Below, one piece after another: positions 1 through 64,000 of a DNA stretch of 64,000 nucleotides. The translations under genes were made by a program, and so were the position numbers. The notes beneath the pieces are model-generated. The model was not told where the DNA came from. It saw nothing but the letters and a program-made list of their open reading frames with translations, and ran no database searches. How positions within the stretch are numbered: position 1 is the stretch's first letter; each line of letters begins with the position of its first letter. This DNA comes from Lachnospiraceae bacterium (GTDB lineage Bacteria > Bacillota > Clostridia > Lachnospirales > Lachnospiraceae): the NCBI GenBank assembly GCA_017416465.1, contig JAFQCK010000025.1, forward strand, positions 1 to 64,000. The letters run 5' to 3'.

Positions 1-657
1 ATTAACGTACTCTATAGAATCCAGTATCAGCTCACTATAAGTTGGTCTTAATGAATAGTATTTGCCTTTTTCAATAAAAGTACCTGCCTTTTTAGGAGTT
101 AACATTGCATATCCATCCGTATACTTTTCAGGGCAATAACACATTCCCGGATATTTAATTAACTCTTCATCATAAAAATATACCCCTTTTTCAATATCTT
201 CCTTTACTCTTGTATTTACATATGTTCCTGCTTCAATCTCTTTTTTTACTTCTTCATAGCCTTTATGTGTATACATATCAACTACATACTCATAATTCAT
301 ATTAGGCATTGCACTTTCTATTATCTGCATCTGTTCTTCAAATGTAAGAAAATCTTTTCCTTCCACTGCTCTTAAATGTAATTTACTAATATGGCCTTCT
401 GCACCTTCATATATTCTAATTGATTCTCCATTTAAATTTGGATAATCATTATTCTCAATCTTATTCTTAGCTTCTAATAAATCCTCACCTATTTCCGAAA
501 TAGGTATTTTTTGTTTCTCGCCATCCGAATCTAACTTAAAATTACTATAACCTGATTTTTCATTTACATATTTATCATTCACATTTGTACTAACAACTAT
601 ATATACTATGGAAATGATGAATAATGTTATACTTGAAATAAGTATCTTTTTTCCCAT
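1..657 (-). CDS. Membrane-anchored protein, partial (runs off left edge), distant paralog of the 11.7-14.5 kb pair
   Basis: The frame is open from an ATG at 657 to the window edge: 219 residues, with no stop seen. A GAGGTG Shine-Dalgarno lies 5 nt upstream. The N-terminus is lysines followed by about 16 hydrophobic residues (ILISSITLFIISIVYIV), so it is a membrane anchor or uncleaved signal; no lipobox is visible. The rest is charged and probably extracytoplasmic. It shares local patterns with the two tandem proteins at 11.7-14.5 kb: YPNLNGESIRIY against YSNLSGEDVSVY, and GYEEVKKEIEAGTY against NYEKVCKMMEEGTY. I infer one divergent family. The family is not one I recognise. The other members sit at the head of an ABC-transporter operon, so an ABC cassette may follow beyond the edge. 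Confidence 0.75.
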   Translation of the reverse strand, partial: MGKKILISSITLFIISIVYIVVSTNVNDKYVNEKSGYSNFKLDSDGEKQKIPISEIGEDLLEAKNKIENNDYPNLNGESIRIYEGAEGHISKLHLRAVEGKDFLTFEEQMQIIESAMPNMNYEYVVDMYTHKGYEEVKKEIEAGTYVNTRVKEDIEKGVYFYDEELIKYPGMCYCPEKYTDGYAMLTPKKAGTFIEKGKYYSLRPTYSELILDSIEYVN

Positions 658-680
658 TTTTACACCTCATCTCTAAAAAT

Positions 681-725
681 ATCTGCCCAAAAATCAGATT
701 AATATATCTTAATCTTTGGACAGAT
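681..725 (-). terminator. Hairpin terminator between the secreted protein and the next gene
   Basis: An 11-bp stem (ATCTGTCCAAA with TTTGGGCAGAT, one G-U pair) on the minus strand is followed by a short T-rich stretch. It lies after the secreted-protein gene and before the partial gene, so it could set a high ratio of the first product to the second. Confidence 0.55.
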
Positions 726-751
726 ACTGATTTAATAATATTTAATTAATA

Positions 752-1195
752 TTAATAATCAATTGCACCACTTGAATTAGCTGTTCCACTACCTGAATTA
801 AATTGCAATTGAACATAGAATCTGGCTTTATCTGTATATCCTGCCATTGTACATGGACCTAATCCTATTGCCGTCTTTGACTGACCTGCACCACTTAAGA
901 TAACACTTCTAACATTTAATTGCGTTCCACCATATGGTGTTGTTAAGTCTAACTTTCCAACTGCTGTTCCCGTTAATGTCTCCTGTGTTAAGGTGTAAGT
1001 TCTATTGTACTTATATGTAAGGGTACATACAGTATTCTTACTCTGCACATTTGTAGAGTTGTAATAATTATACCATTCATCATGGTCTACATCTGCAAAC
1101 ACGCTTCCAGCACTACACACTGTTAATGCTAATGTTGTTATCATTCCTGCTAAAAGTTTTTTTAATTTCATTGACTTCATTCCTTTCTTTTTCAT
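752..1195 (-). CDS. Small secreted protein of unknown function downstream of agrBD
   Basis: 147 residues. A clear Sec signal peptide is present: basic MKKKGMKSMKLKK, hydrophobic LLAGMITTLALTVCSAGS, then a likely cleavage after VFA (about residue 34). The mature part of about 113 residues is rich in Thr, Ser, Gly, Tyr and Asn, has two cysteines, and looks beta-rich. Start ATG at 1195 has AGGAG 9 nt upstream. It lies 68 bp after agrD on the same strand, so an exported product controlled by the quorum system is a fair inference. The size and export suggest a bacteriocin or adhesin-like effector. It does not show the conserved tryptophan/histidine pattern I know from lactococcin-972-type bacteriocins, so I do not name it. 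Confidence 0.8.
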   Translation of the reverse strand: MKKKGMKSMKLKKLLAGMITTLALTVCSAGSVFADVDHDEWYNYYNSTNVQSKNTVCTLTYKYNRTYTLTQETLTGTAVGKLDLTTPYGGTQLNVRSVILSGAGQSKTAIGLGPCTMAGYTDKARFYVQLQFNSGSGTANSSGAIDY

Positions 1196-1263
1196 AATCT
1201 ACAACTCCTAACCATATTGAACATATAATTAGACATTACTTTTTTCCTAATTAAATCCTTTTA

Positions 1264-1398
1264 CTATTTTCCACTTTGAGAATACTCTTTAACAATCTCT
1301 TTTGGTACTTTCTTTTCACCAAAAAGTGCTAATGAGCCTGATTTTGAAACATAATTTACTGACGATTTTTTCAAAATACTAACTACCGTTTTCTTCAT
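1264..1398 (-). CDS. agrD: AgrD-like autoinducing peptide precursor
   Basis: 44 codons, ATG at 1398, TAG at 1264-1266, with GGGAG about 9 nt upstream. The start lies inside the 3' end of agrB (20-bp overlap). The layout matches AgrD: an amphipathic N-terminus (MKKTVVSILKKSSVNYV), a short core, then the acidic/proline tail. The tail GEKKVPKEI lines up with the DEVEVPKEL tail of staphylococcal AgrD. That alignment puts the five-residue ring at S22-L-A-L-F26. The ring nucleophile would be serine (a lactone) rather than the usual cysteine (thiolactone); serine versions are known. Mature peptide ends are inferred, not seen. Confidence 0.85.
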   Translation of the reverse strand: MKKTVVSILKKSSVNYVSKSGSLALFGEKKVPKEIVKEYSQSGK

Positions 1399-1981
1399 TC
1401 CGTATCACTCCCTTCATTTTTAAATAATTTAACCAACAAGCAACAATTTCATCTATTAGTAAAAAAAGTAATGTCAAAAAAATAATAATTCTATATTTTT
1501 TCGGTATAACTAAATATATACATGCAACTATCACAATCCCTAACAATCCTTTAATTTTTATCTCTAATATATCTTTTCCTTTCAGTTTCGGACGGAATTT
1601 TGATTTTATTGGCGCAAATAAAATCATTATTACCACGTGAAGCATCAATGTAAGTATTACAAAATAATTATTGATATAAACAATGCATTTAGATATCAAA
1701 ACAATTCCTACACAGGAAATTGTACTATATACTAGGCATCCTAAAAATGTATCACAATGATTTCCACCACTATATCTTCTAACAAATATTGCAATCATAT
1801 ATATCAAAACAAAACTTTTAATCTCTCCTATAATCCCAAACAGAATAATTAACAAAATTGTCTTTTCAATCTCTGAAATTATTGTCTCAATATAAAAACT
1901 AATTTTTATATATGTTAATCGTTCTTCCTTCAAATCATAGAGCAATTTATTTGTTATTACCTCTGCAATTCTTTCGTTCAT
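1379..1981 (-). CDS. agrB: AgrB-like peptide-processing membrane endopeptidase
   Basis: About 200 residues with several hydrophobic segments. The catalytic signature of AgrB is visible as RRYSGGNHC with His75 and Cys82, the same 7-residue spacing as the His/Cys pair of staphylococcal AgrB. AgrB cleaves the AgrD tail and forms the peptide ring at the membrane. I chose the ATG at 1981; an in-frame GTG at 1987 is also close to GGAG and cannot be excluded. The gene overlaps agrD by 20 bp, as expected for a translationally coupled pair, and diverges from a LytTR regulator gene at 2198. Confidence 0.92.
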   Translation of the reverse strand: MNERIAEVITNKLLYDLKEERLTYIKISFYIETIISEIEKTILLIILFGIIGEIKSFVLIYMIAIFVRRYSGGNHCDTFLGCLVYSTISCVGIVLISKCIVYINNYFVILTLMLHVVIMILFAPIKSKFRPKLKGKDILEIKIKGLLGIVIVACIYLVIPKKYRIIIFLTLLFLLIDEIVACWLNYLKMKGVIRNEENGS

Positions 1982-2019
1982 TACCACTCTACTCCATTCG
2001 ATTATCTCTTAATGACGTA

Positions 2020-2047
2020 ATAATATCATATGATTTATTTTTTTCAA
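2020..2047 (-). promoter_or_regulatory. Predicted agrBD promoter
   Basis: On the minus strand TTGAAA (2042-2047) and TATTAT (2020-2025) are separated by 16 bp. The -35 lies 7 bp from the direct-repeat pair at 2055-2086. Inferred from consensus only. Confidence 0.5.
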
Positions 2048-2054
2048 TATCTCT

Positions 2055-2086
2055 CGCCCCAACGACGTGTCACACGCCCCAACGAC
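2055..2086. promoter_or_regulatory. Direct repeat, likely LytTR regulator operator shared by divergent promoters
   Basis: A perfect 12-bp direct repeat CGCCCCAACGAC occurs at 2055-2066 and 2075-2086, a 20-bp period, so both copies face the same side of the helix. Read on the minus strand each contains GTCGTT, similar to the core of AgrA/LytTR binding sites, which are also paired direct repeats about 21 bp apart. The pair lies just upstream of both predicted -35 elements. Its G+C is well above the surrounding DNA. Confidence 0.6.
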
Positions 2087-2093
2087 ATTATTT

Positions 2094-2121
2094 TTGAGTT
2101 TTTTCAATTTTGTGATATAAT
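2094..2121 (+). promoter_or_regulatory. Predicted promoter of the first regulator/kinase pair
   Basis: TATAAT at 2116-2121 with a poor -35 (TTGAGT, 2094-2099) at 16 bp. A weak -35 directly beside the operator repeats is what an activator-dependent promoter looks like. Confidence 0.5.
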
Positions 2122-2197
2122 ATATAGACTTCATTGTTTTATCAAACAATAAAATAGTAACAAAAACAGAGGATTAATATAAGAAATGAGGATTTAA

Positions 2198-2938
2198 ATG
2201 AACATACTAATTGTTGATGATGAATTAGAAACAGGCAACTATATTGCACAAGTTATTACAGAACATTTCAATTACTGCATATGTCAAATTGCCAAAACAT
2301 ATGATAGTGCTATTGATTATATTAGCAATCAAAAATTTGATATCATTATTTTAGATTATGAATTAGACAAATCAAACTCCTTAAAAAACGGTTTAAATTT
2401 AGGAAAGTTTATATCTCAAAGTTCAGAACATAAACATATCCCCATAGTTTTTGCAACCAGTTATCCTGAACATATTTATAACGCTGTTAATTCTCTAAAC
2501 TGTGTATATTACATGCTCAAACCGTTTTACAAGAGTAATATCATAGATATGATGAATAAAATTTTAACAATAAGTCGTGAAATACCAAAATTAACTTTTC
2601 ATAATTCAGTCGGCATTCATGTTTTAATAAAGGTTTCTGAAATTGTATATATAGAATCTGAACGTCACAACATTATTGTCCATACAAACGACGAAAAATA
2701 TCATTTTACCAATTACAGTTTATCAGACATTGAGCGTGATTCTCTTGGTCAATTAATTCGTTGCCACAAAAGCTACTTAATAAATTATGACTATTTAATT
2801 AATGTAGACCGCTCAAACAACATAATCCAACTTTTACTTAGCGACGATACTGCAAAAATTCCGGTTGGACGAAAGTATTCAGAAGCCGTATATGATTTTT
2901 GTAGCAAAAACAAATCCGGAGGACAAAATAATGAATAA
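2198..2938 (+). CDS. LytTR-family response regulator (AgrA-like)
   Basis: 246 residues. The N-terminal CheY-like receiver has the acidic pocket D7-D8-E9 and the phospho-acceptor D53 in IILDYEL, and a conserved lysine in MLKPFY. The C-terminal LytTR DNA-binding domain spans about 138-240 (IVYIESERHNI, then RCHKSYLIN, a typical LytTR signature). GAGGA precedes the ATG. The stop overlaps the kinase start by 8 bp, so the two are coupled. It most likely answers the agrD peptide through its kinase and binds the direct repeats at 2055-2086 to activate both divergent units. Confidence 0.93.
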   Translation: MNILIVDDELETGNYIAQVITEHFNYCICQIAKTYDSAIDYISNQKFDIIILDYELDKSNSLKNGLNLGKFISQSSEHKHIPIVFATSYPEHIYNAVNSLNCVYYMLKPFYKSNIIDMMNKILTISREIPKLTFHNSVGIHVLIKVSEIVYIESERHNIIVHTNDEKYHFTNYSLSDIERDSLGQLIRCHKSYLINYDYLINVDRSNNIIQLLLSDDTAKIPVGRKYSEAVYDFCSKNKSGGQNNE

Positions 2939-4223
2939 TACCACTGTATCGTTTGTATGTAATATATTCGACTATATTATATATTTTATTCTTATTAAAA
3001 ATCTTATAAACAATGAAAGAAAAAAAGCAAACCACTCTATACTTCGCAGTTTGCTTCCTTTTACTTGTTTTTTATTTTGTCAAATAGTATGTTTTTATTT
3101 TACAGATATATACAAAAATACTCTATATATTTTCCTTATTGAGTTCTTCACAATTATTTTATTATTATATTTACACTTTCGTCCAATATTTACAGAATAT
3201 CTGGTTTCAATATCTCTTGCATACTTTTTTTTATTTATTACTCAAATAATTTTTGCACTTATTGTATCATTAACCGGATTTAGTCTTACTACTAATACTA
3301 CAAGTATTGTTGCTTGTTTTGTTACACTAATTTTAGCCCTTATAATTACATATATTTTTAACACACAAAAAATAACTGCAATATTTTGTAATTCACATAA
3401 ATTAGGAGCTATTGCTTTAATCAGTATCTTTTCCATAGCAATAGCACTATCGTTTTATTTTAAAATTGATACCAAATCGTTCACAAATTCAGCAATTATT
3501 ATATTTGTATTTGTAGTTATAATTCTAATGATTATTAGCATTTCCGCCAATCAACTTATAACTATTTCTAATATGACAAAAAATTTGGATGCCTATAATC
3601 AATATATGCCTATGTTAGATGAACTTATTCTTAATGTTCGAAAAAGACAACACAACCATACTAATGAAATTCAAGCAATCATAGGTCTAATGCATACCCA
3701 TAGAGACTATGATTCTCTTAAAAATGCAATGAGTGTTTCATTAAAGCATTTTGATAATGATAAAGAACCTGAATATTTACTCAAACTAAACCTTTTACTA
3801 GTGTCCGGTTTTCTTTATCAAAAACAATGCTATGCCAAAAAAATTGGCAGAGATATTAATTTCAATTTTGAAACCTACGATTTGCATACCAAAGTTCCGG
3901 AATACGAGCTAATAGAAATGTTTGGAATCCTTATTGATAACAGTCTTGAAGCTTCAAATTTAGGTGAGACAATCACCATTATGGTAAACTCTTATGATGA
4001 TAAGATTGAATTTACAACAAAAAATTCCGGTCACATTCTTTCAGATGAAGAATATCAGAATTTCTTTATTGCAGGTTATTCAAATAAACCTGAAAGTGCT
4101 CCGAACAAAAAATATTCTGGTCTTGGACTCTTTACTCTTCGTGAGCTTGTTATGAACAAATATAATGGAACTATTTCACTTTGGAATGAAGATAATGATA
4201 TTCTTTTCAGGATTGTTGTATAA
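2931..4223 (+). CDS. AgrC-like GHKL sensor histidine kinase
   Basis: 430 residues from the ATG at 2931, chosen because GGAGGA lies just upstream and the start overlaps the regulator stop. The first 210 residues hold about six membrane helices, as in AgrC peptide receptors. A cytoplasmic kinase follows: H-box near RQHNHTNEIQAI (His243 the likely phospho-site), N-box LIDNSLEAS and G-box SGLGLFTLREL, i.e. the HPK10/GHKL type. It is presumed to sense the cyclic peptide made by the adjacent agrBD. Confidence 0.92.
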   Translation: MNNTTVSFVCNIFDYIIYFILIKNLINNERKKANHSILRSLLPFTCFLFCQIVCFYFTDIYKNTLYIFLIEFFTIILLLYLHFRPIFTEYLVSISLAYFFLFITQIIFALIVSLTGFSLTTNTTSIVACFVTLILALIITYIFNTQKITAIFCNSHKLGAIALISIFSIAIALSFYFKIDTKSFTNSAIIIFVFVVIILMIISISANQLITISNMTKNLDAYNQYMPMLDELILNVRKRQHNHTNEIQAIIGLMHTHRDYDSLKNAMSVSLKHFDNDKEPEYLLKLNLLLVSGFLYQKQCYAKKIGRDINFNFETYDLHTKVPEYELIEMFGILIDNSLEASNLGETITIMVNSYDDKIEFTTKNSGHILSDEEYQNFFIAGYSNKPESAPNKKYSGLGLFTLRELVMNKYNGTISLWNEDNDILFRIVV

Positions 4224-4250
4224 TATTTTTAAATCACACATAAAGCTTTA

Positions 4251-4408
4251 CTCTTAACAGTTAAATTTGATTACATTCTACAAAATCGACAAAAAAAAGT
4301 CGTTTCGTGCAATTACATAGATTTTAATCCTTCACTGTAGTATAATTTTAGCGAATATGCCACAACGTGGAAACACATAGTGTTTTCCAACTTGGCTCTT
4401 AACAGTTA
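4251..4408 (+). promoter_or_regulatory. Regulatory region of the second regulator gene: repeated LytTR-like boxes, promoter, hairpin
   Basis: The 13-mer CTCTTAACAGTTA occurs exactly twice, at 4251-4263 and 4396-4408. It contains ACAGTTA, close to the ACAGTTAAG core of AgrA-type boxes. A TATAAT lies between them at 4341-4346 without a good -35. The likely 5' leader can form a hairpin at 4359-4396 (GCCA...TGGC outside, GGAAACAC with GTGTTTTCC inside). The boxes differ from the CGCCCCAACGAC repeats of the first system, so the two regulators may have separate targets. Confidence 0.45.
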
Positions 4409-4447
4409 CTAATTTTATAAGATTATATATTACAGAGAGGTGTATGT

Positions 4448-5155
4448 ATGCGTATAATAATTTGCGATGATGACAGCCTTATCACATCCAAACTCAATAA
4501 CATAATTAATAATTATTTTCTTATAAATTCATTGAAATCACCAACAATTTCAATATACAATAATGGCGAAGATTTACTTGCAGATTCAGAAGATAAGGAC
4601 ATTGTATTTTTAGACATTGAAATGCCCGGTGTAAATGGAATTTATGTTGGAAATGAATTAAGCAAAAAATATCCACGAACAATTATTTTTGTAATAACTT
4701 CATATGCAAAATACCTTGATGATGCAATGCGTTTTCACGTATTTCGATATTTATCAAAGCCCTTGGACGAAAAACGCATATACAGAAATATGGATGATGC
4801 ACTAAATTTATATAATAACGTATCTTCAAAAATAGCTATTGAAACAAAAACTGGAATATTTACTGTTCCAGTTTCTGACATTATTTTTATTGAAGTTAAT
4901 CTTCATAAAGTAACTGTACATACAATTAAATGCGATTATCTCTCTATACATAGCTTTCAACATTGGCTTAATAAATTGCGTATGCCTTGTTTTTTTTCGC
5001 CACATAGAAGTTTTATTGTAAATTTGGAATATGTTTCTGATTTTGATCATTCTCTTATACATTTGTATAATAGCCGTTTCACAGCCTATTTAACGAAAAG
5101 AAAATATAGCCAATTTAAGGATGCTTATTTACTTTATTTAGAAAGTACGTGGTAA
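4448..5155 (+). CDS. LytTR-family response regulator, second system
   Basis: 235 residues. The receiver shows D7-D8-D9 and the phospho-acceptor D56 in FLDIEMPG, plus the conserved lysine in LSKPLD. The LytTR domain occupies about residues 130-232 (IIFIEVNLHKVTVHT, then SPHRSFIVNLEYV). The start is ATG 4448 behind GAGAGG. It is paired with the kinase at 5280 and separated from it by an unusually long structured leader. There is no second agrBD nearby, so its signal is unknown; cross-talk with the first system is possible. Confidence 0.92.
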   Translation: MRIIICDDDSLITSKLNNIINNYFLINSLKSPTISIYNNGEDLLADSEDKDIVFLDIEMPGVNGIYVGNELSKKYPRTIIFVITSYAKYLDDAMRFHVFRYLSKPLDEKRIYRNMDDALNLYNNVSSKIAIETKTGIFTVPVSDIIFIEVNLHKVTVHTIKCDYLSIHSFQHWLNKLRMPCFFSPHRSFIVNLEYVSDFDHSLIHLYNSRFTAYLTKRKYSQFKDAYLLYLESTW

Positions 5156-5173
5156 AACGAACTAAGGTTCGTA

Positions 5174-5267
5174 GCTATTTGCTTCTGAGCGAAAGCAAAT
5201 AGCATATCCGACACGAGAAACTATCCTAGATTTCTTGTGTGGTTCTTCGCGATAAAATCGCTCAGAA
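5174..5267 (+). promoter_or_regulatory. Structured leader before the second kinase, with loop-to-start complementarity
   Basis: Three hairpins can form in 94 nt. First: a perfect 11-bp stem GCTATTTGCTT/AAGCAAATAGC (5174-5184 and 5193-5203, 8-nt loop). Second: a 10-bp stem ACACGAGAAA/TTTCTTGTGT (5211-5220 and 5231-5240). Third: GCGAT/ATCGC (5249-5261). The loop side of the first hairpin, TTCTGAGCGA (5183-5192), is complementary over 10 nt to TCGCTCAGAA (5258-5267), which ends just before the kinase Shine-Dalgarno. A long-range contact or pseudoknot could hide or expose the ribosome site. Confidence 0.5.
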
Positions 5268-5279
5268 ATGAGGATTAAT

Positions 5280-6641
5280 ATGGAAACTGTATTCTTATAT
5301 ATATTCATATACATTTTGGAAGCTATTATTTTTTATTTATATTGTGAGCATAGATTTATTACTTTTCACACAAGAGTTTTTATTTTTGCAACATATTTTA
5401 TCTCATATGGGCTTCTATTTGTATTAAATCTTTTCAAATCAATTGAGCTTAATACAATAGTATTCACTCTTGCTAATTTACTAATAATCAAAATAGTTTA
5501 CAACACAAGTTTTGGAACAGCATTATTTCATAGTCTGATTACCACTTGCATAGTAAGTTTAAGTGAAATAACAATTATAGGACTATCCAGTCAGTTTACA
5601 GGTACTGTCTTATATACTTTATCTGATATAACAAGTCTGTCTGCTTTAACAATAGCAAGTAAATTGCTTTATTATTTTAGTCTTAGTTGTATTGCCCGTT
5701 TATTACCTTTTTCATCTGAAGCTAAAAGAACTTTAGAAACATCCACTGTTCGGGGGTACAAACATTCCTACTTTGATAAAGCAACTGCTATGTTATATGT
5801 AATACCACTTATATCAATTTATATAACCATAGTATTATTAGGTGTTTTGCTTAACACAGGAATTCCATCAAAATTAAGATATATGCTATCGTTAAGTGCT
5901 GCATTGCTTATTTTTATAAATGTGTTAGTATTCTATATTTACCACTATACAATCAACAAAAATAGTGAATTGACTGAACTGCAAATTCAATATCAAAAAG
6001 AAAATGACATGGCAGAATATTATAAAAAACTCTTTGTGAAAAATGAGGATCAACAAATCTTAATACATGATATTAGAAAGCACCTTATGTCTATTTCGAA
6101 TCTTAATGAGCGAAATGAAAAGGAAAAAATAAGGCAATATCTTAAAACACTTTTAGAATCATCTGACCTACAAAATTCTATACATATCTCTGATAACGAA
6201 ATGCTTAATTCCATAATCAGTCACTATATGCAGATATGTGAAAATAAACATATAGACTTAAAAACGGATATTAGAAAAAATTCATTAAGATATGTAGATT
6301 ATTCAGATCTTACTACTTTGTTTTGTAATCTGCTTGAAAATTCTATCGAAGCATGTGAAGATATTCCGGATTCAGTAATTGAGTTGAATATATCTTTAAA
6401 AGAAAATACAAATTTATCTATTATTAATATAGTTAATACACGTGCTAATGCTCCAAAATTCAATAAATCCGGCATACCTGTAACAACAAAATCTAATAGA
6501 TTAAGACATGGTATAGGACTTAAAAGTATCGAACGTGTAATTAAAAAATATAACGGAAACATTAAGATGTATTATGACGAGAAATGTATGAACTTTCACA
6601 CAATTATTATACTTAAGGATATGCAAAAGAACTGTAGGTAA
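5280..6641 (+). CDS. AgrC-like GHKL sensor histidine kinase, second system
   Basis: 453 residues from the ATG at 5280, chosen because the in-frame ATG at 5268 has no ribosome site while GAGGATTAAT directly precedes 5280. About six to seven membrane helices fill residues 1-225. A helical linker follows, then the H-box ILIHDIRKHLMSI with His263, N-box LLENSIEACED and G-box HGIGLKSIERVIKKYNG, typical of GHKL kinases. Its sensor half is not obviously similar to that of the first kinase, so it likely reads a different ligand. The 3' end is about 30 bp from the inserted group II intron, which lies on the opposite strand. Confidence 0.92.
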   Translation: METVFLYIFIYILEAIIFYLYCEHRFITFHTRVFIFATYFISYGLLFVLNLFKSIELNTIVFTLANLLIIKIVYNTSFGTALFHSLITTCIVSLSEITIIGLSSQFTGTVLYTLSDITSLSALTIASKLLYYFSLSCIARLLPFSSEAKRTLETSTVRGYKHSYFDKATAMLYVIPLISIYITIVLLGVLLNTGIPSKLRYMLSLSAALLIFINVLVFYIYHYTINKNSELTELQIQYQKENDMAEYYKKLFVKNEDQQILIHDIRKHLMSISNLNERNEKEKIRQYLKTLLESSDLQNSIHISDNEMLNSIISHYMQICENKHIDLKTDIRKNSLRYVDYSDLTTLFCNLLENSIEACEDIPDSVIELNISLKENTNLSIINIVNTRANAPKFNKSGIPVTTKSNRLRHGIGLKSIERVIKKYNGNIKMYYDEKCMNFHTIIILKDMQKNCR

Positions 6642-6674
6642 CTGTATATTTTATAACTGGTTTAACTGTGTAGA

Positions 6675-8532
6675 ATCGAGTAGGAGGGAAAATTAATTAA
6701 ATTTTCCCGACCTCTCACACCACCGTGCGTACCGTTCGGTACACGGCGGTTCAATCAACTTAACAAGTAACACACCTTTCGGTGTAGTAATCTAACATTG
6801 AGACTAATCCAAATGAGGTTAGTCTCTTTGTGGTTATAGCCTTATGTATCCATCCATTGTGAGCAAGTCTGGCATATTTGTTTCCACAGTATGCGATTTT
6901 AAATGCTGCCCACCTTGGTACATCCAGCTTCATAAGGTTCTTTGCTCTGTTCTGTGGGGTTTTCCAATGTTTCCAAATGCACATACGAAGTCGGCATCTG
7001 ATGTTTCCATCAAGCTCTTTACAGAGAGTTTTCATACTACCTATCTTGAAATAGTTAATCCATCCTCTGATAAGTTGGTTCAATTTCTCAATCTTGTAGC
7101 TGTTACTTACTCCCCAACTACGTTTTGTGAGTTCTTTCATCCTTTTCTTGAACTTCGATACAGATTTTGCATGTGGTTTTGCCTTAAATTGGTGCGCTTT
7201 TATATCAAAGTAAAATCCAAAACCAAGGTATTTTAGTCCACTTGGTCTATCTACTTTGCTTTTTGTCATATTTACCTTAAGCCCTAGTCTCTCTTCTATA
7301 AATCGTGTGATGTTTCTCATCACTCGATTAGCAGACATTTCACTTCCGACCATAATGATACAATCATCTGCATATCGGACAAAGTTTAACCCTCTCTTTT
7401 GCATTTCCTTATCAAGTTCATTTAGCATGATATTTGCCAATAGTGGCGATAAATTTCCGCCTTGTGGTGTTCCCACAATAGAATCCTCGTATTCATCATC
7501 AATCATAATTCCACTGACTAGGTACTTCCTTATGATAGAAATTACATCTCCATATTTAATTGTTCTACCAATAATAGTCATCAGTTTATCATGATTTACT
7601 GTATCAAAGAACTTTTCCAAGTCAATATCTACAATCCAATCATTGCCATCATTCATCATATCAAGTGCTGTTAGTATTGCTTGCTGTGCACATCTATTCG
7701 GTCTAAATCCATAACTATGGTCATGGAACTGTTCCTCGTAGATTGGTGTTAGTACCTGCGCTATAGCTTGCTGTATAAATCTGTCTGTTACTGTTGGTAC
7801 TCCTAGGTTTCTGACACCACCATCGGGCTTTGGTATCTCCACTCTTCGTACTGGCTGAGGTTTATATTTTCTTGTCCTCAGCTTTTCCTTAATAATTTCG
7901 CCGTTCTTTACAAGATGTTCTTTGAGTTCGGTGTACTTCATCTCGTCCACTCCTTCTGCACCTTTGTTTCGTACGACTTGCAGATATGCTCTGTTGAGAT
8001 TATCGCTAGATAGTATCTGCTCCATTAGACTACTTGTGTCCATGCGTTCTTTCCTTTCCGTCTCGCTTGATTTGACCACCTTTTACCCGATTGGTTTCGG
8101 CAGATGTTGTCATTTCTGCAATACGAGACATACTCAAACTTATTGATTGTTCGCCCCTTTGCTCCATTTCCATTACAGAAACTTCTTCACTACTATGGGC
8201 TCGGCTGACTTCTCACAGTTCGTTGTTACTAGGCTAATGGTACCTCTGTGAGACCTCCACGCTTAAGGTGCACGCTCTTTCCCTCCATATATCCGCCACA
8301 TCTACTCTGCTACTACAAATGTGATAGTTATCAGGCTTCATTGTTCTATGCCAACTTATCTCTCGTAGCCTAGCCTTATATGTGATTTCTGTCCGTCGGA
8401 CCAGAGGTTTGCTTACAACTTCCTTCAGATTTCATCTCACGATGAACACCCTTGCTGTTCAGCTATACACTTCCCACTATCTGGGCGTGTTCGGGACTTT
8501 CACCCGTTAGAGCGCGCCCATGGCGCGCAAAC
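6675..8532 (-). mobile_element. Complete group IIC intron
   Basis: 1858 nt on the minus strand. The 5' end reads GTTTGCGCGCCATGGGCGCG followed by CTCTAACGGGTGAAAGTCCC, matching the start of the Oceanobacillus iheyensis IIC intron in order and spacing. Domain I/II sequence fills 8044-8532. Near the 3' end, domain V (AACCGCCGTGTACCGAACGG then TACGCACGGTGGTGTGAGAG) is nearly identical to that ribozyme, and domain VI ends in CTACTCGAT at 6675. A maturase is encoded inside. The 5' end lies 2 nt after a perfect 17-bp terminator stem, the known target preference of IIC introns. All parts look intact. Confidence 0.92.
6760..8043 (-). CDS. ltrA: Group II intron-encoded reverse transcriptase/maturase
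   Basis: 427 residues from the ATG at 8043, chosen for the GGAAAGGA upstream; an in-frame GTG at 8079 would add 12 residues. Reverse-transcriptase blocks are all visible: SYGFRPNRCAQQAI, DIDLEKFFDTVNHDKL, GTPQGGNLSPLLANI and the catalytic FVRYADDCIIM. The maturase (X) domain follows (LNQLIRGWINYFKIGSM). There is no HNH endonuclease at the C-terminus, and the length of about 420 fits IIC proteins. It splices the intron RNA and copies it into new sites. Confidence 0.95.
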   Translation of the reverse strand: MDTSSLMEQILSSDNLNRAYLQVVRNKGAEGVDEMKYTELKEHLVKNGEIIKEKLRTRKYKPQPVRRVEIPKPDGGVRNLGVPTVTDRFIQQAIAQVLTPIYEEQFHDHSYGFRPNRCAQQAILTALDMMNDGNDWIVDIDLEKFFDTVNHDKLMTIIGRTIKYGDVISIIRKYLVSGIMIDDEYEDSIVGTPQGGNLSPLLANIMLNELDKEMQKRGLNFVRYADDCIIMVGSEMSANRVMRNITRFIEERLGLKVNMTKSKVDRPSGLKYLGFGFYFDIKAHQFKAKPHAKSVSKFKKRMKELTKRSWGVSNSYKIEKLNQLIRGWINYFKIGSMKTLCKELDGNIRCRLRMCIWKHWKTPQNRAKNLMKLDVPRWAAFKIAYCGNKYARLAHNGWIHKAITTKRLTSFGLVSMLDYYTERCVTC

Positions 8533-8534
8533 AT

Positions 8535-8570
8535 AGAAATAAGCATCTGAAAATTCAGATGCTTATTTCT
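8535..8570. terminator. Perfect 17-bp terminator hairpin, target site of the intron
   Basis: Arms 8535-8551 and 8554-8570 are perfectly complementary with a 2-nt loop. It follows the truncated PIN gene on the minus strand. The expected T-tract has been separated by the intron, which begins 2 nt beyond the stem. Confidence 0.75.
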
Positions 8571-8602
8571 ATTCTCTTTGCAAATGGTAAGTTTGCTAAG
8601 GA

Positions 8603-8698
8603 TTATAAGATAACTTCCTTTGCCTCCTTAAAAAAAGGATCTCGCTCCAAAAGATAATCTAGCAACACGTTGGTATCAATTAGAATCTTATTTACCAT
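8603..8698 (-). pseudogene. Truncated PIN-domain (VapC-type) toxin
   Basis: 31 codons are left from an ATG at 8698 that overlaps the antitoxin stop by 11 nt. The sequence MVNKILIDTNVLLDYLLERD contains the first PIN acidic residue (IDTN) and the usual L-LERDPFF continuation. Full PIN toxins are about 130 residues with three or four acidic active-site residues; here a TAA ends the frame after VIL and the remainder is absent. The terminator and the intron follow within 70 bp. The toxin cannot be active. Confidence 0.85.
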
Positions 8699-8912
8699 AC
8701 TTCGCATCCCTATAAGAAGCTAATTCTGCACCATCATCTGTAACAGTTCCCTTTCTACGCAAATGCTCCAATCTGGCAAATGCTTCTTTCCTTTCTGATT
8801 TGGTATCGGTATATAATCCATTAACGCCTTGCATTATCTGAATAATAAAACTCAGCTTATCTTCCGGTAATTTTTCTAATTCCATTATTGCACTCTGTCT
8901 TAAAGTTGTCAT
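8688..8912 (-). CDS. Antitoxin of a broken VapBC-like pair
   Basis: 74 residues from the ATG at 8912, which has GGAGG 9 nt upstream; a longer in-frame start at 8951 lacks such a site. The protein is helical and charged (LEKLPEDKLSFIIQIMQG, then ERKEAFARLEHLRRKG), like the small antitoxins that precede PIN toxins in Clostridia, where ELASYRDAKYGK-type tails are common. The toxin start lies inside its last codons. It is probably an orphan antitoxin now. Confidence 0.75.
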   Translation of the reverse strand: MTTLRQSAIMELEKLPEDKLSFIIQIMQGVNGLYTDTKSERKEAFARLEHLRRKGTVTDDGAELASYRDAKYGK

Positions 8913-9067
8913 AAGCAATACCTCCTTCTTTATTATCTCTACTTTGTTCATTCTTTTCTCTTATGTTAACAATTTCTATACACTTCTTTAATTTAAGTAT
9001 ACTCAACTTTCATCCAAAATTCAACACATATCTATAGGTACATAATAAACAACAACTGATTAACAAC

Positions 9068-9103
9068 TCCAAGTCTTTGTCTCATTCCAAGACTGTATTT
9101 TCT
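9068..9103 (-). repeat. Duplicated fragment of the ABC ATPase signature region
   Basis: 36 bp match 9378-9413 inside the ATPase gene with one mismatch (9076 against 9386). On the minus strand it reads RKYSLGMRQRLG, the ABC signature, and then diverges. It lies beyond the gene's stop codon, so it is the remnant of a second ATPase gene or of a partial duplication. Confidence 0.7.
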
Positions 9104-9161
9104 TTAGTCAAGTATAAATGAGTTAATTATACTTAACTAGAATAACATTACTAACTAAAAA

Positions 9162-9818
9162 TTATGCACACTCAAGTTTCCCTTTGTCTATATAATAAAT
9201 CTCGTCACACAATATCCTTATATCCTCCGAATTATGACTGACTAATAATATGGTCTTTCCCTCTTCCTTTAAATTAAGAAGTATCTTTCGCATCTCTTCC
9301 ACCCCTTCATTATCAAGTCCATTCATAGGTTCATCAAGTATAAATATATCGGGTTTCTCCATCATTGCCTGCGCAAGTCCAAGTCTCTGTCTCATTCCAA
9401 GACTGTATTTTCTGACTAACTTTTTCTCTGCACCCTCTAAGCCTACTGTTTTTAAAGTTTCTTTTATCTCATTATCATTAATCTTTTTTCTAAGTCCTGC
9501 TAAAATCTTAAGATTTCTGTATCCGCTATAATAGGGAATAAATCCCGGTGTCTCAATAATAATACCAACATTCTGTGGAAAATCTACATCTTTACCAATC
9601 ATTTTCCCATCAACTTTTACACTTCCTGAAGTAGGCTTTACAAAACCACAGATGCATTTCATAAGCATAGTCTTGCCCGAACCATTCCTACCTACAACTC
9701 CATGAATCTTTCCTTTTTCAAAGTCCACATCAATATCTTTTAAAATCTCATCTTTCTTAATAATAAGTCCTAAATTTTTTACTTGAATTGCATATTCCTT
9801 TTCTTTATTTTTATCCAT
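9162..9818 (-). CDS. ABC transporter ATP-binding protein
   Basis: 218 residues from the ATG at 9818 (GGAGG 5 nt upstream). Walker A is VVGRNGSGKT, the signature is YSLGMRQRLGLAQA, Walker B is IFILDEPMNGLD, and the switch histidine lies in LLVSHNSED. Single-domain ATPases of this type work with separate ABC-2-like permeases, often for peptide or antibiotic export and immunity. Two permease genes lie directly upstream in the same operon, so a complete transporter is present. Confidence 0.95.
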   Translation of the reverse strand: MDKNKEKEYAIQVKNLGLIIKKDEILKDIDVDFEKGKIHGVVGRNGSGKTMLMKCICGFVKPTSGSVKVDGKMIGKDVDFPQNVGIIIETPGFIPYYSGYRNLKILAGLRKKINDNEIKETLKTVGLEGAEKKLVRKYSLGMRQRLGLAQAMMEKPDIFILDEPMNGLDNEGVEEMRKILLNLKEEGKTILLVSHNSEDIRILCDEIYYIDKGKLECA

Positions 9819-9893
9819 AATAACCTCCATTTCTGAGCAATTTTACCACAAATAACCGCACTTTCTACCAAAGCATAGCTTTACCTTTTCACA

Positions 9894-10856
9894 TTAATCC
9901 TCCATATCCGTTATCTTCGCAAAATCATACCTTCTGATTGCAATAATACTAATTACAAAAAGCACCACTATAAATCCTACAAAATATAAATACGAATAAC
10001 CTATTCCAAACCTTCTAATATTCAATACTTCATCAAAATGCAACCACGATATTGAATGCGCCGACGGAAAGAACCACTGTCTTACATCATTCATTCCACA
10101 CAAACTACTTCCAACTCCTATAACAACATAGCTTATTAAAATTCCAACAACTCTCTTTCCTGCCGAAAAACTTACCATAAGCATAAGTGCAAGTGTCACA
10201 AGATACAAAAACATAAGTGACAATGTAAGAACAAATGCTTTCAACGGTGTAAGATTGTTATATAATTGACCACCGATAAGTGATGCAATTCTTGATTCCT
10301 TCTCATTTGCGTATAAAACTCCATAAGAAGTAACCACCGTACTCCAGCTATTTTTCGCATATGCACTTGGCGCTGATAAAAGCAAAGTTCCTGCAATTAT
10401 TGTTACTAAGTAACTAAAGCCTGCATACATGGCGAATACTACCTGTCCAAGCATCCAATTTGATTTCCCTACACGTTGTATATAGAACATCGTATTTCCG
10501 TCAGTTTTAGGAAAATCACTGATTAACAACATAAATACTGCCGGTATAATCATCACTAATAATTCAGAATTTGCCATCGCAATAAATGGTTCCAGGCACA
10601 TAAAATATGTATCCATCTTATCAGCTGCATTTATCATAAGTTCTATAACATAATCATACGCAAACAAGAAAAGTAAAATTAACATTACCATTCTCGGATT
10701 ATTTAACCATTTAACATATTCAACCGATGCAACACTACTGATTTGTTTTATGGAAATCTTTCCTGATTTCAAATTCTTACTAATCTTTTTTTTCTCAACA
10801 TTTTTCTTACCCTTATCCCCAATTATTTTCTCATAGCTTACTTTACTCTTCACCAC
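9894..10856 (-). CDS. ABC-2-type permease, second subunit
   Basis: About 320 residues. No ATG with a ribosome site is present near the start; I propose a GTG at 10856 (or 10853) behind GGAAAGGAAG, overlapping the previous permease by about 14 nt. An ATG at 10895 is in frame but would give a much longer overlap. About six membrane helices are visible (for example VMLILLFLFAYDYVIELMI, LLVMIIPAVFMLLIS, FVLTLSLMFLYLVTLALML, YFVGFIVVLFVISIIAI). It forms the membrane channel with the neighbouring permease and the ATPase at 9162. The substrate is unknown. Confidence 0.85.
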   Translation of the reverse strand: MVKSKVSYEKIIGDKGKKNVEKKKISKNLKSGKISIKQISSVASVEYVKWLNNPRMVMLILLFLFAYDYVIELMINAADKMDTYFMCLEPFIAMANSELLVMIIPAVFMLLISDFPKTDGNTMFYIQRVGKSNWMLGQVVFAMYAGFSYLVTIIAGTLLLSAPSAYAKNSWSTVVTSYGVLYANEKESRIASLIGGQLYNNLTPLKAFVLTLSLMFLYLVTLALMLMVSFSAGKRVVGILISYVVIGVGSSLCGMNDVRQWFFPSAHSISWLHFDEVLNIRRFGIGYSYLYFVGFIVVLFVISIIAIRRYDFAKITDMED

Positions 10857-11685
10857 AATCACACTTCCTTTCCAAACACACCATGTAAAATACAATTGAA
10901 ACCACTACAATTGTAATGAAAAATGGTAGCATCCACGAAATATCCGTATGAAATACATTTCCAACAGATGACGGAAGCAAGGTATACATTTTTGCATCCA
11001 TTGATTTATATATGAATTTTTCCCAAATATATTCGATAACTACCGGTATTGTGAGTACCATATATCTGTTTTTTATAACTATCGATAAAGCAAATGCTAT
11101 AACCGTTGAAAATGCTCCGTATAAAAATACTCTAAAAAATTTAAGAATATATAGTCCCATAATTCCAATTCTGTCTACTAAAACTCTACAAAAATCAGAT
11201 TCTTCAAATAATATCATCTTATTAAGTTCAAACATCTCGCTTTCTCCATGCGGAAAAATACTATAAATTATAAGACTAAATATCATTTGTCCAAGCATTG
11301 TTATAAGACCACCTGAAACTAAAACTGCCATAAACTTCCCAAGCGTATATCTTAATTTGCCTGTTCTATAAATCTGAAATCTTGTAATACTGTTCTTTTT
11401 ATCCCCATATATTCCAACAATGAATGGAATAACTGTTACCAATGGCAAAAACATCTCATAATAATGACTGTTAATACCTTTAATAATAATCTCTTCTGAT
11501 ACTAGCCCTGATTCGGTTACAACCTTGTCATCAGCCACTCCGAAAATAATATCAAATAAGGTATACTCTTTTCCTGTATCCGGTACTACATAAAAAGTAC
11601 TTGCAAGCAAAAGTACAATTGTTGCTATAATAGCAAGATAAAAAGATATATTGGTAATTATTTTCATAAATTCCTGTTTAAACAA
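10843..11685 (-). CDS. ABC-2-type permease, first subunit
   Basis: About 280 residues, starting with TTG at 11685 behind AGGTAGGGG, or with the ATG at 11667. The N-terminal helix (SFYLAIIATIVLLLASTFYVV) is followed by an outside loop of about 45 residues, then LPLVTVIPFIVGIYG and at least four more helices, the usual ABC-2 fold. It lies 22 bp after the second paralogous protein gene and overlaps the second permease, so the five genes from 14506 to 9162 read as one operon. Confidence 0.85.
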   Translation of the reverse strand: MFKQEFMKIITNISFYLAIIATIVLLLASTFYVVPDTGKEYTLFDIIFGVADDKVVTESGLVSEEIIIKGINSHYYEMFLPLVTVIPFIVGIYGDKKNSITRFQIYRTGKLRYTLGKFMAVLVSGGLITMLGQMIFSLIIYSIFPHGESEMFELNKMILFEESDFCRVLVDRIGIMGLYILKFFRVFLYGAFSTVIAFALSIVIKNRYMVLTIPVVIEYIWEKFIYKSMDAKMYTLLPSSVGNVFHTDISWMLPFFITIVVVSIVFYMVCLERKCDCGEE

Positions 11686-11706
11686 ATCAATCCCCTACCT
11701 TTCTTT

Positions 11707-13068
11707 CTATTCAAAATACCTTATAGGTCCAAACATACCTTGAACATACTCTATTGTTCCTGAGAGTACATCTATATAAAAGCTCCTTGTTTCATCATTT
11801 ATCTCACTTATACAATCAATTCTCCATTTTGGTGTTAATTCATATTTTTCATATACATTTCCATCATCATACCAAAGATTTTTTCTTCTATATACGAGTC
11901 CTATATTTATAACTTCGTATTTTGAATTATTACCAATTGAATTATTTAATATGTCAAGTGTATTATCTAAGCTTATTATTCTATCAATTTTTTCACCAAT
12001 ATCCTCAAAATATGCTCTATTGTTATAATCTATAACTTCTTCAACTTCGCCTTTCTTAATTATTGTAAAATATGTGCTGTCAAGATCATATCCTGTATAA
12101 TATTCATAAGTGTCTCCAAAATCCATATACATTCCATCATACTCTCTTGTAAAAATTACATCTACAAAATATTTATTATGGTATTTATTATCTTTATTAT
12201 CTATATCAATACAGCTTAACCTAAACACATCTGCTCTTATAGGTATAAGTTTAATACCATCTCTTCCCTTATAGGGTATTTTCTCTAAATATTTTACTGC
12301 TGTATCAAAACAATCTTTAATTGATACCTCACTACCATCGATTAAGACATACTTATCATCAATATTTTCATCTTTATTACTATACGACTTACATAATTCC
12401 ACTGCCATTTCATTGCTTATTATTTTACGTAAATTGCCTTTCTGTACATCAAAACCACCACTTATATACAATGCATAACGATACTCGTCTACAAGACCGC
12501 CCAATTCAAAATTGGATGAATATCCCAGTCTTGGCATTCCATCACTAAATTTAGATATATACGAACCATTCTCCATCAAATTACAGACTTTATCATAATT
12601 GTTAATAGGATATTCCCCTTCTAATTCTTCCATAGTAATCATATCACTTTTAACTTTTTCATTAAGAGATGATGCATCTAACAAATATTTAGGATTCAAG
12701 TCTGTTCCCAAAAAGAACTGTATAAGTGATAACTCATACTCTAACATATCTTTTGGGTCTGTTATTCCTTCATATGCTTCCCATTTTAAATATTCAGAAA
12801 CTTTGCTACATATCTTATCACCATCAGATATATAAACACTTATATCTTCACCTGAAAGATTAGAATATGCTCCTGATTTAATATCATCTTTTACATCATC
12901 TACACTTTTTCTGATATCATCTAAGATGGCAAATTCTTTTGAGCTTTTACTACTTGAATTATATAAATCTTTACTTGAAGCCTTCTTATTATTACAATAT
13001 AAATTCGCCCCAATATAAATAATGCAAATACAAAACACAATGCTTATAATAATCCTCTTTTTACACAT
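11707..13068 (-). CDS. Membrane-anchored extracytoplasmic protein, tandem copy A
   Basis: 453 residues from the ATG at 13068 (GGGAGGTG upstream); in-frame codons further upstream lack a ribosome site. Residues 5-23 form a membrane anchor (RIIISIVFCICIIYIG), and the rest is acidic, Tyr/Asp-rich and outside the cell. It is strongly similar along its whole length to the next gene upstream (for example DDVKDDIKSGAYSNLSGED, LIQFFLGTDLNPKYL, IDVIFTREYDGM-type blocks), so the pair is a tandem duplication. I do not recognise the family. The position before two permeases suggests an accessory or ligand-binding role for the transporter. Confidence 0.8.
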   Translation of the reverse strand: MCKKRIIISIVFCICIIYIGANLYCNNKKASSKDLYNSSSKSSKEFAILDDIRKSVDDVKDDIKSGAYSNLSGEDISVYISDGDKICSKVSEYLKWEAYEGITDPKDMLEYELSLIQFFLGTDLNPKYLLDASSLNEKVKSDMITMEELEGEYPINNYDKVCNLMENGSYISKFSDGMPRLGYSSNFELGGLVDEYRYALYISGGFDVQKGNLRKIISNEMAVELCKSYSNKDENIDDKYVLIDGSEVSIKDCFDTAVKYLEKIPYKGRDGIKLIPIRADVFRLSCIDIDNKDNKYHNKYFVDVIFTREYDGMYMDFGDTYEYYTGYDLDSTYFTIIKKGEVEEVIDYNNRAYFEDIGEKIDRIISLDNTLDILNNSIGNNSKYEVINIGLVYRRKNLWYDDGNVYEKYELTPKWRIDCISEINDETRSFYIDVLSGTIEYVQGMFGPIRYFE

Positions 13069-13138
13069 AACACACCTCCCATTCTCATTTGCCGAACAAC
13101 CGGTAATAAAAAAACTATTGTAATTACTCACAGACAAG

Positions 13139-14506
13139 CTATTGTAATTCACAATCTCTTAAAGGAGTAAACAATCCCCTAACATACTCAACTTTCCCTG
13201 AAAATACATCTATATAAAAAGTTCTTTTTTCATCATTTATTTCACTTATACAATCAATTCTCCATTTTGGTGTTAATTCATATTTTTCATATATAATTCC
13301 ATCATTATATATAAGATGTTTTCGTCTATATACAAGCCCTATATTTAAAACTTTATATTTTGAATTATTACCAACTGAATTATTTAGTATTTCAAGTGCA
13401 TTATCTAAGCTTATAATTTTGTCTGCTTCCTCATCTATATTTTCTAAATATGCTCTATTAGTATAGTCTATAACTTCCTCAACTTCATTTTTTTCAATTA
13501 TAGTAAAACGTGCACAGTCAAGATTATATCCTATATAATGACCATAGTCTTCACCGAAATCTATATACATTCCATCATATTCTCTTGTAAAAATCACATC
13601 TATGAAATATTTATTATGATATTCATTATTTACATCACTATAACTCAGACTATATACATCTGCTCTTATTGGAACAAATTCAATACCTTCTCTTCCTTTA
13701 TATGGTATCTGTTCTAAATATTTTACTGCTGTATCAAAACATTCTTTAATTGATACCTCACTACCGTCTGTTAATATATATTTATCCTCTAGATTTTCAT
13801 CTGTATTGATATATGAAGTACAATATTTCAATACTACTTCACTATCAAGCATTTCCTTCAATTTTCCTTTCTCCACGTCAAAACTACAACTTATATAATA
13901 TGCATATCTATACTCGTCAGACTCGTCTAAAACATTAAATCCATTAGAATATCCCAGTCTTGGCATTCCATCACCATATTGCGATTCATAAGTTCCCTCT
14001 TCCATCATCTTACAAACCTTTTCATAATTATTGAATGGATATTCTTCTAATTCCTCTGTAATTTGACTAGCATTATTATAATCAAAGTCAAAATCTTCGT
14101 TAAGAGATGATGCATCTATTAAATATTTAGGATTCAAGTCTGTTCCCAAAAAGAATTGTATAAGTGATAACTCATATTCCAACATCTCTTTAGGGTCTGT
14201 TATTCCTTCATATGATTCCCATTTCAGATATTCAGAAACTTTGCTACATATCTTATTTCCATCAGCGATATAAACGCTTACATCTTCACCCGAAAGATTA
14301 GAATATGCTCCTGATTTAATATCATTTTTTACATCATCTACACTGTTTCTGATGTCATCTAGGTTAACAAGCTCTTTTTCAACGTCAGTGTCTGAAGTGT
14401 ATAAATCTTTAGGCTCGATATTTTTGTTATTATTAATTAAGTTTATTGTTACAAATAAAATACACACACTTACAATCATTCCAATAACAACTATTCTCTT
14501 ATGCAT
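13139..14506 (-). CDS. Membrane-anchored extracytoplasmic protein, tandem copy B
   Basis: 455 residues from the ATG at 14506 (GAGG upstream). The N-terminal helix IVVIGMIVSVCILFVTINLI is followed by a large acidic outside domain. It is the paralog of copy A, and conserved blocks run to the C-terminus (YELTPKWRIDCISEINDE, then FYIDV-SG-VEYV). The end block resembles repeat units of PepSY-like or YcdB-like extracellular domains, but I cannot prove this. It is the first gene of the ABC operon, about 310 bp downstream of the XRE regulator gene. Confidence 0.8.
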   Translation of the reverse strand: MHKRIVVIGMIVSVCILFVTINLINNNKNIEPKDLYTSDTDVEKELVNLDDIRNSVDDVKNDIKSGAYSNLSGEDVSVYIADGNKICSKVSEYLKWESYEGITDPKEMLEYELSLIQFFLGTDLNPKYLIDASSLNEDFDFDYNNASQITEELEEYPFNNYEKVCKMMEEGTYESQYGDGMPRLGYSNGFNVLDESDEYRYAYYISCSFDVEKGKLKEMLDSEVVLKYCTSYINTDENLEDKYILTDGSEVSIKECFDTAVKYLEQIPYKGREGIEFVPIRADVYSLSYSDVNNEYHNKYFIDVIFTREYDGMYIDFGEDYGHYIGYNLDCARFTIIEKNEVEEVIDYTNRAYLENIDEEADKIISLDNALEILNNSVGNNSKYKVLNIGLVYRRKHLIYNDGIIYEKYELTPKWRIDCISEINDEKRTFYIDVFSGKVEYVRGLFTPLRDCELQ

Positions 14507-14702
14507 AAATAACCTCAATTCCATATCTTACTATTCCTTCTTTTTCACATTGCAATCAGATAACTTCTATTTGCTCATCCCAACCAATCTCTATAATATA
14601 ATTTTATGTTTTACACCTACATTTTTCAAGAACCACTCATATATGAAACATGACCTCTTATTAACAAAAATTCACCACTTAGCTTTTGCTAAAAATTGGC
14701 AC

Positions 14703-14753
14703 AAAAAAACGACTCCAAAATCAGATAATTAATCTAATTCGAAAGTCGTTTTT
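14703..14753 (-). terminator. Terminator after the XRE/membrane regulator gene
   Basis: AAAAACGACT (14705-14714) pairs with AGTCGTTTTT (14744-14753) across a 29-nt loop; on the minus strand it ends in a run of seven T. It separates the regulator from the ABC operon, whose own promoter must therefore lie within 14507-14702. Confidence 0.7.
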
Positions 14754-14813
14754 CTGAACCTTAAGTTCAATAAATATTCTTTTCCATAAAATCTCACTTT
14801 ATCAATTTTATGT

Positions 14814-15461
14814 TTACTTATGTTTTCCTTTTTTGCAATGAATATAATATCCAATACACATTCCAATGATTGATATAATTGCTCCACCTAAAATCATTTC
14901 AAAATCCGGAATGTTAATTTTATCAAACGAAATCATATTTGCCACGCTAAATGTCGAGTATTCAGCCAACATGTGCATGATACCAAAAGCAATCGGCATA
15001 AGCCATTTCCATTTTCCACAATAGTTGTTCTTTCCAATCAGCAATGAAATCACAAATGTACTAACCGGAAGTACAACCCATAAGAATACAAGACTGTATC
15101 CCATAGCATCTGATCCATCTGTAAAAAACCAAAATGCTATTAGAGCAAATGCCCATATAGCAAGATAGGTAGCAATCAGAATAACTTCAGATAATCTGTT
15201 TTTACTCTTTACTGTATTTGTACTTTCTTCAAGGTAATCTAAATAATTTGTCACAGACTCTTCCTCCTTATCTTTCAAAAGATAATCGAGACTAACATTA
15301 TACAAATCACTCAATGTTACTACACTTCGTATATCAGGATATGTTTTTTCATTTTCCCAATTAGAAATTGTTTGTCTGCTTACACACAATGCCTCTGCAA
15401 CTTGTTCCTGAGTCAGATTTGCTTTTGTTCGTGCTCGTTGTAATTTGTTACCAATGTCCAT
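14814..15461 (-). CDS. XRE-family regulator with C-terminal membrane helices
   Basis: 216 residues from the ATG at 15461, with AAAGGAG about 12 nt upstream. The helix-turn-helix is clear in residues 1-60 (LTQEQVAEALCVSRQTISNWENEKTYPD, of which the recognition part is SRQTISNWE). After a linker come about four membrane helices (VILIATYLAIWAFALIAFWF, VFLWVVLPVSTFVISLLIG, WLMPIAFGIMHMLAEY, MILGGAIISIIGMCIGYYI). Such membrane-tethered XRE proteins often control a neighbouring transporter; the ABC operon directly downstream is the obvious candidate. Confidence 0.9.
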   Translation of the reverse strand: MDIGNKLQRARTKANLTQEQVAEALCVSRQTISNWENEKTYPDIRSVVTLSDLYNVSLDYLLKDKEEESVTNYLDYLEESTNTVKSKNRLSEVILIATYLAIWAFALIAFWFFTDGSDAMGYSLVFLWVVLPVSTFVISLLIGKNNYCGKWKWLMPIAFGIMHMLAEYSTFSVANMISFDKINIPDFEMILGGAIISIIGMCIGYYIHCKKGKHK

Positions 15462-15591
15462 TTTCTCTTTTTCTCCTTTCTTGTTCAAATATTAAAGAAA
15501 ATCAGTATTTTTGTCTATCAAATCTCTTTTACAATTACTTTTTTGGTATGTCAAAATGCTTTTACACCATTGAAATCCAAGAATTTTAAAT

Positions 15592-15649
15592 AAAAAGATA
15601 CCCTACTGGAAATGTTATTGCCACAAGGCTTGTATTTCTGCCGGGTATC
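15592..15649 (-). terminator. Terminator of the hisC operon
   Basis: GATACCC (15597-15603) pairs with GGGTATC (15643-15649) and on the minus strand is followed by TTTTTATTT. The loop is long (39 nt) and may hold inner pairs. Confidence 0.6.
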
Positions 15650-15705
15650 CTTTAATAAATAAATTTTTTCAAAAGTTGATATTAACTGTTTTCTATTTCA
15701 ATGAA

Positions 15706-16761
15706 TTAAAAATTCATTATTTCCTCCAATGCCTTGATAAGCATTTCCATTTCTTCATCAGTTCCAATTGTAATTCTTAAATAATTATCAATTCCTGCTG
15801 TTTTAAAATATCTTACAAAAATGTCTTTTTCTTTAAGCTTTTCAAATATTTCAGAAGCTCTCATTGCATTATGCTTTACAAATAAGAAATTAGTCTTTGA
15901 GTCTGTTCCTTCAAATCCCATTTCTTTTAATCTAAGCATTGTCTTTTCTCTTGTGTTAACAATCTTAGAAACTGTTTCTTTAAAATAAGCATCGTCTTTT
16001 ACTGCTTCTCCGCCAATATATAATGAATTCTGATTCATTGTATATGAATTTATTGAAAACTTAACATCATTCATAGCCTTAATTAGTTCCGGATTACCTA
16101 TTGCAAATCCTATTCTTGTACCTGCCATTGAACGTGATTTTGAAAAAGTCTGAACAACCAAAAGATTGTCATACTTTTCAGTAAGAGAAATAGCTGATTC
16201 TCCACCAAAATCAATATAAGCTTCATCAACAATTACTATTACATCCTGATTATTCTTTACAATCTCTTCAACAAATTCAAGATTTTCATATATCGCTGTC
16301 GGTGCGTTTGGATTAGCAAATATCACTCCACCATTTTCCTTATAATAATCTGATGCTGTTATTTTAAAATCTTCTCCAACCGGAATCTTTTCATAAGGTA
16401 TTCTATAAACATCAGCCCACACACTATAAAATGAGTAAGTAATGTCAGGGAATAATATTGGTTTATCCGAATTAAAAAATGTCATAAATGCAACCGAAAG
16501 TACATCATCAGAACCCACACCTACAAATACATTATCAGGTGTTACTTTATAATAATCTGCTAAAACAGTTCTTAACTTCATACAATCAGGGTCAGGATAT
16601 AATCTTAAACAATCCTCGTTAAATTCTTCCAAAGCCATTTTTACTCCCGGGGCCGGTGGATAAGGATTCTCATTAGTATTTAATTTAATAACCTTTCTCT
16701 GTGGCTGTTCTCCCGGTACATATGGTACTACTTTTCTAATATTCTTCTTCCAAGCCTGCAT
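15706..16761 (-). CDS. hisC: Histidinol-phosphate aminotransferase
   Basis: 351 residues, the usual HisC length. It has the family opening LNTNENPYPPAP, the fold-type I PLP pattern VIVDEAYIDFG, and the Schiff-base lysine K208 in TFSKSRSMAGTRIGFAIG. The C-terminal substrate arginine lies in YLRITIG. It transfers an amino group from glutamate to imidazole-acetol phosphate in histidine synthesis, in the cytoplasm. It follows another aminotransferase gene by 22 bp with no other his gene nearby, so activity on aromatic amino acids is possible. Confidence 0.92.
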   Translation of the reverse strand: MQAWKKNIRKVVPYVPGEQPQRKVIKLNTNENPYPPAPGVKMALEEFNEDCLRLYPDPDCMKLRTVLADYYKVTPDNVFVGVGSDDVLSVAFMTFFNSDKPILFPDITYSFYSVWADVYRIPYEKIPVGEDFKITASDYYKENGGVIFANPNAPTAIYENLEFVEEIVKNNQDVIVIVDEAYIDFGGESAISLTEKYDNLLVVQTFSKSRSMAGTRIGFAIGNPELIKAMNDVKFSINSYTMNQNSLYIGGEAVKDDAYFKETVSKIVNTREKTMLRLKEMGFEGTDSKTNFLFVKHNAMRASEIFEKLKEKDIFVRYFKTAGIDNYLRITIGTDEEMEMLIKALEEIMNF

Positions 16762-16783
16762 AATCGTACCAATCCTTTCAAAT

Positions 16784-17974
16784 TTATATCAATCCAAATT
16801 CCTTTGCTAATTCTTTAAATCCATGAAGCGAATTTTCAATTGTCGCATAAGATACACAGTAAGCAATTCTTACATATCCCGGACAACTAAATGAACTTCC
16901 CGGAACTACTAAAATATTGTGTTTCTTAGCTGCTGCCACAAATTCTTTTTCATCAGCTACAGGTGATTTTACAAATAAATAAAATGCTCCCTGTGGTTTA
17001 ATACATTCAAAACCATATTCTTTAAGACTTCCATATAACAATTCTCTGTTTTTGTTGTATGGCTCAACATTTACCTCTACATCAAGGCATCTTGCAATTA
17101 CTCTCTGCATAAGCGATGGTGCATTAACGTATCCAAGTATTCTTGTTGCCACATTAGCTGCTGACTTAAGCTGTTCACTATCAACCACCTCATCAGGAAT
17201 TACAAGATATCCGATACGGTCACCCGGAAGTGAAAGTGATTTACTGTAAGAATATCCAACAATTGTATTGTTATAATATTTTGTAAGCCAAGGAACAACT
17301 GCTCCATCATATACAAGCTCTCTATATGGTTCATCAGAGATAAGGAAAATTTCTGTTCCAAGTTCTTTTTGCTTTTTATCCATAATTTCAGCAAGCTTAA
17401 TAATAGTTTCCTCACTATATACAACACCTGATGGGTTATTTGGATTATTTACAATTACAGCCTTTGTTTTATCTGTGATTTTCTGTTCAAATTCTTCTAA
17501 ATTAAGTTGGAAATGTTCAGTATCAGCAGACACTTCAACAAGCTTTCCATCATAATTTCCTACATAAGAACGGTATTCACCAAAATACGGTGCAAATGCT
17601 ATAACTTCATCACCCGGATTAAGTAAAGACTTAAGGATTACATTAAGACCACCTGCTGCACCAACTGTCATTACAATATTAGTAGCATTGAAATTGGTTC
17701 CAAATCTTTTATTAAGACTGTTTGCTACTGCTTCTCTTACATCTTCGTAACCAGAGTTACTCATGTAACCATGAATGTATGTACTCTCTTCTTCATCAAC
17801 AATCGCTTTAATTGCTTCGTTAACTTCCTTCGGTGCAGGTACATTTGGATTACCAAGACTGAAATCATATACTTTATCTGCACCATAAATAGATGCAAGT
17901 CTTTTTCCTTCTTCAAACATAGCTCTGATAACTGAGCTTCCTTCTACAAACGCTTTCATTTTTTCTGAAATCAT
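16784..17974 (-). CDS. Class I/II PLP aminotransferase (aspartate aminotransferase-like)
   Basis: 396 residues from the ATG at 17974, chosen for GGAGG 6 nt upstream; an upstream in-frame ATG has none. Landmarks are YDFSLGNPNVPAP, NNPNNPSGVVYSEE, LISDEPYREL, and the PLP lysine in YSYSKSLSLPGDRIGYL. The arginine in GYVRIAYCVS would bind the substrate carboxylate. Members with this opening (MISEKMKAFVEGSSVIRAMF) are common in Clostridia and annotated as pyridoxal-dependent aminotransferases. It is co-transcribed with hisC. Confidence 0.9.
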   Translation of the reverse strand: MISEKMKAFVEGSSVIRAMFEEGKRLASIYGADKVYDFSLGNPNVPAPKEVNEAIKAIVDEEESTYIHGYMSNSGYEDVREAVANSLNKRFGTNFNATNIVMTVGAAGGLNVILKSLLNPGDEVIAFAPYFGEYRSYVGNYDGKLVEVSADTEHFQLNLEEFEQKITDKTKAVIVNNPNNPSGVVYSEETIIKLAEIMDKKQKELGTEIFLISDEPYRELVYDGAVVPWLTKYYNNTIVGYSYSKSLSLPGDRIGYLVIPDEVVDSEQLKSAANVATRILGYVNAPSLMQRVIARCLDVEVNVEPYNKNRELLYGSLKEYGFECIKPQGAFYLFVKSPVADEKEFVAAAKKHNILVVPGSSFSCPGYVRIAYCVSYATIENSLHGFKELAKEFGLI

Positions 17975-18201
17975 ATCGTTCCTCCGTTTATGTATTTCTT
18001 TAATATATTTGTTATTTTCATAATTCACCTTCGCAATTATTAGTCTTCTAATAACTTATTCATATAATTATTATGTTTCTCAAGATAACTTATTTAAATA
18101 ACTTGATTGTGTAATTTAATATTTCAACACCTCAAAATATACCATTTTATAACTTCTCTGTAAAGTACTTCTATATTATAGTACTTATACACATGGTCCC
18201 A

Positions 18202-18810
18202 TTACTCTATTATTTTTCCTTTTTTAACATTTGCATCAATAAAATTCTCTTTTGCATAATTCCATAATACCTCTGAACCCTCAGGAGTACTTTCATTTCG
18301 TTTAAGGATTTGACTAAGATGAACTTTATGTTCCTCCCAGGCGAGTCCATCTGTTAATGCATTTAACATCATAGGCTGAATATTGTCCATTGCTCTTGCA
18401 AATTTCGCTTCAGGTGTTTTTCTCTCTTCAAACTCAAGCCAAAGATTTTTAAACTTCTCTGCCTGTTTTTCCGGTAACAGTCCAAAAATTCTGTCTGCTG
18501 CCTTTAATTCTCTTTCTGCCTGAGTTTCTTTTGCCTTTTCATCATATGCATAAGTATCTCCTGCATCAATCTCCACAACATCATGAATAAGAATCATAGA
18601 CAAAGTCTTTAAAATATCAATAGGCTCATTAGAATACTCACTTAAAATAAGAGTCATAACCGCCATATGCCACGCATGTTCAGCATCATTTTCCTTTCTT
18701 ACTGCATCAGTCAGATAAGTCTGTCTGCCAATAAATTTTTCTTTATCAATTTCTCTGCAAAAATCGAATTGTTTATTTAATTTGTTTAAATCATCCACAT
18801 TTGTATCCAT
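18202..18810 (-). CDS. HD-domain phosphohydrolase (YfbR/HDDC2-like)
   Basis: 202 residues from the ATG at 18810 (AGAAAGGA upstream). The metal-binding HD pattern is complete: H in ENDAEHAWHM, HD in LILIHDVVEID, and a later D in FARAMDNIQPM. Proteins of this group hydrolyse nucleoside 5'-monophosphates. The gene stands alone on the minus strand with its own hairpin region upstream. Confidence 0.88.
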   Translation of the reverse strand: MDTNVDDLNKLNKQFDFCREIDKEKFIGRQTYLTDAVRKENDAEHAWHMAVMTLILSEYSNEPIDILKTLSMILIHDVVEIDAGDTYAYDEKAKETQAERELKAADRIFGLLPEKQAEKFKNLWLEFEERKTPEAKFARAMDNIQPMMLNALTDGLAWEEHKVHLSQILKRNESTPEGSEVLWNYAKENFIDANVKKGKIIE

Positions 18811-18900
18811 AATTTTCCTTTCTGATATCAAAAATGTTCTCTTATCATTGTTTATCCTCCCTTTTGTATTTTCTTATACTCATCCTCACAAAAAGATTTT

Positions 18901-18969
18901 ATCATATATGGGAAATTTTAAAGAACTTTCCTATATGATAAAAAAGATTCCCGTTAAGGAATCTTTTTT
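18901..18969. terminator. Double hairpin, terminator between the HD and Na/Pi genes
   Basis: ATCATATATGGGAAA/TTCCTATATGAT (18901-18939) stands beside a perfect 11-bp stem AAAAAGATTCC/GGAATCTTTTT (18941-18951 and 18959-18969). The second has A and T tracts on both sides and could work in both directions; it would end the Na/Pi transcript. Confidence 0.65.
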
Positions 18970-18991
18970 AATATTTTGTTCCTGTGCTTTT

Positions 18992-19021
18992 ATATTCCGC
19001 CTTACAGGTGGCGGTGAATAT
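18992..19021 (-). terminator. GC-rich hairpin just after the Na/Pi gene
   Basis: ATATTCCGCC pairs with GGCGGTGAATAT with one bulge. It has no T-tract of its own, so it may stabilise the 3' end while the hairpin at 18941 stops transcription. Confidence 0.4.
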
Positions 19022-19072
19022 TTTTATACCATTATATTATTTTAAAAATTATATTTTGTCAACACATTCACT

Positions 19073-20875
19073 CTATTTCATCAACTTAAGTGGTGTCAAA
19101 TACTGTGCTTTTCTATTCTCATGTTCTGCTACATATGACTGGTCTGATGATGTATGAAGCATCTGCATATACATATGATGATTTTGCGAAATCTCATCAT
19201 TATTCTTACCCAATAAAAGCATTGCAATGCTTGAACACTGGTCTGCTGTTCTTTCTAAATAAGTAAGAACATCTAAGAATATCAAACCACCATTGATAGA
19301 ACAAATTCCATTACATAATCTGTCTCTGTGACGATTCTTAAGAAGTAATACCATATCATCAATTACTTCCTCTAACGGCTCAATACGTCTTGCCACATAA
19401 TCACTCTCATCCTGCATGGCTTCTATAGTAAGTCTTAATATTTCAGCTATAGCATTCTTTATAATATCAAATTCTTTGATTGCAGTTTCTGAAAAACTTA
19501 CTTCTGTATCAACTTTTTTCTTAGCCAATTCATCAAAATTAGTTGCATAATCACCAATTCTTTCAATATCACTAATACACTGCATTAACATATTATGCTG
19601 ACGTTTATCTGCAATATTCTTAATATGGCTTGAAAGTTCAATAAGATAATTATCTGCCTTATCTGTAAAGCAATCCAACTTTTCTTCAAATTCATTAATC
19701 TTTTCAGATCTTTCTTCATCATATTCCTCAAACTGCTTTAAACCAAGGAACACATTTTCCTGTGCAATATTAGCCATATTAATTGCAAGCTTTGTAACCT
19801 CTTCTAATGCAAGTGGAGGTGTAATCATAAGCTTTGAATCCAACGCTTCAAGTTCAGGATATTTCTTCTCCTTAACCTCTTCATCACTATCCTTAACAAT
19901 TGTGCAGGCAATCTTTACAAGTAAACCTGTAAACGGAAGAAGTACAATTGCTGTTGCTAAATTAAATATAGTCTGGAAGTTAGCGATGCCACCACTATCT
20001 ACAACGCTTTCCCACAAATCAGGCATAAATCCTATTTTTCTAAGTATTGTCATAACAATCATAAAAAGTATTGTTCCAATAGTATTAAATACAATATGTA
20101 CAACACCCGTACGTTTTGCATCTTTTGATGTACCTATTGAACATACAAGCGCAGTAGTTACACAAGTACCAAGATTAATACCCATGATAATAGGGTAAAT
20201 AAGTTCAAAAGTCATTTGACCTGTAAATGAAAGTGCCTGAAGAATACCTACCATAGCAGATGAACTCTGTACTATTACAGTACATACAAGCCCTACAACA
20301 ATACCAAGAACCGGCATATCTGAAAAACGACCAATTATATCAGCAAATTTCTGCGAGCTTGAAAGTGGCTCAACTGCATCAGTCATACCTAAAAGTCCCA
20401 TAAAGAGAACACCAAAACCTAACGCAATCATACCAACATTTTTTGTACTTTCTTTCTTAATAAACATTATACAAATAATACCAATTATTAAAGCTATTGG
20501 AGCTAATGTATCCGGCTTAAAAAAAGCAAGAATTGAATTACCTGAAGATTCAATATCCATAAGACGGATAATCTGAGCTGTTACTGTAGTACCTATATTG
20601 GCACCAAGAACGATACTTACAGCCTGACGAAGATTCAAAATACCGGCACCAATCAAACCTACTGTAAGAACAATCGTTGCTGTTGAACTTTGAATAACTG
20701 CAGTTACCAATGCACCCGTTATTACTCCCAACAAGGCATTCTGTGTTAATTTTCCTAATACTTTCTTAAGAGTATTACCTGACCCCTGCTTAAGTCCGTC
20801 TCCCATAATCTCCATACCATATAAAAACATGGCAAGTCCACCGAGAAGTTTGATAATCATTAAAATCGTATTCAT
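19073..20875 (-). CDS. Na/Pi-cotransporter family protein with C-terminal PhoU-like domain
   Basis: 600 residues from the ATG at 20875; a longer start at 20941 has no better ribosome site. The two inverted transporter repeats carry the family QSS motifs (GALVTAVIQSSTATIVLTVG and GLVCTVIVQSSSAMVGIL). About eight to nine membrane helices occupy residues 1-340, and a helical PhoU-like domain follows (residues 365-570, with ISDIERIGDYATNFDELA typical). Such fused proteins import phosphate with sodium at the inner membrane, and the PhoU part probably regulates flux. Confidence 0.92.
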   Translation of the reverse strand: MNTILMIIKLLGGLAMFLYGMEIMGDGLKQGSGNTLKKVLGKLTQNALLGVITGALVTAVIQSSTATIVLTVGLIGAGILNLRQAVSIVLGANIGTTVTAQIIRLMDIESSGNSILAFFKPDTLAPIALIIGIICIMFIKKESTKNVGMIALGFGVLFMGLLGMTDAVEPLSSSQKFADIIGRFSDMPVLGIVVGLVCTVIVQSSSAMVGILQALSFTGQMTFELIYPIIMGINLGTCVTTALVCSIGTSKDAKRTGVVHIVFNTIGTILFMIVMTILRKIGFMPDLWESVVDSGGIANFQTIFNLATAIVLLPFTGLLVKIACTIVKDSDEEVKEKKYPELEALDSKLMITPPLALEEVTKLAINMANIAQENVFLGLKQFEEYDEERSEKINEFEEKLDCFTDKADNYLIELSSHIKNIADKRQHNMLMQCISDIERIGDYATNFDELAKKKVDTEVSFSETAIKEFDIIKNAIAEILRLTIEAMQDESDYVARRIEPLEEVIDDMVLLLKNRHRDRLCNGICSINGGLIFLDVLTYLERTADQCSSIAMLLLGKNNDEISQNHHMYMQMLHTSSDQSYVAEHENRKAQYLTPLKLMK

Positions 20876-21053
20876 AACTGGTTTTCCTATTTTCCTTTTG
20901 TATTTTTCAAATTTATAAATTGACATATGTAAACCATACATCTGTCTACTACTTCCTAATAATACTTTATTTCTCTTAATGTGACAAGATTTTTTTTATT
21001 TTTATTTTATATCAATTATTTTAACTATTTCTTCAAACTTATATAAAAAATAT

Positions 21054-21082
21054 TTGCATATTTACACTAGTGTTGTTATAAT
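21054..21082 (+). promoter_or_regulatory. Strong extended -10 promoter of the DUF2752 gene, giving a leaderless transcript
   Basis: TTGCAT (21054-21059), a 17-bp spacer, and TGTTATAAT with TATAAT at 21077-21082. The ATG at 21091 is only 8 nt beyond the -10, so the transcript would start at or within a few bases of the start codon. Confidence 0.65.
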
Positions 21083-21090
21083 TCTTAACT

Positions 21091-21549
21091 ATGAAAGATT
21101 ATACAAATAAAAACAATTCTTTTTTCACAAAGTACAAGAACGAACCTGAAAACACAATATATGTGGCAAGTATTATAACAATAACCATCTTGATTATAAC
21201 AAATGCTTTGGGATTACTTCTAAAATCATATTTCCCAATATTAGAAGTATTTTTCTCTTGCTTTGTTAAACAGTTTTTTAATATTCCTTGCCCCGGTTGT
21301 GGCGGAACACGTTCTGTTATTTTCTTTTTTAAAGGACAGTGGTTAAAGAGTATCTATTTCAATGCTTTTGGTTTTTATTTTTCATTAGTATATAGTATAT
21401 TTTTTATTACACAAACTTTGAAAAGAATTTCAAACAATAAAATCAGAGGATTAAAATGGAATGATGTCTACATAAAGATAGGACTTTTTATTCTCTTTTT
21501 ACAGTATATTTTAAAATTATGTATTCCTAATCTTACAATAGGAATATAA
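21091..21549 (+). CDS. DUF2752 membrane protein
   Basis: 152 residues with four membrane helices. The family motif CPGCGGTRS is present (about residue 68) between the first two helices, and the helices FNAFGFYFSLVYSIFF and IKIGLFILFLQYILKLCI follow. The biochemical role is not known. There is no Shine-Dalgarno site before the ATG, and the promoter is 8 nt away, so initiation is probably leaderless. The next gene starts 24 bp later with its own AAAGGAAG. Confidence 0.85.
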   Translation: MKDYTNKNNSFFTKYKNEPENTIYVASIITITILIITNALGLLLKSYFPILEVFFSCFVKQFFNIPCPGCGGTRSVIFFFKGQWLKSIYFNAFGFYFSLVYSIFFITQTLKRISNNKIRGLKWNDVYIKIGLFILFLQYILKLCIPNLTIGI

Positions 21550-21573
21550 TTTACATATGAAAGGAAGTTAGCT

Positions 21574-21978
21574 ATGGATAATAACTATAACAACAATAAC
21601 AATTACAATAATGATGATAATTTTTATCAACAGCCTAAAGAAAACTACCAAAATCCATATGATAATTATGACAACGGTAATTATAATAATAACTATAATA
21701 ATAATGGTAACAATGAACCACCTGAAGGAACAACAGCTTTTGTTTTGGGAATCTTAAGTATTGTACTTTGCTGTAGCTTTCCAACACCTATAGTTCTTTC
21801 AATAATAGCAATTATTTATGCTAATAAATGTCGCACCATAATGGGTGGCGTAGATACAAGTAAATCTTCAACAGGAAGGACCTGCGCTATTATTGGTTTG
21901 GTACTTTCAGCATTAATAGCTATCGCATATCTCGCTTATTATGTACTCATAATTGTTGCATCTGTTGCATCTGTTTAA
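21574..21978 (+). CDS. DUF4190 membrane protein with Asn/Tyr-rich N-terminus
   Basis: 134 residues. Residues 1-47 are low-complexity Asn/Tyr/Asp (repeated YNNN and NYNN), followed by NEPPEGTTAFVLGILSIVLC, the start of DUF4190. Two membrane helices flank the short loop ANKCRTIMGGVDTSKSSTGR. Such tails are common in clostridial membrane proteins and are probably disordered in the cytoplasm. It is likely co-transcribed with the DUF2752 gene and ends at a strong terminator. Function unknown. Confidence 0.85.
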   Translation: MDNNYNNNNNYNNDDNFYQQPKENYQNPYDNYDNGNYNNNYNNNGNNEPPEGTTAFVLGILSIVLCCSFPTPIVLSIIAIIYANKCRTIMGGVDTSKSSTGRTCAIIGLVLSALIAIAYLAYYVLIIVASVASV

Positions 21979-21993
21979 TTTTTTAAATATATT

Positions 21994-22043
21994 AAAGTGT
22001 AATGAATTCATTTATTATGTAATCGACGAATTCATTACACTTT
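21994..22043 (+). terminator. Strong terminator after the DUF4190 gene
   Basis: A perfect 16-bp stem (21994-22009 with 22028-22043; AAAGTGTAATGAATTC) with an 18-nt loop is followed by more T. It is symmetric enough to work on both strands. Confidence 0.85.
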
Positions 22044-22255
22044 TTTTCTATTGTCAAGGTTCTCTTTTCATACGGATAACAGAAGCAATTTAATACATAC
22101 AAATCAAATATAAACATTGCATTAACTTCATTAATGAACTTTTAAAAATACATAAAAAAATAAGCTTGCAAATTAGTAAAAACAGTACTATTATGAAGTA
22201 CAGTGCCTAAATCGACACGATATAATTTTTATATAATCGAAAGGTGGATAAACAA

Positions 22256-23548
22256 ATGAAAATTCAAAACAAATGGATTAGAGCAGCAATCCCGGCTCTT
22301 CTCTTACATTGTAGTATTGGTACAGTTTATTGCTGGTCAATATTCAGTCAGGAAATTGCCGACTACATTGGATTCTCTAAAAGTGCTACAGAATGGGCTT
22401 TTAGTTTTGCGATATTCTTTTTAGGAATGTCTGCTGCTTTCTTGGGAAATATTGTTGAAAAAGATATACATAAGTCTTCCCTTATTGCAGCTATCTGTTT
22501 CTCAGTAGGTATGGCAGGTACAGGATTCTTTATCTGGTATGGCGGAAATCATAATCACAGTATGCTTGCTTTACTTGGTATCTATCTCTGCTATGGTTTC
22601 ATAATGGGTGTTGGTCTTGGAACAGGTTATTTATCTCCTGTAAAAACACTTATGTTATGGTTTGAAGATAGAAAAGGATTAGCTACAGGTCTTGCAGTTG
22701 CAGGATTCGGTGCTGCTAAAGCTATCGCAAGTCCAATTATGCAGAAGATGTTACCTGCTGTTGGTATTTGGAAGATGTTTATAATTCTTGCATGTGTTTA
22801 TTTTGTAATGATGTTCATCGGACATTTACTTCTTGCTAAACCTGAAGGGTGGCATGAACCTGCTTCAAAAGAAAAAGGAGCTCGTCCAATTGACTGCATT
22901 AAAGAAAAACCGGCAGTATTCATTGGTATCTGGTTAATGTTCTATTTAAATATTACTTGTGGTCTTGCATTGATTTCACAGGAAAAAATGATTATCAAAT
23001 GTATAGGTCTCGGAGCATTTGCAGGTGTTTTATCATCAATTACAGCTATTTTCAATGCAGGTGGACGTTTAGGTTTCTCTGCTTGGGCTGATAAGATGAA
23101 GAATAGAAATACTATTTACAAACTTATGTTTATTATGTCAATTCTCGCTACAGGATTAGTAATAATCACAGGCGGTATCACAGACCAGGGTGAAAGCAAA
23201 GTATTAGTAGCTTTAGTATTAATTTTATTATTTGCAGTAAATGCAGGCTACGGCGGTGGATTCAGTAATGTTCCTACACTTTTATCTGACCACTACGGAA
23301 TGAAGAGTATCAGCGCAATTCATGGTTTAGTTCTTTCTGCTTGGGCTATTGCAGGATTAACAGGTAATCAGGTTGCAACATTAATCGTTAATAACGTTGG
23401 TAAATTTGTTGATGACGGACATGGCAATATGATTAACCCTGAAGGTTATCAGTCAGTTTTATACTTAACAATCATTTTATACGTACTTGCTTTAATCTTC
23501 AGTATATTCTTAGTTGATAGCAAGAAAAAAGAAAAGAAAAACGCTTAA
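22256..23548 (+). CDS. OFA-type MFS transporter (oxalate/formate antiporter family)
   Basis: 430 residues from the ATG at 22256 (AAGGTGG upstream); a GTG at 22244 is in frame. Twelve membrane helices. OFA features: the opening IPALLLHCSIGTVYCWSIFS, GVGLGTGYLSPVKTLMLWF, and YGGGFSNVPTLLSDHYG in the second half. These carriers exchange small organic anions across the inner membrane; the substrate cannot be read from the sequence. It is transcribed alone, with a TATAAT at 22221-22226 as a likely -10. Confidence 0.9.
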   Translation: MKIQNKWIRAAIPALLLHCSIGTVYCWSIFSQEIADYIGFSKSATEWAFSFAIFFLGMSAAFLGNIVEKDIHKSSLIAAICFSVGMAGTGFFIWYGGNHNHSMLALLGIYLCYGFIMGVGLGTGYLSPVKTLMLWFEDRKGLATGLAVAGFGAAKAIASPIMQKMLPAVGIWKMFIILACVYFVMMFIGHLLLAKPEGWHEPASKEKGARPIDCIKEKPAVFIGIWLMFYLNITCGLALISQEKMIIKCIGLGAFAGVLSSITAIFNAGGRLGFSAWADKMKNRNTIYKLMFIMSILATGLVIITGGITDQGESKVLVALVLILLFAVNAGYGGGFSNVPTLLSDHYGMKSISAIHGLVLSAWAIAGLTGNQVATLIVNNVGKFVDDGHGNMINPEGYQSVLYLTIILYVLALIFSIFLVDSKKKEKKNA

Positions 23549-23562
23549 TTAATATAATAACC

Positions 23563-23602
23563 AAAAATGGTGCAGTCTGTTCGATAAGACTACACCATTT
23601 TT
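23563..23602. terminator. Terminator between the MFS gene and cysK
   Basis: The 16-nt arms AAAAATGGTGCAGTCT and AGACTACACCATTTTT pair with one mismatch around an 8-nt loop, with A and T tracts on both sides. The convergent genes can share it. Confidence 0.85.
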
Positions 23603-23653
23603 ATTATTATATTTATTTTACACCAAATTAGTATAATAATACAATTATTCACA

Positions 23654-24586
23654 CTATTCTCTAAACAAATCTGTAGAAAGATATCTGTCACCCGAATCCG
23701 GTAAAATCACAACAATATTCTTGCCAATATTTTCTTCTCTTTTTGCCACTTCAATTGCTGCGTGAAGTGCAGCACCTGAAGAGATTCCAACCAAAACTCC
23801 TTCCTTATTTCCTATTAATCTTGCTTTTTCAAATGCTTCTTCTTCCTTAACCTTAATTATCTCATCATAGATATTGGTGTCTAATATTTCCGGAACAAAA
23901 CCTGCTCCAATTCCCTGTAAACCATGCTTTCCGGCATTTTCTCCTGAAAGAACAGCTGATGAAAACGGCTCCACAGCAACTATCTTAATATCCGGATTTT
24001 TAGATTTTAAATATTTTCCTATACCTGTTATCGTTCCACCGGTTCCAACTCCCGCAACTAAAATATCCACTTTACCATCTGTATCAGCGTAAATTTCAGG
24101 TCCCGTAGTATCAAAATGAGCTTTAGGATTTGCAGGATTCATAAACTGTCCGGGAATAAAACTATTTGGTATCTCTTTTGCAAGCTCTTCTGCTTTATCT
24201 ATTGCTCCTTGCATTCCTTTTGCACCTTCTGTCAGCACAATCTCTGCTCCATATGCTTTTATAAGTTTTCTTCTCTCTACAGACATTGTATCAGGCATTA
24301 CTATGATAGTTTTATAGCCCTTTGCAGTTGCAACCAATGCCAAACCTATTCCTGTATTACCGGAAGTAGGTTCAATAATAACTGCACCTTTTTTAAGTTT
24401 TCCACTTTTTTCAGCATCCTCTATCATAGCCTTTGCAACTCTGTCTTTAATCGAACCTGCCGGATTTAAGTACTCAAGCTTCGCTAACAATTTCGACTTA
24501 ATTCCTAATTCATCTTCAATATTACATAATTCAAGTATTGGTGTATTTCCAATTAGTTGTTCTGATGTTTTGTATATGTTTGACAT
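23654..24586 (-). CDS. cysK: Cysteine synthase (O-acetylserine sulfhydrylase)
   Basis: 310 residues from the ATG at 24586 (AAGGAGGA upstream). An open frame extends 46 codons further up through a palindromic element but has no ribosome site. The PLP lysine is K47 in NPAGSIKDRVAKAM. EPTSGNTGIGLA binds the substrate, GTGGTITGIGKYLK binds the PLP phosphate, and GISSGAALHAA closes the fold. It makes cysteine from O-acetylserine and sulfide in the cytoplasm. No cysE is adjacent. Confidence 0.95.
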   Translation of the reverse strand: MSNIYKTSEQLIGNTPILELCNIEDELGIKSKLLAKLEYLNPAGSIKDRVAKAMIEDAEKSGKLKKGAVIIEPTSGNTGIGLALVATAKGYKTIIVMPDTMSVERRKLIKAYGAEIVLTEGAKGMQGAIDKAEELAKEIPNSFIPGQFMNPANPKAHFDTTGPEIYADTDGKVDILVAGVGTGGTITGIGKYLKSKNPDIKIVAVEPFSSAVLSGENAGKHGLQGIGAGFVPEILDTNIYDEIIKVKEEEAFEKARLIGNKEGVLVGISSGAALHAAIEVAKREENIGKNIVVILPDSGDRYLSTDLFRE

Positions 24587-24620
24587 AAAATATCCTCCTT
24601 GAAATTTTATTAACTCTTTA

Positions 24621-24723
24621 TGCATGCTCTCACTCCGTTGTTCGTACAATTTTACTATATCTGTTCGTCTTTGACGTACATATATAGTAAAATTGTTCGC
24701 CCAAAGTCGCAATTCGCTATGCA
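24621..24723. repeat. Palindromic intergenic element (MITE/REP-like) before cysK
   Basis: 103 bp bounded by TGCAT and ATGCA. Inside it ACAATTTTACTATAT (24646-24660) pairs perfectly with ATATAGTAAAATTGT (24681-24695), and flanking GTTCGTAC and GTTCGC-type words repeat. It lies in the cysK leader and could fold in the mRNA. Other copies in the genome would be expected if it is a small mobile repeat; none other is in this window. Confidence 0.55.
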
Positions 24724-24775
24724 CAAAGATGTTATTAAATAATTTCTCAAACCATACTTATTTTAATATAATAAT

Positions 24776-25456
24776 TTATATGTTATCTAGCACCAGTAAT
24801 GGATTTTCTAACTGAATAAAGTCCGCAATTCGACTTACCGGCTGTGTTGTTCCCGATTTTAGATACCAGACAGCCTGCATGGCCTTCATTCCAAGTTTTT
24901 TAGCCGCCTCTAATTCATTACTTCCACCATCTCCAATGTATAAACATTCCTCAGGTTTTACATTAAGAGTATTCATACATCTTATATATATTTCTTCATC
25001 AGGTTTTTGTATTCCCTGCTCATAAGAAAGATATACCGCATCAAAGTAAGGAAACAGCTCACTTTCTCTTATTACCTTAGCTTCTTCCGAAAAACAGTTA
25101 CTTATTAAACCGATTAATATACCTTTTTCTTTGAGTTTGATAAGCATAGGTATAATCTCTTCATGCATATACCTAAAGCACTCTTCTTTTACGGCAATTC
25201 TTTTCTCAACTATTTTTTTTAGCAAATCATCAGAATAGCAATTATGTTCTTTTAAAATCATTTCTATAACTTCTTCTAACCTTAATTTACCGATACTTCT
25301 TTCATATTCTGTCGGTCTCCAAAGACTTGCAAATTCGTCTTTAGGAATTCCGGCATCCAAAGCCATTTCCGCCCCAAAATATAACGGACAATTATAATGA
25401 GTAATTAAGGTTTCATACATATCAAAAATTACTGCTTGTATTATATTATTTTTCAT
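24776..25456 (-). CDS. HAD-family hydrolase
   Basis: 226 residues from the ATG at 25456 (AAAGG upstream). HAD motif I is VIFDMYETL (nucleophile Asp, with the usual G-T replaced by E-T), motif II is LISNC, motif III is the lysine in GIQKPDEEIY, and motif IV is YIGDGGSNEL. A helical cap lies between motifs I and II, as in subfamily I phosphatases. The substrate is unknown. It is transcribed toward cysK but separated from it by about 190 bp. Confidence 0.9.
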   Translation of the reverse strand: MKNNIIQAVIFDMYETLITHYNCPLYFGAEMALDAGIPKDEFASLWRPTEYERSIGKLRLEEVIEMILKEHNCYSDDLLKKIVEKRIAVKEECFRYMHEEIIPMLIKLKEKGILIGLISNCFSEEAKVIRESELFPYFDAVYLSYEQGIQKPDEEIYIRCMNTLNVKPEECLYIGDGGSNELEAAKKLGMKAMQAVWYLKSGTTQPVSRIADFIQLENPLLVLDNI

Positions 25457-25580
25457 ACTATTACCTTTTCTTTTAATTTCCTTGATTATTTTACTTTCTT
25501 TTTTAGAATTATGCAATGGTAACTCCAGGTAAATAAAATTTTATGCAAGCATTACTTCACTTACAGGGCTTTTACTACAA

Positions 25581-25618
25581 AAAAACAGAATTCTCAAATC
25601 AATGAAAATTCTGTTTTT
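25581..25618 (-). terminator. Terminator of the chemotaxis receptor gene
   Basis: A perfect 12-bp stem AAAAACAGAATT/AATTCTGTTTTT, ending 5 bp from the stop codon, with A/T tracts on both sides. Confidence 0.8.
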
Positions 25619-25622
25619 ATAA

Positions 25623-26966
25623 TTATTTTAAATCAAATATTGATATCATATCTTCCAATCCAACAGACTGTGCTGAAAGTTCTTCACTAATTGCTGACGT
25701 CTCCTCTGCTGCAGCTGAATTGTTCTGAACTACTGTTGTAATCTCTTCAATTCTATGTTCAATCTGTTTAAGCATATCCGCCTGAACTTTTGAAGCCTCT
25801 GCTGCACCTGAAGCCATCTTTGCAAATGCTTCCATATTGGCAAGTACTGTACCAATAGATTCTATTGTGTAATCTACAATTCCATTACCGGTCTCAATCT
25901 CCATAAGAGCTTTATTAATAAGTTCTTTAGTTGTTACAACTGACTGTGCACTATCTGAAGCAAGTTTTGCTATCTCATCTGCTACTACTGCAAATCCTCT
26001 TCCTGCCTCTCCTGCTCTTGCTGCTTCAATTGAAGCATTAAGTGCTAATAGATTAGTCTGTGATGCAATATCTTCAATTGCAGCAATAATCTTTTCAATC
26101 TCTTTAGATGTTTCCGTAATTCTGTCCATTGCCAAAGTAAGCTTATTAATCTCTTCACGGCTCTTTTCTGCATCCAATGCTGCATGTTTTGCACTCTTAG
26201 CAGCTTTAACAGCATTTACAGCACTTTCTTCTGATATATTAGTTACATTCTCTATAGTAGTATTAAGCTCATCAACAGCCTCTGCCTGACTGTTTGCACC
26301 CTCTGCCAAATCCTGTGCACTACTTGCTAACTGTTCAGAGCCAAGCATTACATGCTCAGATGATTCTCTAATCTGATGTAATGTTCCATTCATCTGACTG
26401 TTAAGCTTGTTGATTGCTACAATTAACTTTTCAAAATCACCTACATAACTATCTTCAACTTTAGAAGCTACATTAAATTTACCATCTGCCATCTTGCCAA
26501 GCAAATATCCTGTATCATTAACAACTGTATTAAGTTCTGAACACACTTCCTGTAAATTATGCGCTAATTCACCAAGCTCATCCTGACTTTCATATGTAAT
26601 ATTGATGTCAAAACTTCCTTCTTTTAATTTCTCTAATGCACCCTGAATCTCATATATAGGCTCTGTCATAGAATATTCAAGAGTTCTTGCAACCGTCTTA
26701 CATAAAATAACATCTGTTAAAGCTGATACAAGTATAAGCACACATGCTATCAATCCTCTTGTGGTTGATAATTCATATTTATGCATTGTAACACTAAGCA
26801 TCGTTATACACAAAATAGAAATCACAGCAATTAAGATAAATCCTATCTGAATGGTGGAAAACGCTGTTTTAAACTTCTTATTCATCTTAATGTTTTTGAG
26901 TCTTTTACTTCCCATAGGCTCTTTCTGTTTTTTATCAGCTTTAACTTTCTTTTCTTCTTCGCTCAT
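25623..26966 (-). CDS. Methyl-accepting chemotaxis protein without a periplasmic sensor
   Basis: 447 residues from the ATG at 26966 (GGAGG upstream). A lysine-rich N-tail of about 35 residues precedes two membrane helices ([19 protein letters not shown] and [17 protein letters not shown]) joined by a loop of only about 15 residues. A HAMP domain (about 105-160) and a long signalling coiled coil follow, with the hairpin tip [20 protein letters not shown] (next residues [17 protein letters not shown]). With no outside domain it probably senses membrane or cytoplasmic state. No other chemotaxis gene is in the window. Confidence 0.93.
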
Positions 26967-27102
26967 CTTAATTCCTCCGGTCATTTAAATTTAATGCAAT
27001 TATAATTTTTCTCTATTACGAACCAAATCACAACAACTAAGAATATTATACCATCTATTATTTAAAATAAAAAGATAAAAATATATAAATATATCTATAT
27101 AT

Positions 27103-27612
27103 CTATATTTCATAATATAAATATTCAGACCACTCCCTTATGCCAAGAATATTTATCATCTTTTCCTGTTTATCTCCTCCTTTTTTCATCTCATCCATTA
27201 TCTTATAAAAATCTTCTATCACATTATCTATATTGGATATTTCCTTATACAACTTTCTATTTTTTATATAAATATTTGTATCAAAAATTTCCCCACATTC
27301 CAAATGAAAATGTTGATATCCGCTATTTTTATCTAAAAAAGCTTTTGTTTCTTCTATACACTCATTTAAAACATTTTCATCAAAATATTCTTTACTTTTT
27401 AAATCCTCCAAAAAAGTATATAATTTTTCTACTCCCTTTTTTAAATCTCCTTGCAATGCAATTTTGAACGGACTTCTAAAAATCTTCGACTTTACTAATT
27501 TTATATTTCCACTTACCAATATTTTATGCGAAATAGGTATATCATAATTATATTCCGAAATACCTGTTACTTCATTTCCTTTTTTCGCATATAAATAAGC
27601 TCTGTTTGCCAT
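27103..27612 (-). CDS. Hypothetical cytoplasmic protein
   Basis: 169 residues opening MANRAYLYAKKGNEV, with no signal peptide or membrane helix. It is charged, with a mixed alpha/beta appearance. I remember small bacterial proteins with a similar MANR-YLY opening but no assigned function. The start ATG at 27612 has GAGAAT upstream, a weak ribosome site. The 3' end lies in very A/T-rich DNA. Confidence 0.65.
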   Translation of the reverse strand: MANRAYLYAKKGNEVTGISEYNYDIPISHKILVSGNIKLVKSKIFRSPFKIALQGDLKKGVEKLYTFLEDLKSKEYFDENVLNECIEETKAFLDKNSGYQHFHLECGEIFDTNIYIKNRKLYKEISNIDNVIEDFYKIMDEMKKGGDKQEKMINILGIREWSEYLYYEI

Positions 27613-27710
27613 ATATTTAATTCTCCATTCTAATAATTTTTTTTATAATAATTTTTACAATATATATCTCTTAATATAGTTTAATACATGATTTTACTCT
27701 ATAAAATATG

Positions 27711-28343
27711 CTATGGTATAATTATTATCCTTAACTTTTCATTAACAGCTTCGGCTAACTTTATATGATTTTCTTCATCCATATGTATGTTATCCACTAA
27801 TGAAGCCTCAGCATAATCTGCTGCATTCATAAATTCTACTTTATATTCTTCACAGACTTTTAAAATCTCTTTAGCCAAATGTTTAGACTCTCTAACACTA
27901 TTTTCATCAAAACCACCAAATACATCGCCATTTACAATAAGCTCATCCCTAATTAATACCGGCGAAATAATAAGAACTTTTGGAACTTTAAATCGTTCCC
28001 ACATATTTACATCCAAAATTATTTCTAAAAATTGTCTTATTCCTTTTGCAATACCATTCGCATCATTTTCAAATACCGTCTTAAGCTCATTAGTTCCGAG
28101 CATTACGATAACATAATCAACAGGCTTGTGTGACATTAATAACATTTTCAATCCCTTAATACCACATCTTTCCTTAAAAACAGGGTCCACACTTGTCAAC
28201 GTTCTACCATTTAACCCTTCTTCTATTATCTCATTTTCAGGCATTAATTCCGATAGTACTTTTGTCCATCTTTTCTCAAATCTCTGTCCGTTTACAGGAT
28301 TATATCCCCATGTGTTACTATCGCCTATACATAAAATTCTCAT
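27711..28343 (-). CDS. SGNH/GDSL-type esterase or lipase
   Basis: 210 residues. Block I is ILCIGDSNTWGY with the nucleophile Ser8; block II is the glycine in GLNGRT; block III is the asparagine in VIVMLGTNELK; block V is DNIHMDEENHIKLA with the catalytic Asp and His. There is no signal peptide, so it is intracellular. The opening GDSNTWGYNP is typical of small arylesterase-like SGNH enzymes. Substrate not readable. Confidence 0.92.
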   Translation of the reverse strand: MRILCIGDSNTWGYNPVNGQRFEKRWTKVLSELMPENEIIEEGLNGRTLTSVDPVFKERCGIKGLKMLLMSHKPVDYVIVMLGTNELKTVFENDANGIAKGIRQFLEIILDVNMWERFKVPKVLIISPVLIRDELIVNGDVFGGFDENSVRESKHLAKEILKVCEEYKVEFMNAADYAEASLVDNIHMDEENHIKLAEAVNEKLRIIIIP

Positions 28344-28388
28344 GTCCTAACACTACCTTTTCGTTTTCATTAAAATTTTCTTATTTAA

Positions 28389-28715
28389 CTATTTAAACAA
28401 TGTCCTCATACCATTATTAAAAACCATTCCTTTTGAAGGAACTTGCTTTGCAACCAAAATGATATTAAAAATATCTACACAGGCGCCACCTGCATTTACT
28501 ATACATAACACCAACAAATACCAATGATAAAAACCAAAAATCTTGAAAATTAAAGGGAGAACAAATGATAAAATAATTAGTGGCATAACAGACACTACAA
28601 TAAACCTTGATTTTTTAATCTTTTCTTCTGAAAATACAAATCCAAAATATCCATTCAGCCCCCAAAATACTTTTTCAGAATGTATTGCATTTGGTATACT
28701 TTTTATATACTTCAA
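28389..28715 (-). pseudogene. DUF3267 membrane-protease-like protein, N-terminally truncated
   Basis: 108 residues starting with TTG at 28715. The sequence matches the C-terminal half of DUF3267 proteins: FVFSEEKIKKSRFIVVSVMP, a helix pair, then VNAGGACVDIFNIILV. Complete members are about 180-200 residues and carry an HExxH zinc motif in the N-terminal half; no such motif or helix is found upstream in this frame. I read it as a decayed gene, although a short product could still be made from the GGAG before TTG. Confidence 0.65.
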
Positions 28716-28807
28716 TAATTTATGTCTCCAAATTTAATATATATTTATTACAGATGAGTAAAATTATATCATATATTTTTTGAAATTATATAACTTATTT
28801 TTTGTCA

Positions 28808-28868
28808 TAAAAAAAATCCTCTAATACGGACCGGTTCATTTTTACCTAATCTGTATCAGAGGTTTTAT
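28808..28868 (-). terminator. Terminator of the SCP2-like gene
   Basis: AAACCTCTGATAC pairs with GTATTAGAGGATTT on the minus strand with a long loop, followed by a run of T. Confidence 0.7.
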
Positions 28869-28874
28869 TTAGTA

Positions 28875-29210
28875 TTATTTCTTTTTATTGCCCTTAAGCA
28901 TATCCTTTAATCTTAAAGCCTTTCCAATATCTCCTTCTAATTTAAGCTTTTTAACTGTAAATGCCAATACCGGGTCAAGCTTACCTTCCATAATTTTTAT
29001 TAATGTATCTGCTGTACAAAAATAAATTACATCTCTGTCATAGTATTCGTATGGTTCAATAAATAACTGTCCATCTTTTACTTCAACATAAAATATGCCT
29101 TCGCCCTCTCCTTCAATATTAAATTGGTATGCTAAATGTTCTGTAATACTACTCACGTCTGCATCCTTGAATTTTTCTTTGATTGTACTAAAAATTTCTT
29201 CGTAAGTCAT
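28875..29210 (-). CDS. SCP2 sterol-carrier-like domain protein
   Basis: 111 residues, a single SCP2-type domain. Typical are the alternating strand YQFNIEGEGEGIFYVEVKDG, then DVIYFCTADTLIKIMEGKLD and AFTVKKLKLEGDIGKALRLK near the end. Bacterial stand-alone SCP2 proteins are thought to bind lipids or acyl-CoA; no enzyme residue is visible. GGAGG precedes the start. It is transcribed alone. Confidence 0.88.
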   Translation of the reverse strand: MTYEEIFSTIKEKFKDADVSSITEHLAYQFNIEGEGEGIFYVEVKDGQLFIEPYEYYDRDVIYFCTADTLIKIMEGKLDPVLAFTVKKLKLEGDIGKALRLKDMLKGNKKK

Positions 29211-29358
29211 AAAATCCTCCTTGCTAGCTTATTAGACCCATATATCACTATATAAGGTTTAATATATTTTCTTTACGATATTTAGTAACACTATTATATA
29301 TTATTTTTGCTAACAAGTCACGATGTTTTTATTTCGTTACTTTTACAATATAAAATTC

Positions 29359-29892
29359 TTACCAAACCCAACTAAATATACCACCTTCATAAATCGCATT
29401 TAATAAACTTTCTAACTCCAAATCTGTTAAATATGTAGTTTCCCCATCATCTACATTATATAAAATCACTTCTTCCCACCTAATTTTCTCTTCGTCTTTA
29501 ATCATTTTCATTGTAACTTTTACTTTTTCTTCTAAATCTGTATATACATATCCATTGAAAACAACAACTTCATCATCCCCGGATTCATAAGATGACCAAC
29601 TTGGCTTATAAAAAAAGTTTTCAAAAGCTTCACCTATTGTTATTTCTTCAGAATATTCCGGAAGCATAGAATCTTTTATATCACTAACAGCATCACCACT
29701 ACCAATAATTATTAAAAATAATATTATCACTACAACAGCTATTGCAGCAATACCTTTCTTAGATATCTTTTTACTTTTAATTTCACTTTCTTGCAGATTA
29801 CTATTTTCTACTTTTTTATTAGGCTTTCCACAAGCCGGACAAATTTTCCATTCATTTTTCAATTCATTTCCACAACTTTCACAAAACATCAT
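29359..29892 (-). CDS. Zinc-ribbon membrane protein
   Basis: 177 residues. The N-terminal zinc ribbon has two CxxC knuckles (FCESCGNEL and ICPACGKPN). A basic linker, a membrane helix (IAAIAVVVIILFLIIIGSG) and an acidic outside domain of about 100 residues follow. Two ATGs in a row start it. It lies 23 bp after the next zinc-ribbon gene on the same strand, and the two share the cytoplasmic zinc-ribbon plan, so they are probably one unit. Function unknown. Confidence 0.8.
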   Translation of the reverse strand: MMFCESCGNELKNEWKICPACGKPNKKVENSNLQESEIKSKKISKKGIAAIAVVVIILFLIIIGSGDAVSDIKDSMLPEYSEEITIGEAFENFFYKPSWSSYESGDDEVVVFNGYVYTDLEEKVKVTMKMIKDEEKIRWEEVILYNVDDGETTYLTDLELESLLNAIYEGGIFSWVW

Positions 29893-29915
29893 GCTTTATC
29901 TCCTTTACAATTTTA

Positions 29916-30572
29916 TTAATAATTTTTTCTGCAGACAGATAGAAACTTATCTACTTGTGCATTTTTTCCTTCACACGGAATATTAAACTTGCTTCCATCA
30001 AGCAAGCGTATTTCTATATCTTTACCATATCCACAATACGCACAGACAATTGCAATCAAAAAAATAACCGGTTCAAAAAACCCTAATATAGTAAAAATCA
30101 CAGCATAAAGCGTATCCCAAAAATCCCAGACAATATGAACTTCAGCATTTTGTATTTCAGCTAAAAATATTTCTTTTTCAACTATTTGATTTTTTCCAAT
30201 AAACCTAAACGTTTCTTGTCGAATCTTCATACTCCTCGAAAACATCTTAACATTCGTTTCCACTGTTTTATATACCAAGTAAGAAAACATTTTCTTCTTA
30301 CAAAAAACAATTTCTTCGTAATTATTAGAACTGTTTATCTCACTAATTATTAATTTTTCACCTTCTTTTTGTATCTCTTCCGATTCATATCCGCATATAG
30401 GGCAGTATCTATATTTATCTTCAAATTTGTATCCACAATTTGTACAAAACATATTTTCACTATTTTTTATTTCGCAATATACCTCTTTTAACTTAATTCC
30501 ACATTTCTTACAAAAACGAATATTTCCTATATACTCTTCTTTACACATCTGACATACTTTCTTTTGTTCCAT
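29916..30572 (-). CDS. Protein with two or three zinc ribbons and a membrane segment
   Basis: 218 residues. Four CxxC pairs are visible: VCQMCKEEY with FCKKCGIKL, and FCTNCGYKF with YCPICGYES. A PH-like strand-rich stretch (residues about 75-145) and a hydrophobic hairpin (TLYAVIFTILGFFEPVIFLI, next residues AIVCAYCGYG) follow. It diverges from the XRE gene at 30755 across a region of AAACCT repeats, which may control both. No enzyme motif is seen. Confidence 0.78.
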   Translation of the reverse strand: MEQKKVCQMCKEEYIGNIRFCKKCGIKLKEVYCEIKNSENMFCTNCGYKFEDKYRYCPICGYESEEIQKEGEKLIISEINSSNNYEEIVFCKKKMFSYLVYKTVETNVKMFSRSMKIRQETFRFIGKNQIVEKEIFLAEIQNAEVHIVWDFWDTLYAVIFTILGFFEPVIFLIAIVCAYCGYGKDIEIRLLDGSKFNIPCEGKNAQVDKFLSVCRKNY

Positions 30573-30655
30573 AACAACTTCCTCTTTTCATTTTTCAAAT
30601 TACGCAAGCATCTCAAAATCATATAGTGTATTATATCACTTGGTATACGCTTTGT

Positions 30656-30693
30656 AAACCTTTTAGGTTTGTTTATTTTCTATTTTTAAACCT
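30656..30693. promoter_or_regulatory. AAACCT palindrome and repeat between divergent genes, likely XRE operator
   Basis: AAACCT-TTT-AGGTTT (30656-30670) is a perfect palindrome with a 3-bp centre. A further AAACCT lies at 30688-30693 over a TATAAT-like stretch, and AGGTTT recurs at 30739-30744 within the XRE ribosome site. The repeats sit where a repressor would cover both divergent promoters. Confidence 0.5.
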
Positions 30694-30754
30694 ATAATAT
30701 AGTTATTTTAACACCTATTTCCACCTAAACTATACCTAGGAGGTTTATTATTCT

Positions 30755-31099
30755 ATGGAAAGTGATATTCTAATACCAATCGGCAAACGAATCAGTGAAA
30801 TTCGCCGTTCTAACAAAGTAACTCAAGAAGCATTAGCCGACATGTTAAATATCAGTCCTAAACATGTTTCACACACTGAACGTGGTGCTTCCTGCCTATC
30901 ACTTAAGAACCTGATTGAATTTTGCAATATATTTAATTGCAGTCTTGATTACATCATCTTTGGCATAAAAGAAAATAGCGTTTTATCTAAATTACCCAAA
31001 GAGATTGTAGAAATTCTTTACACAGGCAACGACAATGAACTTGAGTTACTTAACCACTATTTACAAATATATGCCGAACTACATGCCGGTAACAAGTAG
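30755..31099 (+). CDS. XRE-family transcriptional regulator
   Basis: 114 residues. The helix-turn-helix spans about 10-65 (VTQEALADMLNISPKHVSHTE, of which SPKHVSHTERG is the recognition helix, then LEFCNIFNCSLDYII-like ending). The C-terminal 45 residues are helical and could dimerise. AGGAGG precedes the ATG. The upstream AAACCT palindrome fits autoregulation. Two terminator hairpins follow. Confidence 0.9.
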   Translation: MESDILIPIGKRISEIRRSNKVTQEALADMLNISPKHVSHTERGASCLSLKNLIEFCNIFNCSLDYIIFGIKENSVLSKLPKEIVEILYTGNDNELELLNHYLQIYAELHAGNK

Positions 31100-31108
31100 T
31101 TTGCATAA

Positions 31109-31150
31109 GAAAAAGTGATTACAGACTATTATAGCTTGTAATCACTTTTC
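31109..31150 (+). terminator. Terminator of the XRE gene
   Basis: GAAAAAGTGATTACA pairs with TGTAATCACTTTTC (about 14 bp), starting 9 bp after the stop. Confidence 0.8.
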
Positions 31151-31154
31151 TTTC

Positions 31155-31176
31155 GTCCACATTATGTGGACTTTTT
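31155..31176 (+). terminator. Second, short terminator hairpin
   Basis: GTCCAC (31155-31160) and GTGGAC (31166-31171) flank a 5-nt loop, and TTTTT follows. It lies directly behind the first hairpin and near the end of the convergent kinase gene. Confidence 0.65.
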
Positions 31177-31188
31177 ATATTGTAAATT

Positions 31189-33123
31189 TTACTTAAACTC
31201 CCTTATTACTCCTTCCAATGTATCTAACATCAATATCGAATCCTTTGTAACACACAATTTTCCTACTGAATCCGATGTATAATATTTATAATCATTTAGA
31301 CAATCAAAAATCTCACATTTCTCTCCATCAAACCTATATACATATTCTTTATCTGAAACTGACATTACAAAATACATATATTTATTATCACAATAACTAT
31401 TTTCAACATTAATGCTGGATGAATTATCATTTTCAGGAATCGGATATTCTTTAATTACATTTCCCGAAAAATCTATTTCTGCAATAGAATACTTAAATAT
31501 TTCTCTATTCCATTTCATTATAAACATTCTGTCATCAATTATTGCATTAATTATTGTATCTATTTTTCCCACGTCACTCCAAGCATTACTATCTGCAAAC
31601 TCATATTCCAAATAATCACAATACATTATCTTATCACTGAAAAAATGAACTTTTAGTTCATCCCACATATTGCCACCATCAACTTTTCCGTTACCTTTTG
31701 TAACCAATTCTTTTACAGAATAATCTTTATTTACTTCATATATAGTAGTTTCGGGCTTCATATGTCTTATCTGGAATAAATATAATTTGTCAGAATAATT
31801 ATCATACGCAAGCTTACAACAACTACTTTCCCTAACTTCTTTAATCGTTACTTCATTTCCTTTTGAATCTTTAATACAATAATCTACTTCACCTTCTTCC
31901 AGCCACACATATGTATTATCATTTAAGACAACTACTGAATATATCCGAGTTGAATTATCATATAAAATGTTCATTTTTTTATTATTTTGTACACCATTTT
32001 CAGATGACTGTCCTATTATCTGAGTTTCTTTTATATTTTCAGTTTTAGGTTCATTATCCTCATCTTTCGTACTTTGTGCATTTTTATCTGTATTTTTATC
32101 TACTACTTCATATTCTTTACTTCCCTTCAAGTCACTCGTATCCTTCTCAGCTTCACCTTCAATATCATTATTTTTCATTTCATTTTTATCATTTTCATCG
32201 ACATTACTGTTATTAGTATCATTTACATTTTCACTAGCATCACTGTTGTTATTTTCATTTACATTTTCCCTAACACTACTATTGTTAATTGTATTACCAA
32301 ATTTCCCCTTTACTCCCCATATCATACCTACTCCTACTACAATTACACTTAGTAGCACTAAAATTTTCAGTACTATTTTTTTCTTATCTAAAAATTTTTC
32401 CAAATCTTTTTGCAACTTAGCTACTGAAGAATATCTTTTCTTAGGGTCAATCTGAATACACTTCTTAATTATACTCTTTAATTTTCCTGTATAAAGTATT
32501 TTATGCTCGCCATCAAGACTTTTTCCTGACAGCATCTTATGCATTGTTACACCCAATGAATAAATATCTGTTCTTGGCTCTGATTGTCCATACCCATAAT
32601 GCTCAGGTGATGCATATTCTTCTGTTCCAAACAACTCAGTATTTTTACCTGCTCCTGATTTATACGTCCTTGAAATGTCAAAATCAAACACCTTAACACT
32701 TCCATCATCACGAATCATTATATTTGATGTATTTATATCATTATGCACTATAACCGGTTGACATTTATGTAACACTTCAAGCCCTTTGCATACATCTATA
32801 ATAATCCTTGCTGTATCTTCTTCAGAAAATACTCCATTTTCGTCAAGCAGCTCTTCTAAAGTTTTTCCGTTTATATATTCAAGAAGAATATATGTATTGT
32901 TATTGGCATAAATGTAATCATAAACAACTACAATGTTTGGATTTTTTATTTCCATCAATTTCCCATATACAGATGATAAATCTCTATTCTTACATATTCT
33001 TAAAATACAGACCGATTGTATTCCTTCATAATAAACCAAACTTAATTTTGTCCGTTCATTCTCTTTTATATCACGTACACTTCTTATTTGAGATATAAAA
33101 AATTCGTATCTTATATCTGACAT
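31189..33123 (-). CDS. Hanks-type Ser/Thr kinase with membrane anchor and outside sensor domain
   Basis: 644 residues. The cytoplasmic kinase domain occupies about 1-250: catalytic loop IVHNDINTSNIM (HND in place of HRD), metal loop VFDFD in place of DFG, and YASPEHYGYGQSEPRTDIYS as the APE/F-helix region. The usual beta-3 lysine position reads CILRIC, so arginine may replace lysine; activity is therefore uncertain. A membrane helix (KILVLLSVIVVGVGMIWGVK) is followed by an Asn/Asp/Glu-rich linker of about 110 residues and an outside domain with propeller-like strand repeats. The helix-turn-helix gene 33 bp upstream is probably in the same unit. Confidence 0.9.
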   Translation of the reverse strand: MSDIRYEFFISQIRSVRDIKENERTKLSLVYYEGIQSVCILRICKNRDLSSVYGKLMEIKNPNIVVVYDYIYANNNTYILLEYINGKTLEELLDENGVFSEEDTARIIIDVCKGLEVLHKCQPVIVHNDINTSNIMIRDDGSVKVFDFDISRTYKSGAGKNTELFGTEEYASPEHYGYGQSEPRTDIYSLGVTMHKMLSGKSLDGEHKILYTGKLKSIIKKCIQIDPKKRYSSVAKLQKDLEKFLDKKKIVLKILVLLSVIVVGVGMIWGVKGKFGNTINNSSVRENVNENNNSDASENVNDTNNSNVDENDKNEMKNNDIEGEAEKDTSDLKGSKEYEVVDKNTDKNAQSTKDEDNEPKTENIKETQIIGQSSENGVQNNKKMNILYDNSTRIYSVVVLNDNTYVWLEEGEVDYCIKDSKGNEVTIKEVRESSCCKLAYDNYSDKLYLFQIRHMKPETTIYEVNKDYSVKELVTKGNGKVDGGNMWDELKVHFFSDKIMYCDYLEYEFADSNAWSDVGKIDTIINAIIDDRMFIMKWNREIFKYSIAEIDFSGNVIKEYPIPENDNSSSINVENSYCDNKYMYFVMSVSDKEYVYRFDGEKCEIFDCLNDYKYYTSDSVGKLCVTKDSILMLDTLEGVIREFK

Positions 33124-33156
33124 ACTTATCTCCGTTTCTTAGCAATTACTTTTAAT

Positions 33157-33585
33157 TTATTGTTCTTTAATCCGTATTTTCGAACCATATTCTTTTAATA
33201 ATTCATCAATTTCTACGATATCTTTTTTATTTTTAAGACCAAATATTATAATAGCATCTTCTTTTTTCTTAGGATATAACTCTTTATGCCCCGCTAATTT
33301 TAGAAGTTCATTTAGTTCTTCTTCTGTTATCTTCATTACAAGGGCAATCTTAATAACGGTTTCTTTACTTGGCTTTCTTGTTCCATTCATTACATCATAA
33401 AACATCGTCTTTGAAACAGCTACCTCTAATTGTAACTTTGAAGGTTTTATCTGATATTTTATACATAATTGTGAAAGTCTGTCACCAAAAGTAATTTTTT
33501 CAAGTCCTCTAAGTATATCTCCAAGTTCTTCCCAAGTATTTGCACTTTCTATTTTATTTAGTATTTCCTTCGTACTTTCTGACAT
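33157..33585 (-). CDS. Helix-turn-helix protein, partner of the kinase
   Basis: 142 residues with AGGAGG before the ATG. The central part (about 45-100) is XRE-like: IKPSKLQLEVAVSKTMFYDV then MNGTRKPSKETVIKIALVM, with a HTH recognition helix around SKTMFYDVMNG. The flanks are charged helices. It is placed directly before the membrane kinase, as in other Lachnospiraceae loci I recall, so it may be the kinase's substrate or a regulator of the pair. That link is inference. Confidence 0.78.
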   Translation of the reverse strand: MSESTKEILNKIESANTWEELGDILRGLEKITFGDRLSQLCIKYQIKPSKLQLEVAVSKTMFYDVMNGTRKPSKETVIKIALVMKITEEELNELLKLAGHKELYPKKKEDAIIIFGLKNKKDIVEIDELLKEYGSKIRIKEQ

Positions 33586-33660
33586 AAAGCCTCCTGTTTA
33601 TACATTCAAACATCTCGTCCATGATATTTTACTATTAACGATTTCAACCCTAACTTCTTC

Positions 33661-33939
33661 TCACTTTTGCTCATTAATTACCTCCTGAATAGACTTATAT
33701 GGCACTTCCGTAAATATTCTTTTAATATCTCCTACAGCATCTAAAGCAACAGCAATCCTAGTCAATGACAAAAAACTTATATTACCTGTTTCTTCAAAAC
33801 GTTTAATCGATGCATAGCTTACACCCGATAATTCACTCAAACGCTTTCTTGACATTTTTAATCTTTTTCTAAGCATTCTTGTATTTTTAGCTATAGACAT
33901 ATTAATTTCTTCCGGAGTTTCCCACACATATTTTTGCAT
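33661..33939 (-). CDS. Orphan XRE regulator (HipB-like)
   Basis: 92 residues from the ATG at 33939 (GAGGAAAA upstream). The helix-turn-helix MSRKRLSELSGVSYASIKRF is followed by EETGNISFLSLTRIAVALDA, the pattern of antitoxin-type XRE proteins that precede HipA-like toxins. No HipA gene follows; the next gene is the kinase-linked helix-turn-helix protein. A perfect 22-bp palindrome lies about 80 bp upstream, which fits autorepression. Confidence 0.82.
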   Translation of the reverse strand: MQKYVWETPEEINMSIAKNTRMLRKRLKMSRKRLSELSGVSYASIKRFEETGNISFLSLTRIAVALDAVGDIKRIFTEVPYKSIQEVINEQK

Positions 33940-34020
33940 ATTTTTTCCTCGCTCTCTTACTAAATACAATATAATATATTATAGCTAATATATTAACCAT
34001 TTTCAAGTATTTAAGCATAA

Positions 34021-34042
34021 ATTAGCTAATATATTAGCTAAT
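34021..34042. promoter_or_regulatory. Perfect 22-bp palindrome, likely operator of the orphan XRE gene
   Basis: The 22 bp read the same on both strands, with two TTAGCTAA half-words around ATAT. A related TAGCTAATATATTA occurs at 33982-33995, nearer the XRE start. Paired palindromes spaced four turns apart suggest cooperative binding. Confidence 0.65.
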
Positions 34043-34250
34043 TCAAATCACCCATAAATTTATTACCTAAATATAACCCGTAATGTGAATTTTTAAATTC
34101 CTAAATATAACATCTAAAATATATATTTAGTACTAGTCAATTCTATCATTAGATGATAAAATCAGCTATAAGTATGTACTGTTACTCTAATATGTAACTA
34201 TTTTTAGAATTTTTACAACTTAAAAAATAAAGATAAACTTGGAGGAACCA

Positions 34251-35375
34251 ATGCAAAAATTATTAAAGATATCTCTTGCAATTTTAATAATTATTTTATT
34301 ATGTTATTTTCCACAATATCTCTCTCATAAGCAATCCGGAAATATTGATGGTAGTTCTATGCATAATTCTTCCTCATATACATCTGACTCTATAGAAAAT
34401 GAGTTATCCGATACAACTTCCGAAATTATTCCAGAAGAAATTTCTTCTGATGAATCTGCGGATAATGAATCTTTCACCCAAGAATCCACTGTTGAAGAAA
34501 CTACTACCGAAGAAATTACTACTAATGAAATAATTGTACCGAATGATATATTAATCTCAAACACTCAACATCCTGCTTCATTACAGTTTCATGATAAAAA
34601 CGTTATGGTCTACGGTGACATTAATCCGAATTCAGAAGATGTTATTAAACTACAACAAACTTTACAATCTTATAATAAAAATATTTCTCTTGCTGTCTGG
34701 CGTACTGATAATGCCAAAGCATTAACTTACAACACTAATCAGACATATTTTTCAGCATGCACAATCAAAATTGCGTATGTTTTAGCTTGTTGTAAAGTAA
34801 TTGATAACGGATATGCAGATGAAAATACAATGCTGACTTATCAGGAGCGACATTACCATCAAGGTTCAGGAAAAATCAGAAAATCCGAATATGGTACAAG
34901 TTACAGTATAAAAGACCTCATTAATCTTTCACTATCTATAAGTGATAATGTAGCATATAAGATGTTATTGGAACACTTCGGATTGCAAACATATAATTCA
35001 ATAGTTAAATCACTTGGATGTAATTCTCTCATTATAAATCGTATGTGGGGTTCAAGAGTAAATGTAAATGATTACATAACACTTTGGAATGAGGTATACA
35101 ATTATTTTTCATCGGGTGCTAAAATGTCCGAACATTTGAAAAATTCCTGTACAAACACTCCATTTAATTATGGTACAAAAACACTTACAAATATTGATTA
35201 TTCTCATAAATCCGGGGATAATTTTGGAGAATCTGCAGTATATAATGATGCCGGTATTGTTTGGGGAGATAACCACTATATTTATGCAGTATTTACTAAT
35301 TCCGAAGGAACTTCCTATGATATTCAGACAGTGAATACTGTTATGGAAATGGTTCATAAGATTATGACAAACTAA
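34251..35375 (+). CDS. Beta-lactamase-fold (class A-like) membrane-anchored hydrolase with cysteine nucleophile
   Basis: 374 residues from the ATG at 34251 (GGAGG upstream). An N-terminal anchor (LLKISLAILIIILLCYF) and a Ser/Thr/Glu-rich linker of about 75 residues lead to an outside domain. The class A motifs are in order: SACTIK at 168-173 where SxxK should be, ISDN for SDN, and HKSGDN for KTG. Cys170 (codon TGC, 34758-34760) replaces the nucleophilic serine. The KxG and SDN residues are kept, so the domain is probably folded. It may act on peptidoglycan or peptides, or only bind. A true lactamase role is unlikely without the serine. Confidence 0.82.
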   Translation: MQKLLKISLAILIIILLCYFPQYLSHKQSGNIDGSSMHNSSSYTSDSIENELSDTTSEIIPEEISSDESADNESFTQESTVEETTTEEITTNEIIVPNDILISNTQHPASLQFHDKNVMVYGDINPNSEDVIKLQQTLQSYNKNISLAVWRTDNAKALTYNTNQTYFSACTIKIAYVLACCKVIDNGYADENTMLTYQERHYHQGSGKIRKSEYGTSYSIKDLINLSLSISDNVAYKMLLEHFGLQTYNSIVKSLGCNSLIINRMWGSRVNVNDYITLWNEVYNYFSSGAKMSEHLKNSCTNTPFNYGTKTLTNIDYSHKSGDNFGESAVYNDAGIVWGDNHYIYAVFTNSEGTSYDIQTVNTVMEMVHKIMTN

Positions 35376-35392
35376 ACAAAATCTTCAAAACT

Positions 35393-35449
35393 AAAAAGTA
35401 GAGACAAGTTTTTGAGATATAACCTCTCAACAAACTCTTCTCTACTTTT
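35393..35449. terminator. Terminator shared by the convergent lactamase-fold and GNAT genes
   Basis: AAAAAGTAGAGA pairs with TCTCTACTTTT across a 34-nt loop that itself contains TTGAGA/TCTCAA. A and T tracts lie on the two sides. It overlaps the GNAT stop codon. Confidence 0.7.
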
Positions 35450-35888
35450 ATGTATCAATACGAATTATTTCAGTCAATTCTTTATTCCTATATCCTATAT
35501 CTTCTCTAAGAATAAATCCTTGCTTTTCCCAAAAATCGTTTCCAACTTCATTTCTTTTAAATACTAATAATGCAACCTTGTTAATCCCTTCGTTCTTAAG
35601 TGCCTCTAAGCATTTGTTGACAAGCTTTGTTCCTATGCCCATATGCCTGTTTTCTTCTCTTACAGACATATGATAAATATAGCCTCTGCGTCCGTCATGC
35701 CCTGCCAATACGATACCAATTAACTCATCATTTTCCATTGCTACAAAAGATGTATTAGGATTTCTCTTAAGAAATTTCTCAATACCTTCTATTGAATCAT
35801 CTAAATTATTAAAACCCATATTCTTACAGGACATCCATAATTCATATACTTTTTCATAGTCGTAAATATTCATTGTGCGAATAAGCAT
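35448..35888 (-). CDS. GNAT-family N-acetyltransferase
   Basis: 146 residues from the ATG at 35888 (GGAG 9 nt upstream). The acetyl-CoA site is visible as MSVREENRHMGIGTKLVNKC (the R/Q-x-x-G-x-G/A pattern being RHMGIG). Motif B follows as VFKRNEVGNDFWEKQGF. The whole protein is one GNAT domain. The acceptor substrate is not readable. Confidence 0.92.
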   Translation of the reverse strand: MLIRTMNIYDYEKVYELWMSCKNMGFNNLDDSIEGIEKFLKRNPNTSFVAMENDELIGIVLAGHDGRRGYIYHMSVREENRHMGIGTKLVNKCLEALKNEGINKVALLVFKRNEVGNDFWEKQGFILREDIGYRNKELTEIIRIDT

Positions 35889-36003
35889 ATATATCAACTC
35901 CGTTTCTTATAACTATAAATAACAAGCTCAGTATCTAACCGCCTAGCCTTAGTGCATTCCGTAAACATACACTTTAATCCTTATTTATAATATACACTAA
36001 TAT

Positions 36004-36099
36004 TTAAAAACATTCAAAATTTACATTTCTTATTCCAGTATCCATTTCTCCCCATTTAACATCTATTCTTCTTAAATAATCAATAAAAAATTTTTTCAT
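36004..36099 (-). CDS. Possible 31-residue small protein
   Basis: ATG at 36099 with AAGGA 7 nt upstream, then MKKFFIDYLRRIDVKWGEMD and 11 more residues to a TAA. It lies in the 226-bp gap between the GNAT gene and the broken potassium channel. It could be a small gene or the remnant of a longer one; no family recognised. Confidence 0.3.
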   Translation of the reverse strand: MKKFFIDYLRRIDVKWGEMDTGIRNVNFECF

Positions 36100-36114
36100 A
36101 TACAATCCTTAAAC

Positions 36115-36840
36115 TTAATTTTCGCTTTGTTTTTGCACCCCACTCATATATCCAGCAGTAATTATACCTGCTGGTAATGCAACAATAGCAATACCAAAAA
36201 CAGATGATATCATTGTTATAATTCTACCTAGTGTTGTAATTGGATAACTATCTCCATATCCTACTGTTGTTAATGAAACTGTAGCCCAATACACCTCATT
36301 GAAAAAATAATTGAACGATTCTAGCTCAACATTAAAAATCACTAAGTCTGATATCAAGATATACCCAACAGCTAATACACAAACCGCAACTAAAGATTCT
36401 TTTGATTTTTTTATAACATTTCCAATAATTTCAAAACTTTTAGAATATCGCATAATTTTAAAAATGCGCAATACTTTCATAGCATGAATCATTCTTAACA
36501 CCCTAGGAACTTTAAATCCACTATTAACAATAGTCAATGATGGAAGAATTGATAGTAAATTGATTATTGTCATAAATGAAATTGGATATTGTAAAAAGGA
36601 AATTGTACTATTCTTATCAAACTTATAATCAGACGTTAACCATCTCAATACATAATCTACAATAAAAATTACAACTGTCACCTTATCTATTACCATAAAA
36701 ATAACATTATTCTGTTTAAATGCAAGCAGAAGTAAACTAAATATAATAATAAGCATCATAAAATAATCATATAAACTACTCTATTTATCTTCAACTTCTG
36801 GCTTTTCAATAATTTTATATATTATTTTTCTCATAATCAT
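36115..36840 (-). pseudogene. Voltage-gated-type potassium channel interrupted by an in-frame TAG
   Basis: The original frame starts at ATG 36840 (AAGGAG upstream) and would encode 241 residues. Codon 20 (36781-36783) is TAG. The residues before it (MRKIIYKIIEKPEVEDK) and after it (SSLYDYFMMLIIIFSLLLLA) together form the usual N-terminus of bacterial six-helix channels. Downstream, the S4-like RVLRMIHAMKVLRIFKIMRY and the selectivity filter TTVGYGD are intact. A shorter product from the ATG at 36759 would lack the N-terminus and part of S1. It is a recent nonsense mutation, or less likely readthrough. Confidence 0.85.
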
Positions 36841-36876
36841 TAACTCCTTAATTCTAGTTAAACATATGTAACTGAC

Positions 36877-38370
36877 CTACAACTCCGTATATGAAACCTG
36901 ATACTCAAACAATTTCATTCTTTTGTCTTTATGCACCTTATCTATTAGCTCCTGTGATGGCGAATTCAAGCAAATTATTCCATATACTTTTTTTCCTTCT
37001 GAGATTATATTTTTTTCAAACCAATCTAAGTAACCTGCCGTCTGATTATAAGCATCATCATAACCACTATCTTTTTTTAATTCAATGATATAAAGATTTC
37101 CTTTATCATCCTCACACAGCAAATCTAATCTACCAATAGGTATTCTATATTGTCTACCATATTCCCCATGTCGACGATAAACTTTTAATTTTACACCAAA
37201 AACTTCTATTCCTGCCTCAATTCTCGCAGTCAATTCATCTTCCAATATTTTCTCACTAGAAAATTGTTCTCTCTTCACAGTTAATTTAGTTCTCGACTCA
37301 GTTTCTGATATTTCATCTTCTTCAATATCAATAATATCCTGTTTTTTTAAGCGAGCATTATGATTATGCAACTTTTCCACTTTATCTCTTAACATTTTAG
37401 AAACTTTAAATTGTTTATCTTTAATAAAATTCTTTGCATCAACATTTCTACCAAGAGCAATTAATACTCTCACATAATTATTCGCTGAATATGGTAAATC
37501 CCTTTTATTTTTAAGACATTTATCCAAAATTTCTTTTGCCTCTAAATATCTTTTCTGTAAATATAAACAATATGCTAAATTATTCATCGCGTTAACTGCA
37601 TCCGGACAAGCTTCCAAACATAATCTATAATGCTTTTCCTCATTTTGTCTATCTTTACATTTACCGTATGACCAAGCCATCATAAAATGCATATCTTCCT
37701 CTAAAAATATCATAGATGTCTCAACATTCTCGAAGCAAGCAAGAGCATTTTTCCACAAATTCATTGCATAATATGTATTTCCCAATAACTCTTGCACAGA
37801 CTTAAAACCAGGATACTTCTGAATAAAACCACTCAATTCATCAACCAGTTCTTCGTTTGTCTTACATGAATAAAAACGACCTAATAATTTACAATACTCC
37901 ACTATTCCTGGTATTGTTATATATTTACTCACCTCAATACATATATCATTCCAAAAACCTTCATATCCTTGTTTAAATGGTTCAAAGAACCAATCAATAA
38001 TTGTCATTTCATCAACTATTGCATCTTTGGAACTAAAAACCTTATTCATCGCCTTTTTAAGATACAACATAGATTTCTTATAGTCGTTAGAAAAGTAATA
38101 AGAAACTGCTCTAAAATAGTAATTGTTATCAGGTAACTTCTCTACATTCTTTCTAAATTCTTCAACTAAAATATCTTTCTCAAAATAATCATTTCCATAT
38201 GTAATAAATCCTCTTGAAATTACATACAAAATATTATCACATACTATGTGACGCAATCCCTTTTCTAACTCTTTCTCATTTATTTTGTTAATTTCTGCTA
38301 CAATATCTAATAAAGGCATGTCCTCTGGATAATGTTTCTGATAATATTCCATAGCTTCTTCATACGTCAT
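36877..38370 (-). CDS. TPR-repeat protein with C-terminal PD-(D/E)XK nuclease domain (NucS/DUF91-like)
   Basis: 497 residues. Residues about 85-340 are helical repeats of the TPR kind (for example AMNNLAYCLYLQKRYLEAKE, then ILDKCLKN). The C-terminal part, about 380-495, has the nuclease core GRLDLLCEDDKGNLYIIELK with D, E and K in PD-(D/E)XK spacing, and TAGYLDWFEKNI as a DUF91-like helix. It is cytoplasmic. It could bind a partner through the repeats and cut DNA, as in some defence proteins, but this is inference. AGGTG precedes the ATG. Confidence 0.85.
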   Translation of the reverse strand: MTYEEAMEYYQKHYPEDMPLLDIVAEINKINEKELEKGLRHIVCDNILYVISRGFITYGNDYFEKDILVEEFRKNVEKLPDNNYYFRAVSYYFSNDYKKSMLYLKKAMNKVFSSKDAIVDEMTIIDWFFEPFKQGYEGFWNDICIEVSKYITIPGIVEYCKLLGRFYSCKTNEELVDELSGFIQKYPGFKSVQELLGNTYYAMNLWKNALACFENVETSMIFLEEDMHFMMAWSYGKCKDRQNEEKHYRLCLEACPDAVNAMNNLAYCLYLQKRYLEAKEILDKCLKNKRDLPYSANNYVRVLIALGRNVDAKNFIKDKQFKVSKMLRDKVEKLHNHNARLKKQDIIDIEEDEISETESRTKLTVKREQFSSEKILEDELTARIEAGIEVFGVKLKVYRRHGEYGRQYRIPIGRLDLLCEDDKGNLYIIELKKDSGYDDAYNQTAGYLDWFEKNIISEGKKVYGIICLNSPSQELIDKVHKDKRMKLFEYQVSYTEL

Positions 38371-38456
38371 TAAATCACCTATTTTAATATTTTCTTCTTA
38401 TTATATTGTAGCACATATATTTCTACAACACTAATTTTGATATTTTAACTTAATAT

Positions 38457-39386
38457 TTATCTTCCATTCCAGCCTTTACCAACCAAATACCATTTCCTAA
38501 TCAACAATGCATGTTCTATATATTCCCACCATTTCCATGCACCACGATTCTTCACTAAATATACTCTTCTTTCCATTAATGGATGTGCTTCCTTTTCAAT
38601 ATATCGCTTATAATACTTATATATTTTATTAGATTTCTCTATTTCATTGATTCTCAACCTATCTTCTTCTATTTTTTTCTCATTTCCCCAAATATCAATA
38701 AAGGCTCTTCTTCCATTTTCACATTTATCTACTGCTAATCTATCAGCTTTAAGTTCAGCAATTTGTTAACAATATCTGATATCACACATCACACCACCTA
38801 TACACCAACAAAAAAATACAAAAATCATATTTAGTATTTCTGGCAACAAAAATAAATTTACTACTATAGATAACCAAAATATAATACAAGACCATCTTAC
38901 TCTCTTAATATATTTTTTTAAATCATCATAATATATATGCCCTAATTCATGACATATTGTCACAAGAAACATTTCTCTAATATTACCACCATTAATCTGA
39001 TTAATATATATAAGAAAATTTAAAAAACCCTGAAATACTATAATTTCATAATTACCATTATCATCAATTTTTACTAAAACATTATTTATATCCTCTTTCT
39101 CAACTTTAAATTTAATATTCCCTATCTTTAATTTTTTGCATACTTCTTTTATATCATCTTCAATTAGTGCAAAATCGACACTTTCAAAACTTATATTTTC
39201 ACAATTTTTATGATTATTACTTTTAGAATATTCTTTTAAACAAATAAACAGCAATACTGTAATACTAAAAAATTTTGCTTCTCGACTCCCTTTTATCTTT
39301 AAAGTAAAAATTAATAAGCATTCTAAAAACAATAAAACAATTATTCCTATACATATACATACTCTTGTCTTTTTTTCCCACTTTAT
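38457..39386 (-). pseudogene. M48-type membrane metallopeptidase, broken by a stop codon and by the IS110 insertion
   Basis: The frame is open from the IS boundary at 39386. It carries two N-terminal helices and the zinc motif VTICHELGHIYYDD, and then stops at TAA (38766-38768). The same frame goes on directly with QIAELKADRLAVDKCENGRR, which holds the third zinc ligand (Glu of ELKAD), and ends at 38457 with MERRVYLVKNRGAWKWWEY and a short tail, all usual for the family. No start codon is left at the 5' end: the frame begins at an ATA next to the IS. So the gene is broken twice. The 66-residue tail is not a separate gene. Confidence 0.82.
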
Positions 39387-39447
39387 TTAGTACCATAAAA
39401 GTGTAGTTGTTAGAGAGTAATTAACTCTGACATCTGCACTTATTTTA

Positions 39448-39535
39448 TTATAATAAGGGGAGTAATTGGTCTGACGTAGGCTGTTTTGGGTCATCGCATC
39501 CGTCAAAAAAACTGTTAACCAACTCCTTATTATAA
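39448..39535 (+). ncRNA. Candidate bridge RNA core of the IS110 element
   Basis: A long stem joins TTATAATAAG..GGAG..TTGGT (39448-39470) with ACCAA-CTCC-TTATTATAA (39518-39535). Inside, TGACG/CGTCA closes a loop of about 24 nt. IS110 elements are known to transcribe a bridge RNA from the non-coding end before the recombinase gene, with loops that pair to donor and target DNA. The position and the nested-loop shape fit; the guide bases are not assigned. Confidence 0.5.
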
Positions 39536-39640
39536 GCATTCGCTTAAGCAGGTAGGGATTCGCTCCCGTGTAACCAACTAAACTGGATGGTAATAAGTGT
39601 AGCTGGAACAATTACTGATAAAAGTTATAGGAGGTTCAAG

Positions 39641-40843
39641 ATTATAAGTGTAGGAATTGATGTATCGAAAGGAAAAAGCACCATCTGCGTACTTAAGCCA
39701 TACGGTGAAATAGTGTGTAGTCCTTTTGAAGTACAACATGTGGAGAAAGATTTGGAAGATGTCCATAGTTTTCTGAAAAAGTTAGATGGAGAAATACGTA
39801 TTGTAATGGAAGCTACTGGTATTTACCATTTACCTGTTTTGTCTTTTCTTTATGATAAGGGATATTTTGTATCTGTTATAAATCCGTATGCAATGAAGAA
39901 ATATGCAAAAGATAATAGTATTAGGGGTGCAAAGACTGACAAACTTGATTCAATAACGATTGCAAACTACGGAATTGAAAAATGGTTTAAGTTACAAAAG
40001 TATGAAGGTGATGAAGAAATTTATGCCGAACTTAAGATTTTAGGACGCAGATATCGCTATTATATGGAACTTCATGTGAAAGCGTTACAAGAATTAACAC
40101 ATATCTTGGATTATGTAATGCCAGGGATTAAAAAAATGTTTAATAGTTGGAACGAAGCCAATGGTAAGGATAAACTAAGCGATTTTGTGGAAAAATTTTG
40201 GCATTTCGATTTAATTACAGCTATGAGTATTGATGAATTTGTAAAAGAATATCTTGTTTGGGCAAAAGAAAAGAAATACCACCAAAGCAGTTCCAAGGCT
40301 GAGGCAGTCTATGAATTAGCTTTAAATGGCATTTCCACACTGTCTTCCAGTACCCCATCGACCAAAATGCTGGTACAGGAAGCAATATCAGTACTGAGGG
40401 CTGTAGACAGCTCTCTGACTTCTATTTTAACACGAATGAAAGAACTTGCGAAGACTTTACCAGAATATAAAACATTAAGGGAAATGGGAGGCGTTGGGGA
40501 TGTTCTTGCAGTTAAATTGATTGCTGAAATAGGTGATGTGAGAAGGCTGCACAACGCAAAAGCTCTTATTGCCTGGGCGGGTATTGACCCACCACCATAT
40601 GAATCAGGACAATTTGTTGGTTCAAAACGAAAGATAACAAAACGGGGTTCTTCAACACTTCGAAAAGTCGGATACGAAGTGATGAGAGTACTTAAGAGCC
40701 ACCCTGCTCCCAAAGATGATGTTGTATATAACTATATCCTAAAAAAGGAAGGTGAAGGTAAAGACAAAAAACACGCAAAGATTGCTGGTTTAAATAAGTT
40801 CCTGCGAATTTATTATGCCAGAGTAATCGAAGTTTATCAGTAG
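39641..40843 (+). CDS. IS110-family transposase (bridge-RNA-type recombinase)
   Basis: About 400 residues. The N-terminal RuvC-like DEDD domain starts at SVGIDVSKGKSTICVLKPYG, with VMEATGIYHLPVLSF and GAKTDKLDSITIANYG following. The C-terminal Tnp_20 domain has LREMGGVGDVLAVKLIAEIG and the serine region of SKRKITKRGSSTLRKVGYEV. The start is unclear: AGGAGG lies 6 nt before an ATT at 39641 (then ATA-AGT-GTA), while the nearest in-frame ATG is at 39587, inside the non-coding end. I use the ATT site. The gene looks intact. Confidence 0.9.
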   Translation: MISVGIDVSKGKSTICVLKPYGEIVCSPFEVQHVEKDLEDVHSFLKKLDGEIRIVMEATGIYHLPVLSFLYDKGYFVSVINPYAMKKYAKDNSIRGAKTDKLDSITIANYGIEKWFKLQKYEGDEEIYAELKILGRRYRYYMELHVKALQELTHILDYVMPGIKKMFNSWNEANGKDKLSDFVEKFWHFDLITAMSIDEFVKEYLVWAKEKKYHQSSSKAEAVYELALNGISTLSSSTPSTKMLVQEAISVLRAVDSSLTSILTRMKELAKTLPEYKTLREMGGVGDVLAVKLIAEIGDVRRLHNAKALIAWAGIDPPPYESGQFVGSKRKITKRGSSTLRKVGYEVMRVLKSHPAPKDDVVYNYILKKEGEGKDKKHAKIAGLNKFLRIYYARVIEVYQ

Positions 40844-41056
40844 AATTTAAACTTTATATGCTCAAACAGGCTGGAATACAACGCCAGTCTTGTTGTGATA
40901 CAAAAAATTAGATAACTGGAATAATTTTAAAACCTGCTGAAAAGTACTTGACTTTTGTTAGCAGGTTTTTATACAATCCTTTTCTTCCGGAATAATTAAG
41001 CTATTATTTTTTTCTAATGGAATTAGTACATTCCTTATATAAGCAATAAGTGAATT

Positions 41057-41446
41057 TTAAAAATTCTGGGTATATTTTTTCAACCCATCTATTATTATTT
41101 CCGTTATTATAACACTGTACAAAATTATACATAAAATATTTTTTTTCAAAAAACAACTAGCAAAAATCGGTGTTAATAAATAAACCGGACAACATAATAC
41201 TATCGGAACAAATAAATTTATAATATATTTCTTAACATTTTCTACATTTTTCTTTTTTTCTTCATTATATTGAACCCATCCAAATAAGTTACACATAATA
41301 ATTTTCCTATTATCATATATTAATTTTATCGTTCTTCTTATAATATTACTTTCATTAATATTATTATTTTTCAATTCACTTTTCACTATTGTTTTTAGCC
41401 AAACATATAAAATAAGCGTTTCAATAATATATCCAAATAAAAACAT
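41057..41446 (-). CDS. Hypothetical membrane protein
   Basis: 129 residues, GAGG before the ATG. One N-terminal helix (MFLFGYIIETLILYVWLK) and two closer to the C-terminus (LFVPIVLCCPVYLLTPIFAS and ILCIILYSVIITEIII). The middle is charged. It was probably upstream of the M48 peptidase gene in one transcript before the IS110 element landed between them. No family recognised. Confidence 0.65.
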   Translation of the reverse strand: MFLFGYIIETLILYVWLKTIVKSELKNNNINESNIIRRTIKLIYDNRKIIMCNLFGWVQYNEEKKKNVENVKKYIINLFVPIVLCCPVYLLTPIFASCFLKKNILCIILYSVIITEIIIDGLKKYTQNF

Positions 41447-41521
41447 TTTTCCTCATCTAATCAAATCATCAAAATAAATATAATTATATTTAATATTTCC
41501 TTTCATTATTACAAACAAAAC

Positions 41522-41558
41522 AAAAAATGACTCTTTATCCTATAAATCCAAGAGTCAT
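41522..41558 (-). terminator. Terminator after prfA
   Basis: ATGACTCTT (41527-41535) pairs with AAGAGTCAT (41550-41558); on the minus strand TTTTTTG follows. It closes the rho-to-prfA block. Confidence 0.8.
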
Positions 41559-41582
41559 CTTTGTTTATTTATAAAATTATAC

Positions 41583-42656
41583 TTAGTTTTCGTTCATCTT
41601 CGCCAACTTAGCGTTCTGGTCAGCGATAATACAAGCATCAATTATCTCCTGAATATCTCCATTCATTATCTTATCAAGCTTGTACAATGTTAAGTTAATT
41701 CTATGGTCTGTCACACGTCCCTGTGGGAAATTATATGTTCTAATCTTCTCAGAACGGTCACCTGTACCAATCTGGCTTCTTCTTGCTTCCGCCTCAGCAT
41801 CATGTGCTTTCTGACATTCAATATCATATAATTTAGCTCTTAATAAAGCGAAAGCTTTTGCTTTATTCTGAAGCTGTGACTTCTCTGTCTGGCTATACAC
41901 AACAATTCCTGAAGGGAAGTGTGTTAAACGTACTGCCGAGTCTGTTGTGTTGACACACTGTCCACCATTACCTGACGCACGCATTACGTCAATTCTTATA
42001 TCTTTTTCATCAATCTCAACTTCTACTTCCTCAGCTTCCGGAATAACCGCAACTGTAATTGTAGATGTGTGAATTCTTCCGCCTGATTCTGTTTCAGGAA
42101 CACGCTGAACTCTATGAACTCCTGACTCATACTTAAGTACTGAGTATGCACCTGAACCTGTTACCATGAATGAAACATTTTTCATTCCACCGATACCGAT
42201 TTCTTCACATTCCACAAGTTCTACCTTCCAACGTCTAGATTCCGCATAATGGACATACATACGGTATATCTCTGCTGCAAACAATGCAGATTCATCACCA
42301 CCGGCACCTGCTCTGATTTCCACGATAACGTTTTTATCATCATTAGGGTCTTTTGGTAAAAGAAGAATTTTAAGCTCTTTTTCAAGTTCTTCTATTCTGT
42401 CTTTTGCAGTATTTAATTCTTCCTTTGCAAGCTCGCGCATTTCTTCATCGCTTTCTTCATCAAGAATCATAAGACTCTCTTCCACAATTTCTTTGCACTG
42501 CTTGTACTCCTTATATGCTTCAACAATAGGCGCTAAATCCGACTGTTCCTTCATAAGCTTTCTAAAACGCTGCTGGTCATTAGCTACCATTGGGTCATTA
42601 AGCTCTAACATCAATTCTTCATATCTTCTAATTAAATCTTCTAATCTATCAAACAT
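41583..42656 (-). CDS. prfA: Peptide chain release factor 1
   Basis: 357 residues, full length. Codon-reading motif region [20 protein letters not shown] (PET at the PxT position, for UAG/UAA), and the catalytic GGQ in [19 protein letters not shown]. The N-terminal helical domain is complete. It ends translation at the ribosome. The methyltransferase that modifies its GGQ glutamine, prmC, is the next gene upstream. Confidence 0.97.
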
Positions 42657-42741
42657 AGCTAAAATTAAAATTCCTTTCTAACTTCTAAACATGCAAGTTT
42701 ATAATAAATTGGTTATCTTTCCAATATTTTCTCTCTAATAC

Positions 42742-43605
42742 TTACTTTCTCTTTCCTACCACAACCCTGTCAAGGCATGCCAAATCCTGAACGACTTCAA
42801 GGTTATCATATCTTGTTCTCATAAGTTCTTTGACATCCTCTGCCTGATTCCAGCCAATCTCAAAAGCAAGATATCCACCTTTCTTAATATATGGATTACA
42901 CTCATCAACTATCCTTTTATAGAAAACAAGTCCATCTTCATCGCCATCCAAGGCCATTCTAGGTTCAAAGTTCTTTACCTCTGCCATCAAAGATTCAATC
43001 TCTTTTGAACAAATATATGGTGGATTTGAAACTATTATGTCAAACGGTTCCTGGTCATTATACATATTAAATGCTTTAAACAAATCACTCTCAATAAAGT
43101 GTATATTTTTTACATCATTCATTCTCGCATTTTCCCTTGCAACTACAATAGCTTCCTTTGATAAATCAACAGCTGTAACATCTACCTTATTACAAAGTTT
43201 TGCAAGTGAAATCCCTATACAACCACTTCCGGTACACATATCTAAAATCTTTATATTATCTTGATTTTTAAATTCTTCCTGAATCATATTCAGAATTTTG
43301 ACTACTAATATTTCCGTATCCTGTCTTGGAATCAAAACATTTTCATTAACTTTAAACCTTAATCCCATAAAATGCCACTCTCCAAGTATATATTGAAGCG
43401 GGTAATGCGTCAAACGCTTATCAATGGCCGCAAGATAACTGCTCACATATTCGCAAGGCACTTCGTCATGCATCTTTACGAAATAGTCAGTTCTTGAAAT
43501 ATTACAAATATTTTCAAGCAGAATCCATGCATCAACTCCGGCATCTCCAATTCCTGCTTTAAATAACTTTACCTGTCCTTGTTTCACCAATTCTGAATAC
43601 TTCAT
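42742..43605 (-). CDS. prmC: Release factor glutamine methyltransferase
   Basis: 287 residues. The SAM site is ILDMCTGSGCIGISLAKLC, and the catalytic IVSNPPYICSKE holds NPPY for the glutamine amide. The N-terminal helical domain contacts the release factor. It overlaps the DUF1385 gene by 4 bp and lies 85 bp from prfA, its substrate gene, the common arrangement in Firmicutes. Confidence 0.96.
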   Translation of the reverse strand: MKYSELVKQGQVKLFKAGIGDAGVDAWILLENICNISRTDYFVKMHDEVPCEYVSSYLAAIDKRLTHYPLQYILGEWHFMGLRFKVNENVLIPRQDTEILVVKILNMIQEEFKNQDNIKILDMCTGSGCIGISLAKLCNKVDVTAVDLSKEAIVVARENARMNDVKNIHFIESDLFKAFNMYNDQEPFDIIVSNPPYICSKEIESLMAEVKNFEPRMALDGDEDGLVFYKRIVDECNPYIKKGGYLAFEIGWNQAEDVKELMRTRYDNLEVVQDLACLDRVVVGKRK

Positions 43606-44579
43606 TGATTATCCTCTTTCAAAAATTCTTCCCAATCAAACACAGCTTCAACTGCCTTGATTGCAACCTCTGCCATCTGGGCATCAGGTTCCTTAGTAGT
43701 AAGTCTCTGTAATGCCATACCCGGTGCACTTATTATTTTTACAATAATTCCATCACTACGTCCTGCAAATTTAAGCACTTCATATGAAACTCCTGCTATT
43801 ACAGGTATTAAAATCAAACGAACAACAACTTTTTTTAATGGGTCCTGTACCGGAATAAGAATAAAAAATAAAATACTTATTGCCATAACAAGAAACAAAA
43901 AACTTGTTCCACATCTCTTGTGCAGCCTTGAGCTTTTTAAAACATTTTCCACATTAAGCTCTAATCCGTTTTCTATACAATTTATGCACTTATGCTCTGC
44001 ACCATGATACATAAATGTTCTTTGTATATCCTCCATTCTTGAAATAAGAACTATATACAAAACAAATAATGTGATTCTTATAAATCCTTCTATTAATGAT
44101 ACAACTGCATATGTGGAAATATCCAATTTATTCTTTACAAAATCTGAAATAAGACTTGGTAAAACAATAAACAATCCCACTGCCAGGAACATAGAAAAAA
44201 TCATTGTTATAGTCATTATAACACTTTCTGTCTTATCTGTACCACTTTTATCTTCTTTTTCTGCTTCTTTTTTTTCAATTTCTTTGTTTTCTGAATTATT
44301 TTCTATTTTTTTATCTGTCGATTTATCTTCTTCATCATCAAAAAACTGTGCAGAATACATTAAAGTAGACATTCCTAAAACCAATGAATCAATAAAATTA
44401 AATACACCTCTTATAAAAGGAAATCCAAAAATCTTGCATTTGGAAGTCAGTCCCTTATATTCTTTAACACAAAGTTCTATCTCTTTATCAGGTTTTCTGA
44501 CTGCAACGGCATATTTATCCTTATTCTTCATCATTATACCTTCGAGGACAGCCTGTCCTCCAATGCCTGAACTTTTCAT
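43602..44579 (-). CDS. DUF1385 membrane protein
   Basis: 325 residues. It opens with SSGIGGQAVLEGIMMKNKDK, the family hallmark. Hydrophobic segments (TMIFSMFLAVGLFIVLPSLI, VVSLIEGFIRITLFVLYIVL, FLFLVMAISILFFILIPV) and YHGAEHKCINCIENG, with likely metal ligands, follow. A Lys/Glu-rich stretch lies at about 90-120. The family regularly stands between rpmE and prmC in Clostridia; its reaction is not established. Confidence 0.93.
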   Translation of the reverse strand: MKSSGIGGQAVLEGIMMKNKDKYAVAVRKPDKEIELCVKEYKGLTSKCKIFGFPFIRGVFNFIDSLVLGMSTLMYSAQFFDDEEDKSTDKKIENNSENKEIEKKEAEKEDKSGTDKTESVIMTITMIFSMFLAVGLFIVLPSLISDFVKNKLDISTYAVVSLIEGFIRITLFVLYIVLISRMEDIQRTFMYHGAEHKCINCIENGLELNVENVLKSSRLHKRCGTSFLFLVMAISILFFILIPVQDPLKKVVVRLILIPVIAGVSYEVLKFAGRSDGIIVKIISAPGMALQRLTTKEPDAQMAEVAIKAVEAVFDWEEFLKEDNQ

Positions 44580-44661
44580 TCTTATCCTTCTTTCAATTAC
44601 ATATATAATACTTTCTATAGTAACTCTAAACTATATATAACATTTTTCCGAATATACGAAA

Positions 44662-44717
44662 TAGAGGCTGCCACAAACCGGCTCTATCCTAAAACAGAAC
44701 CTAAGTGACAGCCTCTA
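44662..44717 (-). terminator. Terminator after rpmE
   Basis: TAGAGGCTG (44662-44670) pairs with CAGCCTCTA (44709-44717) 10 bp beyond the rpmE stop. The T-tract on the minus strand is poor (TTTCG), so partial readthrough into the DUF1385 gene is possible. Confidence 0.6.
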
Positions 44718-44727
44718 TAATTAAGAC

Positions 44728-44937
44728 CTATTTATTATCTGCCATACCATACTTACGATTGAACTTATCAATACGTCCACGAGCAGCAGTAGCTTTCTGC
44801 TGACCTGTGTAGAATGAATGACATTTTGAACATATTTCTACGTGAATGCCTTCCTTTGTTGAACCTGTTACGAATTCATTACCACAGTTGCAAACAACCT
44901 TTGCCTGGTAATATGTTGGATGTATTCCTTCTCTCAT
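44728..44937 (-). CDS. rpmE: 50S ribosomal protein L31
   Basis: 69 residues. The zinc-binding (C+) form: Cys16, Cys18, Cys36 and Cys39 are all present (VVCNCGN and [12 protein letters not shown]). It opens [20 protein letters not shown] as usual. It binds the large ribosomal subunit near the central bridge. It lies between rho and the DUF1385 gene, a conserved order. Confidence 0.97.
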
Positions 44938-45049
44938 CTCATTTCACCTCTTTATACATTAATGATATGCTAATGGCTTACGCCTTTCATATTTCTGAAA
45001 ACAGCTTTTATAGTGTAACATATAAGATTTATTAATGCAAGTGTTTTTT

Positions 45050-46438
45050 TTAATACATATTTCTCTTAACAAGCTGTATAAATTCTTTATTATTCTTTGT
45101 TCTTGCAAACATATCTAATATCTTTTCTACAGCTTCTTCAGGCTTCAGTCCGTTAATTGCCTTTCTCATTCGATATACTGCATCCATCTCTTCCGATGAT
45201 AAAAGCAAATCTTCCCTTCTTGTACCTGATTTCGGTATATCAATCGCCGGAAATACTCTCTTCTCCTGAAGCTTTCTATCAAGTACAAGTTCCATGTTAC
45301 CTGTACCTTTAAATTCTTCATATACAACATCATCCATCTTGCTACCTGTTTCTACTAATGCTGTCGCAAGAATTGTAAGACTTCCGCCTTCACGCATATT
45401 TCTTGCTGCACCGAAGAATTTCTTAGGCATATGAAGCGCTGCCGGATCAAGACCTCCTGAAAGTGTTCTTCCTGATGGTGGTATTGTCATATTATAAGCT
45501 CTCGCAAGTCTTGTAATGCTGTCCAATAAAATAATTACATCCTTCTTCATTTCAACAAGACGTTTTGCTCTTTCAATTACCATCTCTGAAACTCTCTTAT
45601 GATGTTCAGGCAACTCATCAAATGTTGAATAAATAACTTCAACATTTTCTCCTTCAATAGCCTCTTTTATGTCAGTAACTTCCTCAGGGCGTTCATCAAT
45701 TAAAAGGATTATCATATGCATATCAGGATTATTAATTGTTATTGATTTTGCCACCTGCTTTAAAAGTGTTGTTTTACCTGCCTTAGGTGGTGAAACTATC
45801 ATACCTCTTTGCCCTTTACCAATAGGTGATAGCAAATCAACAATTCTCATCGCCATATTCTCATGACTTGTTTCCATTCTAAGTCTCTTATTAGGAAAAA
45901 TCGGTGTCAGTTCCTCAAAATTCGGTCTTTTTACAATCTCATCTGCCGGTATTCCATTTACCATATTAAGATGAGTCATGGCCCCAAACTTCTCATTGAT
46001 ATTCTTCTGACGCATATCACCATTAAGAATATCACCTGTCTTTAATCTAAATCTTCTAATCTGTGATGGTGACACATATACATCATCTTCTCCCGGTAGG
46101 AAATTCTCACATCTGATAAATCCAAATCCGTCAGGCATTACTTCAAGTATACCTTCAGCTATGAGCGGTTCTTCCTTAATTTCAGGCATAGGATTTTCCT
46201 CAATATAAAACGCCTTTTTAGGTGTCTTTTTTATTTCATCATTATTTTTAACATTCTTTGTTTCTTTGGAATCAGCCTGATTCACAACCTTTGATTCTTC
46301 TTTTTTATTTTTACTTGTAACTTCAAGAATCTTCTCAATCATTTCGGTCTTTTTTAATTTTGTAAGATTTTTAATTCCCTGCTCCTTAGCAATTTCTCGT
46401 AACTCTGTTACCGGTAATGTTTCTAATTTTTCACGCAT
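45050..46438 (-). CDS. rho: Transcription termination factor Rho
   Basis: 462 residues. The N-terminal helical Rho_N domain ([20 protein letters not shown]) and a charged insert are followed by the RNA-binding cold-shock fold ([20 protein letters not shown]). The ATPase has P-loop [13 protein letters not shown], Walker [13 protein letters not shown], and the Q/R-loop region [15 protein letters not shown]. The hexamer ends transcripts. The gene starts the rho-rpmE-DUF1385-prmC-prfA order. Confidence 0.97.
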
Positions 46439-46593
46439 AAAAAATTCTCCTACATATTATATTTTAAAAACTGGGATTATGTCTGACTAGTACCATCAGC
46501 ATCTAAGATTTTAATAACCTGTTATTATTTATCATATGATTATTAGCGAATACTTCTCATTGCTCTAAAGATTAGCTTTTTTTAGTTCATTCA

Positions 46594-47646
46594 TTATACT
46601 ACATTCTTTTTAAAAATGGTAGTATAAATTTTTCTAAACACTTCAATCACAAACTTCATTACATTAACTAAAAATTCTTTAAATCTTTTCCCATTTTTAT
46701 AAATATATATAATCATTTTTATGATAAGATACAATGTTATTAGCCCTGCAAAAATCAACCACACACCTAATATTATTGCACATACATCTTCCACACCTCT
46801 ACAGACATTTTCCCAATGCGGATAAACTATATCTTTTGTCTGCATAGAACGTTTACCAACATCTTTTATTACATTTATCAAAGCTTCAAACGAATATCTG
46901 TTACTACACTCAACTATTTCACATTTACTTTTTGAAATTTCAACATTTTCCTTTACAATCTTTTTTGCATAATCTTTTGTAAGATTTGGCATTACAACTT
47001 CATATGATGTAATCGCAACATTTTCATTCAGCTTTACCAATGAATCATAAGACATATAGACAGAAGATTTTCCATTACCTGCTGCTACCTGAAACATTCC
47101 TTCATCTCTTTTAATAACACCCGATATAATATGTAATTTCCCATTTATGTAAATTTCCATTCCTTCAATATCCGTACTTCCAAAATATCTCCATGCCATA
47201 TCTTCATCTAATACTACTAAATCTTTAGATAAATTATTATCAGAAAAATATGAACCACTAACTAATGTAGCAGGATGAAATAAAAAGAAATTACTTCCTA
47301 CACCATACGCTGTTATCTCTGTGTCTATTTCACCATCACTCAATGTAACTGTTGATTTTGCCTGGTAACAATCCGTCCATGATTGCTTTCCTTTTTTTGT
47401 AATATGAACATTACTTTCTTTAAGCTTATTTTTTAAATTTTCACGAAATAACTTTATATCTGTAATACTAAAATTTTGGTCAGCGGATATGTATACACTG
47501 ATATGAGCTGAATCATTATCTTTTGACCATCTTTCAGATACATTATTTATTGAATGCTTATTAGTTATAATTCCTATGATACACAATGGTAAAATCAATA
47601 ATATGACCACTATGCACCATTTCAAATACCATTTAACACTTTTCAC
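46594..47646 (-). CDS. MacB-like extracellular core domain protein without the channel part
   Basis: 350 residues. An N-terminal helix (WCIVVILLILPLCIIGIIT), an outside domain of about 240 residues that resembles the MacB periplasmic core (VSGSYFSDNNLSKDLVVLDE then MAWRYFGSTDIEGMEIYING), and one C-terminal helix (ILGVWLIFAGLITLYLIIK). MacB/FtsX permeases have four helices and two hydrophobic domains around the core; here only two helices exist, so it is not a normal permease. It lies 15 bp after the HlyD-like gene and ends the operon. Confidence 0.72.
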   Translation of the reverse strand: MKSVKWYLKWCIVVILLILPLCIIGIITNKHSINNVSERWSKDNDSAHISVYISADQNFSITDIKLFRENLKNKLKESNVHITKKGKQSWTDCYQAKSTVTLSDGEIDTEITAYGVGSNFFLFHPATLVSGSYFSDNNLSKDLVVLDEDMAWRYFGSTDIEGMEIYINGKLHIISGVIKRDEGMFQVAAGNGKSSVYMSYDSLVKLNENVAITSYEVVMPNLTKDYAKKIVKENVEISKSKCEIVECSNRYSFEALINVIKDVGKRSMQTKDIVYPHWENVCRGVEDVCAIILGVWLIFAGLITLYLIIKMIIYIYKNGKRFKEFLVNVMKFVIEVFRKIYTTIFKKNVV

Positions 47647-47661
47647 TGTATTTCCTCGTTT

Positions 47662-49110
47662 CTAATCTGACAATCTTACATAGTCTCCTACATTTACCAT
47701 CTTATTTGCTGTAGTAATTACATATTCTCCACCTTCTATAGCACCTTTTACAGCTGTTTTTGAATCATCTGACGAAAGTATCTCTACACCAACTCTGGTT
47801 GCTATATATCGATTTCCAAGCGGACTACTTTTTTCTTTTATAACTAATATGAATTTACCATTTTTATCTTCCTTTATTGCGCTGTTTGGCACTACATTAT
47901 CATACGAACGACTTTTTTCACCAACCGATAACGATATCTCTTCCCCGTCACTTATTTCTCCTGATATATCAAACACCAGAATTCTACCCTTCATCGGGTC
48001 ATTTTTATCAATCTTTATATTACTTAATACTGCTTTCACGTCATCATAATACCAACTATTTGATATCTCAGCTTCATCACCTTTTTTTACTTTTGAAGCC
48101 TGTTCTTTAGTTACATTAATACTAACAGTATAACCCTTAGATGTATCCTGAATTGTGATTAATGGTAATTCAGGCATAGTTAAATCTTTCTTTTTAACAT
48201 CAACTGACATAATTATTCCTGATACTTCTGCTTTTATTTCATTACCAACAACATTTTCTTTCAATTTTGCAAGCGCAGTTTCACTTTCTTTAATAGCTTC
48301 ATATTGAGATTTTAAATCATTTATTGTTGCAATATTTTCCAGATATTTTGCATGTGCATCGTTGGCACTTGTAAGTTCCTTATTTGCCTGTTCTAACTGA
48401 GTTGTTAATTCTTTGATTTTTTCATTTTCAACCGCATTTAATTCATTATTCTCTTTATTTTCAACATACATTATATCTTCTAAAATATTACCTTCTGTCA
48501 TTTGAGCTTCCTCAAAAATATCTTCACTATCTTCATTATATTTATTATCAACATTATTACTTTGTATTTCAGATTCTTCTACACTTCTTTGAACTTCCTG
48601 TAACTGTTTCTGAATATTTTCCACCTTTTTTTCTGCTTCTTCTTTTGCTTTACGAAGATTTTCCAATTCTTTTGAAGCAGTCTCATAATTAACTCCACCT
48701 TTTTCAGCTTTAGCCACCAAATCCGCCGGAATCTCATTTAAAAGAATCTGATTTTGATATGACTCTTTTAACGAAGCAAGCTCTTTCTCTGCCAGCACAA
48801 ACTCTGTACTTTCTCCTTCTTTTAATCTAAGAAGAACGTCCCCTTCCTTAACTTCATCTCCAACTTTAACTAATACCTCTGTAATCTCTCTGCTTTCATT
48901 TACTATTACTTCCTTAATCCCTGATGATTCAACCATTCCGCTTCCTCTAACCTTTGAAGCAATCTTATCTGAAGAAACTTCATATGTAGATACTCTTGGA
49001 AGTGAATAATTCATAATTGTATTAGAAAAAAATGTAAGCAGTAACATTATCGTAAAGAAAACTACCGCAAAACGTTTTACCCATGTGCGTCTGTTTGAAT
49101 TTTCACTCAT
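47662..49110 (-). CDS. HlyD/RND-type membrane fusion (adaptor) protein
   Basis: 482 residues. An N-terminal membrane helix (RFAVVFFTIMLLLTFFSNTI) is followed by a lipoyl half (VKVGDEVKEGDVLLRLKEGE), a long coiled coil of about 190 residues (95-285), the second lipoyl half (AEVSGIIMSVDVKKKDLTMP) and the beta-barrel part. Adaptors of this kind usually serve exporters. Here it shares an operon with an importer-type permease pair and a MacB-like outside domain, and no ATPase gene is present. Confidence 0.88.
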   Translation of the reverse strand: MSENSNRRTWVKRFAVVFFTIMLLLTFFSNTIMNYSLPRVSTYEVSSDKIASKVRGSGMVESSGIKEVIVNESREITEVLVKVGDEVKEGDVLLRLKEGESTEFVLAEKELASLKESYQNQILLNEIPADLVAKAEKGGVNYETASKELENLRKAKEEAEKKVENIQKQLQEVQRSVEESEIQSNNVDNKYNEDSEDIFEEAQMTEGNILEDIMYVENKENNELNAVENEKIKELTTQLEQANKELTSANDAHAKYLENIATINDLKSQYEAIKESETALAKLKENVVGNEIKAEVSGIIMSVDVKKKDLTMPELPLITIQDTSKGYTVSINVTKEQASKVKKGDEAEISNSWYYDDVKAVLSNIKIDKNDPMKGRILVFDISGEISDGEEISLSVGEKSRSYDNVVPNSAIKEDKNGKFILVIKEKSSPLGNRYIATRVGVEILSSDDSKTAVKGAIEGGEYVITTANKMVNVGDYVRLSD

Positions 49111-49134
49111 AATCTATACCTTACCTTTCCTATT

Positions 49135-50070
49135 TTATCCTTTTAAGCCACCTTGTGATGCAATTCCATCCACCAGATATTCTTCACCATACAAAAATAC
49201 TAAAATACTTGGAATCATATAAATAACCGCAACTGCAAAAGCAATTCCCATTTCACCTTTATTTATCTGTGATAAGAAAATTGATAACGGATATTTATCA
49301 CTATCAGATAACAATATAAGTGGCTGTTCTACCATATTCCAATAATCTATAAAAACAAGTATTCCTACAGAAAACAACGCACTTTTACACATTGGAACAC
49401 AGATTTTAGTAAATATTTTCCATTCTCCTGCACCATCCACTTTGGCCGCTTCTATAATTCCGGGTGAAATTCTTCTCATATATTTTGTCAAAAGATATAC
49501 ACTGAAAGGTGAGAAAAATCCCGGCAATAAAATCGCCCATCTTGTATCTAAAATATTAAGCCAATCTGATACAAGATAGTTAGGCACTAATGTAACCTGA
49601 TATGGTAACAATGTAATTATTACATATACAAAGAATAATATTTCTTTTTTTCTTCCTCTAAATCTTGCAAATCCATACGAAGCAAGTGAGGCAATAAAAA
49701 GCTGCACAAATACAATCGGCACAACATAAAGAATTGAATTCCAAAATTTAAGCAGATACTCAGGACTCTTTAAAAGAACCGTCACATACTGACTAACTGA
49801 TACTTTATCAGGTATAAATTTAAGATTAACTTTTTCTGATATAAATTTTGTACTACCTGTTTCACCTGTTTCAAACACCTTGCCATAATTAGCTGTAATT
49901 TCAGTCTCTGTCATAAAAGAATTACATATTGTAAGGATTGTAGGCATTATAAAAAAAATCGCAAAAATCAAAGCAATAACAAGTCTTACTCCTACTTGAC
50001 TTTTTGTAAAAACTTTATTTTTTTTGTTTTTTATAAAATCTCGTTTGCTGTCTGTTCTCACTTTACTCAA
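49135..50070 (-). CDS. Carbohydrate-type ABC importer permease (MalG-like)
   Basis: 311 residues, six membrane helices. The EAA loop, which contacts the ATPase, reads EAAKVDGAGEWKIFTKICVP. The outside loop after helix 1 is long (about 60 residues). It overlaps the partner permease by 4 bp. With the partner and the binding protein it forms a CUT1-type importer; the ATPase must come from elsewhere in the genome, as often seen with shared MsmX-type ATPases. Confidence 0.93.
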   Translation of the reverse strand: MSKVRTDSKRDFIKNKKNKVFTKSQVGVRLVIALIFAIFFIMPTILTICNSFMTETEITANYGKVFETGETGSTKFISEKVNLKFIPDKVSVSQYVTVLLKSPEYLLKFWNSILYVVPIVFVQLFIASLASYGFARFRGRKKEILFFVYVIITLLPYQVTLVPNYLVSDWLNILDTRWAILLPGFFSPFSVYLLTKYMRRISPGIIEAAKVDGAGEWKIFTKICVPMCKSALFSVGILVFIDYWNMVEQPLILLSDSDKYPLSIFLSQINKGEMGIAFAVAVIYMIPSILVFLYGEEYLVDGIASQGGLKG

Positions 50071-50969
50071 TGCTCCACATCCTTTCCATAACGATTTTCT
50101 ATCACAAACAGAATACCAATAATTACTGCCATAACATCAAACATAATCACTGCTGCAGCAGACATTTTCTGATAATCTAATGATGCAAATGTATTATTCA
50201 TAAAATGTTGAAGCATATACAGGCTTTCATACGGATAATCTCCTGTAAGTAAATATATTTCCCTAAACACCTTAAAGGAGTTAATTATAGATAATACAGT
50301 AACAAACAAAATCGTTGGCGACAAATATCTAAGTTTTACCTTGAAAAATATTTTCAACGATGATGAACAATCCAGCTTTGCAACTTCAATAATACTTTTA
50401 GGAATATTAGCAAGTCCTGCCATAAAAAGCACCATATTATAACCTAAATTTTTCCATAAATATAAAATAACTATTATAATCGGAGCATATTCTGATTTAA
50501 ACCAATCAATATTTTCAACACCAAATATACTTATAAAATCATTCACCACTCCATTGTAATGAAATAACACTTGAAAAATAAGTATTATTGAAGCAATTGG
50601 CACCATAAGTGGTGACAAAAATATTGTCCTGAACTTACTTTTTCCCGGCATCTGTGACATCATAAGATTAGCCATCAGCAGTGATAAAATCACTGCCAAT
50701 GGCACTGCTGTCATCGTAAACTTCAAAGTATTCAAAGCTGCCATTTTAAAAGCTTCGTTATTAAATACAATTTTAAAATTTTCCAAAAAAACAAATTCTT
50801 TATTAAATATATTGTCAATAAACGAATAATAAATAACTACAAAAAACGGAATTACAAAAAAGACAAATACACCTATCACACTGGGCGTTAAAAATAGCTT
50901 TGATTTAAACTTACTAAATCTATTCCACTTTAATTCATTATTCTTCTTTGTTTTTACTTTTTTTAACAT
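50067..50969 (-). CDS. Carbohydrate-type ABC importer permease (MalF/UgpA-like)
   Basis: 300 residues, six membrane helices. The EAA loop is EVAKLDCSSSLKIFFKVKLR, in which the usual glycine pattern is altered (D-C instead of D-G). It is the first permease of the importer pair and lies 79 bp after the binding-protein gene. Substrate not readable from sequence. Confidence 0.92.
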   Translation of the reverse strand: MLKKVKTKKNNELKWNRFSKFKSKLFLTPSVIGVFVFFVIPFFVVIYYSFIDNIFNKEFVFLENFKIVFNNEAFKMAALNTLKFTMTAVPLAVILSLLMANLMMSQMPGKSKFRTIFLSPLMVPIASIILIFQVLFHYNGVVNDFISIFGVENIDWFKSEYAPIIIVILYLWKNLGYNMVLFMAGLANIPKSIIEVAKLDCSSSLKIFFKVKLRYLSPTILFVTVLSIINSFKVFREIYLLTGDYPYESLYMLQHFMNNTFASLDYQKMSAAAVIMFDVMAVIIGILFVIENRYGKDVEH

Positions 50970-51048
50970 AAGAAGTTCTCCTATAACTAACTGATTATGA
51001 ATCTATATTCACAATCAGTTAATTTAAAATAATTACTTTTGCACAATA

Positions 51049-53382
51049 TTAACTATTTTCTTTCACATAAATTGAAACTCTGCTCTGAATAACCTCTGCT
51101 ACTTCTTTTGCAGACTTTTGTCCCTTAAAGAAAGCTTCTGCTTCTTCTGTAATAAGACTAAATACCTCTTCATCAGCATTAGCTAATGTATCAGCCGAAT
51201 CTATAAGGTTCTGAATATTTTTAACATCTTCATCTGTCATTGGTGGTATATATATAGGAACCTCATTATAGTAAGTTTCAGATATATACTTTGTTCCATC
51301 CTCTGCCACTTCTACTTCAGAATTTTTAATTTCTTCAAATGCCTCATCCAATTTATCCTGACGAATTGAAAAACCATATATATTCATTTCATCTTGATAA
51401 TCTTCTGTATAAAATTCTCTTATAAATTCCCACGCTACATCTTTGTATTTTGATGATGAACTAATTCCTAATAAAGTACTGAATGTTTCAACCACAATCC
51501 CTGTACCTTCTTTTCCCGGATATCCTTTAATTGTCATCTCATCACCATAGATAGCCTTTTCTTCCAAATATGTATAAACACTGTCACAATAAAAATCTCT
51601 AATTGCTATTTTTTTATCTCTTATAAGCCCTACCTCATCATACTCTTCATCATCATATTCATAATCCTCGTAATATTCCTCTGAACTTTCAAAATTTCCA
51701 CAATACTTTAATAGTGCAACAAATTCTTCTGTATCAAAATTACATTCACCTGTTGTCCAGTTTATGTATTCATCCATATTATAATAGAGCATGCCCATCA
51801 TTACACCATCACTTGTTAAATCCTGCATTAACTGAGTTCCTTGTGGAAGGTTTTCTGCAAAATCTACGAATTCCTGCATTGTCCAAGCTGTTTCACTTCC
51901 CACAATACTTTTATATCCCGAGAAACCGGTTATTGTAAAATCCATAGGAATTGTATAAATCTTATCATTTACCTTATAAACATCTAAAACACTTTGTACA
52001 AATACATCTTCACTAAGCTCACTGTCTTTTTCAAGGTATGAATCAAGACTTTCCAATACACCTTTTCCTGCATATTCCTCCAAAGAAGTATAATTCAAAT
52101 CAATAATATCAGGACAATTACTTGATGTAAGAGCTGCATGAAACTTCTTTATAGCCTCTGTATAATCATCTTCATCCTCAATATCAGTTGAATAATCATC
52201 AATGATAATTTTATATTTATCATTTGACTTATTAAACATTATAACCTGTTGCTGAAGTGTTGAATCTAATGAAAGAGTTCCAAGATGAATCTCCTGCTTT
52301 TTCACAGTTTTGGAATTCTCATCCTTTTTAACCAAACGATCTATTTCCGATTTATTATTATCATAATCCTGAGTTACAACAAAAAATTCATCATTCTCAA
52401 GCTCGATAACAACCACAACGTTATCTGATATTATCTCACTATCCATAAATTTCAAAATATTTTTAGTTTTACCTGTATTAACATCCATACGTTTCAAATA
52501 ACCATTTTCATTAATTAATAAACTATTATCTAATCCTGCATATATTCCTAAAGCAAATGAATTTGTAAGTTCAACTACCTTTTCACCTAGTTCATTTGCT
52601 TCTACATCAACTTTATACAATTCAGTTCCATTTTCTCCCCATATACTACATGCAATACTTCCATCAGCCATTCTCATCATACTATCAGCCATATCACTAA
52701 TACTTATATTAGCAATTTCGTTTTCATCTTTATCTGTAACCTTTATGAAGTATTCCTGACTTTCAGCTTCAATATTTGTACACATTGAATATACTCTTCC
52801 TTCACCATCTACTTCAACATCCATAATTATCTCATCAGTTATATCACTTCCATCTCCAGAAGACATTTTTAATTCACTTTCCTCTGTAGATATACACTCA
52901 AGCTTATCATTATAAATCAATTTAACTTGTGCATATTGATAAGCAGATTCTTCCTCATAAGTTCCATTTTCTTCATCTGTTACTGTTGTATCTGTATTAG
53001 AATTTTCAACAAGTTTCATAGCATTTACTATAATATTCTTATTACCATCAAGATAAAAATCACTTATATATACATCTTTCATATCAAGCTTTACCTGATT
53101 ATTTTCTTTAGTTTCAAAATCATATACTATAAACCCCTGTTCTTCTATTTCTATATCTGATGTCTCTTTTGTATCAAAATTATAATAGCTTGCATATAGC
53201 ACATTATCTAGTACAACTGTTCTCTCAATACTACCATCAAATTCAGCTTCTATTACAGCTTCATATTGCTGAACGTCTTTCTCCTTATCTTTTTTTTCTT
53301 TCTTCCCACAACCTGTCATAGCAAAAATCATTGTCCCTGCTAAGACGATTGCAACTGCTTTTTTTACATTTTTTAATTTCAT
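51049..53382 (-). CDS. Large lipoprotein: extracellular solute-binding protein with N-terminal propeller-like region
   Basis: 777 residues. The lipobox is MTGC with Cys25 after a signal of IVLAGTMIFAMTGC type. Residues about 40-360 show repeated strand pairs with acidic turns, like a small beta-propeller. From about 365 a family 1 solute-binding fold follows (TLQQQVIMFNKSNDKYKIII, PDIIDLNYTSLEEYAGKGVL, TIPMDFTITGFSGY, AWEFIREFYTEDYQDEMNIYG). Standard binding proteins are about 420 residues, so the N-terminal half is an added domain. It is the first gene of the importer/adaptor operon, 74 bp after an XRE regulator gene. Confidence 0.88.
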   Translation of the reverse strand: MKLKNVKKAVAIVLAGTMIFAMTGCGKKEKKDKEKDVQQYEAVIEAEFDGSIERTVVLDNVLYASYYNFDTKETSDIEIEEQGFIVYDFETKENNQVKLDMKDVYISDFYLDGNKNIIVNAMKLVENSNTDTTVTDEENGTYEEESAYQYAQVKLIYNDKLECISTEESELKMSSGDGSDITDEIIMDVEVDGEGRVYSMCTNIEAESQEYFIKVTDKDENEIANISISDMADSMMRMADGSIACSIWGENGTELYKVDVEANELGEKVVELTNSFALGIYAGLDNSLLINENGYLKRMDVNTGKTKNILKFMDSEIISDNVVVVIELENDEFFVVTQDYDNNKSEIDRLVKKDENSKTVKKQEIHLGTLSLDSTLQQQVIMFNKSNDKYKIIIDDYSTDIEDEDDYTEAIKKFHAALTSSNCPDIIDLNYTSLEEYAGKGVLESLDSYLEKDSELSEDVFVQSVLDVYKVNDKIYTIPMDFTITGFSGYKSIVGSETAWTMQEFVDFAENLPQGTQLMQDLTSDGVMMGMLYYNMDEYINWTTGECNFDTEEFVALLKYCGNFESSEEYYEDYEYDDEEYDEVGLIRDKKIAIRDFYCDSVYTYLEEKAIYGDEMTIKGYPGKEGTGIVVETFSTLLGISSSSKYKDVAWEFIREFYTEDYQDEMNIYGFSIRQDKLDEAFEEIKNSEVEVAEDGTKYISETYYNEVPIYIPPMTDEDVKNIQNLIDSADTLANADEEVFSLITEEAEAFFKGQKSAKEVAEVIQSRVSIYVKENS

Positions 53383-53456
53383 ATCCTTTTTACCTTTCTA
53401 TCAAAGTATAATTTTATTGCAACTGCTCAAAGCGAAAATCTGAACAGCCCCATTTT

Positions 53457-54083
53457 TTATTTATTTTTAATCGGTCCTACATTTTTAAATTTATAATTTC
53501 CGATTTCAAATTTCTTTTCTGTAATCTTATCAACTAACTCCTTGATTTCCATATATTCATCATTAATTAAAACAAAATACTGTTTATCATTCTTGTTTAC
53601 AAGATAAAATACATTATTAATATTATTTATTGATTTTGCTATATCTGCTCCACTGTCAAAAACTCCTATATTAGGAAGCATTGCTGTAAACCATGTTATA
53701 GCTTCATCAACAATTCTCTCACCTTTAGTTAATTTTTCTTCTGCTTGTAAATTACATATTTCTGCACCTTCGAATTCTTCAAATATAATTTTATTTTTAA
53801 TTGAATACTTATTAAAAGCTGTAAGTTTCTTATCTGTATATGCTGATAAATCAATAGGTTTTCTTATAGTTGTAAAATCAAGTTTACTTCCATCATCTAA
53901 TAAGTAATCAATACTTATATTTAATAACTGCGATATAGCTTTAATATTACTGATATCAGGCATTCCTTTATCTGTTTCCCATTTTGTAATTGCTGAACGC
54001 GAAACTCCTAATTTGTTTGCAAGTTCCTCCTGTGAATATCCTGCACCTTTTCTTGCTTCTTTTAATTTTTCTCCAAATGTCAT
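53457..54083 (-). CDS. XRE-family regulator with C-terminal sensor-like domain
   Basis: 208 residues. The helix-turn-helix occupies 5-62 (YSQEELANKLGVSRSAITKW is the core). The following 140 residues are a soluble, strand-rich domain with no membrane helix (YLVNKNDKQYFVLINDEYME). It is likely the regulator of the importer/adaptor operon directly downstream. AAAGGATG precedes the ATG. Repeated hairpins occupy the DNA upstream of it. Confidence 0.88.
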   Translation of the reverse strand: MTFGEKLKEARKGAGYSQEELANKLGVSRSAITKWETDKGMPDISNIKAISQLLNISIDYLLDDGSKLDFTTIRKPIDLSAYTDKKLTAFNKYSIKNKIIFEEFEGAEICNLQAEEKLTKGERIVDEAITWFTAMLPNIGVFDSGADIAKSINNINNVFYLVNKNDKQYFVLINDEYMEIKELVDKITEKKFEIGNYKFKNVGPIKNK

Positions 54084-54258
54084 AATAATTCATCCTTTCT
54101 TGCATTTAAATTTTTTAGATTATCTAATGCGACTTTAAATTCTGTAAACTCTTTAACTTATATTTTAAATTCATAAGCATATTTAGAATTCGCTGTCGCA
54201 TCTTGTGACTTAATCTTACGAAAAACTTTCTAATCGCGCAAGAAACGGGATGTAGCAG

Positions 54259-54503
54259 CTATGTTACGCTCCGTAACATCCCTTAAAAACCTCTTTATTA
54301 CAAGTTTTTGTATTTCTGTATTAATTATTTAATACAATATAGCACCCATATTTTTTACTGTCAATCTTTTTTTTATATATTTGTAACTTAATAATTATGT
54401 GTTTATAAAAGACCTTTAATATAAAAGTTCAACATAAAACAGATATAACACCTATGTTACGCTCCGTAACATCTCTTGAAAACGTCTTAATTATAAGCTT
54501 TTT
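54259..54503. repeat. Two copies of a 50-bp hairpin repeat
   Basis: CTATGTTACGCTCCGTAACA followed by TC occurs identically at 54259-54280 and 54452-54473. Each copy holds the stem ATGTTAC/GTAACAT with a GCTCC-type loop. The similarity goes on for about 28 bp (CTT-AAAAC-TCTT-ATTA-AAG-TTTT). In the first copy an outer GGGATGT (54248-54254) can also pair with ACATCCC, competing with the inner stem. Both lie in the 970-bp gap between the XRE gene and rtcB, which otherwise holds only the small ORF at 54710. Confidence 0.65.
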
Positions 54504-54709
54504 TTTAATACCAGTCAAATTATGAGTCTACTAAAAAAAGTTTAAGAAAAGTTTAAGGTTTATATATTTAAAAGTTATTTTTAAAAAATCCCAAAAAATT
54601 ATAATAAGCTATAAAGTCTTTTAATTCATCTGCCGATAAGTCTACCAACGTGATTAAAAATTCACACCAATAAAAGAAACTATTAACCCGATTTGAAAGG
54701 AGGATAATC

Positions 54710-54799
54710 ATGACAACGAATACATTTAAAACAATTAACACTGACAACTTCATATTAGCTACAAAGGTTTTGGTTATCCTTATGCCGACAAATGGGTAA
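54710..54799 (+). CDS. 29-codon ORF in the rtcB leader, possible leader peptide
   Basis: ATG at 54710 preceded by AAAGGAGG at ideal spacing; it encodes MTTNTFKTINTDNFILATKV and nine more residues, then TAA. The Thr/Asn-rich start and hydrophobic end fit no family I know. It lies on the same strand as rtcB, 250 bp upstream, with a short terminator-like hairpin in between. It could be a leader peptide for attenuation or a small toxin-like peptide. Confidence 0.5.
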   Translation: MTTNTFKTINTDNFILATKVLVILMPTNG

Positions 54800-54929
54800 T
54801 CTATATTCTAATCATATGTGTAAAGTAATCAAACGGTATGTTTATAATTCCACATCTCATTACTTTCACACAATTCTCGAAATAGATTTCTCATAAGAAT
54901 AATAATTAAATATATTCCTTACGATAACC

Positions 54930-54955
54930 ACACCTTTAATCAAGGTGTTATTTTT
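54930..54955 (+). terminator. Short terminator-like hairpin before rtcB
   Basis: ACACCTT (54930-54936) pairs with AAGGTGT (54942-54948), and TATTTTTG follows. It lies 97 bp before the rtcB start and downstream of the 29-codon ORF, the position of an attenuator. Confidence 0.5.
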
Positions 54956-55051
54956 GTGCCTAAAAATAATATGGAATTGTTCTGTGTTAAATTGATATGA
55001 ATATTTTTTTAACTTTGAAAACAAAAACCATATCGAAAGGACAAAATTATT

Positions 55052-56200
55052 ATGAAAACTATTGAAGGAATCTATACCAGTGCAAATATTTTCGCAACTT
55101 CAAATGAATTAACAGCAATCGATAATTATGCAATCGCTCAGATACAAATGCTTTGCAACAATGAAGCTTTAAAAGACTGCCTGATTCGTGTTATGCCTGA
55201 CGTTCATCCGGGCATTGTAGGAACAATTGGACTTACTATGACAATTGGTAAAAAATTAATGCCTAATCTTATAGGCATCGATATCGGCTGTGGAATGACT
55301 TTATCAAAATTAAAATGTAAAAAAATTGAATTTCAAAAGCTTGATGCTGTAATCAGAGAAAATGTTCCATCCGGATTTTCAATCAGAAATAAAATTCATC
55401 ACCTTGCTAATGAGTTTGATTTCACAAGACTTAAATGCTACAAACACATTCGTGAAGAAAAAGCATTGCTTAGTCTTGGGACTTTGGGTGGTGGAAATCA
55501 TTTTATAGAAGCAGATAAAGATGAAGAAGGATATCTCTACGTTGTTATTCACAGTGGCAGCCGTAACCTCGGCAAAGAAGTTACTGAATATTATTTAAAT
55601 GAAGGTCAAAAAGAATTAAAAGACAAAGATATAAATATTCCTTATGAACTTACCTATCTTGAAGGTGAAATTTTAAAGGATTATTTACACGATATTCAAG
55701 TTTCTCAGGAATTTGCATCACTTAACAGAGAAATCATTCTTGCTGAATTAGTAAAAGGAATGAAATGGAAAGTAATTGAGAGCTATAAGTGTATCCATAA
55801 CTATATAGACAATTCTAAAGAAACAATTGCTGCTTTCCATTCACCAATACTTAGAAAAGGTGCAATTTCTGCAAAGCTTAATGAAAAAGTTATTATTCCA
55901 ATTAATATGCGTGATGGAATAATTCTTGGCACAGGTTTGGGAAATACCAACTGGAACTGTTCTGCACCACATGGTTCAGGCAGACTTATGAAACGCGAAG
56001 ATATTAAATCGAACTACACAGTGTCTGCTTACAAATCAGAAATGAAAGGAATCTATTCATCTTGCATTAACAAGTATACTTTAGATGAAGCACCTTTTGC
56101 TTACAGACGAATAGATGAAATTGTATCTGCGATTAAGGATACTGTAATTATTGATAACATTATTAAACCGATTTATAACTATAAAGCCGGTGGAAATTAA
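55052..56200 (+). CDS. rtcB: RNA 3'-phosphate/5'-OH ligase RtcB
   Basis: 382 residues, the shorter bacterial type. Metal and GTP ligands are visible: VMPDVHPGIVGTIG, GIDIGCGM (the conserved cysteine), GTLGGGNHFIE, VIHSGSRNLGK, and the guanylated histidine in NCSAPHGSGRLMKR. The enzyme joins RNA ends with 2',3'-cyclic phosphate or 3'-phosphate to 5'-OH ends. AAAGGA precedes the ATG. It begins a tight operon that ends with prfH (gaps of 30, 19 and 28 bp). PrfH and this RtcB type are reported to rescue and reseal ribosomes whose decoding-centre RNA has been cut. Confidence 0.95.
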   Translation: MKTIEGIYTSANIFATSNELTAIDNYAIAQIQMLCNNEALKDCLIRVMPDVHPGIVGTIGLTMTIGKKLMPNLIGIDIGCGMTLSKLKCKKIEFQKLDAVIRENVPSGFSIRNKIHHLANEFDFTRLKCYKHIREEKALLSLGTLGGGNHFIEADKDEEGYLYVVIHSGSRNLGKEVTEYYLNEGQKELKDKDINIPYELTYLEGEILKDYLHDIQVSQEFASLNREIILAELVKGMKWKVIESYKCIHNYIDNSKETIAAFHSPILRKGAISAKLNEKVIIPINMRDGIILGTGLGNTNWNCSAPHGSGRLMKREDIKSNYTVSAYKSEMKGIYSSCINKYTLDEAPFAYRRIDEIVSAIKDTVIIDNIIKPIYNYKAGGN

Positions 56201-56230
56201 TAGTAATATATTTTACGAAAGGATTATTTT

Positions 56231-57292
56231 ATGAATTTACCAATTACAATAAATCAAAATGAATTATTAGATATTTTATTAAATATTGCAATGGTAAGAC
56301 CTGTATTTATCTGGGGCGCACCCGGAATTGGAAAATCTGCATTAGTTGAAACATTTGCAAATGATATTGGTCTTCCATGCGTATCACTTCTTGGCAGTCA
56401 GCTTGCACCGGAAGATATCATCGGTATTCCACAGATTAAAGATGATGTATCCGTATTTCTTCCACCTAAAATGATTGCCAGAAAAGAACCTTATGTATTA
56501 TTTCTTGATGAATTAAATGCCTGTTCGCAGGAGGTTCAAAAAGCATTCTACAGTTTAATTCACGAAAGAAGAATCGGTGAATATCATCTTCCTGAAGGAA
56601 GTATTATCATTGGTGCAGGTAATCGCGCCTGCGACAGTGCAATTGTAAAAACAATGTCTTCTGCCTTAATCAACAGAATGTTTCATGTTGAGTTAAAAGC
56701 AGATTCAAGACAGTGGATTAAATGGGCAGAAGAAAACAATTTACATCCATGGGTTATCGATTACATAATCAATCGACCTGACCATTTATTTGCTGAAGCA
56801 CCAAAAACTGAAGAACCTTTTTCAACTCCCCGTTCGTGGCATATGCTTAGTGACTCATTAAAAGAATTTAATGCCGGAACAAAAGAAATAGATACTAACA
56901 TTTTAAAAACACTTTGTTATGCCTGCTTAACTCCATCACACGCAGGAATGTTTATGGCATATACAAAAAACATAAAAAATAAGGATATGCTTGAAAAAAT
57001 AATATCCAAAGAAGCTAAATGGCCGGATGCTCCAAAAGACAGAGATATATTATATTTTCTTGCTCAATCTTTTCGTGCCAGACTTATACAGGATTTACCA
57101 AAAAATAAACAGGATATAAGCGGAAGTATGCTTACATTCGTATATCGTGCAAAAGCAATGATAAAAGAACTTTCTTCTATTAACTTTGAACTTGCACAGA
57201 TGACCGTAGGAAGTGATAATACCGAAGCCTTGCCGGATTGGTTTATGGTTGAGATTATCAGAGACCTTCCAAGACTTGTTGAACAAAAATAA
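56231..57292 (+). CDS. MoxR-type AAA+ ATPase
   Basis: 353 residues. Walker A is WGAPGIGKSALVETFA, Walker B VLFLDELNACS, sensor 1 IIIGAGNRACD, and the arginine finger region is in SSALINRMFHVEL. The C-terminal lid runs from about 200. MoxR ATPases usually work with VWA-domain proteins, and one is encoded 19 bp downstream. The pair may remodel or load a substrate, here perhaps the damaged ribosome or the RNA ligase; this role is inferred only from the operon. Confidence 0.92.
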   Translation: MNLPITINQNELLDILLNIAMVRPVFIWGAPGIGKSALVETFANDIGLPCVSLLGSQLAPEDIIGIPQIKDDVSVFLPPKMIARKEPYVLFLDELNACSQEVQKAFYSLIHERRIGEYHLPEGSIIIGAGNRACDSAIVKTMSSALINRMFHVELKADSRQWIKWAEENNLHPWVIDYIINRPDHLFAEAPKTEEPFSTPRSWHMLSDSLKEFNAGTKEIDTNILKTLCYACLTPSHAGMFMAYTKNIKNKDMLEKIISKEAKWPDAPKDRDILYFLAQSFRARLIQDLPKNKQDISGSMLTFVYRAKAMIKELSSINFELAQMTVGSDNTEALPDWFMVEIIRDLPRLVEQK

Positions 57293-57311
57293 AGGAGAGT
57301 GAATTATATAA

Positions 57312-59195
57312 ATGCCTAGATTAGAAGATAAATATTATTGGCGTGCAGATGATATTCCGCAAAAGCTACAACCTTTTTATCAAGGCTACAGTAAAGTCTC
57401 AGGACACAAGCTATTAGGCGAACTAAGTGGAACAGTGTATATGAAATCTAATCGTGAATACGGACATTACGGCATAGCTACTGTAGATAAATATGGCAAA
57501 ATTCATGTGAATCCGTATATTCAAATAACATCAGATGAGTGGGCATATGTCCTTGCACATTGCCTTCTACATCTCGCCTTCGGACATTTTGATGATGCTA
57601 AAATTCCAAAAGATGATTTTAACAATTTTAACTCTGAACTTTGGAACAAAGCCTGTGATATTTATATTACACGCTTTTTATATGACATAGATTTTGGAAC
57701 ACCTTTAACAGATGACCCAGCTGATTTTTATTCTATAAAGTTAAATGATGAAGCAAAAATATATGAACATCTTGTATATTTAAACGAAAATGTTTCAGAC
57801 AACAGTGTTTTGAATAAGAGTGATTTAAATAAAAAAAGTTCATACAGTATCTACGGAACTAACGGAGACCAGAAAGATATGCTTGGACTTGACAAACCCA
57901 TTGTATATAAAAATGGCGAACATAATCAATTTATAGAAGATTTTTCTCTAGCGATTAACCGTTCTGTATCAAACGCAGTTCACTTTGCTGGAGGATATGA
58001 TAACTTCAAAGAAGATTCTGTTATAAAAAAGGCTTCTAACTGGTTTCTTACACATTATCCCCTACTCGGTGGCCTTGCATCTTCATTTAAAATTATTGAA
58101 AATCCTGATATGTGTTACAAATATGAAATACACATCGCAGCCGTTGATATTTCTGCGGGTGAAATTTATGTAAATACTTCTGCAAATTTAACAGAAGAAG
58201 AATGGAAATTTGTTCTTGCACACGAATATCTTCATGCAGGATTAAGCCATCATAAACGCTGTCTTGGACGTAATAAATATTTATGGAATGTAGCATGTGA
58301 CTATGTAATCAATGATTGGCTAATCGAAATGCAAATCGGAAAAATGCCTGAAGAAGGACTTCTGTTTGATAAAGATTTACATGGTTACTCTGCCGAAGCA
58401 ATCTATGACATTATCATTAAAGAGATGAGAAAATCCAAAAAACATGCCACATTTCGCGGATTTGGTCATGGTGACATTATGACTGATAATGTTAAGGGTT
58501 TTGCTTCAAATATTCACGCCAAAGGAATAACCTTAGATGAATTTTTTAAAAATGCTTTAAAAGAAGGCTTGGATTTCCATAATTCAAATAATCGTGGATA
58601 TCTTCCTGCTGGATTAATTGAAGAAATCAAAGCTTTATCTACTCCACCTATACCTTGGGAAGTGGAGCTTGGAAATTGGTTTGACATAAATTTTCCACCT
58701 CTTGAAAAACACAGAACTTACGCAAGACCGAGCAGAAGACAAGGCGCAACCCCTGATATCCCAAGACCTCGTTATGTTCTGATGGAAGAAGATAAATTAA
58801 GCAGAACATTTGGTGTAGTAATTGACACCTCGGGCTCTATGTCAACAAAGCAAATAGGCTTAGCACTTGGCGCAATCGCAAGTTATGCTGTTTCGAAAGA
58901 TGTTCCTTTAGTTCGTGTAGTATTTTGTGATGCAGACGCTTATGATGCCGGTTATATGACCCCTTATGATGTTGCCGGAAAAGTAAAGATTATCGGACGT
59001 GGTGGAACTATACTTCAACCTGCGATTACATTATTAGAAAAAGCAAAAGATTTTCCAAAAGATGGACCTATACTTATAATAACTGACGGATATATTGAAA
59101 ACAGAATTTCAATTCATATAGAACATGCATATCTTTTACCTAAAGGAAACAAATTACCATTTAATCCTAAAGGTAAAGTATTCTATTTTAAATAA
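57312..59195 (+). CDS. VWA-domain protein with two metallopeptidase-like repeats (DUF2201-like)
   Basis: 627 residues. Two similar halves come first: EWAYVLAHCLLHLAFGHFDD (His83, His87, His92) with LWNKACDIYITRFL, and EWKFVLAHEYLHAGLSHHKR (His304, Glu305, His308, His313) with LWNVACDYVINDWL. The second keeps a full HExxH; in the first the glutamate is cysteine, so it is likely inactive. The C-terminal VWA domain (about 500-627) has the MIDAS motif VIDTSGSMS, with GRGGTILQP and IITDGYIE. AAA+ and VWA partners are known to act together. Confidence 0.9.
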   Translation: MPRLEDKYYWRADDIPQKLQPFYQGYSKVSGHKLLGELSGTVYMKSNREYGHYGIATVDKYGKIHVNPYIQITSDEWAYVLAHCLLHLAFGHFDDAKIPKDDFNNFNSELWNKACDIYITRFLYDIDFGTPLTDDPADFYSIKLNDEAKIYEHLVYLNENVSDNSVLNKSDLNKKSSYSIYGTNGDQKDMLGLDKPIVYKNGEHNQFIEDFSLAINRSVSNAVHFAGGYDNFKEDSVIKKASNWFLTHYPLLGGLASSFKIIENPDMCYKYEIHIAAVDISAGEIYVNTSANLTEEEWKFVLAHEYLHAGLSHHKRCLGRNKYLWNVACDYVINDWLIEMQIGKMPEEGLLFDKDLHGYSAEAIYDIIIKEMRKSKKHATFRGFGHGDIMTDNVKGFASNIHAKGITLDEFFKNALKEGLDFHNSNNRGYLPAGLIEEIKALSTPPIPWEVELGNWFDINFPPLEKHRTYARPSRRQGATPDIPRPRYVLMEEDKLSRTFGVVIDTSGSMSTKQIGLALGAIASYAVSKDVPLVRVVFCDADAYDAGYMTPYDVAGKVKIIGRGGTILQPAITLLEKAKDFPKDGPILIITDGYIENRISIHIEHAYLLPKGNKLPFNPKGKVFYFK

Positions 59196-59223
59196 TAATA
59201 TAAATTGAGGTGATTATTAAATT

Positions 59224-59832
59224 ATGATTATTCAGATAAGCTCAGGTCAAGGACCAGTAGAGTGCGAATTAGCAGTAAAAAAATTGTTAACATCTCTTAT
59301 GGATGAATTTTCAGATATCGAAATATTATCTAAACATGCCTCAAAAACAATGGGCTATTATACTTCTGTACTTTTTGAAACAAAGAACGATTTATCTTTC
59401 TTAGAAGGCAGTATACAGTGGATATGTGAAAGTCCATTAAGAAACGGACATAAAAGAAAAAACTGGTTCGTTGATGTAAGTATAATACCCGAAGTTAAAA
59501 ATATCTGTAATGAACATGATATCTGCCTGAAACAAGATGTTCGTATGGAACGTTTCCACTCAGGTGGCAAAGGTGGACAAAATGTAAATAAAGTTGAAAC
59601 CGGCGTCAGACTTATACATATTCCAACAGGCATCACAGTTACTTCAACTGCTGAGAGAAGCCAGTTACTTAACCGTAAAAATGCTTTAAATAAATTAAAT
59701 ATTATTCTAGAGGAACATTCAAAAAATGCTAAACAGAAACAGATTAATTCTGCTTGGAGGGAGCATACTAAAATTGTACGTGGTAATCCTGTTAGGGTGT
59801 ATAAGGGGATGAGTTTTAGGTTGGTGAAATAA
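59224..59832 (+). CDS. prfH: Peptide chain release factor-like protein PrfH
   Basis: 202 residues. The GGQ motif is in [20 protein letters not shown]. The domains that read the stop codon are absent: there is no PxT/SPF motif, and the N-terminal part is short (residues 1-100, with [20 protein letters not shown]). The C-terminal tail is basic. PrfH releases the peptide from damaged ribosomes without a stop codon, so that RtcB can reseal the cut rRNA. It is the last gene of the operon and is followed by a strong hairpin. Confidence 0.93.
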
Positions 59833-59890
59833 ATATTATATCTACTTTACTTGCACCATCTCTCTATATATAACAATTCTAATAAAAAAG

Positions 59891-59942
59891 ATAGTTTATA
59901 TTCTTGCATAAATTTTATCTTTTTAGTAAGAATATAAACTAT
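59891..59942. terminator. Terminator between prfH and the facing gene
   Basis: A perfect 15-bp stem ATAGTTTATATTCTT/AAGAATATAAACTAT with a 22-nt loop and T-rich flanks, able to act on both strands. Confidence 0.8.
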
Positions 59943-60011
59943 TTTTCTTTTTTATAATCGTTATATTTTATACTGTCGATTTTATAATTATTACATTTAA
60001 ATATTGTAACT

Positions 60012-60659
60012 TTATTTTTCAAAATAAGTTCTTAACTCATCAGACAATTCATTATATAATTCTCCTAATAAGCCTTTTTTTATCTCATAAATACACTCAA
60101 CATATTTCTCTTCTTTAATTTGCTTTTTAAATATAAAAATAATCGTATATTTTTCACTTATAAATTCATCAATAGTTCTTGGAATTAAAGTTACCGGAAA
60201 CGACGTATCTTTAATATTTTTAAATCCTAATGTGGCAATATTTCCATAACCATATGTAAAATCAACATACTGTGATATCTTATCTTTCAAACCAACTTTC
60301 ATATATTTAGCATCTTTTAGTTTAAGAATATCTGCACAACACGAACTTTTTTCATTAACAGTACTACGGCTATGATTTCTTGAAGGCGAACAATCTTGTA
60401 TAGTTATTCCATCTCCCTTGCCTTCATTATACCTTTTACATCTATTATAAAATTCATTTGCATTCAAAGTTTTACTATCAATCCCGAATAAGTGCATAAA
60501 ATTTTTCTTTTCAAAACGACATTGAAACCAAAAATATTCAGAGCTTCTATTTTTAGCAACAAGCAAAAAAGAATTTTCAACTAATTTAGAATATTCAAAC
60601 GCAGCTTTATATATATGCTTTAATAATTCCTTATCATTTAGCCTTTTATTTATAATCAT
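60012..60659 (-). CDS. Possible PBECR4-like RNase-fold protein behind a structured RNA
   Basis: 215 residues, no signal or membrane helix. The block FQCRFEKKNFMHLFGIDSKT followed by NANEFYNRC resembles the FLHLTGV-type core of PBECR4 domains (the barnase/EndoU/colicin/RelE-like RNase fold); I hold this with only moderate confidence. The middle has a Cys/Ser-rich stretch (CSPSRNHSRSTVNEKSSCCA), and the C-terminus is charged. The start ATG at 60659 has GGGGAGTAGAGG, which lies directly behind the T-tract of a strong terminator. That arrangement is the one seen for type III toxin genes. It faces the rtcB-prfH operon. Confidence 0.6.
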   Translation of the reverse strand: MIINKRLNDKELLKHIYKAAFEYSKLVENSFLLVAKNRSSEYFWFQCRFEKKNFMHLFGIDSKTLNANEFYNRCKRYNEGKGDGITIQDCSPSRNHSRSTVNEKSSCCADILKLKDAKYMKVGLKDKISQYVDFTYGYGNIATLGFKNIKDTSFPVTLIPRTIDEFISEKYTIIFIFKKQIKEEKYVECIYEIKKGLLGELYNELSDELRTYFEK

Positions 60660-60666
60660 CCTCTAC

Positions 60667-60973
60667 TCCCCAAAAAAACAAAAGAGTCTTGCTCTTCGCA
60701 AGACTCTAATTCTACTGTAAAATACTGGTTTATTTAGGTGCGTGCCACCCAATTGAAAGCCTTCCACTTTCATTCGAAATCAACTATTTCGTAGAGTAGT
60801 TGCATAGTTTTAACGTTTCCAGTATAACGGCGATACGCTCCTTATATCGCGTGTCCATATTAATATGGAGAAGAAATTCTCTTCTGGCAACTTCAGTATA
60901 TCACTTATTTAAACTGAATACAATTGGTATTTTTATCTTGCTCACTATAAAAAATCACCATCTTTAATATATC
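60667..60973 (-). ncRNA. Structured non-coding RNA of about 300 nt with its own promoter and terminator
   Basis: Transcription should start near 60973 and end at the terminator 60684-60706 (perfect 9-bp stem GAGTCTTGC/GCAAGACTC) with its T-tract at 60672-60683. The ends of the core pair (GTGATATACTG 60904-60894 with CAGTATTTTAC 60727-60717, one mismatch). Between them lie hairpins CCATAT-TA-ATATGG (60855-60868), GCGATA/TATCGC (60830-60850), AGAAGA/TCTTCT, GAAAG/CTTTC and GGTG/CACC (60737-60749). A GGGTGGCACG stretch recalls the T-box motif, but the CCC partner expected after it is missing. It may be an RNA antitoxin, a leader or a separate small RNA. Confidence 0.55.
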
Positions 60974-60979
60974 AAACAT

Positions 60980-61008
60980 ATTATAACACATTCTTAAAGG
61001 CATTACAA
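60980..61008 (-). promoter_or_regulatory. Strong promoter of the structured RNA
   Basis: On the minus strand TTGTAA (61003-61008), a 17-bp spacer, and TATAAT (60980-60985) with an extended TGTTATAAT. It is one of the best sigma-A-like matches in the window. Confidence 0.7.
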
Positions 61009-61060
61009 CATTTTAATATGTTATTTCAATTTGCGATATTTAAAAGGATATTAAAAAAGA

Positions 61061-62398
61061 TTACCATCCCATCTCATGTGCCACATATTCCTTCAACCTA
61101 AATATTATATACAGAGGAATACTCCACACATGTGTCTCTCCATCCATATTATCCCCTACATTTTTTAGTGACGTTTTGATTGCCATCTTTGGGTTATATC
61201 TGTTACAAAACATATGCAAACTTTTAGCCTTAGTATTATCCGCCGATTTTACTTCTATCGGAAGAAGTATTCCTTCATAATCTGAAATAAAATCTACTTC
61301 CGCATCTGTTTTTGTTCTCCAAAAATAGCTTTCAACCCCCATACATTTTAACTGTGTCATAATATAATTTTCTGTTAATGCTCCCTTAAAATGAATATAA
61401 GCAGTATCACCATCTAAAATTGTTCTATAATTCACATTTGATTTTCTTCTAAGAAGTCCTACATCAGACATATACACCTTAAAATAAGTATTATCCGCCA
61501 TTCCCGAAAGTGGAAGTTCAGGATTTGATACCAAATTCAACTTATATGCAATCCCCGCATTAACAAGCCATTCTAACGCATCTTCCAAATCCTTTGAACG
61601 CGCCCCTTTCTTTACGTGAGAAAATATAAATTTATTATTATCTCTAGCTATCTGTAAAGGAATTGCATCCCAAATCAATCTAACCTTTGTTGCAGTATCT
61701 GTTGTTGTATGCTTGCCAAAGTCATCCGCATAGTCCTTAAGAATTCTATCTTGAACTTCTTCCACTTCCTTATAATCATGCGTATCTACCCATGTCTGCA
61801 CCGCTTCCGGCATACCACCAACAATATAATAATTTTTCAAATACTTTTCTAAAGGAATTGTATATGTTTCCGAAAGCTCTCTTTCAAACGCAAATTTATT
61901 AATTCCATTAATAAATTTTTCTCCTCCGTCAGCAATTACAAATTCTTCAAAACTCATTGGATACATTTCAATTCTGTCTACTTTACCTACCGGAAATGAA
62001 ATACCTTCTTTTCTAAGAGCTACGCCAAGCAAGGAACCTGCTGCAATAATATGAAGCTCCGGCATATTTTCACAAAAATATTTAAGAGATTGTATCGCAC
62101 GCGGACAATCTTGAATCTCATCGAAAACAACTAATGTCTTCCCATTAACAATTTTTTTTCCATAAACAACATTAGCTAGTTCATCAATAATTCTCTCGAC
62201 ATCAAAATCATAATCAAAAACAGACTTTAATCCTGTATTCCCATCAAAATTGAAATATGCAACATCTTCAAATTCTTTTTTTCCAAATTCTTTAATAAGA
62301 TATGTTTTACCACACTGACGAACCCCTGTAATCAGTAACGGTTTTCTGTTCTTTTTATCTTTCCACTTCAATAATTTACTTAGCGTTTTTCTTTCCAT
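61061..62398 (-). CDS. AAA-type ATPase with DUF4143 domain
   Basis: 445 residues. The N-terminal ATPase has P-loop ITGVRQCGKTYLIKEF, Walker B LVVFDEIQDCPRAI, and the sensor IIAAGSLLGVAL. The C-terminal DUF4143 part has FKGALTENYIMTQL and FWRTKTDAEVDFISDYEGIL then LPIEVKSADNTKAKSL, a PD-(D/E)XK-like core. These proteins are common in gut bacteria and archaea; the role is not settled. Three 32-bp repeats lie 94 bp upstream. Confidence 0.92.
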   Translation of the reverse strand: MERKTLSKLLKWKDKKNRKPLLITGVRQCGKTYLIKEFGKKEFEDVAYFNFDGNTGLKSVFDYDFDVERIIDELANVVYGKKIVNGKTLVVFDEIQDCPRAIQSLKYFCENMPELHIIAAGSLLGVALRKEGISFPVGKVDRIEMYPMSFEEFVIADGGEKFINGINKFAFERELSETYTIPLEKYLKNYYIVGGMPEAVQTWVDTHDYKEVEEVQDRILKDYADDFGKHTTTDTATKVRLIWDAIPLQIARDNNKFIFSHVKKGARSKDLEDALEWLVNAGIAYKLNLVSNPELPLSGMADNTYFKVYMSDVGLLRRKSNVNYRTILDGDTAYIHFKGALTENYIMTQLKCMGVESYFWRTKTDAEVDFISDYEGILLPIEVKSADNTKAKSLHMFCNRYNPKMAIKTSLKNVGDNMDGETHVWSIPLYIIFRLKEYVAHEMGW

Positions 62399-62491
62399 AT
62401 ATAACCTCTTTTCACGACACTTTATAGAGTTCTTTTAAAAAAATACTTTTAACTAAGTTTAACATATTTATACCTAAAAGTCTATTTTGTT

Positions 62492-62587
62492 TGCGTTTTT
62501 GGCACGAATAATTGTATTTAGTCTGCGTTTTTTGGACGAATAAATGTATTTTATCTGCATTTTCGGCACGAATAATTGTCATCTAAT
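62492..62587. repeat. Three tandem 32-bp repeats before the DUF4143 ATPase gene
   Basis: Units 62492-62523, 62524-62555 and 62556-62587 follow with no spacer. The shared core is TGCGTTTT, then GG-ACGAATAA, then TGTATTT. About three helical turns separate the same positions, so a protein would meet three sites on one face. They may be iteron-like regulator sites of the ATPase gene. Confidence 0.7.
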
Positions 62588-62594
62588 ATAAGTT

Positions 62595-62834
62595 CTAATA
62601 TAAGTTTTCTATTATCCTCCCCTTTTCTTCATCACCATTTATTAACTTACTGATTGTTTTTAGAACACTATTTTCAGCCTTAACATCTTCATTTACACAT
62701 TCCTGTATATCTCTATAAAAGAAAACTTCACGTATAATTTCTTTTAACAATTGCTCAAATAATTAACATTCCACCTTTCTCTCTGCGTTACTCTTTATTT
62801 CTTCTCCCATAAAAGGTGGTATAAAAGTTATCAT
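62595..62834 (-). pseudogene. Degenerate small ORF with an in-frame TAA
   Basis: From ATG 62834 the frame reads MITFIPPFMGEEIKSNAERK and three more residues, then TAA (62763-62765). It then goes on in the same frame for 55 codons (LFEQLLKEIIREVFFYRDIQ onwards) to TAG at 62595. Both parts look like normal helical protein sequence. I read it as one gene with a nonsense mutation, but the family is unknown and either half may be chance. Confidence 0.45.
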
Positions 62835-62949
62835 TACTAAGCCTCTTTTCTACAATATATTTAAAAAACCAATTATAAGATAATCACTTTAATCTATATT
62901 TCATAACGCAAATTATATCACCTTTCAGAGCTAATGTGTATATAAACCA

Positions 62950-64000
62950 TCACTCCCAAACCTCTAACTCAACCTCAAACCCTTTCTTTCGCGCATACAT
63001 TTCCAACCACTCCATTACCTCTCTATCCGGTTCCTCATTATATTTAAGAGAAGCCTGAATTATTTTTCCTTCATATATTTCTACCGTCACATATGCTTCC
63101 TCTTTGCACTCTGCCTTACGTAAAAACATTATATCTGTATGATTATCTACATAATTATCCAAATAAAACATAAGACAATTATGTTGTACAATAGACTCTA
63201 TAACAAATTCTTCAATATTCTTAGGATATGCTATCCCATACTTTTCATCAGAAAATTCATTATCTTTATTCCTTTTCTCATTAGATTCAAGTAATTTAGA
63301 ATTCCAATATTCTCTTTCTTTTATTAAAACATCGTAAATCCAAGTTACCTTATCCTCAGATATTTCTTCACTTAGCTTTTTTCCTAATTTCCATTCTACA
63401 CATTCCTTTATATTAAAAAATCCAATATAGACATAATACTGTGACGCTATCCAAAAACTTTTCAGCTCCTTATAGTGCTTTCGAAATTTTCTAACAATAT
63501 TTTCATACTCCTCATTATCACAAAGTAATTTATTCATATAGGCACACATAGACTCGTTCCATCTTTTATCAAACAGCCACGAATATCTATTTTGAATAAA
63601 TAATAACTTTTCACGTTTTTCCTCTGTATCAATCAATTTCGTTCCACCCTCACAGTTAATTGCTCTTAACAGACGTATGCTTAACCCTGAAAATATTTCC
63701 GAAGGACTCGAACCAATCAAATTATAATCTTCTATATCCTCTAAATTCGCTGCAAACTCATCTAATCCTGCTTTGTATAATGTTTCCTTAACACTTCCAA
63801 TTTGCATACAATGATGTATCTGTTCAAACATTCTTAATGGCTTGTCAGTTCTAAATTTTAAATTCCATTCCGGAAATTCTAAAGAAAATCTATCATACAA
63901 TTTTCTTACCTGTCTGTGATTATATGCGACACATTCTTCTTTTACAAAACTCGAAAATTTAATTTCCTCTTCATCTGTCCAATAATAGTCTTTTGCAAAA
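62950..64000 (-). CDS. PcfJ-like protein, partial (5' end beyond right edge)
   Basis: The frame is open from 64000 down to the stop at 62950: 349 residues visible, no start seen. An in-frame TTG at 63900 is not needed, because coding continues upstream (YYWTDEEEIKFSSFVKEECV then AYNHRQVRKLYDRF). The C-terminal part has the PcfJ pattern: VIESIVQHNCLMFYLDNYVD, DIMFLRKAECKEEAYVTVEI and KIIQASLKYNEEPDREVMEW. PcfJ proteins are found on conjugative elements and in gut Firmicutes chromosomes; the function is not known. Confidence 0.82.
   Translation of the reverse strand, partial: FAKDYYWTDEEEIKFSSFVKEECVAYNHRQVRKLYDRFSLEFPEWNLKFRTDKPLRMFEQIHHCMQIGSVKETLYKAGLDEFAANLEDIEDYNLIGSSPSEIFSGLSIRLLRAINCEGGTKLIDTEEKREKLLFIQNRYSWLFDKRWNESMCAYMNKLLCDNEEYENIVRKFRKHYKELKSFWIASQYYVYIGFFNIKECVEWKLGKKLSEEISEDKVTWIYDVLIKEREYWNSKLLESNEKRNKDNEFSDEKYGIAYPKNIEEFVIESIVQHNCLMFYLDNYVDNHTDIMFLRKAECKEEAYVTVEIYEGKIIQASLKYNEEPDREVMEWLEMYARKKGFEVELEVWE

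What the first reader, a model, noticed from the sequence alone, without database searches (positions are those of the whole stretch)
55052..59832. RNA-repair operon rtcB - MoxR AAA+ - VWA/metallopeptidase - prfH
RtcB with PrfH is a reported ribosome rescue and repair pair for cleaved decoding-centre rRNA. Here two further genes, an AAA+ ATPase and a VWA protein with HExxH repeats, are locked between them with gaps of 19-30 bp. The simplest reading is a four-part machine in which the ATPase/VWA pair handles the damaged ribosome, removes a bound protein or controls the ligase. This extended version may be undescribed.
Basis: partly seen in the sequence, partly recalled or inferred. Interest (0 to 1): 0.82.

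Follow-up and report, generated by a model that had tools for sequence, protein, structure and literature searches.

The report
Stress-triggered ribosome/RNA repair operon
A four-gene bacterial operon that probably repairs RNA and rescues ribosomes carries a little-studied ATPase/peptidase pair that belongs with the RNA ligase, and both appear to be switched on by the same RNA sensor of faltering protein synthesis.

Summary
The operon is real: rtcB, MoxR-type AAA+ ATPase, HExxH metallopeptidase-VWA protein, prfH; one strand, gaps 30/19/28 nt. Related VWA genes have an rtcB within 6 kb in 26 of 62 loci, in several gene orders. In 299 family genomes all 14 with the long VWA protein encode RtcB, against 74 of 285 others (p=2e-8); genomes with only shorter DUF2201 relatives show no such link. 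PrfH is a separate, optional partner of the same RtcB clade (2 of 14 VWA genomes, p=0.12), so "four-part machine" is only partly right. New here: a leader-peptide/terminator element before rtcB (54699-54956). A covariance model built only from rtcB-first leaders, run over 85 loci, gave 31 hits at E<=1, 30 upstream of rtcB or moxR, six before moxR-vwa with no rtcB in the stretch held; one genome has it before both, apart. Not every operon has it: clear hits in 6 of 14 VWA genomes. Likely reading: one regulon induced when ribosomes slow in the leader; RtcB reseals RNA, PrfH releases peptidyl-tRNA, MoxR-VWA removes a blocking protein. That last target is inferred; RtcB activation is the main rival. 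I found neither element nor pairing in the searchable literature; two key sources were unreadable.

The parts
54699..54710 (+). Shine-Dalgarno of the leader ORF and 5' arm of helix P1 (GAGGATAATCA, 54700-54710)
   Evidence: pairs with 54771-54781; own-versus-other permutation p=5e-5 over 24 leaders; covariation score 0.192 against 0.139 shuffled
54710..54799 (+). leader ORF, 29 codons, Asn/Thr-rich first half, TKVLVIL motif
   Evidence: similar leaders before rtcB or moxR in many related loci
54763..54768 (+). antiterminator core AAAGGT, complementary to ACCTTT (54932-54937) in the terminator
   Evidence: own-versus-other permutation p=5e-5 over 18 leaders chosen by eye from 29
54771..54781 (+). 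3' arm of helix P1 (TGGTTATCCTT), pairs with the leader's Shine-Dalgarno
54930..54956 (+). Rho-independent terminator-like hairpin and T-rich tail, 103 nt before rtcB
55052..56200 (+). rtcB, RNA ligase; D77, C80, H150, H167, H249, H307 at least 97% conserved in 37 clade rows
56231..57292 (+). moxR, AAA+ ATPase with Walker A GAPGIGKS, Walker B FLDE, GNR
57312..59195 (+). vwa: degenerate zincin-like repeat, intact HExxH metallopeptidase repeat (H304-H313, 58221-58250), VWA domain with complete MIDAS (D505-S507-S509, T566, D592)
59224..59832 (+). prfH, release-factor-like peptidyl-tRNA hydrolase with GGQ
59881..59952 (+). 32-nt inverted repeat with T-run after prfH, likely end of the operon (inference)
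   Evidence: the terminator scan did not list it

Best explanation
This is a translation-stress-induced RNA-repair operon. Shown by comparison: the long MoxR-VWA pair is linked to RtcB (gene order, co-occurrence), and many such pairs share a leader-peptide element with rtcB operons even when the two are encoded apart. Inferred, about 0.7: a ribosome that starts the leader but slows in its Asn/Thr-rich first half keeps the leader's Shine-Dalgarno covered, which frees the AGAGGY-type codons to pair with the 5' arm of the terminator, so transcription reads on; normal translation to the leader stop masks these codons and the terminator forms. Established for relatives in E. coli: PrfH releases the peptide from ribosomes cut by colicin E3 and RtcB2 ligates the damaged 16S rRNA. 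Inferred, about 0.4: MoxR forms an AAA+ ring, VWA grips a target through its MIDAS, and ATP-driven remodelling plus HExxH proteolysis removes a protein that blocks the break (a stuck nuclease, ribosomal protein or factor), so RtcB can reach the ends. PrfH and MoxR-VWA are alternative or complementary clearing modules added to one ligase.
For: Adjacency: RtcB within 6 kb in 26 of 62 full-length VWA loci, 19 of the 37 with longer flanks, all 19 same strand, in several orders. Co-occurrence in 299 genomes: RtcB in 14 of 14 long-VWA genomes against 74 of 285, p=1.7e-8; genomes with other DUF2201_N only, 40 of 137 against 48 of 162. VWA with class D or A RtcB 13 of 14 against 25 of 285, p=3.7e-12. 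RtcB tree: a 37-row clade (100/100), 33 rows next to VWA and/or PrfH (rows were partly chosen for that linkage). Leader: peptide profile, the next 15 of 15 non-training peptides lie upstream of rtcB/moxR (background 6.2%). Hold-out covariance model: 30 of 31 hits at E<=1 upstream of rtcB/moxR, 11 moxR-first at E<1e-4. In 80 genomes all 17 hits at E<1e-4 precede rtcB or moxR. Pairing tests p=5e-5 each. RNA-related neighbours in some loci: Tpt1/KptA, ADP-ribosylglycohydrolase, PARG, metallophosphoesterases. Relic of the same order, rtcB-(moxR)-(vwa)-prfH, in G112.
Against: 19 of 26 loci of the RtcB clade have no VWA beside them, so the ligase does not need it. 15 of 39 searched genomes with the VWA family but no clear RtcB at the locus show no RtcB at all, among them Butyrivibrio proteoclasticus P18 (4.2 Mb) with an intact pair. 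In cyanobacterial, actinobacterial, deinococcal and enterobacterial loci no rtcB was found near the pair. The element is not universal: clear hits (E<1e-4) in 6 of 14 long-VWA genomes; no leader candidate in the 500 nt before the first gene in L014, L017 and L053. Folding with a ribosome early or late behaves as predicted in only 13 of 18 leaders (p=0.027); L008, L077 and L161 show no switch, L213 and L026 go the wrong way. Two of five covariation measures of P1 do not exceed shuffles. Four of 28 leaders lack the UCC element. No structure prediction, no experiment.
Confidence: 0.55

Rival explanations
1. MoxR-VWA is an RtcB activase: it reloads metal into RtcB, or frees RtcB stuck in a dead-end state, like NorQD (metal insertion) or CbbQO (rubisco activase), filling the place of Archease (Archease's role is recalled).
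For: The constant partner is RtcB, not PrfH; a divergent RtcB stands beside the pair in an alphaproteobacterium. Archease was found in 0 of 14 long-VWA genomes. MoxR-VWA pairs are known for target remodelling and metal insertion (PMC13036017, passages).
Against: Archease is also missing from 31 of the other 32 genomes searched, so its absence says little. Most RtcBs of the clade have no VWA beside them. An activase needs no intact HExxH site.
Confidence: 0.25
2. MoxR-VWA is an independent stress chaperone/protease (for example phage- or conflict-related) that was swept into rtcB operons by shared mobility and shared regulation, without a joint substrate.
For: The pair stands without rtcB in many loci and other phyla; relatives matching its C-terminal two thirds are common in phages, where a MoxR/metallopeptidase-vWA pair was proposed to serve virion assembly (PMC7824862, passages). 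A PcfJ-like gene lies about 3 kb past the operon.
Against: Genome-level co-occurrence with RtcB also when not adjacent (7 of 7 such genomes, p=1e-4) and the shared leader; no rtcB near any of 80 viral loci.
Confidence: 0.2
3. The leader element is only a remnant carried along by descent from one ancestral rtcB-moxR-vwa operon and no longer regulates.
For: moxR-first operons could arise by loss of rtcB; decayed copies exist (G112, G239, L057). The element is missing or unrecognised in many operons.
Against: Compensating changes in helix P1, own pairings better than swapped ones in both helices, and presence before both separated units of G276.
Confidence: 0.1

Closest known systems
RtcB2-PrfH (RFH-RtcB) ribosome rescue and repair operon
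   Same: rtcB and prfH in one operon with intact motifs; PrfH family score over the cut-off
   Different: RtcB is divergent (114.8 of 271.8 bits on TIGR03073); two extra genes between; leader element. The accessory genes listed in the main text of PMC6514570 (TPR, Pol-beta NTase, zinc-ribbon/charged proteins; passages) do not include MoxR/VWA (its supplement was not readable)
MoxR-VWA chaperone pairs (NorQD, CbbQO, RavA-ViaA) and eukaryotic midasin/Rea1
   Same: adjacent AAA+ of the MoxR type plus VWA protein with complete MIDAS; midasin is the best PDB hit of MoxR by sequence (5e-7)
   Different: VWA protein also carries an intact HExxH metallopeptidase repeat and a degenerate one; partner is an RNA ligase
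MoxR plus metallopeptidase-vWA pair of jumbo and N4-like phages
   Same: same two-gene module (gp24/gp25 in phage N4)
   Different: matches only the C-terminal part (about 27% identity over 56-59% of the protein); no rtcB in any of the 80 viral loci examined
Ribosome-mediated transcription attenuators (trp, his, erm-type leaders; recalled)
   Same: short ORF with Shine-Dalgarno, alternative pairings, Rho-independent terminator
   Different: a sequence-conserved leader shared by rtcB and moxR operons; no Rfam match

Membership tests
RtcB-PrfH repair module | RtcB-family ligase with catalytic residues | tested here: met
   PF01139 198 bits; D77, C80, H150, H167, H249, H307 at least 97% conserved in 37 aligned rows (their catalytic role is recalled)
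RtcB-PrfH repair module | PrfH: GGQ, short form, NCBIfam equivalog | tested here: met
   TIGR03072 175.2 of 166.65; GGQ at 117-119; best PDB hits 9mor and 7sa4, peptide chain release factor H
RtcB-PrfH repair module | RtcB is of the curated prfH-linked subfamily TIGR03073 | tested here: not met
   114.8 of 271.8 bits; in the tree it is far from the E. coli plasmid prfH-linked RtcB L158, whose own place is a long branch
RtcB-PrfH repair module | rescues and reseals ribosomes cut by colicin E3 | not testable with these tools
   reported for E. coli ATCC25922 in PMC9223846 (passages), not for this operon
MoxR-VWA chaperone pairs | MoxR AAA+ directly followed by a VWA protein with MIDAS | tested here: met
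   moxR directly upstream in 56 of 62 loci; DxSxS, T566, D592 invariant in 41 of 41
MoxR-VWA chaperone pairs | hexamer formation and VWA finger in the AAA+ pore | not testable with these tools
   structure prediction was never accepted (queue full, 24 calls)
vWA-MoxR ternary conflict systems | bpMoxR domain and a third VMAP, beta-propeller or FtsH component | tested here: not met
   bpMoxR 24.3 of 27 bits; none of the four operon proteins matches such a component
Ribosome-mediated attenuators | leader ORF with Shine-Dalgarno plus terminator with competing pairings | tested here: met
   that the ORF is translated was not tested
Ribosome-mediated attenuators | ribosome position decides between terminator and antiterminator | tested here: inconclusive
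   in silico 13 of 18 in the expected direction, p=0.027

The most novel reading that the evidence does not exclude
A bacterial counterpart of midasin for damaged translation machinery: the leader senses codon-specific stalling (for instance loss of tRNA-Asn/Thr or a cut decoding centre), and the induced MoxR-VWA peptidase strips or cuts proteins from the broken particle so that RtcB, with or without PrfH, can mend the RNA. The leader defines an RNA-repair regulon that unites separately encoded ligase and remodeller.
Probability: 0.2. Interest if true: 0.9.

Novelty: new variant of a known kind. Interest (0 to 1): 0.74.

Why it matters
How bacteria undo ribosome and tRNA cuts made by rival toxins is known for few systems. 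This adds an ATP-driven peptidase/remodeller to an RNA-ligase pathway, and a leader element that makes the pathway's trigger testable with a simple reporter. If right, one could find unknown repair factors by searching for the leader, and learn whether proteins must be stripped from broken ribosomes before the RNA is sealed.

Tried and rejected
Rejected: (1) obligate four-gene machine. (2) PrfH and MoxR-VWA as strict either/or partners: 9 of 26 clade loci have neither and 2 have both. (3) Membership in vWA-MoxR ternary conflict systems. (4) A PADLOC defence system: only weak AAA matches. (5) MoxR-VWA as Archease substitute argued from absence: Archease is absent almost everywhere in the set. 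(6) The RtcB paralogue on C14 of the same genome as regulon member: no leader hit there. (7) L349 as a new regulon member: no rtcB/moxR near, transposon-like ORF, probably chance. (8) Leader as pure base-composition effect: Asn 24.1% observed against 14.6% expected from positional base content, Lys 6.3% against 13.2%; A-richness as the selected trait is not excluded.

Led nowhere: structure prediction (A1 sent 24 times, queue full), so no fold comparison. Burroughs and Aravind 2016 (gkw722) is not held (one search was a wrong DOI). The supplement of PMC6514570 could not be read. Nine full-text searches for the pairing, the module or the leader (listings, with passages read in some hits) and one for DUF2201 gave no description of either; only the held open library was searched.

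Weak points. L loci and G handles overlap (for instance L005 = G131:C55, L014 = G159:C80, L021 = G052:C41, L053 = G122:C81), so searches are not independent. The 14 'full-length' VWAs include G122 with an internal gap. The p of 8e-19 treats related leaders as independent and is overstated; two of the 15 peptides (L045, L020) are near twins of training rows. The 11 training peptides were picked by eye. In one search I used 18 of the 29 leaders, picked by eye for a plausible terminator; 11 were dropped (L043, L019, L045, L020, L021, L012, L025, L157, L175, L078, L220). In one search, L045 was left out as a twin of L044. R1 and the leader HMM match their training rows by construction; only G183:C28 and G088:C5 of the 17 hits are non-training, and only 50 first-look candidates per genome were scored, so the search is not exhaustive. 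The hold-out, got 85 of the loci then held; L162, L163 and L231 duplicate training loci and L024 is a near twin of one. The PrfH set counts G225 as the thirteenth genome. The 41 loci include L008, L012 and L063, which have an RtcB or pieces of one at the locus. The 40 neighbour proteins scanned were my choice.

A tree with them puts seven (325-412 bits) outside, so the clade counts are now out of 26 and the Fisher tests were rerun; one search holds the older ones.
Full report
OBSERVATION. The four ORFs are present as described. RtcB keeps the ligase motifs, MoxR keeps Walker A/B, PrfH keeps GGQ, and the VWA protein has a complete MIDAS and one intact HExxH repeat. The first repeat is degenerate: its histidines stay, but the window and nearly all of the 21 rows printed lack the Glu. 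A 32-nt inverted repeat with a T-run follows prfH (59881-59952).

HOW WIDESPREAD. One scan of genome contigs with the VWA protein gave 65 loci, mostly titled Lachnospiraceae; also other Clostridia, Selenomonadaceae, Kosakonia/Phytobacter, one alphaproteobacterium and a Synergistaceae fragment. Of these 62 have a full-length VWA; moxR is directly upstream in 56; an RtcB lies within 6 kb in 26, PrfH in 8, both in 7. Among 37 with longer flanks RtcB is near in 19, always on the same strand. Orders differ: rtcB-moxR-vwa, moxR-vwa-rtcB, rtcB-prfH-moxR-vwa, moxR-vwa-rtcB-prfH, rtcB-moxR-vwa-prfH. Shuffled order with constant company is a usual sign of a functional link. The alphaproteobacterial locus L063 has a divergent RtcB (PF01139 110.7 bits) 89 nt upstream of moxR.

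GENOME SAMPLE. In 299 genomes of the family (298 genera) the long VWA is full-length in 14 and a remnant in three (G239, G112, G018) (a 46-bit match in G129 was left out). All 14 encode RtcB, against 74 of the other 285 (Fisher p=1.7e-8); leaving out the seven with RtcB within 5 kb, 7 of 7 (p=1e-4). Genomes with other DUF2201_N proteins only show nothing: 40 of 137. By RtcB class, 13 of 14 have class D (the window's clade) or class A (PF01139 350-381 bits), against 25 of 285 (p=3.7e-12). PrfH occurs in 2 of 14 against 11 of 285 (p=0.12). Class A has a neighbour family weakly matching WYL in 6 of 9 loci looked at and a Band_7 gene in 4 of 9.

RTCB CLADE. A tree of 87 RtcBs puts the window's in a 37-row clade (100/100) whose rows lie next to VWA (17), PrfH (10), both (6) or neither (4), the labels interleaved; the window's own row was cut short and is labelled VWA, and rows were partly chosen for such linkage. 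A second tree of 98 rows keeps all rows of 425 bits or more together (SH-aLRT 100) and puts seven lower-scoring loci outside. Of the 26 clade loci in the 299 genomes (one, G039, placed by score alone), 12 have PrfH, 7 VWA (G025 without a detectable moxR), 2 both and 9 neither. Of the nine, G173 and G276 carry VWA elsewhere. In G112 remnants of moxR and vwa lie between rtcB and prfH: a decayed copy of this gene order.

AGAINST. Of 41 loci without a clear RtcB beside the pair, 39 genomes could be searched; 24 had RtcB somewhere, 15 had none. Some of the 15 are fragments, decayed copies or MAGs, but Butyrivibrio proteoclasticus P18 carries an intact pair. Plasmid-borne relatives in Nostocales, Streptomyces, Miltoncostaea and Deinococcus show no rtcB within about 6 kb. 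In viral contigs 409 relatives were found and the best 80 kept; one matches nearly full length (L247, next to a PrfH remnant), the others only the C-terminal two thirds or less; none of the 80 has rtcB.

OTHER COMPANY. Of 40 neighbour proteins I picked, hits with an RNA or ADP-ribose theme were Tpt1/KptA (L034), ADP-ribosylglycohydrolase (L044; L045 by clustering), microbial PARG (L047), calcineurin-like phosphoesterases (four in L017, one in L055), a PIN protein (L026), a PP-loop protein (L032) and an aminoacyl-tRNA editing domain (L036). The rest were unrelated or unmatched. A 61-93 aa protein with several cysteines and a basic tail lies between rtcB and moxR or beside clade rtcB genes; it resembles the zinc-ribbon/charged accessory of RFH-RtcB operons described in PMC6514570 (passages).

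LEADER ELEMENT. Between the upstream HTH gene and rtcB lies a 29-codon ORF with a Shine-Dalgarno (54710-54799) and a terminator-like hairpin (54930-54948). Similar leaders precede the first gene of many related operons, whether rtcB or moxR. A profile of 11 leader peptides was run against 5517 short Shine-Dalgarno ORFs from the loci held: the next 15 peptides (start variants of training rows not counted), before the first unrelated hit at E=0.95, all lie upstream of rtcB or moxR; 340 of 5452 such ORFs do so at random. Hold-out: a covariance model built only from 14 rtcB-first leaders, run over 85 loci (1.13 Mb), gave 31 hits at E<=1, 30 within about 700 nt upstream of rtcB or moxR (positions held; the exception is L060); 11 are moxR-first with E from 1e-15 to 1e-5, six of them (L005, L019, L025, L173, L175, L178) with no rtcB in the stretch held. 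The seven loci just outside the clade (L239-L245) gave none. Over 80 whole genomes (50 candidates scored in each) model R1 from 22 leaders gave 17 hits at E<1e-4: 12 before class-D rtcB, 5 before moxR; the next was 0.005 and probably chance; the 34 genomes picked as lacking class D or A gave nothing below 0.02. G276 has the element before both its separate rtcB and its separate moxR-vwa. It is not universal: clear hits in 6 of 14 long-VWA genomes, and directly before rtcB in 12 of 26 clade loci. Rfam has no match.

HOW IT MAY SWITCH. The leader's Shine-Dalgarno is complementary to the codons of its VIL/VVL motif (own pairs stronger than swapped pairs, p=5e-5, 24 of 28 leaders; covariation score reached by 1 of 500 shuffles, though the number of pairs changed on both sides and of further pair types is not above shuffles), and its RG/KG codons to the 5' arm of the terminator (p=5e-5, 18 of 29 leaders, chosen by eye). 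Folding with a ribosome early in the leader favours the antiterminator over a ribosome at the end in 13 of 18 (p=0.027), a modest result with clear exceptions. The codons before the motif are 24% Asn and 21% Thr, 6.2 and 5.2 times the level in rtcB, moxR and vwa genes. This looks like a region where slowing is sensed, though an A-rich unstructured spacer would look similar.

MECHANISM. For E. coli the RtcB2-PrfH module protects cells from colicin E3 (PMC9223846, passages). MoxR-VWA pairs remodel targets and insert metals, and Rea1/midasin acts on pre-60S particles (PMC13036017, passages). By sequence the nearest solved relatives are midasin for MoxR (5e-7) and MJ1213 for the peptidase repeat (1e-5). 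I therefore favour removal of a protein that blocks the damaged RNA, with RtcB activation as main rival. The data fix the partner (RtcB) and, through the leader, the class of trigger (translation) better than the substrate.

NOVELTY. No paper found in the held library described MoxR/VWA with RtcB or a leader before rtcB. The 2016 RNA-repair review and the supplement of PMC6514570 could not be read, so an earlier listing of the pairing is possible; a description of the leader element seems less likely.

Noticed in passing
window 60012-60659 (-): PBECR4 (Barnase-EndoU-ColicinE5/D-RelE-like nuclease) gene, convergent with and next to the repair operon; not among the neighbour clusters shared by four or more loci.
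   Followed up: partly
window 62953-63900 (-): PcfJ-like protein of conjugative elements; a protein of the same sequence cluster lies near the operon in L028.
   Followed up: partly
window 54249-54309 and 54442-54502: Two 61-nt direct repeats (85%) holding the palindrome ATGTTACGCTCCGTAACAT, upstream of the leader.
   Followed up: no
window 8154-8446 (-): Group II intron D1-D4 domains.
   Followed up: no
G000 contig C14, L002 1492-2874 (-): Second RtcB of the same genome, longer and outside the clade, with an HTH gene beside it; no leader hit.
   Followed up: partly
L017 6379-8790 and 11905-12645; L120 6379-8786 and 11905-12645: Three calcineurin-like phosphoesterase genes upstream and one downstream of moxR-vwa, possible RNA-end healing enzymes (for L017; L120 by resemblance of its ORFs).
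   Followed up: partly
L161 5612-6140: Remnants of moxR and vwa between rtcB and prfH in genome G112: decayed copy of the four-gene order.
   Followed up: yes
L247 8959-11758: Viral contig with PrfH C-terminal remnant, shortened MoxR and full-length VWA.
   Followed up: partly
L183, L185, L198, L199: Class A RtcB with a gene family whose L183 member is a Band_7/SPFH protein: a separate RNA-repair arrangement of the family.
   Followed up: partly
L013 8712-8921; L028 3661-3849; L231 7336-7521: Small Cys-rich, basic protein next to clade rtcB or between rtcB and moxR.
   Followed up: partly
L239-L245: RtcBs just outside the clade, with neither PrfH nor VWA beside them; one (L242) has the small Cys-rich protein upstream.
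   Followed up: partly
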